A stretch of 34,054 nucleotides of DNA, taken from contig CALXUE010000017.1 of NCBI GenBank assembly GCA_944391615.1, positions 1 through 34,054 on the forward strand. The letters are read 5' to 3'. The first letter of the stretch is position 1. Each line of letters starts with the position of its first letter. Of this stretch, positions 1-34,054 are shown one piece after another. The DNA comes from an uncultured Alphaproteobacteria bacterium (GTDB taxonomy: Bacteria; Pseudomonadota; Alphaproteobacteria; RF32; CAG-239). The notes beneath the pieces were generated by a model that was given only the letters and a program-made list of their open reading frames with translations, was not told the DNA's origin and did not search any database. The position numbers and the translations under genes were made by a program.

Positions 1-130
1 AGAACCACAGGTTCGGAATCGAGGTCGCACGGCGATTTATCGGCCGAGCGGCTGAGATGAAAGGGGCCCGTTGGCTTTTAAGCCAATGGGAATAACCAAT
101 CCATGTGAAGCAACTTTGATGTTCCATAAT
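1..130. other. GC-richer structured stretch, possible 3' part of a stable RNA
   Basis: No convincing reading frame is present. The first ~110 bases are clearly more GC-rich than the AT-rich sequence after them, as structural RNAs usually are in AT-rich genomes. A strong hairpin spans 67-90, with a 10-bp stem (one G-T pair) and a TTTA loop. I could not match it to RNase P, tmRNA, SRP RNA, 6S RNA or a known riboswitch, and its 5' side may lie outside the window. The strand is unknown. Confidence 0.3.
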
Positions 131-193
131 AAGACTTGATTTTTGTTTTTATTTTTGTATAGCTTTTAGTTATTGCTTATGGGGAGAAAAGTT

Positions 194-655
194 ATGGAAG
201 TCGGCGTTTGGAAGTGGAAAAATTTTGGCTTTGCGCTCAAAGCAGAGAATCAAAAGCTTGTGCGTTTGGATTTTGTTTCTGTTTCTCAATGTGTTTGCAA
301 TGCAAATATTTTAACGCCTTTTTTGCAAGATGTTTGTGCTCAGCTTGAGGCTTATTTTGAAAAAAAATTGTTCTCTTTTGATGTGCCTTATTCTCTTAGA
401 GGAACAACCTTTCAGCAGGAAGTTTGGCAAGTGTTATCCGAAATTCCTTATGGACAATCTGTTTCTTATCAAGATATTGCTCAAAAAATTAATCGTCCTC
501 AAGCGATGCGTGCCGTGGGGCAGGCCGTGCATTTTAATCCTTTACCGATTATTGTTCCATGCCATCGGGTGATGCTTAAAAACGGAGGTGTCGGCGGGTA
601 TGCCGGTGGTGTCGAGTTGAAAGAGTTTTTGCTCAAGCTTGAAGGAATTATTTAA
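194..655 (+). CDS. ogt: methylated-DNA--protein-cysteine S-methyltransferase
   Basis: A suicide DNA-repair protein of 153 aa that moves the alkyl group from O6-alkylguanine to its own cysteine. The active-site motif PCHRV is at residues 122-126 (nucleophile C123). The helix-turn-helix region precedes it, with the RAVGQA segment around 106-111 carrying the expected arginine finger, and the C-terminal GGYAGG loop is present. The ATG at 194 is chosen because GGGGAG lies 7 bases upstream; a TTG at 173 and an ATG at 179 lack such a site. Length fits the minimal Ogt/MGMT family without an Ada domain. It converges on the transporter at 708. Confidence 0.93.
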   Translation: MEVGVWKWKNFGFALKAENQKLVRLDFVSVSQCVCNANILTPFLQDVCAQLEAYFEKKLFSFDVPYSLRGTTFQQEVWQVLSEIPYGQSVSYQDIAQKINRPQAMRAVGQAVHFNPLPIIVPCHRVMLKNGGVGGYAGGVELKEFLLKLEGII

Positions 656-696
656 AACCAAACAAGGCTCCGATTTTTTCAGAGCCTTGTTTGGTT
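656..696. terminator. 15-bp perfect inverted repeat between convergent genes
   Basis: A perfect 15-bp stem (656-670 pairing 682-696) with an 11-base T-rich loop starts directly after the ogt stop codon and ends 11 bases before the stop of the opposing transporter. It probably ends transcription from both sides, although neither side has a clean T-run after the stem. Confidence 0.6.
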
Positions 697-707
697 ATCA
701 TCTAAAA

Positions 708-2099
708 TTAGAATTTACGGGCAGGAATACCTTCTTGCCAGTTCTTTTCTATTTGCTCCAAAGAGCGGCCTTTGGTTTCCGGTATAAAGTAATAAGTGAA
801 GTATAAACTGAAAATACCTATAATACCGAAAATCCAGAAAGTATAGGCCTCGCCAATGGTTTCCAGCAAAGTTGGAAATGTTAGGGCAACAATGAAGTTG
901 AAGCCAAAGTTGGACATGGTGGCAATGCTCATGGCCGTGCCTCTAATCTTTAAGGGCATAATTTCAGAAATTAAAATCCAAGCAATCGGCCCTAATGAAA
1001 AGGCAAAGCAGGCTATGAACAAAACTATGGAGCCGACTGATATCCATTTTAAGTCAAGACCGTAATGGGTTTTGAAATAAAATGTGGCGCCTAAGGCGAA
1101 CAAGCCAATCGTCATACCGCTTAAACCAGCATAAAGCAGTGGTTTGCGGCCGACTTTGTCCGTGAAAAAGATGGCTACAAAGGTCATGCCGAAGTTAACC
1201 ACACCAACGCCGATGGTGGCATATAATGCGCCAATCGTGTCGGTAAAGCCTGCGGCCTTAAAAATGGTGGCGGTATAATAGATGATGGTGTTGATACCTG
1301 TGCAGATTTGAATAAACATAATCACCACACCGACCATTATCGGCATAAGCATCCAACGTTCAAAGACTTTGCTGCTTTTTTGGGCAGCTTTTTCGGCGCG
1401 TTTTAAGGTTGTGCGAATCTCTTTGATGTGGTCATCAGGATTTGCTTCAGGTTCTATTTTGGCAAAAATTTTTCTGGCTTCATCATCTCTTTTTTTGCTA
1501 ATCAGCCAACGTGGCGTGTCGCCTAAAAACGAAATGCCTATTAACAATATTAATGCAGGGATTAAGCCTGCGCCCAGCATCCAACGCCAGTTATATTCCG
1601 ACAAGGCAAATATGCGGTTGATGAGATAGGAAAACAAAATGCCGGCCGTGATGGCTAATTGATAAAGTGAAACCAGCATTCCTCTGACTTTTTGCGGGGC
1701 CAATTCAGACAGATAAAGCGGAATGACAAAATTAACCATACCGATGGCTAAGCCCAATATCATGCGTCCGGCTATCAGCCATGAAACAGATGCTGCAAAC
1801 CCGCATAAAATCGAGCCAATGGCAAAAATTGTGCCCGTGGCGATAATGACTTTTTTGCGCCCATAAACATCAGCTAAAACGCCGTTTGCTGCGGCACCGA
1901 TAACTGCCCCGACCAAGGCTGATGATACAACCCAACCTTGCTCCAAGGTGGTTAAAGGCCATGTGTCATTGATGAATAGTAAAGCCCCTGAGATAACGCC
2001 TGTGTCAAAACCTGACAGCAAACCGCCCAGTGAGGCTACACCTGCTATCACATATAACCATAGGTGTTTTATCTTTTTACCTGTTATGGTGTTTTCCAT
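708..2099 (-). CDS. sugar porter family MFS transporter (sugar:H+ symporter)
   Basis: A 463-aa inner-membrane protein of the MFS sugar-porter family (XylE/GalP/AraE type), probably importing a hexose or pentose with protons. Family signatures are GFDTG in TM1 (30-34), the loop 2-3 G-R-K-K motif (80-83), a QxxxGxNxxxYY-type substrate motif near residue 265, a second D-x-V-G-R-K-P loop in the C-terminal half, and PETKGR near the end (440-445). Twelve hydrophobic segments are apparent. AAGGAAGA sits just upstream of the ATG on the - strand. The substrate cannot be told from sequence. It is divergent from the MltB-like gene across a ~150-bp intergenic region. Confidence 0.9.
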   Translation of the reverse strand: MENTITGKKIKHLWLYVIAGVASLGGLLSGFDTGVISGALLFINDTWPLTTLEQGWVVSSALVGAVIGAAANGVLADVYGRKKVIIATGTIFAIGSILCGFAASVSWLIAGRMILGLAIGMVNFVIPLYLSELAPQKVRGMLVSLYQLAITAGILFSYLINRIFALSEYNWRWMLGAGLIPALILLIGISFLGDTPRWLISKKRDDEARKIFAKIEPEANPDDHIKEIRTTLKRAEKAAQKSSKVFERWMLMPIMVGVVIMFIQICTGINTIIYYTATIFKAAGFTDTIGALYATIGVGVVNFGMTFVAIFFTDKVGRKPLLYAGLSGMTIGLFALGATFYFKTHYGLDLKWISVGSIVLFIACFAFSLGPIAWILISEIMPLKIRGTAMSIATMSNFGFNFIVALTFPTLLETIGEAYTFWIFGIIGIFSLYFTYYFIPETKGRSLEQIEKNWQEGIPARKF

Positions 2100-2250
2100 G
2101 ATAATCTTCCTTACACAAAAATTTATGTTATTTATACAGTATATAATATCTTGCCCGATTTTAACAACTAAAAAAGTTTTATTTTGCTCTAAAATTAACG
2201 CTTTTTAAAAAGAGTTTGGGTATACTTTCAGCATAATTTCAGGAGGTTTT

Positions 2251-3588
2251 ATGTTGGGTAGAAAAGGGCTTTTGTTTGGTACGGCTCTGTTGCTCTTGGC
2301 AATAGGGGGAGACTTGGCGTCGGCCACTGATAGCAAAAAGCCTGATTCCGTTGAAAAAAATAAAGAAACTGCTGAAGAAATTGTTATTCCTGAAGCTTAT
2401 ACAACGTGGCTTGAAGAACTTAAGCAAGATATGATTAACAAAGGTATTAAGCCTGATACTGTTGAAACAGTGTTTGAGCCTAATTATTATCATCCCAAGC
2501 CTGAAGTGGTTAAAATAGACAGGCGTCAAATTGAATTTGTTTTGACATCAACCGACTATCTTAACAAAGTTATTAATAACCTTAAAGTCAAACAGGGACA
2601 GAAAAAATATAAAGAACTTTATCCTTTGTTCCATGATATGGAAAAAAATTATGGGGTGCCTTTTGAGTATATTGTGGCTTTTTGGGGAATGGAAACAAAC
2701 TATGGACGAAACTTTGGTCATTTTAACATTATTGAAGCCTTGGTGCAGATGAGTTATGATAAAAGACGTCCGGCGTTTTTCAGAGCAGAGCTGTATGAGG
2801 CTCTGAAAATGATTGATAATTGGGGAATCGATTATACAAAAATGGAAGGCTCTTGGGCTGGAGCTATGGGACATTTCCAATTTATGCCCTCTACCATTAA
2901 TGCTTATGCCGTTGACTATAATGTTGATGGCAAAATTGATATTTGGCACTCTTTTGAAGATGCTGCCGCGTCTGCTGCAAACTATTTATCCAAACTTGGA
3001 TGGAAGTATGATATCCCGTGGGGAATGGAAGTTAGTTTGCCTTGGGATTTTGATTATGCTTTGACGGGCAGAAAGCATCTTAAAACCGTAAGCGAGTGGA
3101 AAAAATTCGGTGTTAAAACCGCTCAAAACCAAGTCTTGCCGCTCGATGATAACTTGAAAGTTTCTATTATCGTGCCGGAAGGGAAAAAAGGTAAAGCCTA
3201 TTTGATTACGGAAAATTTCAGAAAAATTTTGGTGTGGAATCGTTCCGAAAATTATGCACTTGGGGTCGGTATTTTGGCTGATTTTATTAAAAGCGGTAAA
3301 ACTTGGACCGCTTTTGAACAGCATCCTTCCGTGCGTATTAAAACCGATGATATTGTTCGAATCCAAGACTTTATTAATAAACTCGGATGGTTTAGCCTTA
3401 GTACCGATGGGCAGCTCGGCCCTCAGACGAGGGAAGCAATTAAAGAAGTGCAGAAAAAAGCAAAACTTGCTCCGGATGGGTATCCTGATTATCAGCTCTT
3501 GCAAAAAATTAACAGCTATAATCCCGATATCGGTTTTGCTATTCCCGTGCCGCTGCCTAAAGCTCAAAAAAATTCGGTTAAAAACTAA
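2251..3588 (+). CDS. MltB-like lytic murein transglycosylase with peptidoglycan-binding domain
   Basis: A 445-aa periplasmic enzyme that cleaves glycan strands of peptidoglycan to 1,6-anhydro products. It has a signal peptide (about 1-25). The GH103/MltB catalytic domain (about 48-345) carries WGMETNYG with the predicted catalytic acid E148, and GAMGHFQFMPST, typical of the family. A C-terminal PG_binding_1 domain (about 365-430) includes the LGPQTREAI motif. AGGAGG lies upstream of the ATG. There is no lipobox, so it is probably soluble rather than an outer-membrane lipoprotein like E. coli MltB. The next two genes are also wall enzymes. Confidence 0.93.
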   Translation: MLGRKGLLFGTALLLLAIGGDLASATDSKKPDSVEKNKETAEEIVIPEAYTTWLEELKQDMINKGIKPDTVETVFEPNYYHPKPEVVKIDRRQIEFVLTSTDYLNKVINNLKVKQGQKKYKELYPLFHDMEKNYGVPFEYIVAFWGMETNYGRNFGHFNIIEALVQMSYDKRRPAFFRAELYEALKMIDNWGIDYTKMEGSWAGAMGHFQFMPSTINAYAVDYNVDGKIDIWHSFEDAAASAANYLSKLGWKYDIPWGMEVSLPWDFDYALTGRKHLKTVSEWKKFGVKTAQNQVLPLDDNLKVSIIVPEGKKGKAYLITENFRKILVWNRSENYALGVGILADFIKSGKTWTAFEQHPSVRIKTDDIVRIQDFINKLGWFSLSTDGQLGPQTREAIKEVQKKAKLAPDGYPDYQLLQKINSYNPDIGFAIPVPLPKAQKNSVKN

Positions 3589-3671
3589 AATCGGTCTTTA
3601 CGAATGTTGAAAAACAGGCTATCTTAAAACAAATTTTTTTGTAAATCTGTTTTTATGGGTGTTGCTAGACT

Positions 3672-4628
3672 ATGCTTAATTTAAAAACTATCAGCTTGGG
3701 GGTGTTGCTCCTTTTGGCCGCATGTTCTTCTAATGAGGTGGATTTGAATTCTTCTCCTTATTCTCAGGCGGCCGCTATTAAAGATATGGGAGGGACTTAT
3801 AAGGTCGGAAATCCTTATCAGATTATGGGGCAGACATATTATCCTGAAGAAGATTATGAATATTCGGAAGAAGGTATTGCTTCTTGGTATGGTGATGATT
3901 TTCATGCCAAAACAACGGCTAACGGTGAGGCCTATGATATGAATACTCTCACGGCCGCGCACAGAACTTTGCCTCTGCCGTCTATTGTGCGGGTGACAAA
4001 CCTTGAAAACGGGCGCTCTCTTGTCTTACGTGTAAATGACCGCGGACCGTATGCCAAAAACAGAATTATTGATGTTTCAAAGCGTGCTGCCGAACTCTTG
4101 GGTTTTAAAACCAAAGGTACGGCTAAAGTCAGAGTTGAAATTTTGCCTAAAGAGAGTTTGGCCTTGAAACAGGCGTTGACAGAGCCAAACTTGAAAGCGG
4201 GTTATGCTTTGGCTAATGCCAGAGATGAAGATTTTGATGCTGAGGTGCCGCCTCCGTCTTCCATGAATCCATATGACCGCAACTATTTGGTTGGAGCACA
4301 AGCCGCAACCGTTTCAACAACGCAAAGCTCGGCAAATTTTGCTCAGAGGACAACAACGCAAAAGGTTGCTTCTGCAGATTCTTATCAGGCTGCCGGTGGA
4401 AAAAAGTTTTATGTGCAAGTCGGGGCTTTTTCCAAGCCGGAGTTGGCTCAAAAATTATCCAGACAGTTGACGCGCGTGGGTGAGGTCAGAACAACGGCTG
4501 TTGAGGTAAACGGAAACACTTTTTATCGGGTGCGCTTAGGGCCTTACAACGTTCAGGGTGACGCCGGCGATGCTGCTCAAAAACTCTATGATTATGGCAT
4601 TAATGATGCGCGTATTGTAAAAGATTAA
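3672..4628 (+). CDS. rlpA: RlpA-family septal ring lytic transglycosylase lipoprotein
   Basis: A 318-aa outer-membrane lipoprotein that processes stem-peptide-free (denuded) glycan at the septum. The lipobox LLAAC places the lipidated cysteine at C18. The double-psi beta-barrel domain (about 68-155) contains SWYG, TANGE (82-86), AAHRTLP (95-101) and NDRGP (122-126), which hold the catalytic-site residues of the family (D123 among them). A C-terminal SPOR domain (about 243-318, starting KKFYVQVGAF) binds denuded septal glycan. The linker is rich in Thr, Ser, Ala and Gln. No strong ribosome site precedes the ATG, but the signal peptide fixes the start. It lies 24 bases upstream of the PBP5-like gene. 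Confidence 0.95.
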   Translation: MLNLKTISLGVLLLLAACSSNEVDLNSSPYSQAAAIKDMGGTYKVGNPYQIMGQTYYPEEDYEYSEEGIASWYGDDFHAKTTANGEAYDMNTLTAAHRTLPLPSIVRVTNLENGRSLVLRVNDRGPYAKNRIIDVSKRAAELLGFKTKGTAKVRVEILPKESLALKQALTEPNLKAGYALANARDEDFDAEVPPPSSMNPYDRNYLVGAQAATVSTTQSSANFAQRTTTQKVASADSYQAAGGKKFYVQVGAFSKPELAQKLSRQLTRVGEVRTTAVEVNGNTFYRVRLGPYNVQGDAGDAAQKLYDYGINDARIVKD

Positions 4629-4652
4629 AAAAATTGTTAAAGGTGAAATGCT

Positions 4653-5804
4653 ATGAACTTTAAGTCTTCTCTTTTGTGTGGTTTGTTTATGGTGGCCTTG
4701 AGTGTGTCAGCTTTTCAGGCCTTTGCTATTGAAACAAAGGCAAAAACCGCGGTGTTGATGGATTATGACACTGGTGAAATCCTTTTTGCTAAAGATCATA
4801 AAAAAATGGTTGCGCCTGCCTCTATGAGCAAGTTGATGACGATTTATATGGTGTTTGAAAAACTTAAGGATGGAACACTCTCTTTGGATGATACTTTTAC
4901 CGTGAGCGAAAACGCTTGGCGCAAGGGTGGCGCTGCCAGCGGTGGTTCTACCATGTTTTTGAAAATCGGGCAAAAGGTCAGAGTGGAGGACTTGATTCGT
5001 GGTATTTTGGTGCAGTCAGGTAATGATGCTTGTATTGTGGCGGCAGAAAATATTGCCGGTTCGGAAGAGGATTTTGCTCAGCAAATGAATATTAAGGCAC
5101 ATCGTATGGGGTTGATGAATTCTTCTTTTGCAAATTCAACCGGTTTGCCTGATCCTAATCAGAAAATGTCTATGGAAGATTTGGCTTTACTTTCAAAAGC
5201 CATTATTTCAGAATTTCCAGAGTTCTTCCATATCTTTTCTGAAAAAGAGTTTACTTATAACGGTATTAAACAAGGAAACAGAAATCCGTTGCTTTATACT
5301 ATGAAAAATGCTGATGGTATGAAAACAGGACATACCGAAGAGGCAGGTTATAGTTTGACGGCTACAGCTAAACGCGGTGACAGACGCTTGATTGAGGCTA
5401 TGACAGGTATGAAAAGTAACAAAGAGCGCTCGGAAGAAGCTGAAAAGTTGATGAACTGGGGCTTTAGAGAGTTTGATAATTTCAAGGTCTTGGAAAAAGG
5501 TCAAAAAGTTGCCGATATGCCGGTGTGGATGGGCCAAGAAGACAGTGTGGCTTTGGTGGTGCAGGATGATGTTTTGAAAACTATTGCACGTAACAAGGTT
5601 TTGGATACAAAAATGACGGTGATTTATGACAAGCCGGCGATGGCTCCGATTAAGCAAGGTGAACAGCTCGGTGTGGTGAAAATTGAAATTCCGGATATGG
5701 AAACCGTGAATGTGCCGTTGGTTGCTGAAAAAAGTGTTGAAAAAGTCGGCTTGCTTGGCAAAATTAAACGTAACTTCAAGTATTTGATTTGGGGTGCGGA
5801 ATAA
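4653..5804 (+). CDS. dacA: D-alanyl-D-alanine carboxypeptidase (PBP5/6 family)
   Basis: A 383-aa periplasmic penicillin-binding protein that removes the terminal D-Ala from peptidoglycan pentapeptides. It has a signal peptide ending near AFA (about 1-25). The three active-site motifs are present: S57-M-S-K60 (nucleophile S57), SGN at 122-124 and KTG at 224-226. A C-terminal beta-rich PBP5_C domain (about 285-360) is followed by a basic amphipathic tail that would anchor it to the inner membrane. AAAGGTGAA precedes the ATG. Its stop overlaps the next start (TAATG), so it is translationally coupled to tmk. Confidence 0.95.
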   Translation: MNFKSSLLCGLFMVALSVSAFQAFAIETKAKTAVLMDYDTGEILFAKDHKKMVAPASMSKLMTIYMVFEKLKDGTLSLDDTFTVSENAWRKGGAASGGSTMFLKIGQKVRVEDLIRGILVQSGNDACIVAAENIAGSEEDFAQQMNIKAHRMGLMNSSFANSTGLPDPNQKMSMEDLALLSKAIISEFPEFFHIFSEKEFTYNGIKQGNRNPLLYTMKNADGMKTGHTEEAGYSLTATAKRGDRRLIEAMTGMKSNKERSEEAEKLMNWGFREFDNFKVLEKGQKVADMPVWMGQEDSVALVVQDDVLKTIARNKVLDTKMTVIYDKPAMAPIKQGEQLGVVKIEIPDMETVNVPLVAEKSVEKVGLLGKIKRNFKYLIWGAE

Positions 5805-6550
5805 TGCCTTCACTTAAGGGTAAAGTTGCAACACCTCAAGGGGTTGATGGGGATTATGAAAATGAGTTTCAGTTAGAGCTCTTTCCCGAATGTTGTGAAA
5901 CACAATCTAAGGGGCGTTTTATTACTTTTGAGGGTGGTGAAGGAACAGGGAAATCTACTCAAATAAAACTCTTGTCGGATTATTTGCATTCTATCCAGAT
6001 TAATAATATTCAAACCAAAGAACCGGGAGGAACCGAAATTGGGCAAAGTTTGCGCAGTTTGCTCGTGACCGGTGATAAGGATAAGTTTGATGCAGTGGCG
6101 GAGGCTTTGCTCTATTATGCCGATAGACGAATCCATTTAACTAATAAAATTTGGCCGGCCCTGAACGAAGGTACTTGGGTGTTAAGCGATCGGTTTGCTG
6201 ATTCAACCGTTGCTTATCAATATTATGGTTATGATAAAAAGGTTTCTAAACCGTTGTTAGATGATTTATATCAGATTGCGGTGGGTGATTTTAAGCCGGA
6301 TTTGACGATATTGCTTGATTTGGATCCAAAGATTGGTTTGGAACGTTCATTCAAGAAATCGCTTGAAATGGATGTTAAAGAAACCAGACATGAAAGCAGA
6401 GGATTGGAATTTCATAATAATTTACGCAAAGGGTATTTGGAATTGGCGCAAAATGAGCCGGAACGTTTTGTGGTGTTAGATGCTAATAAAAATATTGAAC
6501 AGCTGCATATTGATGTAGTGAAAGCGGTTAAGGAAAGGTTTAAGCTCTAA
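5804..6550 (+). CDS. tmk: thymidylate kinase with an N-terminal extension
   Basis: Phosphorylates dTMP to dTDP using ATP. The kinase core begins at about residue 37 with the P-loop GGEGTGKST (44-52), followed by the DR(F)ADST motif typical of Tmk. At 248 aa the protein is longer than the usual ~205-215. The extra ~35 N-terminal residues cannot be removed, because no in-frame ATG, GTG or TTG lies between 5804 and the P-loop. The extension holds QLELF (23-27), which resembles the beta-clamp-binding consensus. The ATG overlaps the dacA stop. The next gene is holB, the usual alphaproteobacterial partner. Confidence 0.95.
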   Translation: MPSLKGKVATPQGVDGDYENEFQLELFPECCETQSKGRFITFEGGEGTGKSTQIKLLSDYLHSIQINNIQTKEPGGTEIGQSLRSLLVTGDKDKFDAVAEALLYYADRRIHLTNKIWPALNEGTWVLSDRFADSTVAYQYYGYDKKVSKPLLDDLYQIAVGDFKPDLTILLDLDPKIGLERSFKKSLEMDVKETRHESRGLEFHNNLRKGYLELAQNEPERFVVLDANKNIEQLHIDVVKAVKERFKL

Positions 6551-6575
6551 GAGATGTTTGTGAGTGGGGTGAAAT

Positions 6576-7634
6576 ATGGCAGAGAATGAGGATGCTTTGA
6601 TTCTGCCTCAGGCGAATCCAATTCTTTTAGGGCATGAAAAAGCTGAGAAAATTTTGCTCGATGCTTGGAAAAATAATACACTGCATAATTCTTGGTTGAT
6701 TGCCGGCGTGGAAGGAATCGGCAAGGCTACTTTGGCTTATAGGTTTGCCAGATTTTTACTCTCAGCTGATGAAAGCAGGCGTGAAGCATATAACTCTCTC
6801 AATGTCGATGTTAATTCATCGGTCTTTCGCTTGGTGGCGAGTGATTCTCATCCTGATTTGAAAGTTTTACAAAGAGATTATACTGAAACAGATAGAAAGA
6901 AAATCCTTAAGGCTATTAAAGATGGTGAAGCATTATCTACGGATGAAATGAGCGGCTTGAAAAAATCTACGTTTATTCGCGTGGATGATGTGCGCACGAT
7001 TAATGAGTTTTTGAGCAAAAAATCTTCTAATGACGGATGGCGCGTGGTGATTGTGGATAGTATTGATGATATGAATTCTGCCAGCGCCAATGCTATTTTG
7101 AAAATTTTGGAAGAACCGCCGCACAAGGCCATGATGATTTTGATTTCTCATAACCCGAATCGCTTGTTGGCGACGATTAAGTCCAGATGTTCTAAGCTTA
7201 ATCTGGAACCGCTTAAAGAGGATGTCTTGGCGTCTTTGCTCCGGCGTTATCGTCCAAGTTTGAGCGAAAATGAGGTGAAGTCTTTGGCCTCAATATCTTC
7301 CGGAAGTATTGGAAAAGCTATGGCTTATGCTGATTATCAGGCTCTTGATATTTATCGGAGGTTGAATGATTTGTTAAAAAACGGCGGGCAGTTTAAGCTT
7401 AGTGAGATGTTGGATTTTGCAACTTGTGCCGTGGAAAGCGAAGAATCTTTTGAATTGACGAAAGAACTTGTTTTGAAGTATATTACCGAACATGTTCTAT
7501 TTGCTAAACATCCTGATATTATGCTTGATGTATGGGATAAAACGATTAAAATGTTTGATGATGTAACGCGTATTAATATGGATAAAAAGCAGACGCTCTT
7601 GTGCGTGTTGTATCAGTTGTGTAAATTAGGTTAA
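6576..7634 (+). CDS. holB: DNA polymerase III delta' subunit
   Basis: A 352-aa clamp-loader subunit of the AAA+ class that helps load the beta clamp. It has a P-loop-like GVEGIGKAT (44-52), the acidic stretch VVIVDSIDDM, EEPP (179-182) and the SRC sensor-1 motif (203-205). The four zinc-binding cysteines of E. coli delta' are not evident, and the segment between the P-loop and the Walker B region holds an insertion of charged sequence (about 95-135). GGGGTGA precedes the ATG. It follows tmk by 25 bases and precedes tatD by 9, so it is operonic. Confidence 0.92.
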   Translation: MAENEDALILPQANPILLGHEKAEKILLDAWKNNTLHNSWLIAGVEGIGKATLAYRFARFLLSADESRREAYNSLNVDVNSSVFRLVASDSHPDLKVLQRDYTETDRKKILKAIKDGEALSTDEMSGLKKSTFIRVDDVRTINEFLSKKSSNDGWRVVIVDSIDDMNSASANAILKILEEPPHKAMMILISHNPNRLLATIKSRCSKLNLEPLKEDVLASLLRRYRPSLSENEVKSLASISSGSIGKAMAYADYQALDIYRRLNDLLKNGGQFKLSEMLDFATCAVESEESFELTKELVLKYITEHVLFAKHPDIMLDVWDKTIKMFDDVTRINMDKKQTLLCVLYQLCKLG

Positions 7635-7643
7635 AGGAGTAAT

Positions 7644-8438
7644 ATGTTAGTCGACAGTCATTGCCATTTGGATTTTAATGATTTTGAAGATGATTTTGAA
7701 GAAATGTTGGCGCGTGCAAAAGATGCCGGTGTGACTGCTATGCTTAATGCCGGAAATAATATTAATGAATTGCCGCATCAACTTGAGATTTCTGACAAAT
7801 ATCCTTTTATATTTACTGCTGTCGGCGTGCATCCACACAATGCTCTTGAATATCCGGATGTTAAGGCTGAAGATTTTATTAAACAGGCTCAACATAAAAA
7901 GGTGGTTGCTATCGGTGAATGCGGGTTGGATTATTATTATGATTACAGCCCGAAAAAAGAGCAATTTAGGGTTTTAAAAGAACAGATTATTGCAGCTCAA
8001 GAAACGGGGTTGCCTTTAATTATTCATAATCGTGATAGCGATGATGATATGATGGCTATTCTTGCAGATGCTTTTAAGAAAAAAACTTTTAGCGGGGTTA
8101 TTCATTGTTTTTCGTCTTCACAGAAATTTGCTGATTTTGCTTTGGAAATCGGGTTTTATATTTCGGCTTCCGGTATTATTACTTTTAATAAATCGGCCGA
8201 TATTCGTGAAGTTTTTGCTAAAATTCCGCTCGATAAATTGTTGATTGAAACTGATGCGCCTTATTTGGCTCCAGTTCCCATGCGCGGAAGACGCAACGAA
8301 TCGTCTTTTATTGTACATACTCTTGAAAAATTAGCTCAAATTAAAGATATCTCGGCTGATAAGCTGGCGGATATTACAACCGATAATTTTTATCGCTTGT
8401 TTCGGAAAGCCAGTGACAAGGGGAGGTACGAATATTAA
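7644..8438 (+). CDS. tatD: TatD family metal-dependent DNase/hydrolase
   Basis: A 264-aa TIM-barrel hydrolase (YcfH/TatD type) with likely 3'-5' exonuclease or deoxyribonuclease activity. Metal-binding motifs visible are DSHCHLDF (H6, H8), GECGLDYYYDYSP, IIHNRDS, GVIHCFS and ETDAPYLAP. A strong AAAGGAG site lies upstream of the ATG. The stop overlaps the start of the next gene (TAATG). Confidence 0.93.
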   Translation: MLVDSHCHLDFNDFEDDFEEMLARAKDAGVTAMLNAGNNINELPHQLEISDKYPFIFTAVGVHPHNALEYPDVKAEDFIKQAQHKKVVAIGECGLDYYYDYSPKKEQFRVLKEQIIAAQETGLPLIIHNRDSDDDMMAILADAFKKKTFSGVIHCFSSSQKFADFALEIGFYISASGIITFNKSADIREVFAKIPLDKLLIETDAPYLAPVPMRGRRNESSFIVHTLEKLAQIKDISADKLADITTDNFYRLFRKASDKGRYEY

Positions 8439-9226
8439 TGAGCGGAAAAGTTATTGTTCTTGGGGCAGGTGCCGCTCCAGGAGTGCCGTCATTGTGTATG
8501 GGATGGGGGCACTGTAATCCAGATAATCCTAAAAATATGAGACTCAGAACTTCTACTTATGTGGAAATTGAAGGTGTGCGCTTTTTGATTGATACTTGTC
8601 CTGATGTGCGGACACAACTGGTTAAACAAAATATTAGGGCATTGGACTGTGTGCTTTATACGCATGCGCATGCCGACCATGTGCATGGAATTGATGATTT
8701 GCGCGAAATTAACCGGATTATGGGCACTAATTTGGATATTTATGGCGGGGCAAAAACTATTCGCTATATTAAGCATAATTTTTCGTATTTGATTGCAAAG
8801 GCCAATCAGGTTAAAAATGTGGTGCGGACGCCTTCTTTGGTGCCTCATGTGGTTAAAGGTAATCATCCTTTTTATGTTAAAGGCGTAAAGGTGACGCCGA
8901 TTAAACTTTTGCAGCATTGTCCGGAATGTTTGGGATTTGTGTTTAATGACGGTGAATATGTGCATGTGGCGGATTTTAAGCGCGTGGCTGAAAGTGCGTT
9001 TAAAATGGTGAACAAAAAGGTTAAGCTGTTGGTGGTGCCCTTGACTACGCCTTATGGGTCTATTCAGCATGCAAGCTTGGATGAGGTGCGCGATGTGATT
9101 GCTCGGTTTAATCCTGTTCAAACCGTGATTAATCATATGGCGTCTGAGTGTGATTATGATGAGATTAATGCCATAACCGAAAAAAATGTTTTTCCGGCTT
9201 ATGATGGCTTAAAAGTTGTTTTTTAA
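8438..9226 (+). CDS. MBL-fold metallohydrolase (PhnP-like)
   Basis: A 262-aa metallo-beta-lactamase-fold enzyme, probably a phosphodiesterase. The metal motif THAHADHVHG gives H76, H78, D80 and H81, and C20/C26 lie in a family-typical CxxxWGHC region. Other metal ligands are likely H137-type histidines and the D in HVADF. This family sits next to tatD and metG in many alphaproteobacteria. The substrate is not known from sequence; PhnP itself hydrolyses cyclic ribose phosphates, but no phn genes are nearby. It is translationally coupled to tatD by a 1-base overlap. Confidence 0.88.
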   Translation: MSGKVIVLGAGAAPGVPSLCMGWGHCNPDNPKNMRLRTSTYVEIEGVRFLIDTCPDVRTQLVKQNIRALDCVLYTHAHADHVHGIDDLREINRIMGTNLDIYGGAKTIRYIKHNFSYLIAKANQVKNVVRTPSLVPHVVKGNHPFYVKGVKVTPIKLLQHCPECLGFVFNDGEYVHVADFKRVAESAFKMVNKKVKLLVVPLTTPYGSIQHASLDEVRDVIARFNPVQTVINHMASECDYDEINAITEKNVFPAYDGLKVVF

Positions 9227-9257
9227 ATTTGTTTTTATTTGTTTGAGGTAGAGAAAA

Positions 9258-10127
9258 ATGTTATGTATTTATCACGTTGCCGACCATGACGGAAAAGGGT
9301 CTGCCGCTATTGTTAAAAGAGTTTTTCCTGATGCGGAGCTTTGCGGGTTGAACCATGATATGGATATTCCTTATGATTTGATTGAAAGTCATGATAAAAT
9401 TGTGGTTTGTGATATTTCTTTGCCTTTGGAATATATGTTTAAGCTTTCTGAAACAAAAGATTTTACGTGGATTGATCATCATATTTCGGTGATTGAGGAA
9501 TATGAAAATGCCATGGCTAATGGTGAACATGACCCCATTAAAGGTTTGAGGCGTTCGGGGACAGCCGCTATTGAGTTGACTTGGGAATATTTTCATCCTA
9601 ATGAGGCTTTGCCTGAAGGGGTTAAACTCTTGGCGATGAATGATGTTTATGATTTATCTGATGATAGGGTTTTTCCTTTTGAATATGCTTTTCAATCTTT
9701 TGGGGTGAATCGTCCGGATGATCCGATTTGGGATGAGGTCTTTAATTCCACTTTGGATATTAATCTAACGGTGCAAAAGGGTGAGGCGATTATGTCATGG
9801 ATTAATATTCGCAACTATCGCCTTGTTAGAGGCATATCTTTTACCAGCTCTTATAAGGGGTTGAAGTGTATTTGTGCCAATATGCCGCAGGGAAAATCTA
9901 TGTTTTTTGATTCTTTGCCGCATATCCGTACTTTTGATTTTATGGTGAATTTCTTTATGAACAAGAAAAACCAATGGAACTTGTCTTTTTATACTTATAA
10001 AGACAATGTTGATGTGTCTAAAATTGCGGCAGAGTTTGGCGGTGGTGGTCACCAAAAAGCGGCCGGTGCTTCATCTCTTAAAGAATTACCAAAGTTCTTA
10101 CAAAATGGTCAATATAAAGACAAGTAG
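9258..10127 (+). CDS. DHH family phosphoesterase (NrnB/oligoribonuclease-like)
   Basis: A 289-aa protein of the DHH/DHHA1 superfamily, probably degrading short oligonucleotides or cyclic dinucleotide products. Motifs are ADHDG (D9, H10, D11), CDIS (51-54), the signature DHH at 73-75 and the DHHA1 glycine motif GGGGHQKAAG (261-270). The order fits single-chain nanoRNase-like proteins, not RecJ, which is much longer. Its start is preceded by GAGGTAGAG. The gene closes the tmk-holB-tatD-MBL run; a new promoter follows for metG. Confidence 0.85.
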   Translation: MLCIYHVADHDGKGSAAIVKRVFPDAELCGLNHDMDIPYDLIESHDKIVVCDISLPLEYMFKLSETKDFTWIDHHISVIEEYENAMANGEHDPIKGLRRSGTAAIELTWEYFHPNEALPEGVKLLAMNDVYDLSDDRVFPFEYAFQSFGVNRPDDPIWDEVFNSTLDINLTVQKGEAIMSWINIRNYRLVRGISFTSSYKGLKCICANMPQGKSMFFDSLPHIRTFDFMVNFFMNKKNQWNLSFYTYKDNVDVSKIAAEFGGGGHQKAAGASSLKELPKFLQNGQYKDK

Positions 10128-10193
10128 GTTTTAAAAAAACGTTGTGATGTTTGTAAGCGGCGTTAAAATCTAGGCTAAAATGTAAAATTTTAC

Positions 10194-10219
10194 TTGAGAA
10201 ATTGTGGCATTGTTATAAT
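10194..10219 (+). promoter_or_regulatory. probable metG promoter with extended -10
   Basis: A perfect TATAAT at 10214-10219 is preceded by TGT, giving an extended -10 (TGnTATAAT). The -35 is poor (TTGAGA at 10194 has short spacing), which an extended -10 can tolerate. It lies about 50 bases before the metG start. Confidence 0.55.
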
Positions 10220-10268
10220 ATGCAACATAATTGTTGCTTTAATTGCTTTAATATAGGAGTGTTTGTTT

Positions 10269-11966
10269 ATGTCCAAAATTTTGATTACATCCGCTTTGCC
10301 GTATATTAACGGAGTGCCTCATTTGGGGCATATGGTCGGCTGTTTGCTGCCTTCTGATGTATATGCGCGCTTTATGCGTATGATGGGACATGAAGTTCTC
10401 TATATCGCCGGTACGGATGAACACGGAACAACTTCTGAGGTCGGCGCCCTTAAAGAGGGGTTGAGTGTTGAGGATTATTGCAACAAATATCACGCCGAAC
10501 ATAAGGCTACTTATGATGCCTTTGAACTTTCTTTCGATTGTTTCGGCCGTACGTCAAGTCCGCAAAATAAAGAAATTACTTATCACATTTTTTCTAAACT
10601 CGATGAAAACGGGTTTATTGATGAAAAAACGATTAAACAAGTTTATTCGGTTGATGATAAACAGTTTTTGGCTGATAGATATATTACCGGTACTTGTCCT
10701 TATTGTGGTTATGACAAAGCAAGAGGTGATCAATGTGAAAACTGTACCAAAGTGCTGGAACCTACAGAACTCATTAATCCAAAAAGCACAATTTCCGGTT
10801 CTACTAATTTGGAAGTTAGAGAGACTAAGCACTTGTTTCTTAATTTGCCCAAAATTGAAAAGCGTTTGGCTGAGTGGGTTAAATCCAAAGAACCTTACTG
10901 GCCGGATGTGGCTTATTCTATTGCTCAAAAATGGCTTAAAGAGGGGTTGCAGGAACGCTGCATTACGCGTGATTTGAAGTGGGGCTTTCCTGTGAATAAA
11001 GCAGGTTATGAAGATAAAGTGTTTTATGTGTGGTTTGATGCGCCTATCGGATATATCGGTATTACCAAACAATGGGCTGATGAAAAACCTCAAGAACGCG
11101 ATTGGAAAAAATGGTGGCTTAATGCTGATGATGTTAAGTATGTGGAATTTATGGGTAAAGATAATGTGCCGTTCCACGCTATCTTTTTCCCCGCCATGTT
11201 GCTTGGTACCGGTGAAAAGTGGACGTTCGTTGATTATCTTAAAGGTATGAGCTATTTGACGTTTGAAGGCGGTAAGTTTTCAAAATCAGAGCATAGAGGT
11301 GTTTTTGCCGACAAAGCAGTTGAAGAATTTCCGGCAGATTATTGGCGTTATTGGTTGATGGCTAATGCTCCCGAATCTTCAGATTCAAGCTTTACTTTTG
11401 ATGGGTTTGTTTCTACCATTAATAAAGACCTGAATGGCGTGTTGGGTAATTTTGTTTCCCGCGTGTTAAAAATGACGGCGTCTAAGTTTTCTCCCGAAGT
11501 GCCTGCTGGTGGTGCTTTCACCTCTCAAGAAAACGAACTTATTTCCGCTTTGCAAGAGAAAGTAAATAACTACTTCTCTTATCTCGAAAATATGGAATTT
11601 CGTAAGGCTCTGAATGAGTTGCGTGCTATTTGGGTGGATGGAAACAATTATATTTCCGTTGCAGAGCCTTGGTCGGTGATTAAGGAAAATCCGGAGCGTG
11701 CGGCGGCAATCTTGCGCGTATGTATCAATCTGATTCGTATTTATGCCATTCTTTCTTATCCGATTATGCCAAAAGTTGCTGAAAATATGTTGGCTAAATT
11801 GGGCTTGAGTGTTCAAGATATGCCCAGCCTTAAAAATTTTGATGTGAAAGAGCAAATTCAATTTTTGAAACCTGGCGCTAAATTTGAAGTCGGTGATGCA
11901 TTGTTTGAACGTATTACACCGGAAAAATGCCAAGAGCTTAAAGAAAAATATGGAAGCCAAAAATAA
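10269..11966 (+). CDS. metG: methionyl-tRNA synthetase
   Basis: A 565-aa class I synthetase that charges tRNA-Met. The HIGH-type motif is PHLGH (17-21), and the KMSKS-type loop is KFSKS (336-340). The zinc knuckle is CPYC (143-146) with CENC (156-159). The C-terminal anticodon-binding helical domain follows. There is no C-terminal dimerisation/EMAP domain, in keeping with the ~560-aa form. The ATG at 10269 has AGGAGT 8 bases upstream; an upstream TTG at 10263 is too close to that site. The next gene begins on the base after the stop. Confidence 0.97.
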   Translation: MSKILITSALPYINGVPHLGHMVGCLLPSDVYARFMRMMGHEVLYIAGTDEHGTTSEVGALKEGLSVEDYCNKYHAEHKATYDAFELSFDCFGRTSSPQNKEITYHIFSKLDENGFIDEKTIKQVYSVDDKQFLADRYITGTCPYCGYDKARGDQCENCTKVLEPTELINPKSTISGSTNLEVRETKHLFLNLPKIEKRLAEWVKSKEPYWPDVAYSIAQKWLKEGLQERCITRDLKWGFPVNKAGYEDKVFYVWFDAPIGYIGITKQWADEKPQERDWKKWWLNADDVKYVEFMGKDNVPFHAIFFPAMLLGTGEKWTFVDYLKGMSYLTFEGGKFSKSEHRGVFADKAVEEFPADYWRYWLMANAPESSDSSFTFDGFVSTINKDLNGVLGNFVSRVLKMTASKFSPEVPAGGAFTSQENELISALQEKVNNYFSYLENMEFRKALNELRAIWVDGNNYISVAEPWSVIKENPERAAAILRVCINLIRIYAILSYPIMPKVAENMLAKLGLSVQDMPSLKNFDVKEQIQFLKPGAKFEVGDALFERITPEKCQELKEKYGSQK

Positions 11967-12866
11967 ATGAAATTCCTTAAAAAGCCCAAATATGTTAATG
12001 TTGCTTGGAGTTGGTTAAAAATTAAAACCAATTTTAAGCGCTATGCTTATTTGACGTGGCGAGGTGTGCTATATCCTTTTAAGCAGATTTGGTTTTGGGT
12101 GTTGCTCCTTATTGTGATGTTTTTGGCTCCAACCTTTAATGGTGTGCGGCCGGCTACCGTTCATATTTGGTATTGGAACCAAATTAAGTCTGCTTATCAG
12201 GCTGTGGTGGGAAAAGTTAGCTCCCAGGCTATGCAAATGGCTGAGAATACTGATTTGTCTTTTATTAGCAAAAATCCTTTCGGTGAAGACGAAGGTGTTG
12301 ATAAATTGGTCAATGCTGCTGATATTGATACCCAAGCTTCTCAACGAAAAGTGTTTGCAAAAGCCAGTTCTGATGTGCCGCAAGGTGTGGATGCTGCATC
12401 TTTAGCAACCCCAGAAAGTTTGGCAGGGATGGTTCCGACTTTGGCTACTGAAAATGAAGCTGCTTCATTTACGGAGGTGTTGCAGAAAGCTCATGTTGAT
12501 GTTAAAAAAACGCAGAATAATCAGTTAATAACCAAATCTGATGATGGATATCGCCGCGATTTGGATTATTTGGTGTATGCCGATGTGCCGCAAATAATTC
12601 AAGGAAAAGCGATGGTTTATAATGCTAATGCCTTGGATGTTAACGGACAGTATATATTCTTGTTTGGAATCTATTCTCCTTTGGGAAGTCAAAACGCTCA
12701 AAAAGCTGCACAAATTCTTATCGACTTGATAGAAAACAAAACGGTCAGTTGTAAAATTGTGGCTTTTAGCACACAGGGCGTACCGACGGGGATTTGCTAT
12801 TTTGGTGATGTTAATTTAAATAAGCTTTTGGTCTTGCAAGGCGTGTCGAAAAATATCGCCCTTTAG
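11967..12866 (+). CDS. membrane-anchored protein with a degenerate SNase-like domain
   Basis: A 299-aa protein of unknown function. One membrane segment is at about 41-58, preceded by a basic N-terminus, so the bulk is probably periplasmic. Residues ~60-205 are low-complexity and Ala/Ser/Asp-rich. The C-terminal ~90 residues resemble a staphylococcal-nuclease-like fold: a DVNGQYIFLFGIYSP segment parallels the family's DGD..RLFGIDAPE, followed by the Q..A..L..L region and a late GDVNLNKLLVLQG. The expected catalytic Asp, Arg and Glu residues are largely replaced, so nuclease activity is doubtful. It starts with zero gap after metG and is probably coupled to it. The fold call is an inference from pattern. 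Confidence 0.6.
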   Translation: MKFLKKPKYVNVAWSWLKIKTNFKRYAYLTWRGVLYPFKQIWFWVLLLIVMFLAPTFNGVRPATVHIWYWNQIKSAYQAVVGKVSSQAMQMAENTDLSFISKNPFGEDEGVDKLVNAADIDTQASQRKVFAKASSDVPQGVDAASLATPESLAGMVPTLATENEAASFTEVLQKAHVDVKKTQNNQLITKSDDGYRRDLDYLVYADVPQIIQGKAMVYNANALDVNGQYIFLFGIYSPLGSQNAQKAAQILIDLIENKTVSCKIVAFSTQGVPTGICYFGDVNLNKLLVLQGVSKNIAL

Positions 12867-12897
12867 TCATTTTTCTTTTTAAGTGGGAGAAAGTGTT

Positions 12898-14343
12898 ATG
12901 TGGCAGCCGGTTTTGATGATTAATGGTTTTTTGATTGCCATTATTGGATTATCTATGTTGGTGCCGGCAGCTTATGATGTGGCTTTTTCGAATTTGAAAT
13001 GGTCTCCCTTTTTGACGGCAGCTCTTATTGCGGTGTTTTCCGGATTGGCTTTGTTTCTGGGAAATCGTATGAAAATTAATAAGATTACGCTTAAGCAGGG
13101 CTTTTTGATTACGGTTGTCGGGTGGGTGAGTGTTTGCTGTTTTGCGACTATTCCTTTTATGTTGTATGGTGCTTGCGATTCTTTAGCTGATGCTTTTTTT
13201 GAAACTATTTCCGGTTTGACAACAACAGGTGGTACGATATTTGCAGATGTTGAAAAATTGCCTAAGTCAATTTTGTTATGGCGTTCTATTCTTAACGCTG
13301 TCGGAGGTTTGGGAATAGTCATTTTTGCTGTGGCGATGCTCCCGTTTCTCGGAATCGGCGGTATGCAGATCTTTCAGCGTGAAAATTCTGACGTGAATGA
13401 AAAGTTTATGCCTAAGTTTAGTTACATTGCAAAACGTATTGTTATTGTACAAGTTATTTTGATCTTTGTTTGCTTTTTGTGCCTTTGTTTGGCAGGTATG
13501 GGCAAATTTGATGCTCTTAATCACGCAATGGCAACTATTGCAACAGGCGGGTTATCAACAAAAAATGCATCTGTCGGATATTTTAATTCGGTCTCTATTG
13601 AGATGATTATTATGTTGTTTATGATTTTGGGGTCTTTGCCGATGACTTTTTATATTGTTTTGTGGCAGCGCAAAGACTGGAAAGAGTTTGGAACATCACA
13701 AATATGGGCTTTTTTGAAAATATTAGTAATTTATATTTTGGCAACATCCGTTTATTTGACTTATATCGGGGTATATGATTGGTGGCGGGCGGTCAGGTAT
13801 TCTTCTTTTAATATTATTTCTGTCGTTACTACAACGGGATTTGTTTCTACGGATTATAATTTGTGGGGAAGCTGGGTGGTGATTCCGTTTATAATTTTTG
13901 CTATGACTGGCGGATGTACGGGGTCAACCTCCGGAAGTATTAAAATTTTGCGTTGGCAAGTCTTATTTGCTTACATTAAGCGTGCGTTTGTGGTTTCTAC
14001 CGAGCCGAATCGTGTTGTTCCTCTCAAGGTTGGAAACACACCTACCGATATGTCGGTGGTGTCTTCTGTTTTTGTGTTATTTGCCGGATTTATTTTATCG
14101 ATTGCGTTTATGTCGTGTTTGGTGACGTTGGATGGTTATGATTTGGAAATTGCCTTGTCGTCCGTTGTGGCATGTATTTCTAATTCTGGTCCGGGGGCGG
14201 GGAGCCTTATCGGTCCGGCCGGAAACTATGGGTCTTTGTCTGATTTTACCAAGTGGGTGTTAAGTATTACGATGTTACTTGGACGTTTGGAAGTGATTAC
14301 GGTTGTGACTGTTTTGACAAAGTCTTTCTGGACGAAGAATTAA
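12898..14343 (+). CDS. trkH: TrkH/KtrB family potassium transporter
   Basis: A 481-aa inner-membrane K+ uptake subunit. Four pore-loop repeats carry the selectivity glycines: SGLTTTGG, ATGGLST, TTTGFVS and SNSGPGAG. A TGGCTGSTSGSIK segment between repeats three and four is typical of TrkH. The ATG at 12898 has GGGAGA 7 bases upstream; the GTG at 12883 lies before that site. No trkA/ktrA regulatory partner lies next to it, so the cytoplasmic NAD-binding subunit must be encoded elsewhere. It ends convergent with recA. Confidence 0.93.
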   Translation: MWQPVLMINGFLIAIIGLSMLVPAAYDVAFSNLKWSPFLTAALIAVFSGLALFLGNRMKINKITLKQGFLITVVGWVSVCCFATIPFMLYGACDSLADAFFETISGLTTTGGTIFADVEKLPKSILLWRSILNAVGGLGIVIFAVAMLPFLGIGGMQIFQRENSDVNEKFMPKFSYIAKRIVIVQVILIFVCFLCLCLAGMGKFDALNHAMATIATGGLSTKNASVGYFNSVSIEMIIMLFMILGSLPMTFYIVLWQRKDWKEFGTSQIWAFLKILVIYILATSVYLTYIGVYDWWRAVRYSSFNIISVVTTTGFVSTDYNLWGSWVVIPFIIFAMTGGCTGSTSGSIKILRWQVLFAYIKRAFVVSTEPNRVVPLKVGNTPTDMSVVSSVFVLFAGFILSIAFMSCLVTLDGYDLEIALSSVVACISNSGPGAGSLIGPAGNYGSLSDFTKWVLSITMLLGRLEVITVVTVLTKSFWTKN

Positions 14344-14407
14344 TTGTTTTGTAATCTCATGTTTCTCAATAGACTTTTAATAAATTATGATGAGAAAAAG
14401 ACATTAT

Positions 14408-14446
14408 AAAAAAAAGATGATGCCTTATCAACATCATCTTTTTTTT
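14408..14446. terminator. bidirectional terminator between trkH and recA
   Basis: A stem of GATGATG/CATCATC extended by an A-run and a T-run, with the 9-base loop CCTTATCAA. T-runs appear after the stem on both strands, so it serves both convergent genes. Confidence 0.88.
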
Positions 14447-14473
14447 GTTTATCAAAGCCTTATATCAGGTTTA

Positions 14474-15499
14474 TCAGTCTTCTGTTACCGGTTCGTTGTC
14501 ACCAATCATTTCAGTGGTTAAGTGACCCGCATCGGCTCTGATTTTTGCCTCAATTTCATTGGCTATATCAGGATGTTCTTTTAAGAAGATTTTGGCGTTT
14601 TCACGGCCTTGACCGATTTTGTCACCTTTGTAAGAGAACCATGCACCAGCTTTTTCAACAATGCCGGCTTTGACGCCAAGGTCAATCAGCTCACCCGTTT
14701 TGGAAATTCCTTCACCATACATGATGTCAAAGTCAACAACTTTGAACGGAGGAGCAACTTTGTTTTTGACAATTTTGACTCGGGTTTGGCTGCCGATAAC
14801 ATCATCTTTGTCTTTGATTGAGCCGGTGCGGCGAATGTCAATACGCACGGAGGCGTAGAACTTTAAGGCATTACCGCCGGTGGTGGTTTCAGGATTGCCA
14901 AACATAACACCGATTTTCATACGAATTTGGTTGATGAAAATGATTAAGGTGTTGGAGCGGGAAACCGTGGCGGTTAATTTGCGTAAGGCTTGGCTCATTA
15001 ATCTGGCCTGTAAGCCCATGTGCGAATCGCCCATTTCGCCTTCTAATTCAGCCTTTGGAACCAAGGCGGCAACAGAGTCAACAACCAAAACGTCAATTGC
15101 TCCGGAGCGTACAAGTGTGTCAGCTATTTCCAAAGCCTGTTCTCCGGCGTCAGGTTGCGAAATCAGGAGATTATCTATATCTACACCGATTTTTTTTGCA
15201 TAAGACGGGTCAAGTGCGTGCTCGGCGTCAATAAAGGCGCAGGTGCCGCCTTTCTTTTGGGCTTGTGCAATTACGCTTAGGGCCAAAGTCGTTTTACCGG
15301 AGCTTTCCGGACCAAAAATTTCTATAATGCGGCCCTTGGGCAAGCCGCCGATACCTAATGCAATATCTATTCCCAAAGAGCCGGTTGATATGGCTTCAAT
15401 ATCAATATTGGACTGTTGTCCGAGGCGCATAATCGAGCCTTTGCCAAATGCTCTTTCAATCTGGCTGAGCGCAGCGTCTAGTGCTTTATCCTTTTCCAT
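14474..15499 (-). CDS. recA: recombinase RecA
   Basis: A 341-aa DNA recombinase that forms filaments on ssDNA, drives strand exchange and stimulates LexA self-cleavage. Walker [10 protein letters not shown] is at 63-71. The core, the L2 loop ([19 protein letters not shown]) and an acidic C-terminus (ending EPVTED) are all intact. I did not find a clear alphaproteobacterial LexA box (GTTC-N7-GTTC type) upstream. The ribosome site is weak (GAAAG). Confidence 0.98.
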
Positions 15500-15608
15500 G
15501 TTGTTACTTTCAAATAATTAAGGTTAGTTTTGTTAAAAACAGTTTTGGCACGTCTTGCAAAATTGTGCAATTGATGTTCAATACTTATCCTATGAAAAAG
15601 ATAATGTA

Positions 15609-16550
15609 CTATTTTTGTTCTTTTTGCAAGAGTTTTTTTCTGATATGTTCATTTTTCTTTAAGCCCCTGTTTTCCGGTGCATCTAATACTAATGTTTTTT
15701 TCAAAGTACGCTCGTCTAAGTTTTGGTAATCTTCAAGTGCAGCCGTTATAACCGCGCCAAAAATTACAACCGACCATGCCAGATACATCCAGATTAGAAA
15801 TATTGGTATGATGGCTAAGGCACCGTATAATGTTTGATATGTGGCACTGGTTAAAACAGCCATGGCGAATATCTTTCTTAATACGGCAAATAAGATGACT
15901 GCGCATAAGGCTCCGATTGCGGCATTGATAAAACCAACCTTTTTGTTGGGGACAAGTGTGTAGACTATAATCAGCATAAGCATTGTTATGAGTGAGGGTA
16001 AAATTGAGCTGATGTAGACATTGTTTAAAATTTCACCATCCACACTTTTAGCTGCTATGGCAAAAACATAACTCCTTATTGAAAAGGCGGCTCCTAACAG
16101 TAATGGGCCAAGGGTTATGACCGTCCAATATAATGTGATTTTTGTGGTTATTCTTCTTGGGCGCGAGACTCTGAAAATAAAATTGAAACTGTTTTCAATT
16201 GTGGAGAGCATCATAATCGAGGTGACAACGATTGAAACAACGCCGATGGCCGTTAAGCCTGCCGAAGCCTGCAAAAATTCACTCAGGTAGGCGCTGACTT
16301 CATGGCCTAAGGCAGGTGCCATATTTTGAACTATAAAGTCTTGGACTTGTCCTCGGATATTATCAAATGCCGGAAAGGCCGAAAATATCGACAGCCCGAT
16401 TGCAAATAAAGGCACAATCGCGATGAGCGATGTATAACTTAGGGCCGATGATACTCTGAAAATGGTGTCGTTTTTGGCACGACGCCCTAAAAATGATAAA
16501 AATTTTTGTGTCGTTTGGGCCTTATCTTTTAACAAAGTTTTCCAATACAT
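15609..16550 (-). CDS. YihY/BrkB family inner-membrane protein
   Basis: A 313-aa polytopic membrane protein with about six hydrophobic segments, family YihY/virulence factor BrkB (once mislabelled RNase BN). Motifs include SYTSLIAIVPLFAIGLSIFSAFP near the N-terminus and the C-terminal YGALAIIPIFLIWMYLAWSVVIFGA. The ATG at 16550 is chosen because GAGGTAAA lies just before it; the longer frame starting at 16610 adds 20 residues with no site. Function is not established. It is divergent from fabI. Confidence 0.85.
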   Translation of the reverse strand: MYWKTLLKDKAQTTQKFLSFLGRRAKNDTIFRVSSALSYTSLIAIVPLFAIGLSIFSAFPAFDNIRGQVQDFIVQNMAPALGHEVSAYLSEFLQASAGLTAIGVVSIVVTSIMMLSTIENSFNFIFRVSRPRRITTKITLYWTVITLGPLLLGAAFSIRSYVFAIAAKSVDGEILNNVYISSILPSLITMLMLIIVYTLVPNKKVGFINAAIGALCAVILFAVLRKIFAMAVLTSATYQTLYGALAIIPIFLIWMYLAWSVVIFGAVITAALEDYQNLDERTLKKTLVLDAPENRGLKKNEHIRKKLLQKEQK

Positions 16551-16572
16551 TCGCTTTACCTCAAAAAAATGG

Positions 16573-16637
16573 TTTACATTATTTCTTTTATTATATATAG
16601 ATTTATACAATCATTCTATACAAACATTTTTGTTTGT
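16573..16637 (+). promoter_or_regulatory. fabI upstream region: candidate promoter and inverted repeat
   Basis: TTTACA (16573-16578), a 17-base spacer and TATAGA (16596-16601) form a plausible promoter. Downstream at 16620-16637 a 7-bp inverted repeat (ACAAACA/TGTTTGT, TTTT centre) lies in the 5' leader, about 40 bases before the fabI start. It could be an operator or a simple RNA hairpin. Confidence 0.35.
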
Positions 16638-16677
16638 GTATTACTTTTTATTGTTAATTAATATAAAGGATAATGTT

Positions 16678-17508
16678 ATGACTACCGTTGCTCCATTAAT
16701 GGAAGGAAAAAAAGGCTTGATTATGGGCTTGGCCAATGACAAGTCTATCGCTTGGGGGATTGCTCAGGCTTTGAACGCTCAAGGTGCTCAAATCGCTATC
16801 TCTTATCAGGGCGATGCTTTGGAAAAAAGAGTTAAGCCTTTGGCTGAACAACTCGCTTTCCCGCCGATGTTGATTAAATGTGATGTTACTGATTCTGCAA
16901 GTTTGGAAGCTTGCTTTAAAGAGTTGGGTGAAAAATGGGGCAAAATTGACTTTGTGGTCCATGCGATTGCCTTTTCTGATAAAAATGAATTGAAAGGCCG
17001 CACAATTGATACTTCTTTGCAGAACTTTTTGAACACTATGCATATTTCTTGCTATTCATTCTTAGAGACCTGCAGATGTGCCGCTCCTTATATGAGTGAA
17101 GGTGGAGCGATGTTGACTCTGACTTATCTTGGTGGTGAAAGAACTTTGCCTAACTATAATATTATGGGGGTGGCTAAGGCTGCTTTGGATGCTGCCGTGC
17201 GTTATGCTGCGGTTGATATGGGTAGATTAGGCGTTCGTGTTAATGCTATTTCTGCCGGCCCGATTAAGACTTTGGCCGCTTCCGGTATTGGGGATTTCCG
17301 CAAAATTTTGCGTTGGAATGAACTCAATGCTCCGTTGAAACGCAATGTTACGCAGGAAGAGGTTGGCGGTGCTGCCGTGGCTTTGTTGTCATCTTTAGGC
17401 TCGGCTATTACCGGTGAAGTTTTGCACGTTGATGCCGGATACAATTCTATTGCTATGGTATCTTTGGACAATGCTCACGAATCGGGTGAAGTTTTGCTCG
17501 AATTTTAA
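16678..17508 (+). CDS. fabI: enoyl-[acyl-carrier-protein] reductase (NADH), FabI type
   Basis: A 276-aa short-chain dehydrogenase that reduces trans-2-enoyl-ACP in the last step of each fatty-acid elongation cycle. It has the FabI form of the nucleotide-binding loop (GLANDKSIAWGIA), the SYQGD segment, and the catalytic pair Y160 and K167 in the FabI Y-x6-K spacing (YNIMGVAK). The ATG at 16678 is chosen because AAAGGATAA lies ahead of it; a longer open frame to 16462 crosses the divergent promoter region and is not coding. FabI is the triclosan/isoniazid-class target enzyme of the pathway. Confidence 0.96.
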   Translation: MTTVAPLMEGKKGLIMGLANDKSIAWGIAQALNAQGAQIAISYQGDALEKRVKPLAEQLAFPPMLIKCDVTDSASLEACFKELGEKWGKIDFVVHAIAFSDKNELKGRTIDTSLQNFLNTMHISCYSFLETCRCAAPYMSEGGAMLTLTYLGGERTLPNYNIMGVAKAALDAAVRYAAVDMGRLGVRVNAISAGPIKTLAASGIGDFRKILRWNELNAPLKRNVTQEEVGGAAVALLSSLGSAITGEVLHVDAGYNSIAMVSLDNAHESGEVLLEF

Positions 17509-17529
17509 ATCTGAATAATTTGCTTTACG

Positions 17530-17564
17530 AAAACCGCTGTTTTTAATAATGGCGGTTTTTTTTT
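17530..17564 (+). terminator. fabI terminator
   Basis: An AAAACCGC/GCGGTTTT stem with a 14-base loop, followed by a run of T. Confidence 0.8.
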
Positions 17565-17580
17565 GTCGTTTGAAAAAATA

Positions 17581-17609
17581 TTGACAAAATTTTTATCCGT
17601 TTGTAGTAT
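17581..17609 (+). promoter_or_regulatory. strong sigma70-type promoter for the gene at 17653
   Basis: TTGACA (17581-17586), a 17-base spacer and TAGTAT (17604-17609). The -35 is a perfect consensus. It lies just after the fabI terminator and about 44 bases before the next ATG. Confidence 0.75.
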
Positions 17610-17652
17610 GAGGGAAATTAACTATTATTATTAACTATAATTCTTTCATATT

Positions 17653-18600
17653 ATGGAAAAAGAACAAAAATTGGAAAAAGGGTATCCTTTGAGTAAAGAT
17701 GAAAATAATTTGCTTCTTTATGATTTAATCAAAGAGGGGAAGTTTGATATCTTTTGTCAACGTATCCAAGATGGTTATGGTTTAACCGCATTTGTGTTGA
17801 CGGCAATGCTTAATTATGGCTATGAAGGCAAAATCGAAGAGGTCCTTTCATCCTGTAAATGCTGGACGAGTGATGTGTTTGATTTTCTGGTCATCTATTG
17901 GGGCAGAGAAAAGGCTGAAGATTATTGGATCCAGCATGCAGATAAAGAACGTGTTGCTGAAAAGTTGAGTAACGAAGGTCTTGTGCGGCATCAGCGTTGG
18001 AATGAATTGTTGGAACGAGAGGCGTATGAACTCCTTGCAGCCCATGCACCTTTGGCGTTTTTTCAAAGTCCGGATGCGTCATATTATACATCGCGCTTTT
18101 TTTCTGCTTTGGTTGCGCAAAAGCGATTTGAAGATGTGTTGGCTCTTGATGATAAGTGGACAAAGTCTGATTATTTTCACAGTACGGAAATGATGCGCTA
18201 TTTGTTGGAGCATGATGTTGATAAGTTTTGCAAAATTTTGCCGTTTTTTAGCGTGACTGCAAAACAAAAGTTGGCTGTCCGCTTAGGGTTTGAAAAGCTG
18301 GATGACTTATATCAATATCTTTATGACAATGGTCAAATCGACTTTTTGATGAAAGAGACATCGTTCTTAAGTGATCATGGTATCTGGGAGCCTTATGTTG
18401 AAAAGGAAAAATGGTATACTTTAGCCAGTCACGGGAAGTACGATTTGATTGACTGGGAAGACTGGATGGCTAAAAGTAAAAAGGAGGCTTCAATACATGC
18501 TGCTATGATTCAAAAATGGGACTTACTCGTTAAGTACAAACAGCACTGGCTGTTGCTGAAACATTTTCGTTTATGGCGCTTTGTTAAAAGCTTTTTCTGA
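17653..18600 (+). CDS. unrecognised protein, predicted all-helical
   Basis: A 315-aa protein I do not recognise. It has no signal peptide or membrane segment and is rich in Trp, Tyr, Leu, Lys and Glu. The sequence reads as a chain of short amphipathic helices (for example LYDLIKEGKFDIF, ELLEREAYELLAAHAPLAFF, LVAQKRFEDVLAL), reminiscent of helical-repeat scaffolds such as ankyrin or HEAT-like proteins, with no clear consensus repeat. No ribosome site is visible before the ATG, although the promoter is near consensus. It is monocistronic, flanked by the fabI terminator and its own terminator. A cytoplasmic protein-binding role is possible but not shown. Confidence 0.65.
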   Translation: MEKEQKLEKGYPLSKDENNLLLYDLIKEGKFDIFCQRIQDGYGLTAFVLTAMLNYGYEGKIEEVLSSCKCWTSDVFDFLVIYWGREKAEDYWIQHADKERVAEKLSNEGLVRHQRWNELLEREAYELLAAHAPLAFFQSPDASYYTSRFFSALVAQKRFEDVLALDDKWTKSDYFHSTEMMRYLLEHDVDKFCKILPFFSVTAKQKLAVRLGFEKLDDLYQYLYDNGQIDFLMKETSFLSDHGIWEPYVEKEKWYTLASHGKYDLIDWEDWMAKSKKEASIHAAMIQKWDLLVKYKQHWLLLKHFRLWRFVKSFF

Positions 18601-18611
18601 TTTTTTTATTG

Positions 18612-18636
18612 GGTCGGCGTTGTCCGACCTTTTTTA
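18612..18636 (+). terminator. intrinsic terminator
   Basis: GGTCGG/CCGACC stem, short loop (CGTTGT), then TTTTTT, right after the gene at 17653. Confidence 0.85.
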
Positions 18637-18729
18637 TTGTGAAAAAAATTTTGGCTTATCTTGTCTTTTTCGTTGCAAAATCTGAGAATTGTTTTATCTT
18701 ATCTCAAGAGTTTATAAGGAGTATGTAAT

Positions 18730-19017
18730 ATGGCTGTGGATGCTGATACCGTTCGGAAAATCGCTTTCTTGTCCAGATTGAAAGTCGATGATGATAAAAT
18801 TAATGATGCTGAAAACGAATTTAATAAAATTTTAGATTGGATTGAACAACTTAATGAGGTGAATACCGATAATGTTGAGCCTCTTGAATCGGTTAATGAT
18901 GAACACCTTAAATTGCGCGATGATGTGGTGACTGAAGGTAATCAACGGGATGAAATTTTGGCTAATGCACCGTTGAGCGAATATGGTTATTTTGTGGTGC
19001 CTAAGGTGATTGAATAA
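18730..19017 (+). CDS. gatC: Asp/Glu-tRNA amidotransferase subunit C
   Basis: A 95-aa small subunit that stabilises GatA and links it to GatB. The family pattern is intact: an N-terminal V-RKIAFLSRLKV segment, the FNKILDWIEQLNEVNTDNVEPL motif, and the C-terminal LRDDVVTEGNQRDEILANAPLSEYGYFVVPKVIE region. AAGGAG lies about 10 bases before the ATG. It is followed at once by gatA and gatB. Confidence 0.95.
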   Translation: MAVDADTVRKIAFLSRLKVDDDKINDAENEFNKILDWIEQLNEVNTDNVEPLESVNDEHLKLRDDVVTEGNQRDEILANAPLSEYGYFVVPKVIE

Positions 19018-19029
19018 GGAATTTTGGTT

Positions 19030-20493
19030 ATGTCAGATTTGGTTAAATTAACACTCGCGCAAGCTAAAAAAGCTTTGAATGATAAAAAAATTAGCTCAGT
19101 TGAACTCACACAAGCTTATATTGCGGAAATGGAAAAGAACCGCAATCTTAATGCTTATGTTTTGGAAACACCTGATATCGCTTTGAAACAAGCCAAAATT
19201 TCAGATGAAAAATATGCTAAGAATACCGCAGGCGCTTTAGAAGGTATTCCGATGGGAATTAAGGATTTGTTCTGTACTAAAGGTATTCGTACAACCGCTT
19301 GTTCTCATATTTTGGATGGTTTTGTGCCTCCTTATGAATCAACTGTTACACAAAAATTGCTTGATGCCGGTATTAATATTCTTGGAAAGCTTAATATGGA
19401 TGAATTTGCTATGGGCGGTAGTAACGAGACAAGTTATTATGGACCGGTGGTTAATCCTTGGAAAGCAAAAAATTCTGATGCTCCGTTGGTGGCAGGTGGG
19501 TCTTCCGGTGGGTCGGCTGCGGCTGTGGCTGCGCATATGTGTGTGGCGGCAACCGGCACGGATACCGGTGGGTCTATTCGTCAGCCGTCAGCCTTTTGCG
19601 GTGTGACGGGTATCAAGCCGACGTATGGACGTTGTTCTCGTTATGGAATTGTGGCGTTTGCATCTTCTCTCGACCAAGCTGGTCCCATTGCTCAAAATGT
19701 TGAGGATTGTGCTTTGCTCCTTAATGTGATGGCCGGATATGATGCTAAAGATTCTACTTCTTCTCAAAAAGAAGTGCCTGATTTTAGTGCGGTTTTGAGA
19801 CAAGATATTAAGGGGTTAAAAGTCGGTGTGCCGGCAGAGTTTCGTCCCGATGGCTTAAATGCCGAAATTGCCGCTTGCTGGGATAAGGGATTGCAAATGC
19901 TTAAAGACAGAGGTGCGGAAATTATCAATATTTCTTTGCCGCACACAAAATATGCTTTGGCAACTTATTATATCATTGCTCCGGCTGAGGCTTCATCAAA
20001 TTTGGCGCGCTATGACGGATTGCGCTATGGTTTGCGTGTCAATGGAGCTCATTTGGATGATATGTATACCAACAGTCGTACCGAAGGTTTCGGCCGCGAA
20101 GTTAAGCGTCGTATTATGATTGGTACTTATGTGTTGTCTGCCGGATATTATGATGCCTATTATCTCAAAGCTCAAAAGGTTCGTCGGCTGATTCGTAATG
20201 ACTTTCTTGAAGCTTTCAAAAAGTGTGATGTTATTTTAACACCAACAGCTCCAACTGGTGCATTTCCTATCGGGGATAAATCTATGCTCGAAAACCCGAT
20301 TAATATGTGGTTGAATGATGTGTTTACCGTTTCGGTCAGTTTGGCCGGATTGCCGGCTTTGAGCCTGCCTGCCGGATTGTCCGGAGAAGGTCTGCCCTTG
20401 GGATTGCAGATTATTGGGCGTGCTTTTGATGAAGAAACCGTGTTCAAAGCCGCAAGCGCGTTGGAAAATGATATTTGTTTTGTGAGGAAGTAA
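19030..20493 (+). CDS. gatA: Asp/Glu-tRNA amidotransferase subunit A (glutaminase)
   Basis: A 487-aa amidase-signature enzyme that releases ammonia from glutamine for transamidation of Glu-tRNA(Gln) and/or Asp-tRNA(Asn). The Ser-cisSer-Lys triad is intact: K78 (GIKDLFC), S158 in [10 protein letters not shown] (156-165) and nucleophile S182 in [11 protein letters not shown]. The ATG at 19030 follows AAGGA; the TTG at 19024 is too close to it. It begins 12 bases after gatC. Confidence 0.97.
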
Positions 20494-20497
20494 GATT

Positions 20498-21955
20498 ATG
20501 GCTGAGTTTGTGATTGAAACACCTAAGGGTAAATGGGAAATTGTTTGCGGGTTGGAAATTCACTGCCAGATTATCTCAAAATCAAAAATTTATAGCGGGG
20601 CTTCTACCGAGTTCGGGGCTGATGCTAATGAACATGTGTCTTTTGTGGATGCCGGAATGCCCGGAATGTTGCCGACACTTAACAAATATTGTGTGCATCA
20701 AGCTGTCAAAACTGGTATCGGCCTTAAAGCCAAAATTAATAAATATTCTAATTTTGCTCGTAAAAACTATTTTTATGCCGACCTGCCTCAGGGATATCAG
20801 ATTACGCAATTTAAATATCCTATCGTGGGAGAGGGAAAAGTTTTGATTGATTTGGCGGATGGTTCAACACGCGAAATCGGAATCGAACGTATGCACATTG
20901 AGCAAGATGCCGGTAAATCTATTCATGATATTGACCCGAAAAAAAGCTTTATTGACTTAAACAGAGCCGGTGTCGGATTGATGGAAATTGTTACTAAGCC
21001 TGATTTCAGAGCACCTGAAGAGGCCGGCGCTTTTCTTAAAAAACTGCGCTCGATTTTGCGCTATCTTGGAACTTGTGACGGAAATATGGATGAAGGTTCT
21101 ATGCGTTGCGATGTTAATGTGTCGGTGCGTCCATATGGTTCTAACGAGCTGCGTACACGTTGCGAAATGAAAAACGTTAACAGTATCAAATTTGTGATGC
21201 TGGCGATTGAAAATGAAGCACGCCGCCATGTAGAGGTTTATGAAAACGGCGGTGATATTGTGCAGGAAACGCGTCAGTTTAATCCGGTAACCGGACAGAC
21301 AAAAGCTATGCGCAAAAAAGAATTTGCTCATGATTATCGCTATTTTCCGGAGCCGGATTTGGCGCCGTTGGTGCTTTCGGATGAATATATTCAAAGCGTG
21401 CGTGATGAAATTCCGGAATTGCCGGATGAGAAAAAAGAGCGTTTTGTTAAAGAACTCGGTTTGACACCTTATGATGCCATAGTGATTTGTGAAAACAAAG
21501 AAACTGCCGACTTTTTTGAAAAAGCAGCTACCGGACATGATGCCAAAAAGGTGGCAAACTGGTTGATGGGTGACTTTTTTGCCATGCTCAATGAAAAGAA
21601 AATCGAACTTAAAGATTCTCCTGTTTCTGCTGAAAATTTAGGGCGTTTGGTTGAGCTGGTTTCATCCAATGTGATTAACGGCAAAACCGCAAAAGATGTT
21701 TTTGCGCTTATGGTCGAAACCGGCGAAAATCCTGAAAAAATCGTTGAAGAAAAAGGTTTGAAACAGGTAACAGATTCTTCTGAAATTGAAAAAATCGTTG
21801 ATGAAGTTATTGCCTCTTCTCCAGCTAACGTGGCCGCTTATCAGGGTGGAAAACAAGGCTTGTTCGGATGGTTTGTCGGTCAGGTGATGAAAGCCAGCAG
21901 AGGAAAAGCCAACCCTGTGGTTGTTAATGAGTTGTTGAAGAAAAAACTGGGCTAA
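20498..21955 (+). CDS. gatB: Asp/Glu-tRNA amidotransferase subunit B
   Basis: A 485-aa kinase-like subunit that phosphorylates the misacylated tRNA's side chain and performs the transamidation. Signatures are GLEIHCQI near the N-terminus, the YADLPQGYQITQ(F)KYP segment, the DLNRAGVGLMEIVTKPD motif, and a C-terminal helical/YqeY tail ending GKANPVVVNELLKKKL. Full length. It starts 4 bases after gatA. The trio implies the indirect route to Gln-tRNA and/or Asn-tRNA in this organism. Confidence 0.97.
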   Translation: MAEFVIETPKGKWEIVCGLEIHCQIISKSKIYSGASTEFGADANEHVSFVDAGMPGMLPTLNKYCVHQAVKTGIGLKAKINKYSNFARKNYFYADLPQGYQITQFKYPIVGEGKVLIDLADGSTREIGIERMHIEQDAGKSIHDIDPKKSFIDLNRAGVGLMEIVTKPDFRAPEEAGAFLKKLRSILRYLGTCDGNMDEGSMRCDVNVSVRPYGSNELRTRCEMKNVNSIKFVMLAIENEARRHVEVYENGGDIVQETRQFNPVTGQTKAMRKKEFAHDYRYFPEPDLAPLVLSDEYIQSVRDEIPELPDEKKERFVKELGLTPYDAIVICENKETADFFEKAATGHDAKKVANWLMGDFFAMLNEKKIELKDSPVSAENLGRLVELVSSNVINGKTAKDVFALMVETGENPEKIVEEKGLKQVTDSSEIEKIVDEVIASSPANVAAYQGGKQGLFGWFVGQVMKASRGKANPVVVNELLKKKLG

Positions 21956-21960
21956 TCTAC

Positions 21961-22863
21961 ATGTTGGTTGGCTTGGGAAATGCGCTGGTGGATTATGTTT
22001 TGCCGCTGAAGGCGGAGAATCCTTTTTATACACAAATCCAAGAAAATAAAGGCGGTTTTTTTCATACTTCTCAAGAAGAATTTTTGCAAATGGCAGCCTT
22101 GGCCAAGGGGGCTGAGTTTTCTTGCGGCGGTTCAGCGGCCAATACCCTGAAAGCTTATGCTCATTGTGGCGGGGAGGCTGCTTTTGTTGGAAAAATTGGT
22201 GCGGATGAACAAGGAGAGGCGTTTAAAAAGTCTTTGCAAGATAAAGGTGTGTGTCCCTGTTTGTCTGTTAGCGATAGCTTGCCGAGTGGACGTACAATTG
22301 TTTGGGTGGATGAAAATGGTGAAAAGACCATTGCAGCCAAGCGTTTGGCAACAGCCCGATTGCAAAATGAAGATATAGATTGGAACAAAATTATTTATAC
22401 CGATATGTTGTTTGCCGAGGCTTATTGGTTAGATGGTAATACGCCGATGTTGCGCAAAATTTTGCGGTTGGCTTATGCTGACGGAATTAAAATCGCTTTG
22501 TCTTTGGCTGATAAAAACATTGTTGCTGAGCGGCAGAGAGGTTTGGCCATGATATTGCCTTGTGTGTCGATTTTGTTTGGTAACAAGAGCGAATTTGAAG
22601 CAATGGGCGGTTTTCTTAAAAACAAAAAAATGTTGCAAGTTATGACCAAAGGGGCTGATGGTGTTGATGTTGCTTATCAGGAAAAAGTTGTTCATTATCC
22701 GGCTTTGAAGGTGGAAAAGATTGTTTCAACCACCGGTGCCGGAGATGCTTTTGCAGGAGGATTTTTGTTTGGCTATATGAACACTTTTAACATTGCCAAA
22801 GCAGTCGACATTGGGCAAAAATGTGCGACTCAAGTGTTAACAAGTGTATCTAGTTGTTTGTAA
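21961..22863 (+). CDS. PfkB family carbohydrate/nucleoside kinase
   Basis: A 300-aa ribokinase-fold kinase, closest in pattern to adenosine-kinase-like alphaproteobacterial proteins. PfkB signature 1 is around the CGGSAANTLKAYA segment with GKIGADEQG, and signature 2 is TTGAGDAFAGGFL with the catalytic base D262. The substrate cannot be fixed; candidates are adenosine, ribose or a fructose derivative. It starts 5 bases after the gatB stop, so it is co-transcribed with gatCAB. The start codon ATG is used with no strong ribosome site. Confidence 0.88.
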   Translation: MLVGLGNALVDYVLPLKAENPFYTQIQENKGGFFHTSQEEFLQMAALAKGAEFSCGGSAANTLKAYAHCGGEAAFVGKIGADEQGEAFKKSLQDKGVCPCLSVSDSLPSGRTIVWVDENGEKTIAAKRLATARLQNEDIDWNKIIYTDMLFAEAYWLDGNTPMLRKILRLAYADGIKIALSLADKNIVAERQRGLAMILPCVSILFGNKSEFEAMGGFLKNKKMLQVMTKGADGVDVAYQEKVVHYPALKVEKIVSTTGAGDAFAGGFLFGYMNTFNIAKAVDIGQKCATQVLTSVSSCL

Positions 22864-22877
22864 TAAGGATTAAAAAA

Positions 22878-23654
22878 ATGTTTTCTGGGGTGTTTGTTGA
22901 GGCGTTGCTATCTTCTTGTCTGGCCGGAATGGTGACCGGTTTGGGCGGTTTTATGATTTTTTTGAAGAAAAAATATTCTCAAGAATATATTAATACGATG
23001 CTTTCTATTGCGGCAGGCGTGATGTTGAGTGCATCTTTTTTTGCTTTGTTGGCTCCGTCTATGTCGCAATTGGTTACGATGATTTCTGATATTCATATCG
23101 CGGGTTTTTGGTATGCAGGAGCCGTTTTTTGCGGTGTGGCTTTGATTTGGATTTTAAATGCTGTGCTACCGCATGAGCATGCTCATATGGGGCATCATGG
23201 ATTGGGTATGAGTTCTCGTGCCGCTTGGCTCTTTATTATTGCCATTACAATTCACAAAATTCCGGAAGGTTTGGCAATGGGAATTGCTTATGGGGCTGAA
23301 AACTTGGTTAATCCGGAGAGTTTAACGGTGGGTATTGCCTTGCACAATATTCCCGAAGGTTTAACAATTGCCATTTCTTTGGTTGCGGCTCATTATTCCA
23401 GAATAAAAGCGGCATTATGTGCGTTAGCTATCGGTTTTGTGCAGCCGTTGGGGGCGTTAATCGGTGTGTTGTTGATTCATGCTGATGAAAAAGTTGTGCC
23501 GCTTGGTATGGCAATGGCCGGAGGTACATTGCTCTTTGTAGTGATTAATGAGATTTTGCCGGAGACTTATGATGTTAAAAAGTCGAATCGCTCTGCTTTT
23601 GCGGTGTTTTCCGGATTTATATTTATGACATATTTGTGTTTGGTTTTAGAATAA
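22878..23654 (+). CDS. ZIP family metal (zinc) transporter
   Basis: A 258-aa polytopic membrane protein of the ZIP/ZupT family that imports Zn2+ and related metals. About eight hydrophobic segments are visible. The metal-site helices contain HKIPEGLAMG and HNIPEGLTIA, and a His-rich loop (HEHAHMGHHG) between TM3 and TM4 is typical. The ATG at 22878 has AAGGAT upstream; the in-frame TTG at 22854 lies within the preceding gene. It is probably co-transcribed with the kinase and closes with a terminator. Confidence 0.92.
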   Translation: MFSGVFVEALLSSCLAGMVTGLGGFMIFLKKKYSQEYINTMLSIAAGVMLSASFFALLAPSMSQLVTMISDIHIAGFWYAGAVFCGVALIWILNAVLPHEHAHMGHHGLGMSSRAAWLFIIAITIHKIPEGLAMGIAYGAENLVNPESLTVGIALHNIPEGLTIAISLVAAHYSRIKAALCALAIGFVQPLGALIGVLLIHADEKVVPLGMAMAGGTLLFVVINEILPETYDVKKSNRSAFAVFSGFIFMTYLCLVLE

Positions 23655-23682
23655 GATTTTTTTCTTATTTGTTTATTACAGG

Positions 23683-23715
23683 ACGCTTAAGTTTTAAGAA
23701 CTTAGGCGTTTTTTT
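23683..23715 (+). terminator. terminator after the ZIP gene
   Basis: ACGCTTAAG/CTTAGGCGT stem (one G-T pair), 9-base loop, then a run of T. It separates the housekeeping run from the retroelement island. Confidence 0.85.
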
Positions 23716-23761
23716 GCAAAAAAAGATTGCCTAAACCCTTGTCAATCCTTGAAAATTTCTA

Positions 23762-23790
23762 TTTACAGACTTTTTTCCTTGTGTTATAAT
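23762..23790 (+). promoter_or_regulatory. consensus-like promoter of the DGR island
   Basis: TTTACA (23762-23767), an exact 17-base spacer and a perfect TATAAT (23785-23790), about 38 bases before the Cys-rich gene. No comparable promoter was seen before the target or avd genes, so this one may drive all of them. Confidence 0.8.
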
Positions 23791-23828
23791 ACGAGTCGTG
23801 GAGATAAAGTAATTGAAAGGAAATTATC

Positions 23829-24710
23829 ATGAGTAAGCGGAAGTTTATCTTGTTGGCTTCGTTGTCTGTATGCGCGTTTGTTGCGGAGACGGCGCAAGCC
23901 GATATTTCTTCTTCAATGAATTATATATTCAAAGATGTTACACTTTTCAACACACTTCACACACATTTATCTTTGAATGGAGCTTTATCTCCACAACAAG
24001 TTTCAAAAAATCAAAAATCTTTGGTTAAAGTAGCCCAAGTCTGCTGGATTATGGATACAGGAGATTGCGCCGGTTTGGACTTTGTAAACTCGGATATCGG
24101 TAATAACGGGGGAGCCGGTGGTTCGGGAGGTGGGGACGAATATGACAAGAAAGGTCCTGAAGATTGTATTAAAGAAGGTTATACCGTCACCAACTGTCCG
24201 GATGGGCAAAAAGGTGACGGAGAATGTATGTATGCCGATGGGTACTATGCCAAATGTGTGCCCGATTGTCCAAGTGATTATAAAACGTGTAAATCCCCAT
24301 ATAAAGGTGCGGGGCAAGTTTGCGGCAATGGTTTATACCCAGAATGTTGTATCGACACTTGCGGGGCTGATTACAAATACACCTTAGGCTCAATCCCCGA
24401 CGGCTATGAGGCGGTTGGTGAGCCATGCATTCAATGCAATGGCAATTCTTATCAAGCAAAATATAAAGTGAAAGAGAAAGACTGTTCCGGATTTTTGGAT
24501 TGCGGAACTTTAGGCTGTGAGGATGGGGCTTCAACCTGCCAAAGCGGAAATCAGGTCAAGTGTTCGGAATGCAAAAAATGCCCGAACCTAGGCACAGAAT
24601 CAGAATGTCCGCCGTGCACAGTCTGCACGTTTGAGGAATGTTCAAATTTATACATCGTGACGGGATGCAAAGTTGGTTGTACTGATTATTGCAACTATTG
24701 CGCGTATTAG
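23829..24710 (+). CDS. secreted Cys-rich protein upstream of the DGR target
   Basis: A 293-aa exported protein I do not recognise. It has a clear signal peptide (1-24, ending AQA). An N-terminal part without cysteine runs to about residue 70, a Gly-rich linker (GGAGGSGGG) follows, and then a region with about 27 of the mature protein's 29 cysteines, spaced in short Cys-x(2-8)-Cys steps like a disulfide-knotted domain (EGF/TIL-like spacing, no confident match). AAAGG precedes the ATG. Two stop codons in a row (TAGTAG) end it, 94 bases before the target gene. It shares the island promoter and may be a surface partner or scaffold of the target; no variable repeat is present in it. Confidence 0.75.
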   Translation: MSKRKFILLASLSVCAFVAETAQADISSSMNYIFKDVTLFNTLHTHLSLNGALSPQQVSKNQKSLVKVAQVCWIMDTGDCAGLDFVNSDIGNNGGAGGSGGGDEYDKKGPEDCIKEGYTVTNCPDGQKGDGECMYADGYYAKCVPDCPSDYKTCKSPYKGAGQVCGNGLYPECCIDTCGADYKYTLGSIPDGYEAVGEPCIQCNGNSYQAKYKVKEKDCSGFLDCGTLGCEDGASTCQSGNQVKCSECKKCPNLGTESECPPCTVCTFEECSNLYIVTGCKVGCTDYCNYCAY

Positions 24711-24804
24711 TAGGGCAGAGATAAACAAAATATTATTAACCAAGCAGAGGTCTGGGCTCAATACAAAATTGATGATGGTAGGCCTTGTTTACGGGAGAAA
24801 AAAA

Positions 24805-25620
24805 ATGAGAAAATTTATATTATATTCATCGACTTTTATGGTGTTAAATGGAGTGGCCGAGGCGGCCTGTATCCAAACTCCAAGTTGTTCTTCATTGGGG
24901 TATGAAAGTACTTCCTCTTGTAGTGGTGGTATAAAATGTCCGTTTGGCAATGCGTGGAACTGTAATTTGATTAATAAGATAAATTCAATCAACACGCAGA
25001 TAACGAATTTGACAAATAAAATAACCACGCTAGAAGAGAAAATTGTAACTATAGAGAATAGCGCATCGTCAAGTAATTGTATAATCGGAGATATATTGTA
25101 TTCGGATAAGAGTTGTGATCCGAATGTAATAGCGTCCAAGAAACCGATTGGAGTTGTGTTTGATAGAGCGAATAAGTTGGCGATAGGGCTGGAGGAATCT
25201 AACCAATATTGGGCAACAGAATATTTTGATGTTCCGGGGCTGAGTAATATAACATCGTCATCAGCGGTTACAGCGGATTGGCAAGGTAAAAACAATACAA
25301 GGGTTGTGTTAGAATATTGTAAAACAAATGGGAAGAGTTGCCCAGCATTTGAATATGTGAATAGTTATAAGACAGAGGGAACTCAAGCCGGAGATTGGTA
25401 TTTACCGGCATTGGGTGAATTAAATGCGATATATGGCAATAAAGATGTGTTAAATATAACATTAGGGAAAATAGGGGGAACAAAATTGGGTACAAATTAC
25501 TATTGGTCTTCTTCCGAGTATTCTAATAACAATGCTTGGCTATTGGACTTCTATAATGGTGGTGTGACCAACTACAATAAGGATGTCAGCAATTACGTTC
25601 GCCCAGTCCTAGCTTTTTAG
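24805..25620 (+). CDS. DGR target: secreted coiled-coil/DUF1566 (C-type-lectin-like) variable protein
   Basis: A 271-aa exported protein whose C-terminus is diversified by the adjacent retroelement. It has a signal peptide (1-20), a short Cys-rich patch (22-53, six Cys), a coiled-coil stalk (about 54-88, with regular Ile/Leu/Asn spacing) and a DUF1566/Lcl-type domain (about 92-271) with DWYLPALGELNAI and YWSSSE, as in Legionella and Treponema DGR targets. Residues 239, 246, 248, 250, 253, 255, 257, 260, 261 and 262 differ from TR1, all through adenine changes. The ATG at 24805 has GGGAGA upstream; a longer frame from 24673 overlaps the previous gene and would bury the signal peptide. Codon use is unusual: 14 of 20 Ile codons are ATA. 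The ligand is unknown. Confidence 0.9.
   Translation: MRKFILYSSTFMVLNGVAEAACIQTPSCSSLGYESTSSCSGGIKCPFGNAWNCNLINKINSINTQITNLTNKITTLEEKIVTIENSASSSNCIIGDILYSDKSCDPNVIASKKPIGVVFDRANKLAIGLEESNQYWATEYFDVPGLSNITSSSAVTADWQGKNNTRVVLEYCKTNGKSCPAFEYVNSYKTEGTQAGDWYLPALGELNAIYGNKDVLNITLGKIGGTKLGTNYYWSSSEYSNNNAWLLDFYNGGVTNYNKDVSNYVRPVLAF
25503..25615 (+). repeat. DGR variable repeat (VR)
   Basis: 113 bases at the 3' end of the target, aligned without gaps to TR1 (offset 827). There are 13 mismatches, and all are at adenines of TR1 (A to G, T or C). The last 22 bases (TACGTTCGCCCAGTCC and onward) are identical to both TRs and would act as the initiation-of-mutagenic-homology end. Homology stops where the VR has TTTTAG and the TRs have TATTC before their own stop. 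Confidence 0.95.
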
Positions 25621-25645
25621 GCTCTTATCCCTTTAACCCTTTTTT

Positions 25646-25663
25646 ACGCCCCGTTAGGGGCGT
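25646..25663. repeat. GC-rich hairpin 3' of VR
   Basis: A perfect 7-bp stem (ACGCCCC/GGGGCGT) with a GTTA loop, 25 bases after the target stop codon. DGRs commonly have a short hairpin/cruciform here that aids target recognition. It has no T-run and so is a poor terminator. The loop does not fit the GRNA tetraloop described for phage DGRs. Confidence 0.6.
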
Positions 25664-25686
25664 TATTTAAAATTATTATGCTATCG

Positions 25687-25720
25687 GGTTGTTTTCATTT
25701 TGAAAAAAATGAAAACAACC
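25687..25720. repeat. 15-bp perfect hairpin with GAAA loop
   Basis: A perfect 15-bp palindromic stem (25687-25701 pairing 25706-25720) closed by GAAA. It lies between the target and avd. It may terminate target transcripts (a weak GTTTT follows), stabilise the mRNA, or act as a second DGR cruciform. Confidence 0.65.
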
Positions 25721-25829
25721 GTTTTGCTATTATTATCCTGTTTATATTAGCGTTCTTTAATAAAATAATTGTTGACGGAACTTCCTTTTTCTGTCACCCT
25801 TGCATTATGCTGAAAGTGAGTATGGTATT

Positions 25830-26177
25830 ATGGTTTTATACAGCGAATTACCTGTCTATCGCGACAGTTATGAATTGCTCTTGAGTGTCTACCGTTTAAC
25901 CAGCGGCTTTGCTCATGAATATAAATATAGTTTGGGACAAGATATGAAGCGGGATGCTTTGGCTTTGTTTCGGCATTTGTATCATGCCAATCGCGCAGCT
26001 GACAAATCTGCCCATTTGGACAGGTTTTTGGAAGATTTTGAACTCCTAAAACTCGAATTGCGGATTTGTATGGACTTGAAACTGTTGCCATTGAAAAAAA
26101 TGGCGCAGCTGTCTGAACTTATGGATAGTATTGGTCGCCAAACAACCGCTTGGCGCAACAAATCTAAAAGATTATAA
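25830..26177 (+). CDS. avd: Avd-like DGR accessory protein
   Basis: A 115-aa four-helix-bundle protein of the Avd/S23 ribosomal-intervening-sequence family. In Bordetella phage, Avd forms a pentameric barrel that binds the reverse transcriptase and TR RNA and is required for mutagenic retrohoming. Matching features are the N-terminal YRDSYELLLSVYRLTSGFAHEYKYSLGQDMKRDALALF segment, a basic middle, and long helices with conserved Leu spacing. The ATG at 25830 is preferred, with GTGAG about 9 bases upstream; a TTG at 25800 would add 10 residues. Position between target and TR is canonical. Confidence 0.88.
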   Translation: MVLYSELPVYRDSYELLLSVYRLTSGFAHEYKYSLGQDMKRDALALFRHLYHANRAADKSAHLDRFLEDFELLKLELRICMDLKLLPLKKMAQLSELMDSIGRQTTAWRNKSKRL

Positions 26178-26329
26178 TTATGCTGATTATGTTTGACTGA
26201 GATTATTGGCCGGAATTTGCGCGGTTATGGCCGCCAAAGTGTGCGTGTTTTTTTTATGAAAAAGGACTGTCGGCAGATTAATGTTTTTTAATCTGCTAAA
26301 ATGTTTGAAACTGACAGTTAGCTCGTTTG
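26178..26329 (+). ncRNA. structured leader of TR1
   Basis: Non-coding region between avd and TR1. From 26209 it is repeated before TR2 at a fixed 274-base offset, with 3 differences in about 121 bases. Predicted structure: GCGG/CCGC small hairpin, an 8-bp hairpin 26273-26296 (GCAGATTA/TAATCTGC) nested in an outer ACTGTC/GACAGT pairing (26266-26271 with 26313-26318). This is presumably part of the TR RNA read by the RT-Avd complex. Confidence 0.7.
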
Positions 26330-26442
26330 TTGGTCTTCTTCCGAGAATTCTAATAACAATGCTTGGAAATTGAACTTCAATAATGGTAATGTGAACAACA
26401 ACAATAAGAATAACAACAATTACGTTCGCCCAGTCCTAGCTT
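26330..26442 (+). repeat. DGR template repeat 1 (TR1)
   Basis: The 113-base template for the VR. The central 75 bases hold 37 adenines, mostly as AAT and AAC codons, and these can never mutate to a stop because the third base is a pyrimidine. One AAA and one AAG are exceptions. Read in the target frame it would encode WSSSENSNNNAWKLNF and onward, ending VRPVLAYS-stop, which differs from the present target's end (LAF-stop). Confidence 0.95.
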
Positions 26443-26482
26443 ATTCGTAAAAAAAAAGTTTCTTTTGTCTCAGTTCTTTTAT

Positions 26483-26603
26483 GCCGGAATTTGCGCGGTT
26501 ATGGCCGCCAAAGCGTGCGTGTTTTTTTTATGAAAAAGGACTGTCGGCAGATTGATGTTTTTTAATCTGCTAAAATGTTTGAAACTGACAGTTAACTCGT
26601 TTG
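26483..26603 (+). ncRNA. structured leader of TR2
   Basis: Second copy of the TR leader with the same hairpins. Its A-to-G change at 26554 falls in the inner stem and turns an A-U pair into G-U, so pairing is kept. Confidence 0.68.
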
Positions 26604-26719
26604 TTGGTCTTCTTCCGAGAATTCAAACAACAACGCGTGGAATTTGAGATTCAGTGACGGTAACGTGAACAACAACAATAAGAACAACAATAACAATTAC
26701 GTTCGCCCAGTCCTAGCTT
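26604..26719 (+). repeat. DGR template repeat 2 (TR2), no matching VR in the window
   Basis: A 116-base second template, one codon longer than TR1 in the Asn-rich tract. The 5' 16 bases and 3' 22 bases are identical to TR1 and VR, but the middle differs at non-adenine positions as well (for example AAC where the VR has AAT, GCG where it has GCT), so it did not template this VR. Its frame predicts a target containing AW-x-LRFSDG-x-V and ending VRPVLAYS. Confidence 0.9.
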
Positions 26720-26740
26720 ATTCATGAAAAAAATTTTTGT

Positions 26741-26778
26741 GGCAGAAATGTTTTTTTGTTTCTGCCGCTTTTTGTTTC
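26741..26778 (+). terminator. hairpin between TR2 and the RT gene
   Basis: GGCAGAAA/TTTCTGCC 8-bp stem (26741-26748 with 26759-26766), U-rich loop, followed by GCTTTTTGTTTC. It looks like a weak terminator or attenuator, placed where it could set the 3' end of the TR RNA and limit read-through into the RT. The RT ribosome site and start follow within about 25 bases. Confidence 0.5.
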
Positions 26779-26790
26779 TTTGGGTGAAAT

Positions 26791-28110
26791 ATGCAAGATA
26801 TTCAATTAGAGCTTTTTGATGTTGATGATAATAAAGTAACTCTTGAAGAGCTGTTTCAGGCTTATATTGATTGCCGAAAACACAAACGTAAAACAACTAA
26901 TGCTCTTGATTTTGAAGCTGATTTCGAACAGAATTTGATTGAACTTTATCATGAAATTAATGATGGTTCTTATTGTCCCGGAAAATCTATCGCCTTTATT
27001 GTGGATAAACCTGTTAAGCGTGAAGTTTTTGCTGCCGATTTTAGAGATAGGGTGGTGCACCATTTGATTATTAATAAAATACTTCCTCTTTTGGAAAAAG
27101 AGTTTATTCATGACAGCTATTCTTGTCGGGAAGGTAAGGGTGTGCAATATGGTGTTAAGCGTGTGGCAGATTTTGTGCGACTATGCTCTGAAAACTATTC
27201 TGAGGATTGTTATATCCTTAAAATGGATATTCAATCTTTTTTTATGAGCATTGATAAAAAACTTTTGTTTGCTAAGCTTAAAAAATTTATTAACCAAAAA
27301 TATCAGGCTGCAGATAAAAAACTGTTAATTGATTTGGTGCAAAAAGTGGTTTGTGCTTGTCCCGAAAAAAATTGTTGCATAAAGGGAAGTCGGACTAATT
27401 GGAATGGGCTGCCTCCTTCTAAAAGTTTGTTTACCGTTGCCGCTCAGAAGGGGTTGCCTATCGGAAATTTGACTTCTCAGGTGTTTGCTAATTTTTATTT
27501 GACAGCTTTTGATAAGTTTGTGAAAAATGTGTGTGGGGTTGAGTTTTATGGGCGGTATGTGGATGATTTTGTTATTGTACACAAAAGTAAGGAGTTTTTG
27601 TTGCGCCTTATCCCTCGCTTGAAAGCTTTTATTCGGCAGGAGTTGCTCCTTAATTTGCATCCTAAGAAAATTTATTTGCAGCACTATTCTAAAGGGGTTA
27701 AGTTTATTGGGGCGGTCATTAAACCAGGGCGGCAATATATTGGAAATCGTACAAAAGGTAATTTTTTTGATAAACTTCGATTCTTTAATAATGAAGCTTT
27801 GCATAATGAAAATTTTGTTTGTGAAAATGCTGAGCATTTTGCTGCTTGTGTGAACTCATATCTTGGGTTCATGGTGCATTACAGCAGCTTTAAAATCAGA
27901 CGGCGGATGTTGTGTGAAAATATTGCTCCTGCTTGGTTTAAGGTTATTAACATCTCTAAAGATTTTAAAAAAATTGTGGTTAAGCCTGAATATAAATTAC
28001 GTTCTATGGTGATGACTAAACTTAAAAAACGCGCAAAAAATTGTCGCAGGCAACGCCGAAAATTGGATAAAAAGGCTTTGGCTATGGGGATTTCAATTAA
28101 GACTTTGTAA
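26791..28110 (+). CDS. DGR reverse transcriptase
   Basis: A 439-aa error-prone reverse transcriptase that makes adenine-mutagenised cDNA from TR RNA. Motif A LKMDIQSFFMSID (D146), the DGR-type motif GLPIGNLTSQ (221-230, in place of the QGxxxSP of retroviral RTs), and YVDD (256-259) are all intact, then GVKFIGAVIKPG and a long basic C-terminal thumb region. There is no maturase or endonuclease domain and no intron RNA, so it is not group II; no msr/msd, so not a retron. It is longer than Bordetella Brt (~330 aa). The N-terminus holds QLELF (5-9), a possible beta-clamp-binding peptide. GGGTGAAAT precedes the ATG. Confidence 0.95.
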   Translation: MQDIQLELFDVDDNKVTLEELFQAYIDCRKHKRKTTNALDFEADFEQNLIELYHEINDGSYCPGKSIAFIVDKPVKREVFAADFRDRVVHHLIINKILPLLEKEFIHDSYSCREGKGVQYGVKRVADFVRLCSENYSEDCYILKMDIQSFFMSIDKKLLFAKLKKFINQKYQAADKKLLIDLVQKVVCACPEKNCCIKGSRTNWNGLPPSKSLFTVAAQKGLPIGNLTSQVFANFYLTAFDKFVKNVCGVEFYGRYVDDFVIVHKSKEFLLRLIPRLKAFIRQELLLNLHPKKIYLQHYSKGVKFIGAVIKPGRQYIGNRTKGNFFDKLRFFNNEALHNENFVCENAEHFAACVNSYLGFMVHYSSFKIRRRMLCENIAPAWFKVINISKDFKKIVVKPEYKLRSMVMTKLKKRAKNCRRQRRKLDKKALAMGISIKTL

Positions 28111-28129
28111 TCTATTACTGAATAAAAAA

Positions 28130-28167
28130 ACGGCAGCGTGTTTTTGAGTGCACGGTGTCGTTTTTTT
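28130..28167. terminator. bidirectional terminator after the RT
   Basis: An 11-bp stem (ACGGCAGCGTG/CACGGTGTCGT, one G-G mismatch) with a T-run on one side and an A-run on the other. It serves the RT and the opposing lipoprotein gene. Confidence 0.8.
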
Positions 28168-28190
28168 GTTGTGGTGTTTGAAAAAAAATC

Positions 28191-28427
28191 TTAAAAGCCA
28201 TAGGCTCTTAAAATTTCTTCATTCGGCGACAGGGTAGTGGGGTGGCTGCCGTCATGATTAATTTTTTGTTCCTGCTTAAACCAGCTTTCACTTACGCTGT
28301 GGGCCGGTATGCCATATAGCAATTGATACGGGTTTTTGGCGTAGTAAAAAGCGGTTTCTGACACATAACATGAGCTTAGCCCCATGCTCATTGTTATAAT
28401 CATTAAAGAGAATAATATTTTTTTCAT
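28191..28427 (-). CDS. small predicted lipoprotein, unknown function
   Basis: A 78-aa protein with a lipoprotein signal: basic start, hydrophobic core and LSSC lipobox, C20 lipidated. The mature part is about 59 residues, with YHVSE-like and tyrosine-rich segments (TAFYYAKNPYQLLYG) and no family I recognise. No clear ribosome site is present before the ATG. It stands alone between the RT terminator and tRNA-Ser. It could be cargo of the island or a host gene. Confidence 0.65.
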   Translation of the reverse strand: MKKILFSLMIITMSMGLSSCYVSETAFYYAKNPYQLLYGIPAHSVSESWFKQEQKINHDGSHPTTLSPNEEILRAYGF

Positions 28428-28513
28428 AATTATAAATTTTTATGTTCTTACTATATATGTTTTGTTTAATTTTGTCAAATATAAAAAATTGTTTGTATTG
28501 TTTATTTTTTGTA

Positions 28514-28542
28514 TTGACGCAAGCTTAATCTTAATATAAATA
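28514..28542 (+). promoter_or_regulatory. tRNA-Ser promoter
   Basis: TTGACG (28514-28519), 17-base spacer, TAAATA (28537-28542), about 15 bases before the tRNA 5' end. Confidence 0.6.
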
Positions 28543-28556
28543 TATTGCGTGCGCTT

Positions 28557-28644
28557 GGAGAGTTGGCAGAGCGGTAATGCAGCGGATTGCTAATCCGTCA
28601 TCCCGAATAGGGATGCACTGGTTCGAGTCCAGTACTCTCCGCCA
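28557..28644 (+). tRNA. tRNA-Ser(GCT)
   Basis: An 88-base class II tRNA. The 7-bp acceptor stem is GGAGAGT/ACTCTCC, the anticodon loop has GCT at 28589-28591, a long variable arm (CATCCC...GGGATG) identifies serine, the T-loop is GTTCGAGTC, and CCA is encoded. It reads AGC/AGT codons. Confidence 0.95.
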
Positions 28645-28649
28645 TTGTA

Positions 28650-28681
28650 AGAGATAGGCCTTTGTGCTTGTCTCTTTTTTT
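28650..28681 (+). terminator. tRNA-Ser terminator
   Basis: A 10-bp stem (AGAGATAGGC/GCTTGTCTCT, with wobble pairs), CTTTGT loop, then seven T. Confidence 0.8.
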
Positions 28682-28717
28682 GTAAAAATTAGGGGTGTTC
28701 TTGGAGTTGTGCATATT

Positions 28718-29461
28718 ATGCTTTGGGTGAAAAAAGTTTTTCCTTATGTTTGTTTGGTGGTGGCCTTGGGCGCTGTGGCTCTTGATGCTTATTTTAATTA
28801 TGTTGATTGGCAAACGGCTGATCGCTCCAGCTCTCATCAAGCACCGCTCCCTGATGAAGAAAAAGAGGCTGTGGTTCAGCTTTATGCCGCGCGTACCTAT
28901 AATTGGCGTAAGTATTTTGCCGTACACTCTTGGATTGCCTTCAAAGAAAAAAACGCCAAGCAATATACGGTTGTTCAGGTGTTGGGCTTCAAACAATGGC
29001 GCACCGGTAATGCTATTGATGTAAAAGAAGATATTCCTGATCGCAAGTGGTATGGCGCTATGCCGGAACTCCTGCAAACACTCAAAGGTGAAGCGGCTGA
29101 AAAGGCTATTCCTCAAATTAAAGAAGCTGTTAATAGTTACCCCTATGCGCATATGTATTATGCTTATCCGGGGCCAAACAGCAACACCTTTATTTCTCAT
29201 ATTATTCGTCATGTTCCGGCGTTGACGGTTGAACTGCCCCCCATTGCAATCGGAAAAGACTTTTTGGGGTTTACCAAGTTTTGGGATGAATCCGAATCCG
29301 GTACAGGTTTTCAAACTTCTGTGTTGGGGCTGCTTGGCCTTACTCTTGGTAAAAAAGAAGGAATTGAAGTTAATCTTTTGGGGTTGGTGTTTGGGGTGGA
29401 TGTGTTGCGTCCGGCTTTGAAACTCCCGTTCTTTGGTAGAATCGGAATGAGAGACGCTTAA
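28718..29461 (+). CDS. DUF3750 family membrane-anchored protein
   Basis: A 247-aa protein of unknown function, recognised as DUF3750 from its conserved run: NWRKYFAVHSWIAFK, PDRKWYGAMPELL, the YPYA segment, the signature PGPNSNTF and LPPIAIGKD. A single membrane segment near the N-terminus (about 6-24) anchors it. The fold may be a papain-like (NlpC/YiiX-like) one, as HSW and PNSNTF suggest, but that is an inference. The ATG at 28718 is chosen (GGAG about 11 bases upstream); GTG at 28709 and 28664 are less likely, the latter lying inside the terminator loop. Confidence 0.85.
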   Translation: MLWVKKVFPYVCLVVALGAVALDAYFNYVDWQTADRSSSHQAPLPDEEKEAVVQLYAARTYNWRKYFAVHSWIAFKEKNAKQYTVVQVLGFKQWRTGNAIDVKEDIPDRKWYGAMPELLQTLKGEAAEKAIPQIKEAVNSYPYAHMYYAYPGPNSNTFISHIIRHVPALTVELPPIAIGKDFLGFTKFWDESESGTGFQTSVLGLLGLTLGKKEGIEVNLLGLVFGVDVLRPALKLPFFGRIGMRDA

Positions 29462-29465
29462 ACTC

Positions 29466-29915
29466 ATGCTGCAATCAGGTATTCTAAATATTGCAAAACT
29501 TAAAGCTTTTGTTCAGCAAAGGCAGATGATGCTCTATCCGTTGTTGCTTTTTGCTTGTTTGCAACTTGTGAACAAAAATCAGAATCGATTTCATCTTTGC
29601 TATGAATTTGAGGAAAAGCAAAAAAAACTGTTTTATGTGCCTTATCAAGATGATTTTGAGGCTTTTTACCAGCGCTATGTGCATAATTTTTTGCATGAGG
29701 TTCTTTCTGCCAAAGTGCCGGAAAATGTTTTGAGGGTTTATTTGTCGGCTGAAAGTATTCAAGAAAATGATGCCACCCCTCAAATTGAAATTGTGAAATT
29801 TTCTGAGGATGAAATCAGGCTTTGCGCTCATCAGTTGCCGGAAAAGTTTGTGGATAATCTTCAAACGATTTGTGATGATTTTGAAGTTTTTTTGAGCAAC
29901 TCTCATAATCTTTAA
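29466..29915 (+). CDS. unrecognised 149-aa protein
   Basis: No family recognised. A hydrophobic stretch (LYPLLLFACLQL, about 23-34) is the only membrane-like part and may be a buried helix, since no signal peptide is apparent. The rest is charged and aromatic (FEEKQKKLFYVPYQDDFEAFYQRYVHNFL), consistent with a small cytoplasmic alpha/beta protein. It begins 4 bases after the DUF3750 gene, so the two are probably co-transcribed, and ends at a terminator. Confidence 0.7.
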   Translation: MLQSGILNIAKLKAFVQQRQMMLYPLLLFACLQLVNKNQNRFHLCYEFEEKQKKLFYVPYQDDFEAFYQRYVHNFLHEVLSAKVPENVLRVYLSAESIQENDATPQIEIVKFSEDEIRLCAHQLPEKFVDNLQTICDDFEVFLSNSHNL

Positions 29916-29920
29916 TTCAA

Positions 29921-29947
29921 AAAAAGGCTCGGGATTGATACCGAGCC
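29921..29947. terminator. terminator between convergent genes
   Basis: GGCTCGG/CCGAGCC 7-bp stem with an 8-base loop. The T-run is best for the - strand (an A-run precedes the stem on the + strand), serving marC. Confidence 0.8.
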
Positions 29948-29970
29948 GATTGTTCTTTTAAGTTTATACA

Positions 29971-30582
29971 TTACATAATTTTGATATTTAAGATGCGCTC
30001 AATCAAATGAGTCATATTAGTGGTGAACAATTTGACTGAGATGGCCAGCAAAATTATGCCGAAAAACTTTTTCATAAAATAAATGCCACCGGCACCTAAA
30101 AGTTTTTCCAAGAATTTGGTTATCTTCAAGGTGATGTAGATGCAGACGCAGTTGAGCATTATGGCCGACAGAATGTTAATCGAAGCATACTGTGAACTCA
30201 AGGACAAAATGGTGGTTAAAGCTCCGGCTCCGGCCAATAGCGGAAAAACAACCGGAAAAAAGCTGCTGTCCTTGGGGGCATCGGCATTGCTTTTGAATAT
30301 TTCTATATCCAAAATCATTTCAATCGCCATTACAAAAATAATCAGTGAACCGGCTATTGCGAATGAGGCAATATCAACGCCGAATAATGACAAAAACGCA
30401 TCGCCTACGTAGAAAAACACAAAGAACATCACCAGAGCAAGAATTGCGGTTTTGGTTGAGTTAACGGTTTTGCCTTTTTTTCTTAGGTTTAACACAATTG
30501 GAATGGAGCCCGGCAAGTCTATGATAGCGAACAAAACAAAAAAGCAACTGAAAAAATCTTGAAAATTAAATGCATTAAACAT
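29971..30582 (-). CDS. MarC family integral membrane protein
   Basis: A 203-aa protein with about six membrane helices, family MarC/UPF0056. Signature parts are the N-terminal FFVLFAIIDLPGSIPIVLNL, the middle IAGSLIIFVMAIEMI, and VVFPLLAGAGALTTI. Function is not established; the old link to multiple antibiotic resistance was not upheld. GAAGG precedes the ATG. It is downstream of the ArsC-like gene on the same strand, 22 bases apart, so the two form one transcript. Confidence 0.9.
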   Translation of the reverse strand: MFNAFNFQDFFSCFFVLFAIIDLPGSIPIVLNLRKKGKTVNSTKTAILALVMFFVFFYVGDAFLSLFGVDIASFAIAGSLIIFVMAIEMILDIEIFKSNADAPKDSSFFPVVFPLLAGAGALTTILSLSSQYASINILSAIMLNCVCIYITLKITKFLEKLLGAGGIYFMKKFFGIILLAISVKLFTTNMTHLIERILNIKIM

Positions 30583-30604
30583 TTTTTGTACCTTCTTTTA
30601 TTTT

Positions 30605-30964
30605 TTATGATTTTATTTTTTCCCATTCTGAGGGCTTGAAGCCAATCAAAACGATGTTTTCGCCAACGAGAATCGGACGCTTGATGAGCATACCATTACT
30701 GGCTAAAAGGTTAAGCTTTTCTTTATCGTTAAGCTCAGAAATTTTATCCTTTAACTTTAGCTCCTTATAAACCAAACCGCTGGTGTTGAAAAATTTTTTT
30801 AGCGGCAGGCCGCTTTGTTTTTGCCATTTGTTTAATTCTTTGGCGGTGGGCGGTGTGTCTACAATGTGGCGATATACAAAGTCTATGCTGTTGTCCTCAA
30901 GCCATTTGCGTGCTTTGACGCAGGTTTCGCACTTGGGATAACCGATGAATAAGTACTGAGTCAT
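30605..30964 (-). CDS. ArsC/Spx family thioredoxin-fold protein
   Basis: A 119-aa protein of the ArsC/Spx/YffB superfamily. The N-terminal CxxC (C12, C15, in YPKCETC) takes the place of the redox centre. The NTSGLVYKE segment, LASNGMLIKRPILV (the family's cis-Pro region) and a C-terminal GFKPSEWEK are typical of Spx/YjbD-like reductases. It may be an arsenate reductase-like or redox protein; no arsenic genes are nearby, so the substrate is open. AAGGAAAAAA precedes the ATG. Confidence 0.88.
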   Translation of the reverse strand: MTQYLFIGYPKCETCVKARKWLEDNSIDFVYRHIVDTPPTAKELNKWQKQSGLPLKKFFNTSGLVYKELKLKDKISELNDKEKLNLLASNGMLIKRPILVGENIVLIGFKPSEWEKIKS

Positions 30965-31055
30965 GTGATATTTTTTCCTTAAGGGTTGCGTAAGTTTTAT
31001 TTACTAACTATATTACTATAGTGGTAAATTTTTTTTTACTTGAGGTAATTTTTTT

Positions 31056-31343
31056 ATGAATAATGGTTTTAATGGTTTGCTGTCATGGCTTATTTGGGCT
31101 GTGGTCAGTGTGTCGGGGTTGTTGCTGGCGTTGTATGTTTTTGCTTTTCTCTTGCCGTTTGTGCTAATTCTTATTGGCGTGTTGTTCTTGTTTAACCTTG
31201 GGCGGTACTGGTATTTTAAGTATAAACTTATGCAGACGGCTGACGATATTTTGGGAAATGTGCGTTCTAAACGTGCTTCTGCTCATAAGCCACAGCGTGA
31301 AATTATTGATGTGGATTATGAGGTTGTCGACAACGGTAAGTAA
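31056..31343 (+). CDS. small two-helix membrane protein, unknown function
   Basis: A 95-aa protein with two adjacent membrane helices or one long hydrophobic block (about 7-48), then a basic stretch (GRYWYFKYK) and a soluble tail ending IIDVDYEVVDNGK. That tail is a pattern I associate with a conserved small alphaproteobacterial membrane protein, but I cannot name a family. GAGGTAA lies upstream of the ATG. Confidence 0.7.
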   Translation: MNNGFNGLLSWLIWAVVSVSGLLLALYVFAFLLPFVLILIGVLFLFNLGRYWYFKYKLMQTADDILGNVRSKRASAHKPQREIIDVDYEVVDNGK

Positions 31344-31370
31344 AATTTGTTTGATTTGTGTATTTTGTTG

Positions 31371-31399
31371 TTGACAAACGCGTCGATACATATTATTAA
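31371..31399 (+). promoter_or_regulatory. tRNA-Met promoter
   Basis: Perfect TTGACA (31371-31376), 17-base spacer, TATTAA (31394-31399), about 14 bases before the tRNA. Confidence 0.7.
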
Positions 31400-31413
31400 A
31401 TATCTCGTTCGAT

Positions 31414-31490
31414 GGCGGGGTAGCTCAGTTGGTTAGAGCAGAGGAATCATAATCCTTGTGTCGAGGGTTCGAATCCCCCCCTCGCTACCA
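31414..31490 (+). tRNA. tRNA-Met(CAT), probably elongator
   Basis: A 77-base tRNA. The acceptor stem is GGCGGGG/CCTCGCT (two wobble pairs), the anticodon is CAT at 31448-31450 in a 5-bp stem, the T-loop is TTCGAAT and CCA is encoded. The first base pairs normally and the three G-C pairs of initiator anticodon stems are absent, so it is not the initiator. tRNA-Ile(CAT), read by lysidine, is not ruled out. One T-stem mismatch (A-C). Confidence 0.92.
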
Positions 31491-31499
31491 GATATTTAG

Positions 31500-31528
31500 G
31501 CAGTGCTAAAAAGCACTGCTTTTTTTTT
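31500..31528 (+). terminator. tRNA-Met terminator
   Basis: GCAGTGCT/AGCACTGC perfect 8-bp stem, AAAA loop, then nine T. Confidence 0.92.
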
Positions 31529-31605
31529 GTTTTTTTGATTTAAATTTTTTTATTTGGGATTATCTTTTTATTTCAGGTATAAACATTTTTTAGGGAGCTT
31601 GAGAA

Positions 31606-33294
31606 GTGGTAAAACATTCTTCTTTGGTGATGCGAGATATTAAACATTTTAAGATTTTGCTGCAAGCTCTGTTGGTGGGGATTTTTTCCGGCCTTTTGGT
31701 GGTGGCGTTTAAATGGTCCGCCGAATCGGTGTTTGGATATTTTCAAAATTCTGATATTTGGAATTCGGCTCATAAATGGTGGGCTGTGCCGTTAATTACA
31801 ACATTAGGTGGTTTGTTGTCCGGAATATTGGTGTTTAAATTTGCACCGGAAACTTCCGGAAGCGGTATTCCGTTTATTAAAATGGTGTTGGTGCGTGTTG
31901 GGGCTAAGGTGCGCCTGCGCTCCATTTGGGTTAAGTTTTTGGCTGGAATTTGCGCCCTTGGTTCCGGTATGCCCTTGGGACGTGAAGGGCCAAGTGTGCA
32001 GCTCGGAGCGGGGGCCGGTATGCTTGTGGCTAAAATGTTTGGAGTGAGCGGGGCGCATGCGGATAAATTTGTGGCTGCCGGTTCGGCTTCAGCGCTCGGG
32101 GCGGTGTTTAACGCACCTATTGCCGGTACTATTTTTGTTTTTGAGGAACTTTTACGTAAGTTTTCAACGCATTTGTTGTTTCCTGTCTTGGTGGCAACGG
32201 TGATTGCGGCTTCTTTGGCTCGTCTTTTCTTTGGGGATTATCCATCTTTTTTGATGCCGGTTATTACAAATTACACGGTCGATGGCGAAAGTTTGCTTTG
32301 TTGTTTGCTGCTTGGTATCGTAGCGGGGGGAGCAGGCGGGGCTTTTTCTTGGCTCGTTTTGAAATTTAGGGCTTGGTTTGCGGCTTTTACTATTGTGCCC
32401 AATTTTGCACGGCCTGCTTTGGCCGGATTGCTTGTGGGCGTTTTGGCCTTGTGGGAGCCTAAAATTTTGGGCGCGGGTAACCAACTTATCGAATCTTTGC
32501 TCTTTAATCAACTTGAGGTCAAGCTTATTGTTATTTTGCTGGTGGTTCGTTTTGTTTTGACGCCTTTATGTTTTGGGTCTGGATTTGCCGGTGGTATCTT
32601 TTTGCCGATGTTGATGATTGGGGCTTTTTTGGGGTATCTTTGCTCAATGTTGGCCGCCCTTATGGGTGTTGAAGTTAATGCCGTTGTTTTGGCCTTGGTC
32701 GGAATGGCCGCTTTTATGGCCGCTGTGGCGCAAACGCCAATTACCGCCGTGGTGATGGTGTTTGAAATGTCTAATGGTTATCATTATATTTTACCGATTA
32801 TGCTGGCTGCTGCCGTGGCTGATTTAATTGCTTCGCGACTCGGACATCAGCCTATTTATACGCTTTTACAATTTAATGCTATGCATAATTCTCTTGAAGC
32901 TCAAAAATTGGCTCAGATTTCTGTTGGGCAGTGTATGCAAAAGTCTGTTTTATCCGTGCCTCAACAAATGCCTATTTTAGAGGCTTTACGCCTTTTACAG
33001 CGTAAAAATTTGTTTTTATGCCCCGTCGTCGATGCTTGCAATAAGCTGAAAGGTGTTGTTTCTATAAAAGATATTCAAGACGCTTTGATTGAAAACAATT
33101 CCTCTCATGTCTTGGTGGATGATATTTTGAACCCTTCTCCTATAAAGGTTTTGCCTTCAAGTGATTTGTTTTCGGTATATTTCAGGCTGCATGATGAAGG
33201 CGAATCGTTTGCACTCGTTGTGGATGAGGCTAAAAATGTTAAAGGAATCGTTTCAAACCAAGATATTTATGCTTATTTGGAGCATAAAAAATAG
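31606..33294 (+). CDS. ClC family chloride channel/antiporter with CBS pair
   Basis: A 562-aa membrane protein that moves Cl- (or F-/NO3-), probably in exchange for H+. Selectivity motifs are GSGIP (85-89), GREGP (125-129, with the gating glutamate E127) and GGIFLP in the second half. A C-terminal pair of CBS domains (from about 440 to the end) would bind nucleotides. The start is GTG at 31606: AGGGAG lies 8 bases upstream, whereas the ATG at 31630 has no site. A tRNA-Met terminator precedes it and its own terminator overlaps the stop codon. Confidence 0.93.
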   Translation: MVKHSSLVMRDIKHFKILLQALLVGIFSGLLVVAFKWSAESVFGYFQNSDIWNSAHKWWAVPLITTLGGLLSGILVFKFAPETSGSGIPFIKMVLVRVGAKVRLRSIWVKFLAGICALGSGMPLGREGPSVQLGAGAGMLVAKMFGVSGAHADKFVAAGSASALGAVFNAPIAGTIFVFEELLRKFSTHLLFPVLVATVIAASLARLFFGDYPSFLMPVITNYTVDGESLLCCLLLGIVAGGAGGAFSWLVLKFRAWFAAFTIVPNFARPALAGLLVGVLALWEPKILGAGNQLIESLLFNQLEVKLIVILLVVRFVLTPLCFGSGFAGGIFLPMLMIGAFLGYLCSMLAALMGVEVNAVVLALVGMAAFMAAVAQTPITAVVMVFEMSNGYHYILPIMLAAAVADLIASRLGHQPIYTLLQFNAMHNSLEAQKLAQISVGQCMQKSVLSVPQQMPILEALRLLQRKNLFLCPVVDACNKLKGVVSIKDIQDALIENNSSHVLVDDILNPSPIKVLPSSDLFSVYFRLHDEGESFALVVDEAKNVKGIVSNQDIYAYLEHKK

Positions 33295-33323
33295 AGCCAT
33301 TGTCTTATGGCTCTATTTTTTTA
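33291..33323 (+). terminator. terminator overlapping the ClC stop codon
   Basis: A perfect 10-bp stem (ATAGAGCCAT/ATGGCTCTAT) with a TGTCTT loop and a T-run. The UAG stop is inside the left arm. Confidence 0.85.
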
Positions 33324-33338
33324 TTTTATGTTGATTGT

Positions 33339-33659
33339 TTAGTGCATCAGAGCTTCAAGACTCCGTACATTTCTTACGGGAACTTTATATTCTCTAGCAA
33401 CATCGTCATTTTCAAGTTCAACCATTAAAACCTCATTGACGGACTTTAAGGGTTGACGTGCACCTTCGGCAATGCCGTCTAACATAACAGCACTCTCACG
33501 GCTGCGATACAATAAGGCTTGTGCGCCGCCGTCATATACCAATCTTGGATTTTCAGGACCACCGTTACGGTATTGGATGATTATCAATATTTCACCGGCA
33601 GCATTTTGCAATATGTCATATTGTCCTTCTGCTTGTTTTGTATTGCTTTCTGTAACCAT
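33339..33659 (-). CDS. unrecognised 106-aa protein
   Basis: No family recognised. A soluble, acidic protein without signal peptide or membrane segment. Parts such as ILIIIQYRNGGPENPRLVYDGGAQALLYR look like alternating beta strands. AAAAGGTG lies about 6 bases before the ATG, which supports it being a real gene. It is monocistronic, convergent with the ClC gene. Confidence 0.7.
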   Translation of the reverse strand: MVTESNTKQAEGQYDILQNAAGEILIIIQYRNGGPENPRLVYDGGAQALLYRSRESAVMLDGIAEGARQPLKSVNEVLMVELENDDVAREYKVPVRNVRSLEALMH

Positions 33660-33770
33660 TATTGCACCTTTTCTTATCTTTTATGATTAAAACTGTTTTG
33701 AATACTAGCACATATTTATTAATAAATAAATTACAAAAATTATTTTTTTTCACAAAAAAGTATTTTTTTG

Positions 33771-33799
33771 TTGACTAACGCTTTTTTATCATCTATAAG
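33771..33799 (+). promoter_or_regulatory. tRNA-Lys promoter
   Basis: TTGACT (33771-33776), 17-base spacer, TATAAG (33794-33799), preceded by T- and A-runs that may act as an UP-like element. Confidence 0.7.
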
Positions 33800-33826
33800 C
33801 ATATTCGTCTTGTTGATGACAAGCTT

Positions 33827-33902
33827 GGGTTCGTAGCTCAGTCGGTAGAGCATTTGACTTTTAATCAAAGGGTCGCGGGTTCGAATCCCGCCGAGCTCAC
33901 CA
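33827..33902 (+). tRNA. tRNA-Lys(TTT)
   Basis: A 76-base tRNA. The acceptor stem is GGGTTCG/CGAGCTC (two G-U pairs), the D-arm is GCTCAGTCGGTAGAGC, the anticodon TTT is at 33860-33862, the T-arm is GCGGGTTCGAATCCCGC, and CCA is encoded. Confidence 0.96.
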
Positions 33903-33910
33903 GTTAAGAA

Positions 33911-33942
33911 AGGTGCTTTCGTTTTAGAAAGTGCCTTTTTTT
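33911..33942 (+). terminator. tRNA-Lys terminator
   Basis: A 10-bp stem (AGGTGCTTTC/GAAAGTGCCT, two wobble pairs), GTTTTA loop, then a T-run. Confidence 0.85.
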
Positions 33943-33954
33943 GTGTTCAAATTA

Positions 33955-34006
33955 GAGAGGGCGGGATTCAAACCCGCGGTTCATCGTCAAAGTATGGGGC
34001 AGAGAG
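33955..34006 (-). pseudogene. possible tRNA-like relic
   Basis: Read on the - strand, 33960-33977 forms a T-arm (GCGGG and CCCGC around the loop TTTGAAT) followed by CCCTCTC, as in the 3' half of a tRNA, and CTCTCTGCC further upstream could be a partner arm. The loop has T where tRNAs have the invariant C56, there is no CCA, and I could not build an anticodon arm. It may be a degenerate tRNA or an att-like scar. The rest of 33943-34054 is AT-rich with nothing else visible. Confidence 0.3.
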
Positions 34007-34054
34007 TAAAAATTAAAAAAAAATATCATAATCAAAACACCAAAGTAGAAATAA

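Follow-up and report, generated by a model that had tools for sequence, protein, structure and literature searches.

One reverse transcriptase, two tandem templates and a likely genome-wide set of lectin-domain targets in a diversity-generating retroelement

Layout of the locus

The window analysed here is a 34,054-nt stretch of a contig from an uncultured Alphaproteobacteria bacterium, and its positions 24805-28110 are a complete diversity-generating retroelement (DGR), with all parts on the forward strand in the order target gene with variable region (VR), hairpins, Avd, templates and reverse transcriptase (RT). The target gene (24805..25620, 271 aa) encodes a C-terminal Lcl_C (DUF1566) C-type-lectin domain and contains a VR of the TR1 type (25503..25615), changed at 13 of the 41 template adenines and at 0 of the 72 other bases. 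The gene closes with the IMH-like VR 3' end TACGTTCGCCCAGTCCTAGCTTTTTAG (25594..25620), whose role is proposed by analogy with BPP-1, where adenine-specific changes, a lectin fold and the IMH/IMH* pair occur together; the window VR ends in GCTTTTTAG and both template repeats (TRs) in GCTTATTC, as putative functional counterparts of IMH and IMH*. Two hairpins follow, namely ACGCCCC-GTTA-GGGGCGT (25646..25663), recognised by eye and of putative function, and a terminator-like one of 15 bp (25687..25720), from a repeat search and, weakly, a terminator scan. The gene for the accessory variability determinant, avd (25830..26177), was listed as an ORF from a TTG at 25800; the start of its relatives, MVLYxELPVYRD, corresponds to 25830.

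Between avd and the RT gene lie two tandem templates within a duplicated unit of about 274 nt, each unit consisting of a conserved element, then a TR with a short tail: 5' template RNA element 1, with two stem-loops (26207..26320), and TR1 (26330..26443), then element 2 (26481..26594) and TR2 (26604..26720), which has the length of TR1 plus one codon. This two-copy array was detected by the repeat search and not reported by TRF. The gap between TR2 and the RT gene (26791..28110, 439 aa) holds a further terminator-like hairpin (26739..26768); such sites are weak evidence, at three found in 24600-28250 against 2.8 expected in shuffles.

The DGR had been proposed, as complete and in canonical part order, by a sequence-only reading of this DNA, and the RT, Avd, TR/VR mismatches and target fold bear it out. 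That reading had aligned the VR to TR1 over 113 nt without gaps and placed all 13 mismatches on TR1 adenines, which make up 41 of the 113 bases, with ten residues differing in the VR relative to the TR1 reading frame; the alignment (25503-25615 with 26330-26442), the adenine content and the residues (counted by eye) all came out the same, and the low odds it gave for such a coincidence, about 2 in a million, hold with a slightly lower exact value of 4.6e-7. It was correct and yet incomplete, leaving undeveloped the second template, the RNA element ahead of each template and the genome-wide targets, that is, a system of one RT, two templates and 19 strict VRs.

Proteins of the element

The RT scores 64.3 bits against PF00078 (cut-off 29.6) and carries YVDD and the motif PIGNLTSQ (PIGSLTSQ in BPP-1), thus the DGR-type [ILV]GxxxSQ instead of QGxxxSP; the PQGxxxSP seen in the three comparison RTs annotated as group II is absent. 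Grouping with group II introns was looked for, and in a tree of 156 RTs, retron RTs not included, the protein was placed with DGR RTs, the three group II-annotated RTs lying outside. Its nearest solved structure is 8ub7 (E 1.8e-38). NCBIfam cut-offs were not reached, the best hit, group II RT, giving 93.7 bits (cut-off 300) and retron_St85 67 bits (cut-off 235), and a search of the genome with this RT gave no match at E <=0.001 beyond the RT itself. Avd was identified as bAvd PF22296 (58.6 bits, cut-off 40) and by phrog_3206, 'Avd protein of DGR' (2.4e-23), and stayed below the cut-off of NCBIfam NF033474 (53 bits, cut-off 80).

The DUF1566 assignment of the target likewise stands, PF07603 (Lcl_C/DUF1566) scoring 40.3 bits against a cut-off of 34.9. 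The protein runs from a hydrophobic, secretion-like N-terminus through a Cys-rich segment and a helix (residues 51-90) to the C-terminal Lcl_C domain, which is a C-type-lectin fold in a structure model built on 92 sequences (mean pLDDT 82.7, against 38 for the single-sequence version; residues 1-30 and 35-53 below 50). The Bacteroides fimbrial tip protein 4eps (24% identity) and the Legionella Lcl C-terminal domain 8q4e (26%) serve for fold comparison only; Mtd and TvpA were not among the structure matches listed, which is uninformative.

One reverse transcriptase and 19 variable regions

The 1.57-Mb genome has one RT of the DGR kind and 24 VR-like matches, 19 of which, in 18 genes, are strict VRs (six or fewer non-A mismatches to a template); 11 are TR1-type and eight TR2-type, the latter all outside the window. 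The lineage has members from animal guts (deer cecum, rectum). VRs were scanned for in the window plus 35 stretches picked by genome-wide searches in which TR2 and the target protein were the queries, and a genome search with TR1 found no place outside these. Seven contigs (C29, C30, C31, C2, C3, C5 and C7) have a family member near their start, and VRs in unassembled sequence would have been missed, so 19 is probably a lower bound. Eighteen of the strict VRs end within five codons of the stop, that at C16:33497 being internal; at least one strict target, C1:119685, has an N-terminus that is not secretion-like, and a search of the 110 nt behind the VR gave no stem of at least 6 bp for C10, C5:100709 and C7.

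Pooled over the 19 strict VRs, 323 of 775 A sites were changed and 43 of 1370 other sites (Fisher p 8.5e-116), so that variation falling equally on non-adenine positions, which was looked for, is absent. Three VRs, those of the window, C1 and C7, have no non-A mismatch at all (0/72, 0/72 and 0/75), and that of C10 has 0/72 plus 9 inserted nt; both window templates have VRs without a single such mismatch. Each strict VR has its own adenine pattern, with pairwise differences at the roughly 41 A sites of at least 13 in the TR1 set and at least 14 in the TR2 set, and about 10^22 proteins lie within reach of each template. Gene conversion among paralogs, rather than retrohoming, could be proposed as the source of this variety given a large paralogous family with shared ends and one mosaic VR, but it does not predict the template-matched adenine bias, nor do same-set VRs separated by so many adenine sites fit it, and we regard it as very improbable indeed.

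The single RT-Avd pair, together with adenine imprints in 18 genes, leads us to a one-RT, two-template DGR whose 19 VRs in 18 lectin-domain genes are all likely rewritten in trans, a reading we hold with considerable confidence. Each template unit would be transcribed and recognised by RT-Avd via the two-stem element that precedes the TR; adenines would be scrambled during error-prone synthesis of the cDNA, which would integrate at the 3' end common to the VRs and both templates. The outcome would be a large repertoire of binding proteins under constant revision, the majority of them probably displayed at the cell surface.

Signs of recent activity

The earlier description of the element as 'active or recently active' is strengthened by P0016, a public near-copy of the target, in which 7 of 232 backbone positions differ (3%) while the VR differs at 14 of 22 adenine codons and 0 of 17 others; change at adenine codons over a nearly unchanged backbone points to recent activity. 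Summed over the five closest 'ena' proteins compared, the differences were 83/1157 in the backbone, 70/110 at adenine codons and 1/85 at other VR codons, the comparison covering members of 250-330 aa among the 120 matches listed and possibly still including paralogs. P0023 and P0040 carry the source mark '-', which points to the window's own genome, and were therefore excluded from this total; if they are counted, the seven closest proteins differ at 100/154 adenine codons and 1/119 other VR codons. For RT-dependent mutagenic retrohoming, P0016 is indirect evidence. Assignment of the public VRs to TR1 or TR2 from protein was abandoned, TR2 not being separable from TR1 plus one codon: the 38-residue public VRs are explained equally well or better by a TR1 copy with one codon added.

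A relic, in which VRs diversified long ago have become ordinary diverging paralogs, is suggested by the five of 24 VR-like matches with 8-14 non-A mismatches, which may have decayed, and by a family (56 protein matches) larger than the VR set. Against this stand the four VRs free of non-A mismatches, P0016, and the open reading frames of RT and Avd and the open templates, and we consider it improbable for the system as a whole.

Template choice by targets

TR1 and TR2 have different non-A bases in six alignment columns, and in these 18 of the 19 strict VRs carry no more than one base of the template they do not match; the exception, at C16:33497, is a TR1/TR2 mosaic. Such nearly pure matches would be expected if every template had a fixed set of targets, built up by duplication of template-target pairs with no swapping. 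VR types, however, are scattered over the tree of target domains (8 changes, against a mean of 6.4 in 2000 shuffles), both types occur within one gene (C16:33497 and C16:34082), one VR is mosaic, and VRs of both types share their 3' end with each other and with both templates. Recombination among paralogs could also cause such mixing of types; even so, we think fixed sets unlikely. The independence of VR type from target phylogeny indicates instead that targets probably swap templates, and the shared 3' end suggests that either template can overwrite a given target.

A predicted structured RNA element ahead of each template

A strongly covarying two-stem RNA element lies ahead of each template, and 18 of its 28 base pairs show double changes. 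An alignment made without structure (A6, MAFFT, of sequences found by the covariance model R1) gave 97.5% pairing against 38.5-47.5% when slid; the A4 alignment was fitted to R1 and leans towards its structure. Alignments A2 and A3 took in 26 of 28 units, leaving out a near-identical copy (L099 unit 3) and one with a long insertion (L094), both still matched by R1. In the window R1 scores 85.0 bits on element 1 and 85.4 bits on element 2 (E 1.8e-13 and 1.5e-13 for one genome), both being R1 training sequences. Rfam gave no family at gathering score on the template region, the only two matches of the element (E 0.45-0.48) lying far below gathering scores, and otherwise three tRNAs in the window.

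In a search of 56 genomes, R1 matched 11, all among the 13 with a DGR RT of the window type, and none of the other 43; Infernal's stricter filters were used, so weak matches may be lost. The two relatives with a window-type RT and no match in that search, G001 and G002, indicate that not even every member of the genus carries the element. Among 70 further DGR loci from several phyla, R1 matched upstream of the RT in 34 and had no match at E <=0.01 in 36 (six without upstream sequence); the RT tree was labelled with R1 hits of at least 25 bits, omitting L186, whose hit is downstream of its RT. A TR was found between element and RT in 32 of the 34 loci (not in L156 and L122), ending 19-97 nt before the RT start in 31 of the 32, and 476 nt before it in L147. 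The available text of PMC8144416, PMC10907252, PMC8867640, PMC7517822, PMC6642488, PMC12875486, PMC8143477, PMC4159848, PMC12386605 and PMC4891356 contains no description of a 5' element or of tandem arrays; an earlier description is possible, and the 5' template RNA is probably undescribed so far.

Relatives carry up to seven tandem templates, one array lying on another contig than the RT. In G005 a TR1-type VR is changed at 20/40 A and 0/95 other sites, and a TR2/3-type VR at 19/38 and 0/88; G018 has a single VR candidate for four array templates. The seven-template genome G006 has nine VR-like matches with 6-25 non-A mismatches to the best template, one of which has none to another template, with a 24-nt gap. 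Self-rewriting of templates, with the RT mutating TR copies at adenines, was considered as a rule and is unsupported across seven arrays: the L099 array stands out (differences involving A, 35/50 in TRs against 9/30 in the flanking element), the L092 array is moderately higher (263/459 against 240/550), and the other five have no A excess in TRs.

Within tandem arrays, each inner template runs on into the 5' element of the next unit and the last one into the RT gene; judged by eye, the sequence shared downstream of the TR seems to amount to only about 17-25 nt. Tandem templates thus have the 5' element in common and little 3' flank, which leaves the 5' element, the TR or a very short tail as the place where the mark of a template is to be expected, and the predicted 5' fold probably is what marks a sequence as template. 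The element might instead be a cDNA stop signal, RT-Avd docking and priming on the short 3' flank and the first part of the RT gene: in BPP-1, according to the accessible part of PMC12875486, a termination motif lies 5' of the TR, at the 3' end of avd, and a spacer lies 3' of it, and the 19-97-nt gap plus RT gene start could act as such a spacer. Yet both window templates have VRs perfect at non-A sites although array templates share so short a 3' flank, and the strongly covarying two-stem fold exceeds what a stop would seem to need; we judge a stop signal somewhat unlikely.

Comparison with known systems

The element shares with the DGR of Bordetella phage BPP-1 (mtd/avd/TR/brt) its parts, the order target-avd-TR-RT, the motif PIGxLTSQ and a VR at the 3' end of the target gene, and differs in having two TRs where the BPP-1 record has one TR and one VR. 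In BPP-1 there is no gap between avd and the TR (0 nt), and 144 nt follow the TR, whereas here about 150 nt with the covarying element precede each TR and 70 nt follow TR2; R1 had no match in an 8-kb BPP-1 stretch, and brt falls outside the clade of RTs whose loci carry the 5' element. The sequence 3' of the BPP-1 TR is, in the portion of PMC12875486 at hand, a structured spacer of about 140 nt that recruits RT-Avd.

DUF1566 DGRs of the human microbiome and Bacuni phages also have a C-terminal DUF1566 domain with the VR, in excerpts of PMC4159848 and PMC8143477. A MetaCSST survey, in the text available, finds more than one VR in 271 of its 948 DGRs, and 216 of these have a single template; Stenotrophomonas SKA14 is given two TRs and six VRs, and Pseudomonas costantinii, which the survey calls atypical for its few A-to-N changes, 6 TRs and 91 TR-VR pairs (PMC6642488). 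Tandem units with a repeated 5' RNA element and template-split targets are undescribed in the available parts of these three sources. Distant targets that a shared RT seems to diversify in trans are described, in the accessible passages, for Trichodesmium erythraeum, with 18 TR/VR loci and two DGR RTs (PMC8867640), and for other cyanobacterial DGRs (PMC7517822); here, by comparison, one RT and two adjacent templates go with 19 strict, template-split VRs, and the targets look like secreted lectins, not defence sensors. The Zeta crAss-like phage Lera also has several TRs per genome, each with its own VR, adenine-only changes being limited to its TR1-VR1 pair in the part of PMC12386605 available, whereas here the templates are tandem duplicates and both have VRs free of non-A mismatches. 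The best reading is a multi-template, multi-target variant of the known DGR class.

Implications

Template recognition by DGRs is best worked out for BPP-1, via the spacer 3' of the TR (PMC12875486, in the text available), and tandem templates are a natural experiment on it. We put forward, tentatively and as a possibility to be taken seriously, that the two-stem RNA is a portable tag behind which RT-Avd would read any adenine-rich stretch; it would define a large DGR lineage across phyla and reverse the BPP-1 layout, with interchangeable stacked templates (two here, up to seven in relatives) feeding about 18 lectin genes. If the element is a tag, template choice would be portable, which would be of relevance for directed-evolution tools, and the R1 model offers a way to find DGR templates, unlinked ones included, without a VR. 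A second question is posed by the organism itself: its 1.57-Mb genome combines one RT with 19 strict VRs, every one of them based on one of two template alphabets.

A duplicated template in a genuine DGR

The sequence-only reading had proposed a complete diversity-generating retroelement (DGR) acting on a DUF1566 protein, and all of its parts are in place at 24805–28110: a target gene whose product ends in an Lcl_C/DUF1566 domain, the accessory gene avd, two template repeats (TRs) and a reverse transcriptase (RT). Its claim that the variable repeat (VR) departs from TR1 at adenines only was likewise upheld, since VR (25503–25615) and TR1 (26330–26442) align over 113 nt without gaps and 13 of 13 mismatches fall on TR1 adenines (exact chance 4.6e-7). 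The RT carries PIGNLTSQ and YVDD (PIGSLTSQ and YMDD in BPP-1), differing from the PQGxxxSP of three RTs annotated as group II, and in a tree of 156 sequences, a check which that reading had suggested, it groups with DGR RTs. Its closest solved structure is 8ub7, which we take to be the BPP-1 enzyme (its length, 328 residues, agrees with the brt gene of BPP-1). The element is a genuine DGR. Immediately upstream of the target gene is a gene (23829–24710) for a Cys-rich, apparently secreted 293-aa protein that matches no Pfam or NCBIfam family at E 1, and a tRNA-Ser (GCT) gene lies at 28557–28644, ~450 nt 3′ of the RT gene.

The template unit is duplicated, as judged from a 211-nt direct repeat whose copies are spaced by 274 nt (26209–26419 and 26483–26693, 92% identity). 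Differences between TR1 and TR2 fall both on adenines and on ordinary sites, and TR2 is longer by one codon; the window VR is explained by TR1 only, TR2 as template leaving 10 non-adenine mismatches. The templates have 20 and 21 variable codons (about 10^22 proteins per template), and their 3′ end, up to GTCCTAGCTT, is common to both and to most VRs.

Targets across the genome and template choice

The genome (G000; 1,570,113 bases, 32 contigs) holds one match to the window RT. Querying the genome with TR2 and with the target protein led to 35 stretches, and TR1 as a later query gave no site beyond these. A scan tolerating changes at template adenines, applied to them and to the window, yielded 24 VR-like matches. 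Nineteen, in 18 genes, pass as strict VRs (at most six non-adenine mismatches), 11 best fitted by TR1 and eight by TR2; pooled, they are changed at 323 of 775 adenine sites and 43 of 1370 other sites, with A replaced by G (158), T (127) or C (38). Non-adenine mismatches are absent from four: the window VR (0/72) and those at contig positions C1:119685 (0/72), C7:77017 (0/75) and C10:25112 (0/72, but with 9 inserted nt). The templates have differing non-adenine bases at six columns. There, 18 of the 19 strict VRs carry no more than a single base belonging to the other template; the VR at C16:33497 is a mosaic. The adenine patterns are mutually independent, and VR pairs within one template set have at least 13 differences across about 41 adenine sites.

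The target family is large and paralogous (56 protein matches), with a secretion-like N-terminus, a Cys-rich segment CIQTPSCSSLGY...KCPFG..WNC, a coiled coil and Lcl_C. Several contigs start near a family copy; the assembly thus seems to break at members of this family, and some targets may be absent from it. Two Lcl_C-like stretches occur in the gene at C16:32799–34199, with a strict VR in each (inner TR2-type mosaic, outer TR1-type), and in that at C19:8992–10410, where the inner match is weaker (13 non-adenine mismatches). VRs internal to a gene are unusual among DGRs.

Template type does not track target ancestry, because it changes eight times on a tree of the domain immediately upstream of the VR, where shuffled labels average 6.4; both types are present within one C16 gene. 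Given the 3′ end shared by templates and most VRs, the simplest reading is that any target can be overwritten by the cDNA of either template. The types would also become mixed if paralogs recombined, so that template swapping is something we infer.

Recent activity is supported by a comparison with those of 120 listed homologous proteins that have 250–330 aa. Against P0016, the public homologue closest to the window target among the matches listed, 7 of 232 backbone residues, 14 of 22 template-adenine codons and 0 of 17 other VR codons differ. Summed over the five closest with source 'ena' among the matches listed, the counts are 83/1157 for backbone, 70/110 for adenine-containing codons and 1/85 for other VR codons, these being public sequences, possibly including paralogs, rather than one population's reads.

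Tandem template arrays in relatives

This RT was found at E ≤1e-30 in 13 of 56 genomes searched, its own included; members of the same genus and family are titled uncultured Alphaproteobacteria MAGs, one of them (L107) from deer cecum. Template units are stacked in tandem immediately 5′ of the RT: two in the window, seven in locus L092, four in L099, three each in L093, L098 and L112, and two in L110. Of 160 further DGR loci, 20 have some tandem repeat in the 4 kb preceding the RT; such a repeat abuts the RT only in L110, L111 (Azospirillum sp. CAG:239), L112 and L115, all titled proteobacteria. Genome G004 has a split DGR, with Avd and two template units on C26 (L312) and the RT on C30 (L095), where inspection by eye of 740 nt upstream of the RT found no Avd.

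G005 (three templates, two identical) again has distinct VR sets that go with different templates. G006 has seven templates and nine VR-like matches of looser fit, each 6–25 non-adenine mismatches away from its best template; against another template, with a 24-nt gap, one of the nine has 0 such mismatches; G018 gave one VR candidate only for four array templates. The second template of the G006 array (L092) is long (160 nt) and adenine-poor (33), as if a VR had been taken up as a template. In the G018 array (L099), one copy has A at 35 of 50 template differences, compared with 9 of the 30 differences in the adjacent element, a concentration absent from five of six other arrays.

A conserved RNA element 5′ of each template

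A conserved stretch of about 110 nt precedes each TR. RNAalifold gave 28 pairs over 26 units, 18 of the 28 changed on both sides, and a covariance model of this two-stem element, R1, recovers it; no Rfam family matched at gathering score. R1 matched in 11 of the 56 genomes, each of them one of the 13 RT-bearing genomes, and had 0 matches in the other 43; the window's genome has exactly two, and at the VR stretches the best E was 0.22. Both RT-bearing genomes without a match are G002 (L096) and G001 (L097), and R1 found none near the G004 RT on C30. In L096 the RT directly follows Avd, with no template in between; G018 has a fifth match (L332, C72:6624–6735, 66 bits) off the array's contig.

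Among 70 further DGR loci of the genome collection, 34 had an R1 match at E ≤0.01 (titles include Bacteroidota, Legionellaceae, Chlorobiaceae and a Myxococcales MAG), upstream of the RT in all 34 and within 350 nt in 33. A TR lies between element and RT in 32 of these, 19–97 nt from the RT in 31 of the 32. In a structure-free alignment of the 34 elements 97.5% of cells pair, versus 38.5–47.5% once the partners are slid, and both sides are changed in 10 of 12 pairs, although selection by R1 biases these sequences towards pairing. On viral contigs 10 of 80 loci matched at E ≤0.01, that of L186 downstream of its RT. With matches of at least 25 bits labelled and L186 omitted, every element-bearing locus belongs to a single RT clade that takes in 111 of the 156 tips (support 0.998); 44 tips of this clade counted as without a match. 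The BPP-1 RT lies outside this clade; in BPP-1 avd adjoins TR, 144 nt separate TR from brt, and a search of the 8-kb stretch with R1 gave no match.

Comparing units, the 5′ element is most likely what marks a stretch as template in this lineage, because inner and last array templates have it in common whereas their 3′ flank differs beyond a short tail (by eye), and because both window templates have clean VR sets. The element may act in docking, in priming or in stopping, and the stop-signal role we think possible but rather doubtful.

Remote targets, many VRs and more than one TR are already known for DGRs (PMC8867640, PMC10907252, PMC6642488, PMC12386605). Within the accessible literature, what appears to be new is the tandem template array with a repeated RNA element, the splitting of a target repertoire by template, and the occurrence of the 5′ element across a broad DGR clade.
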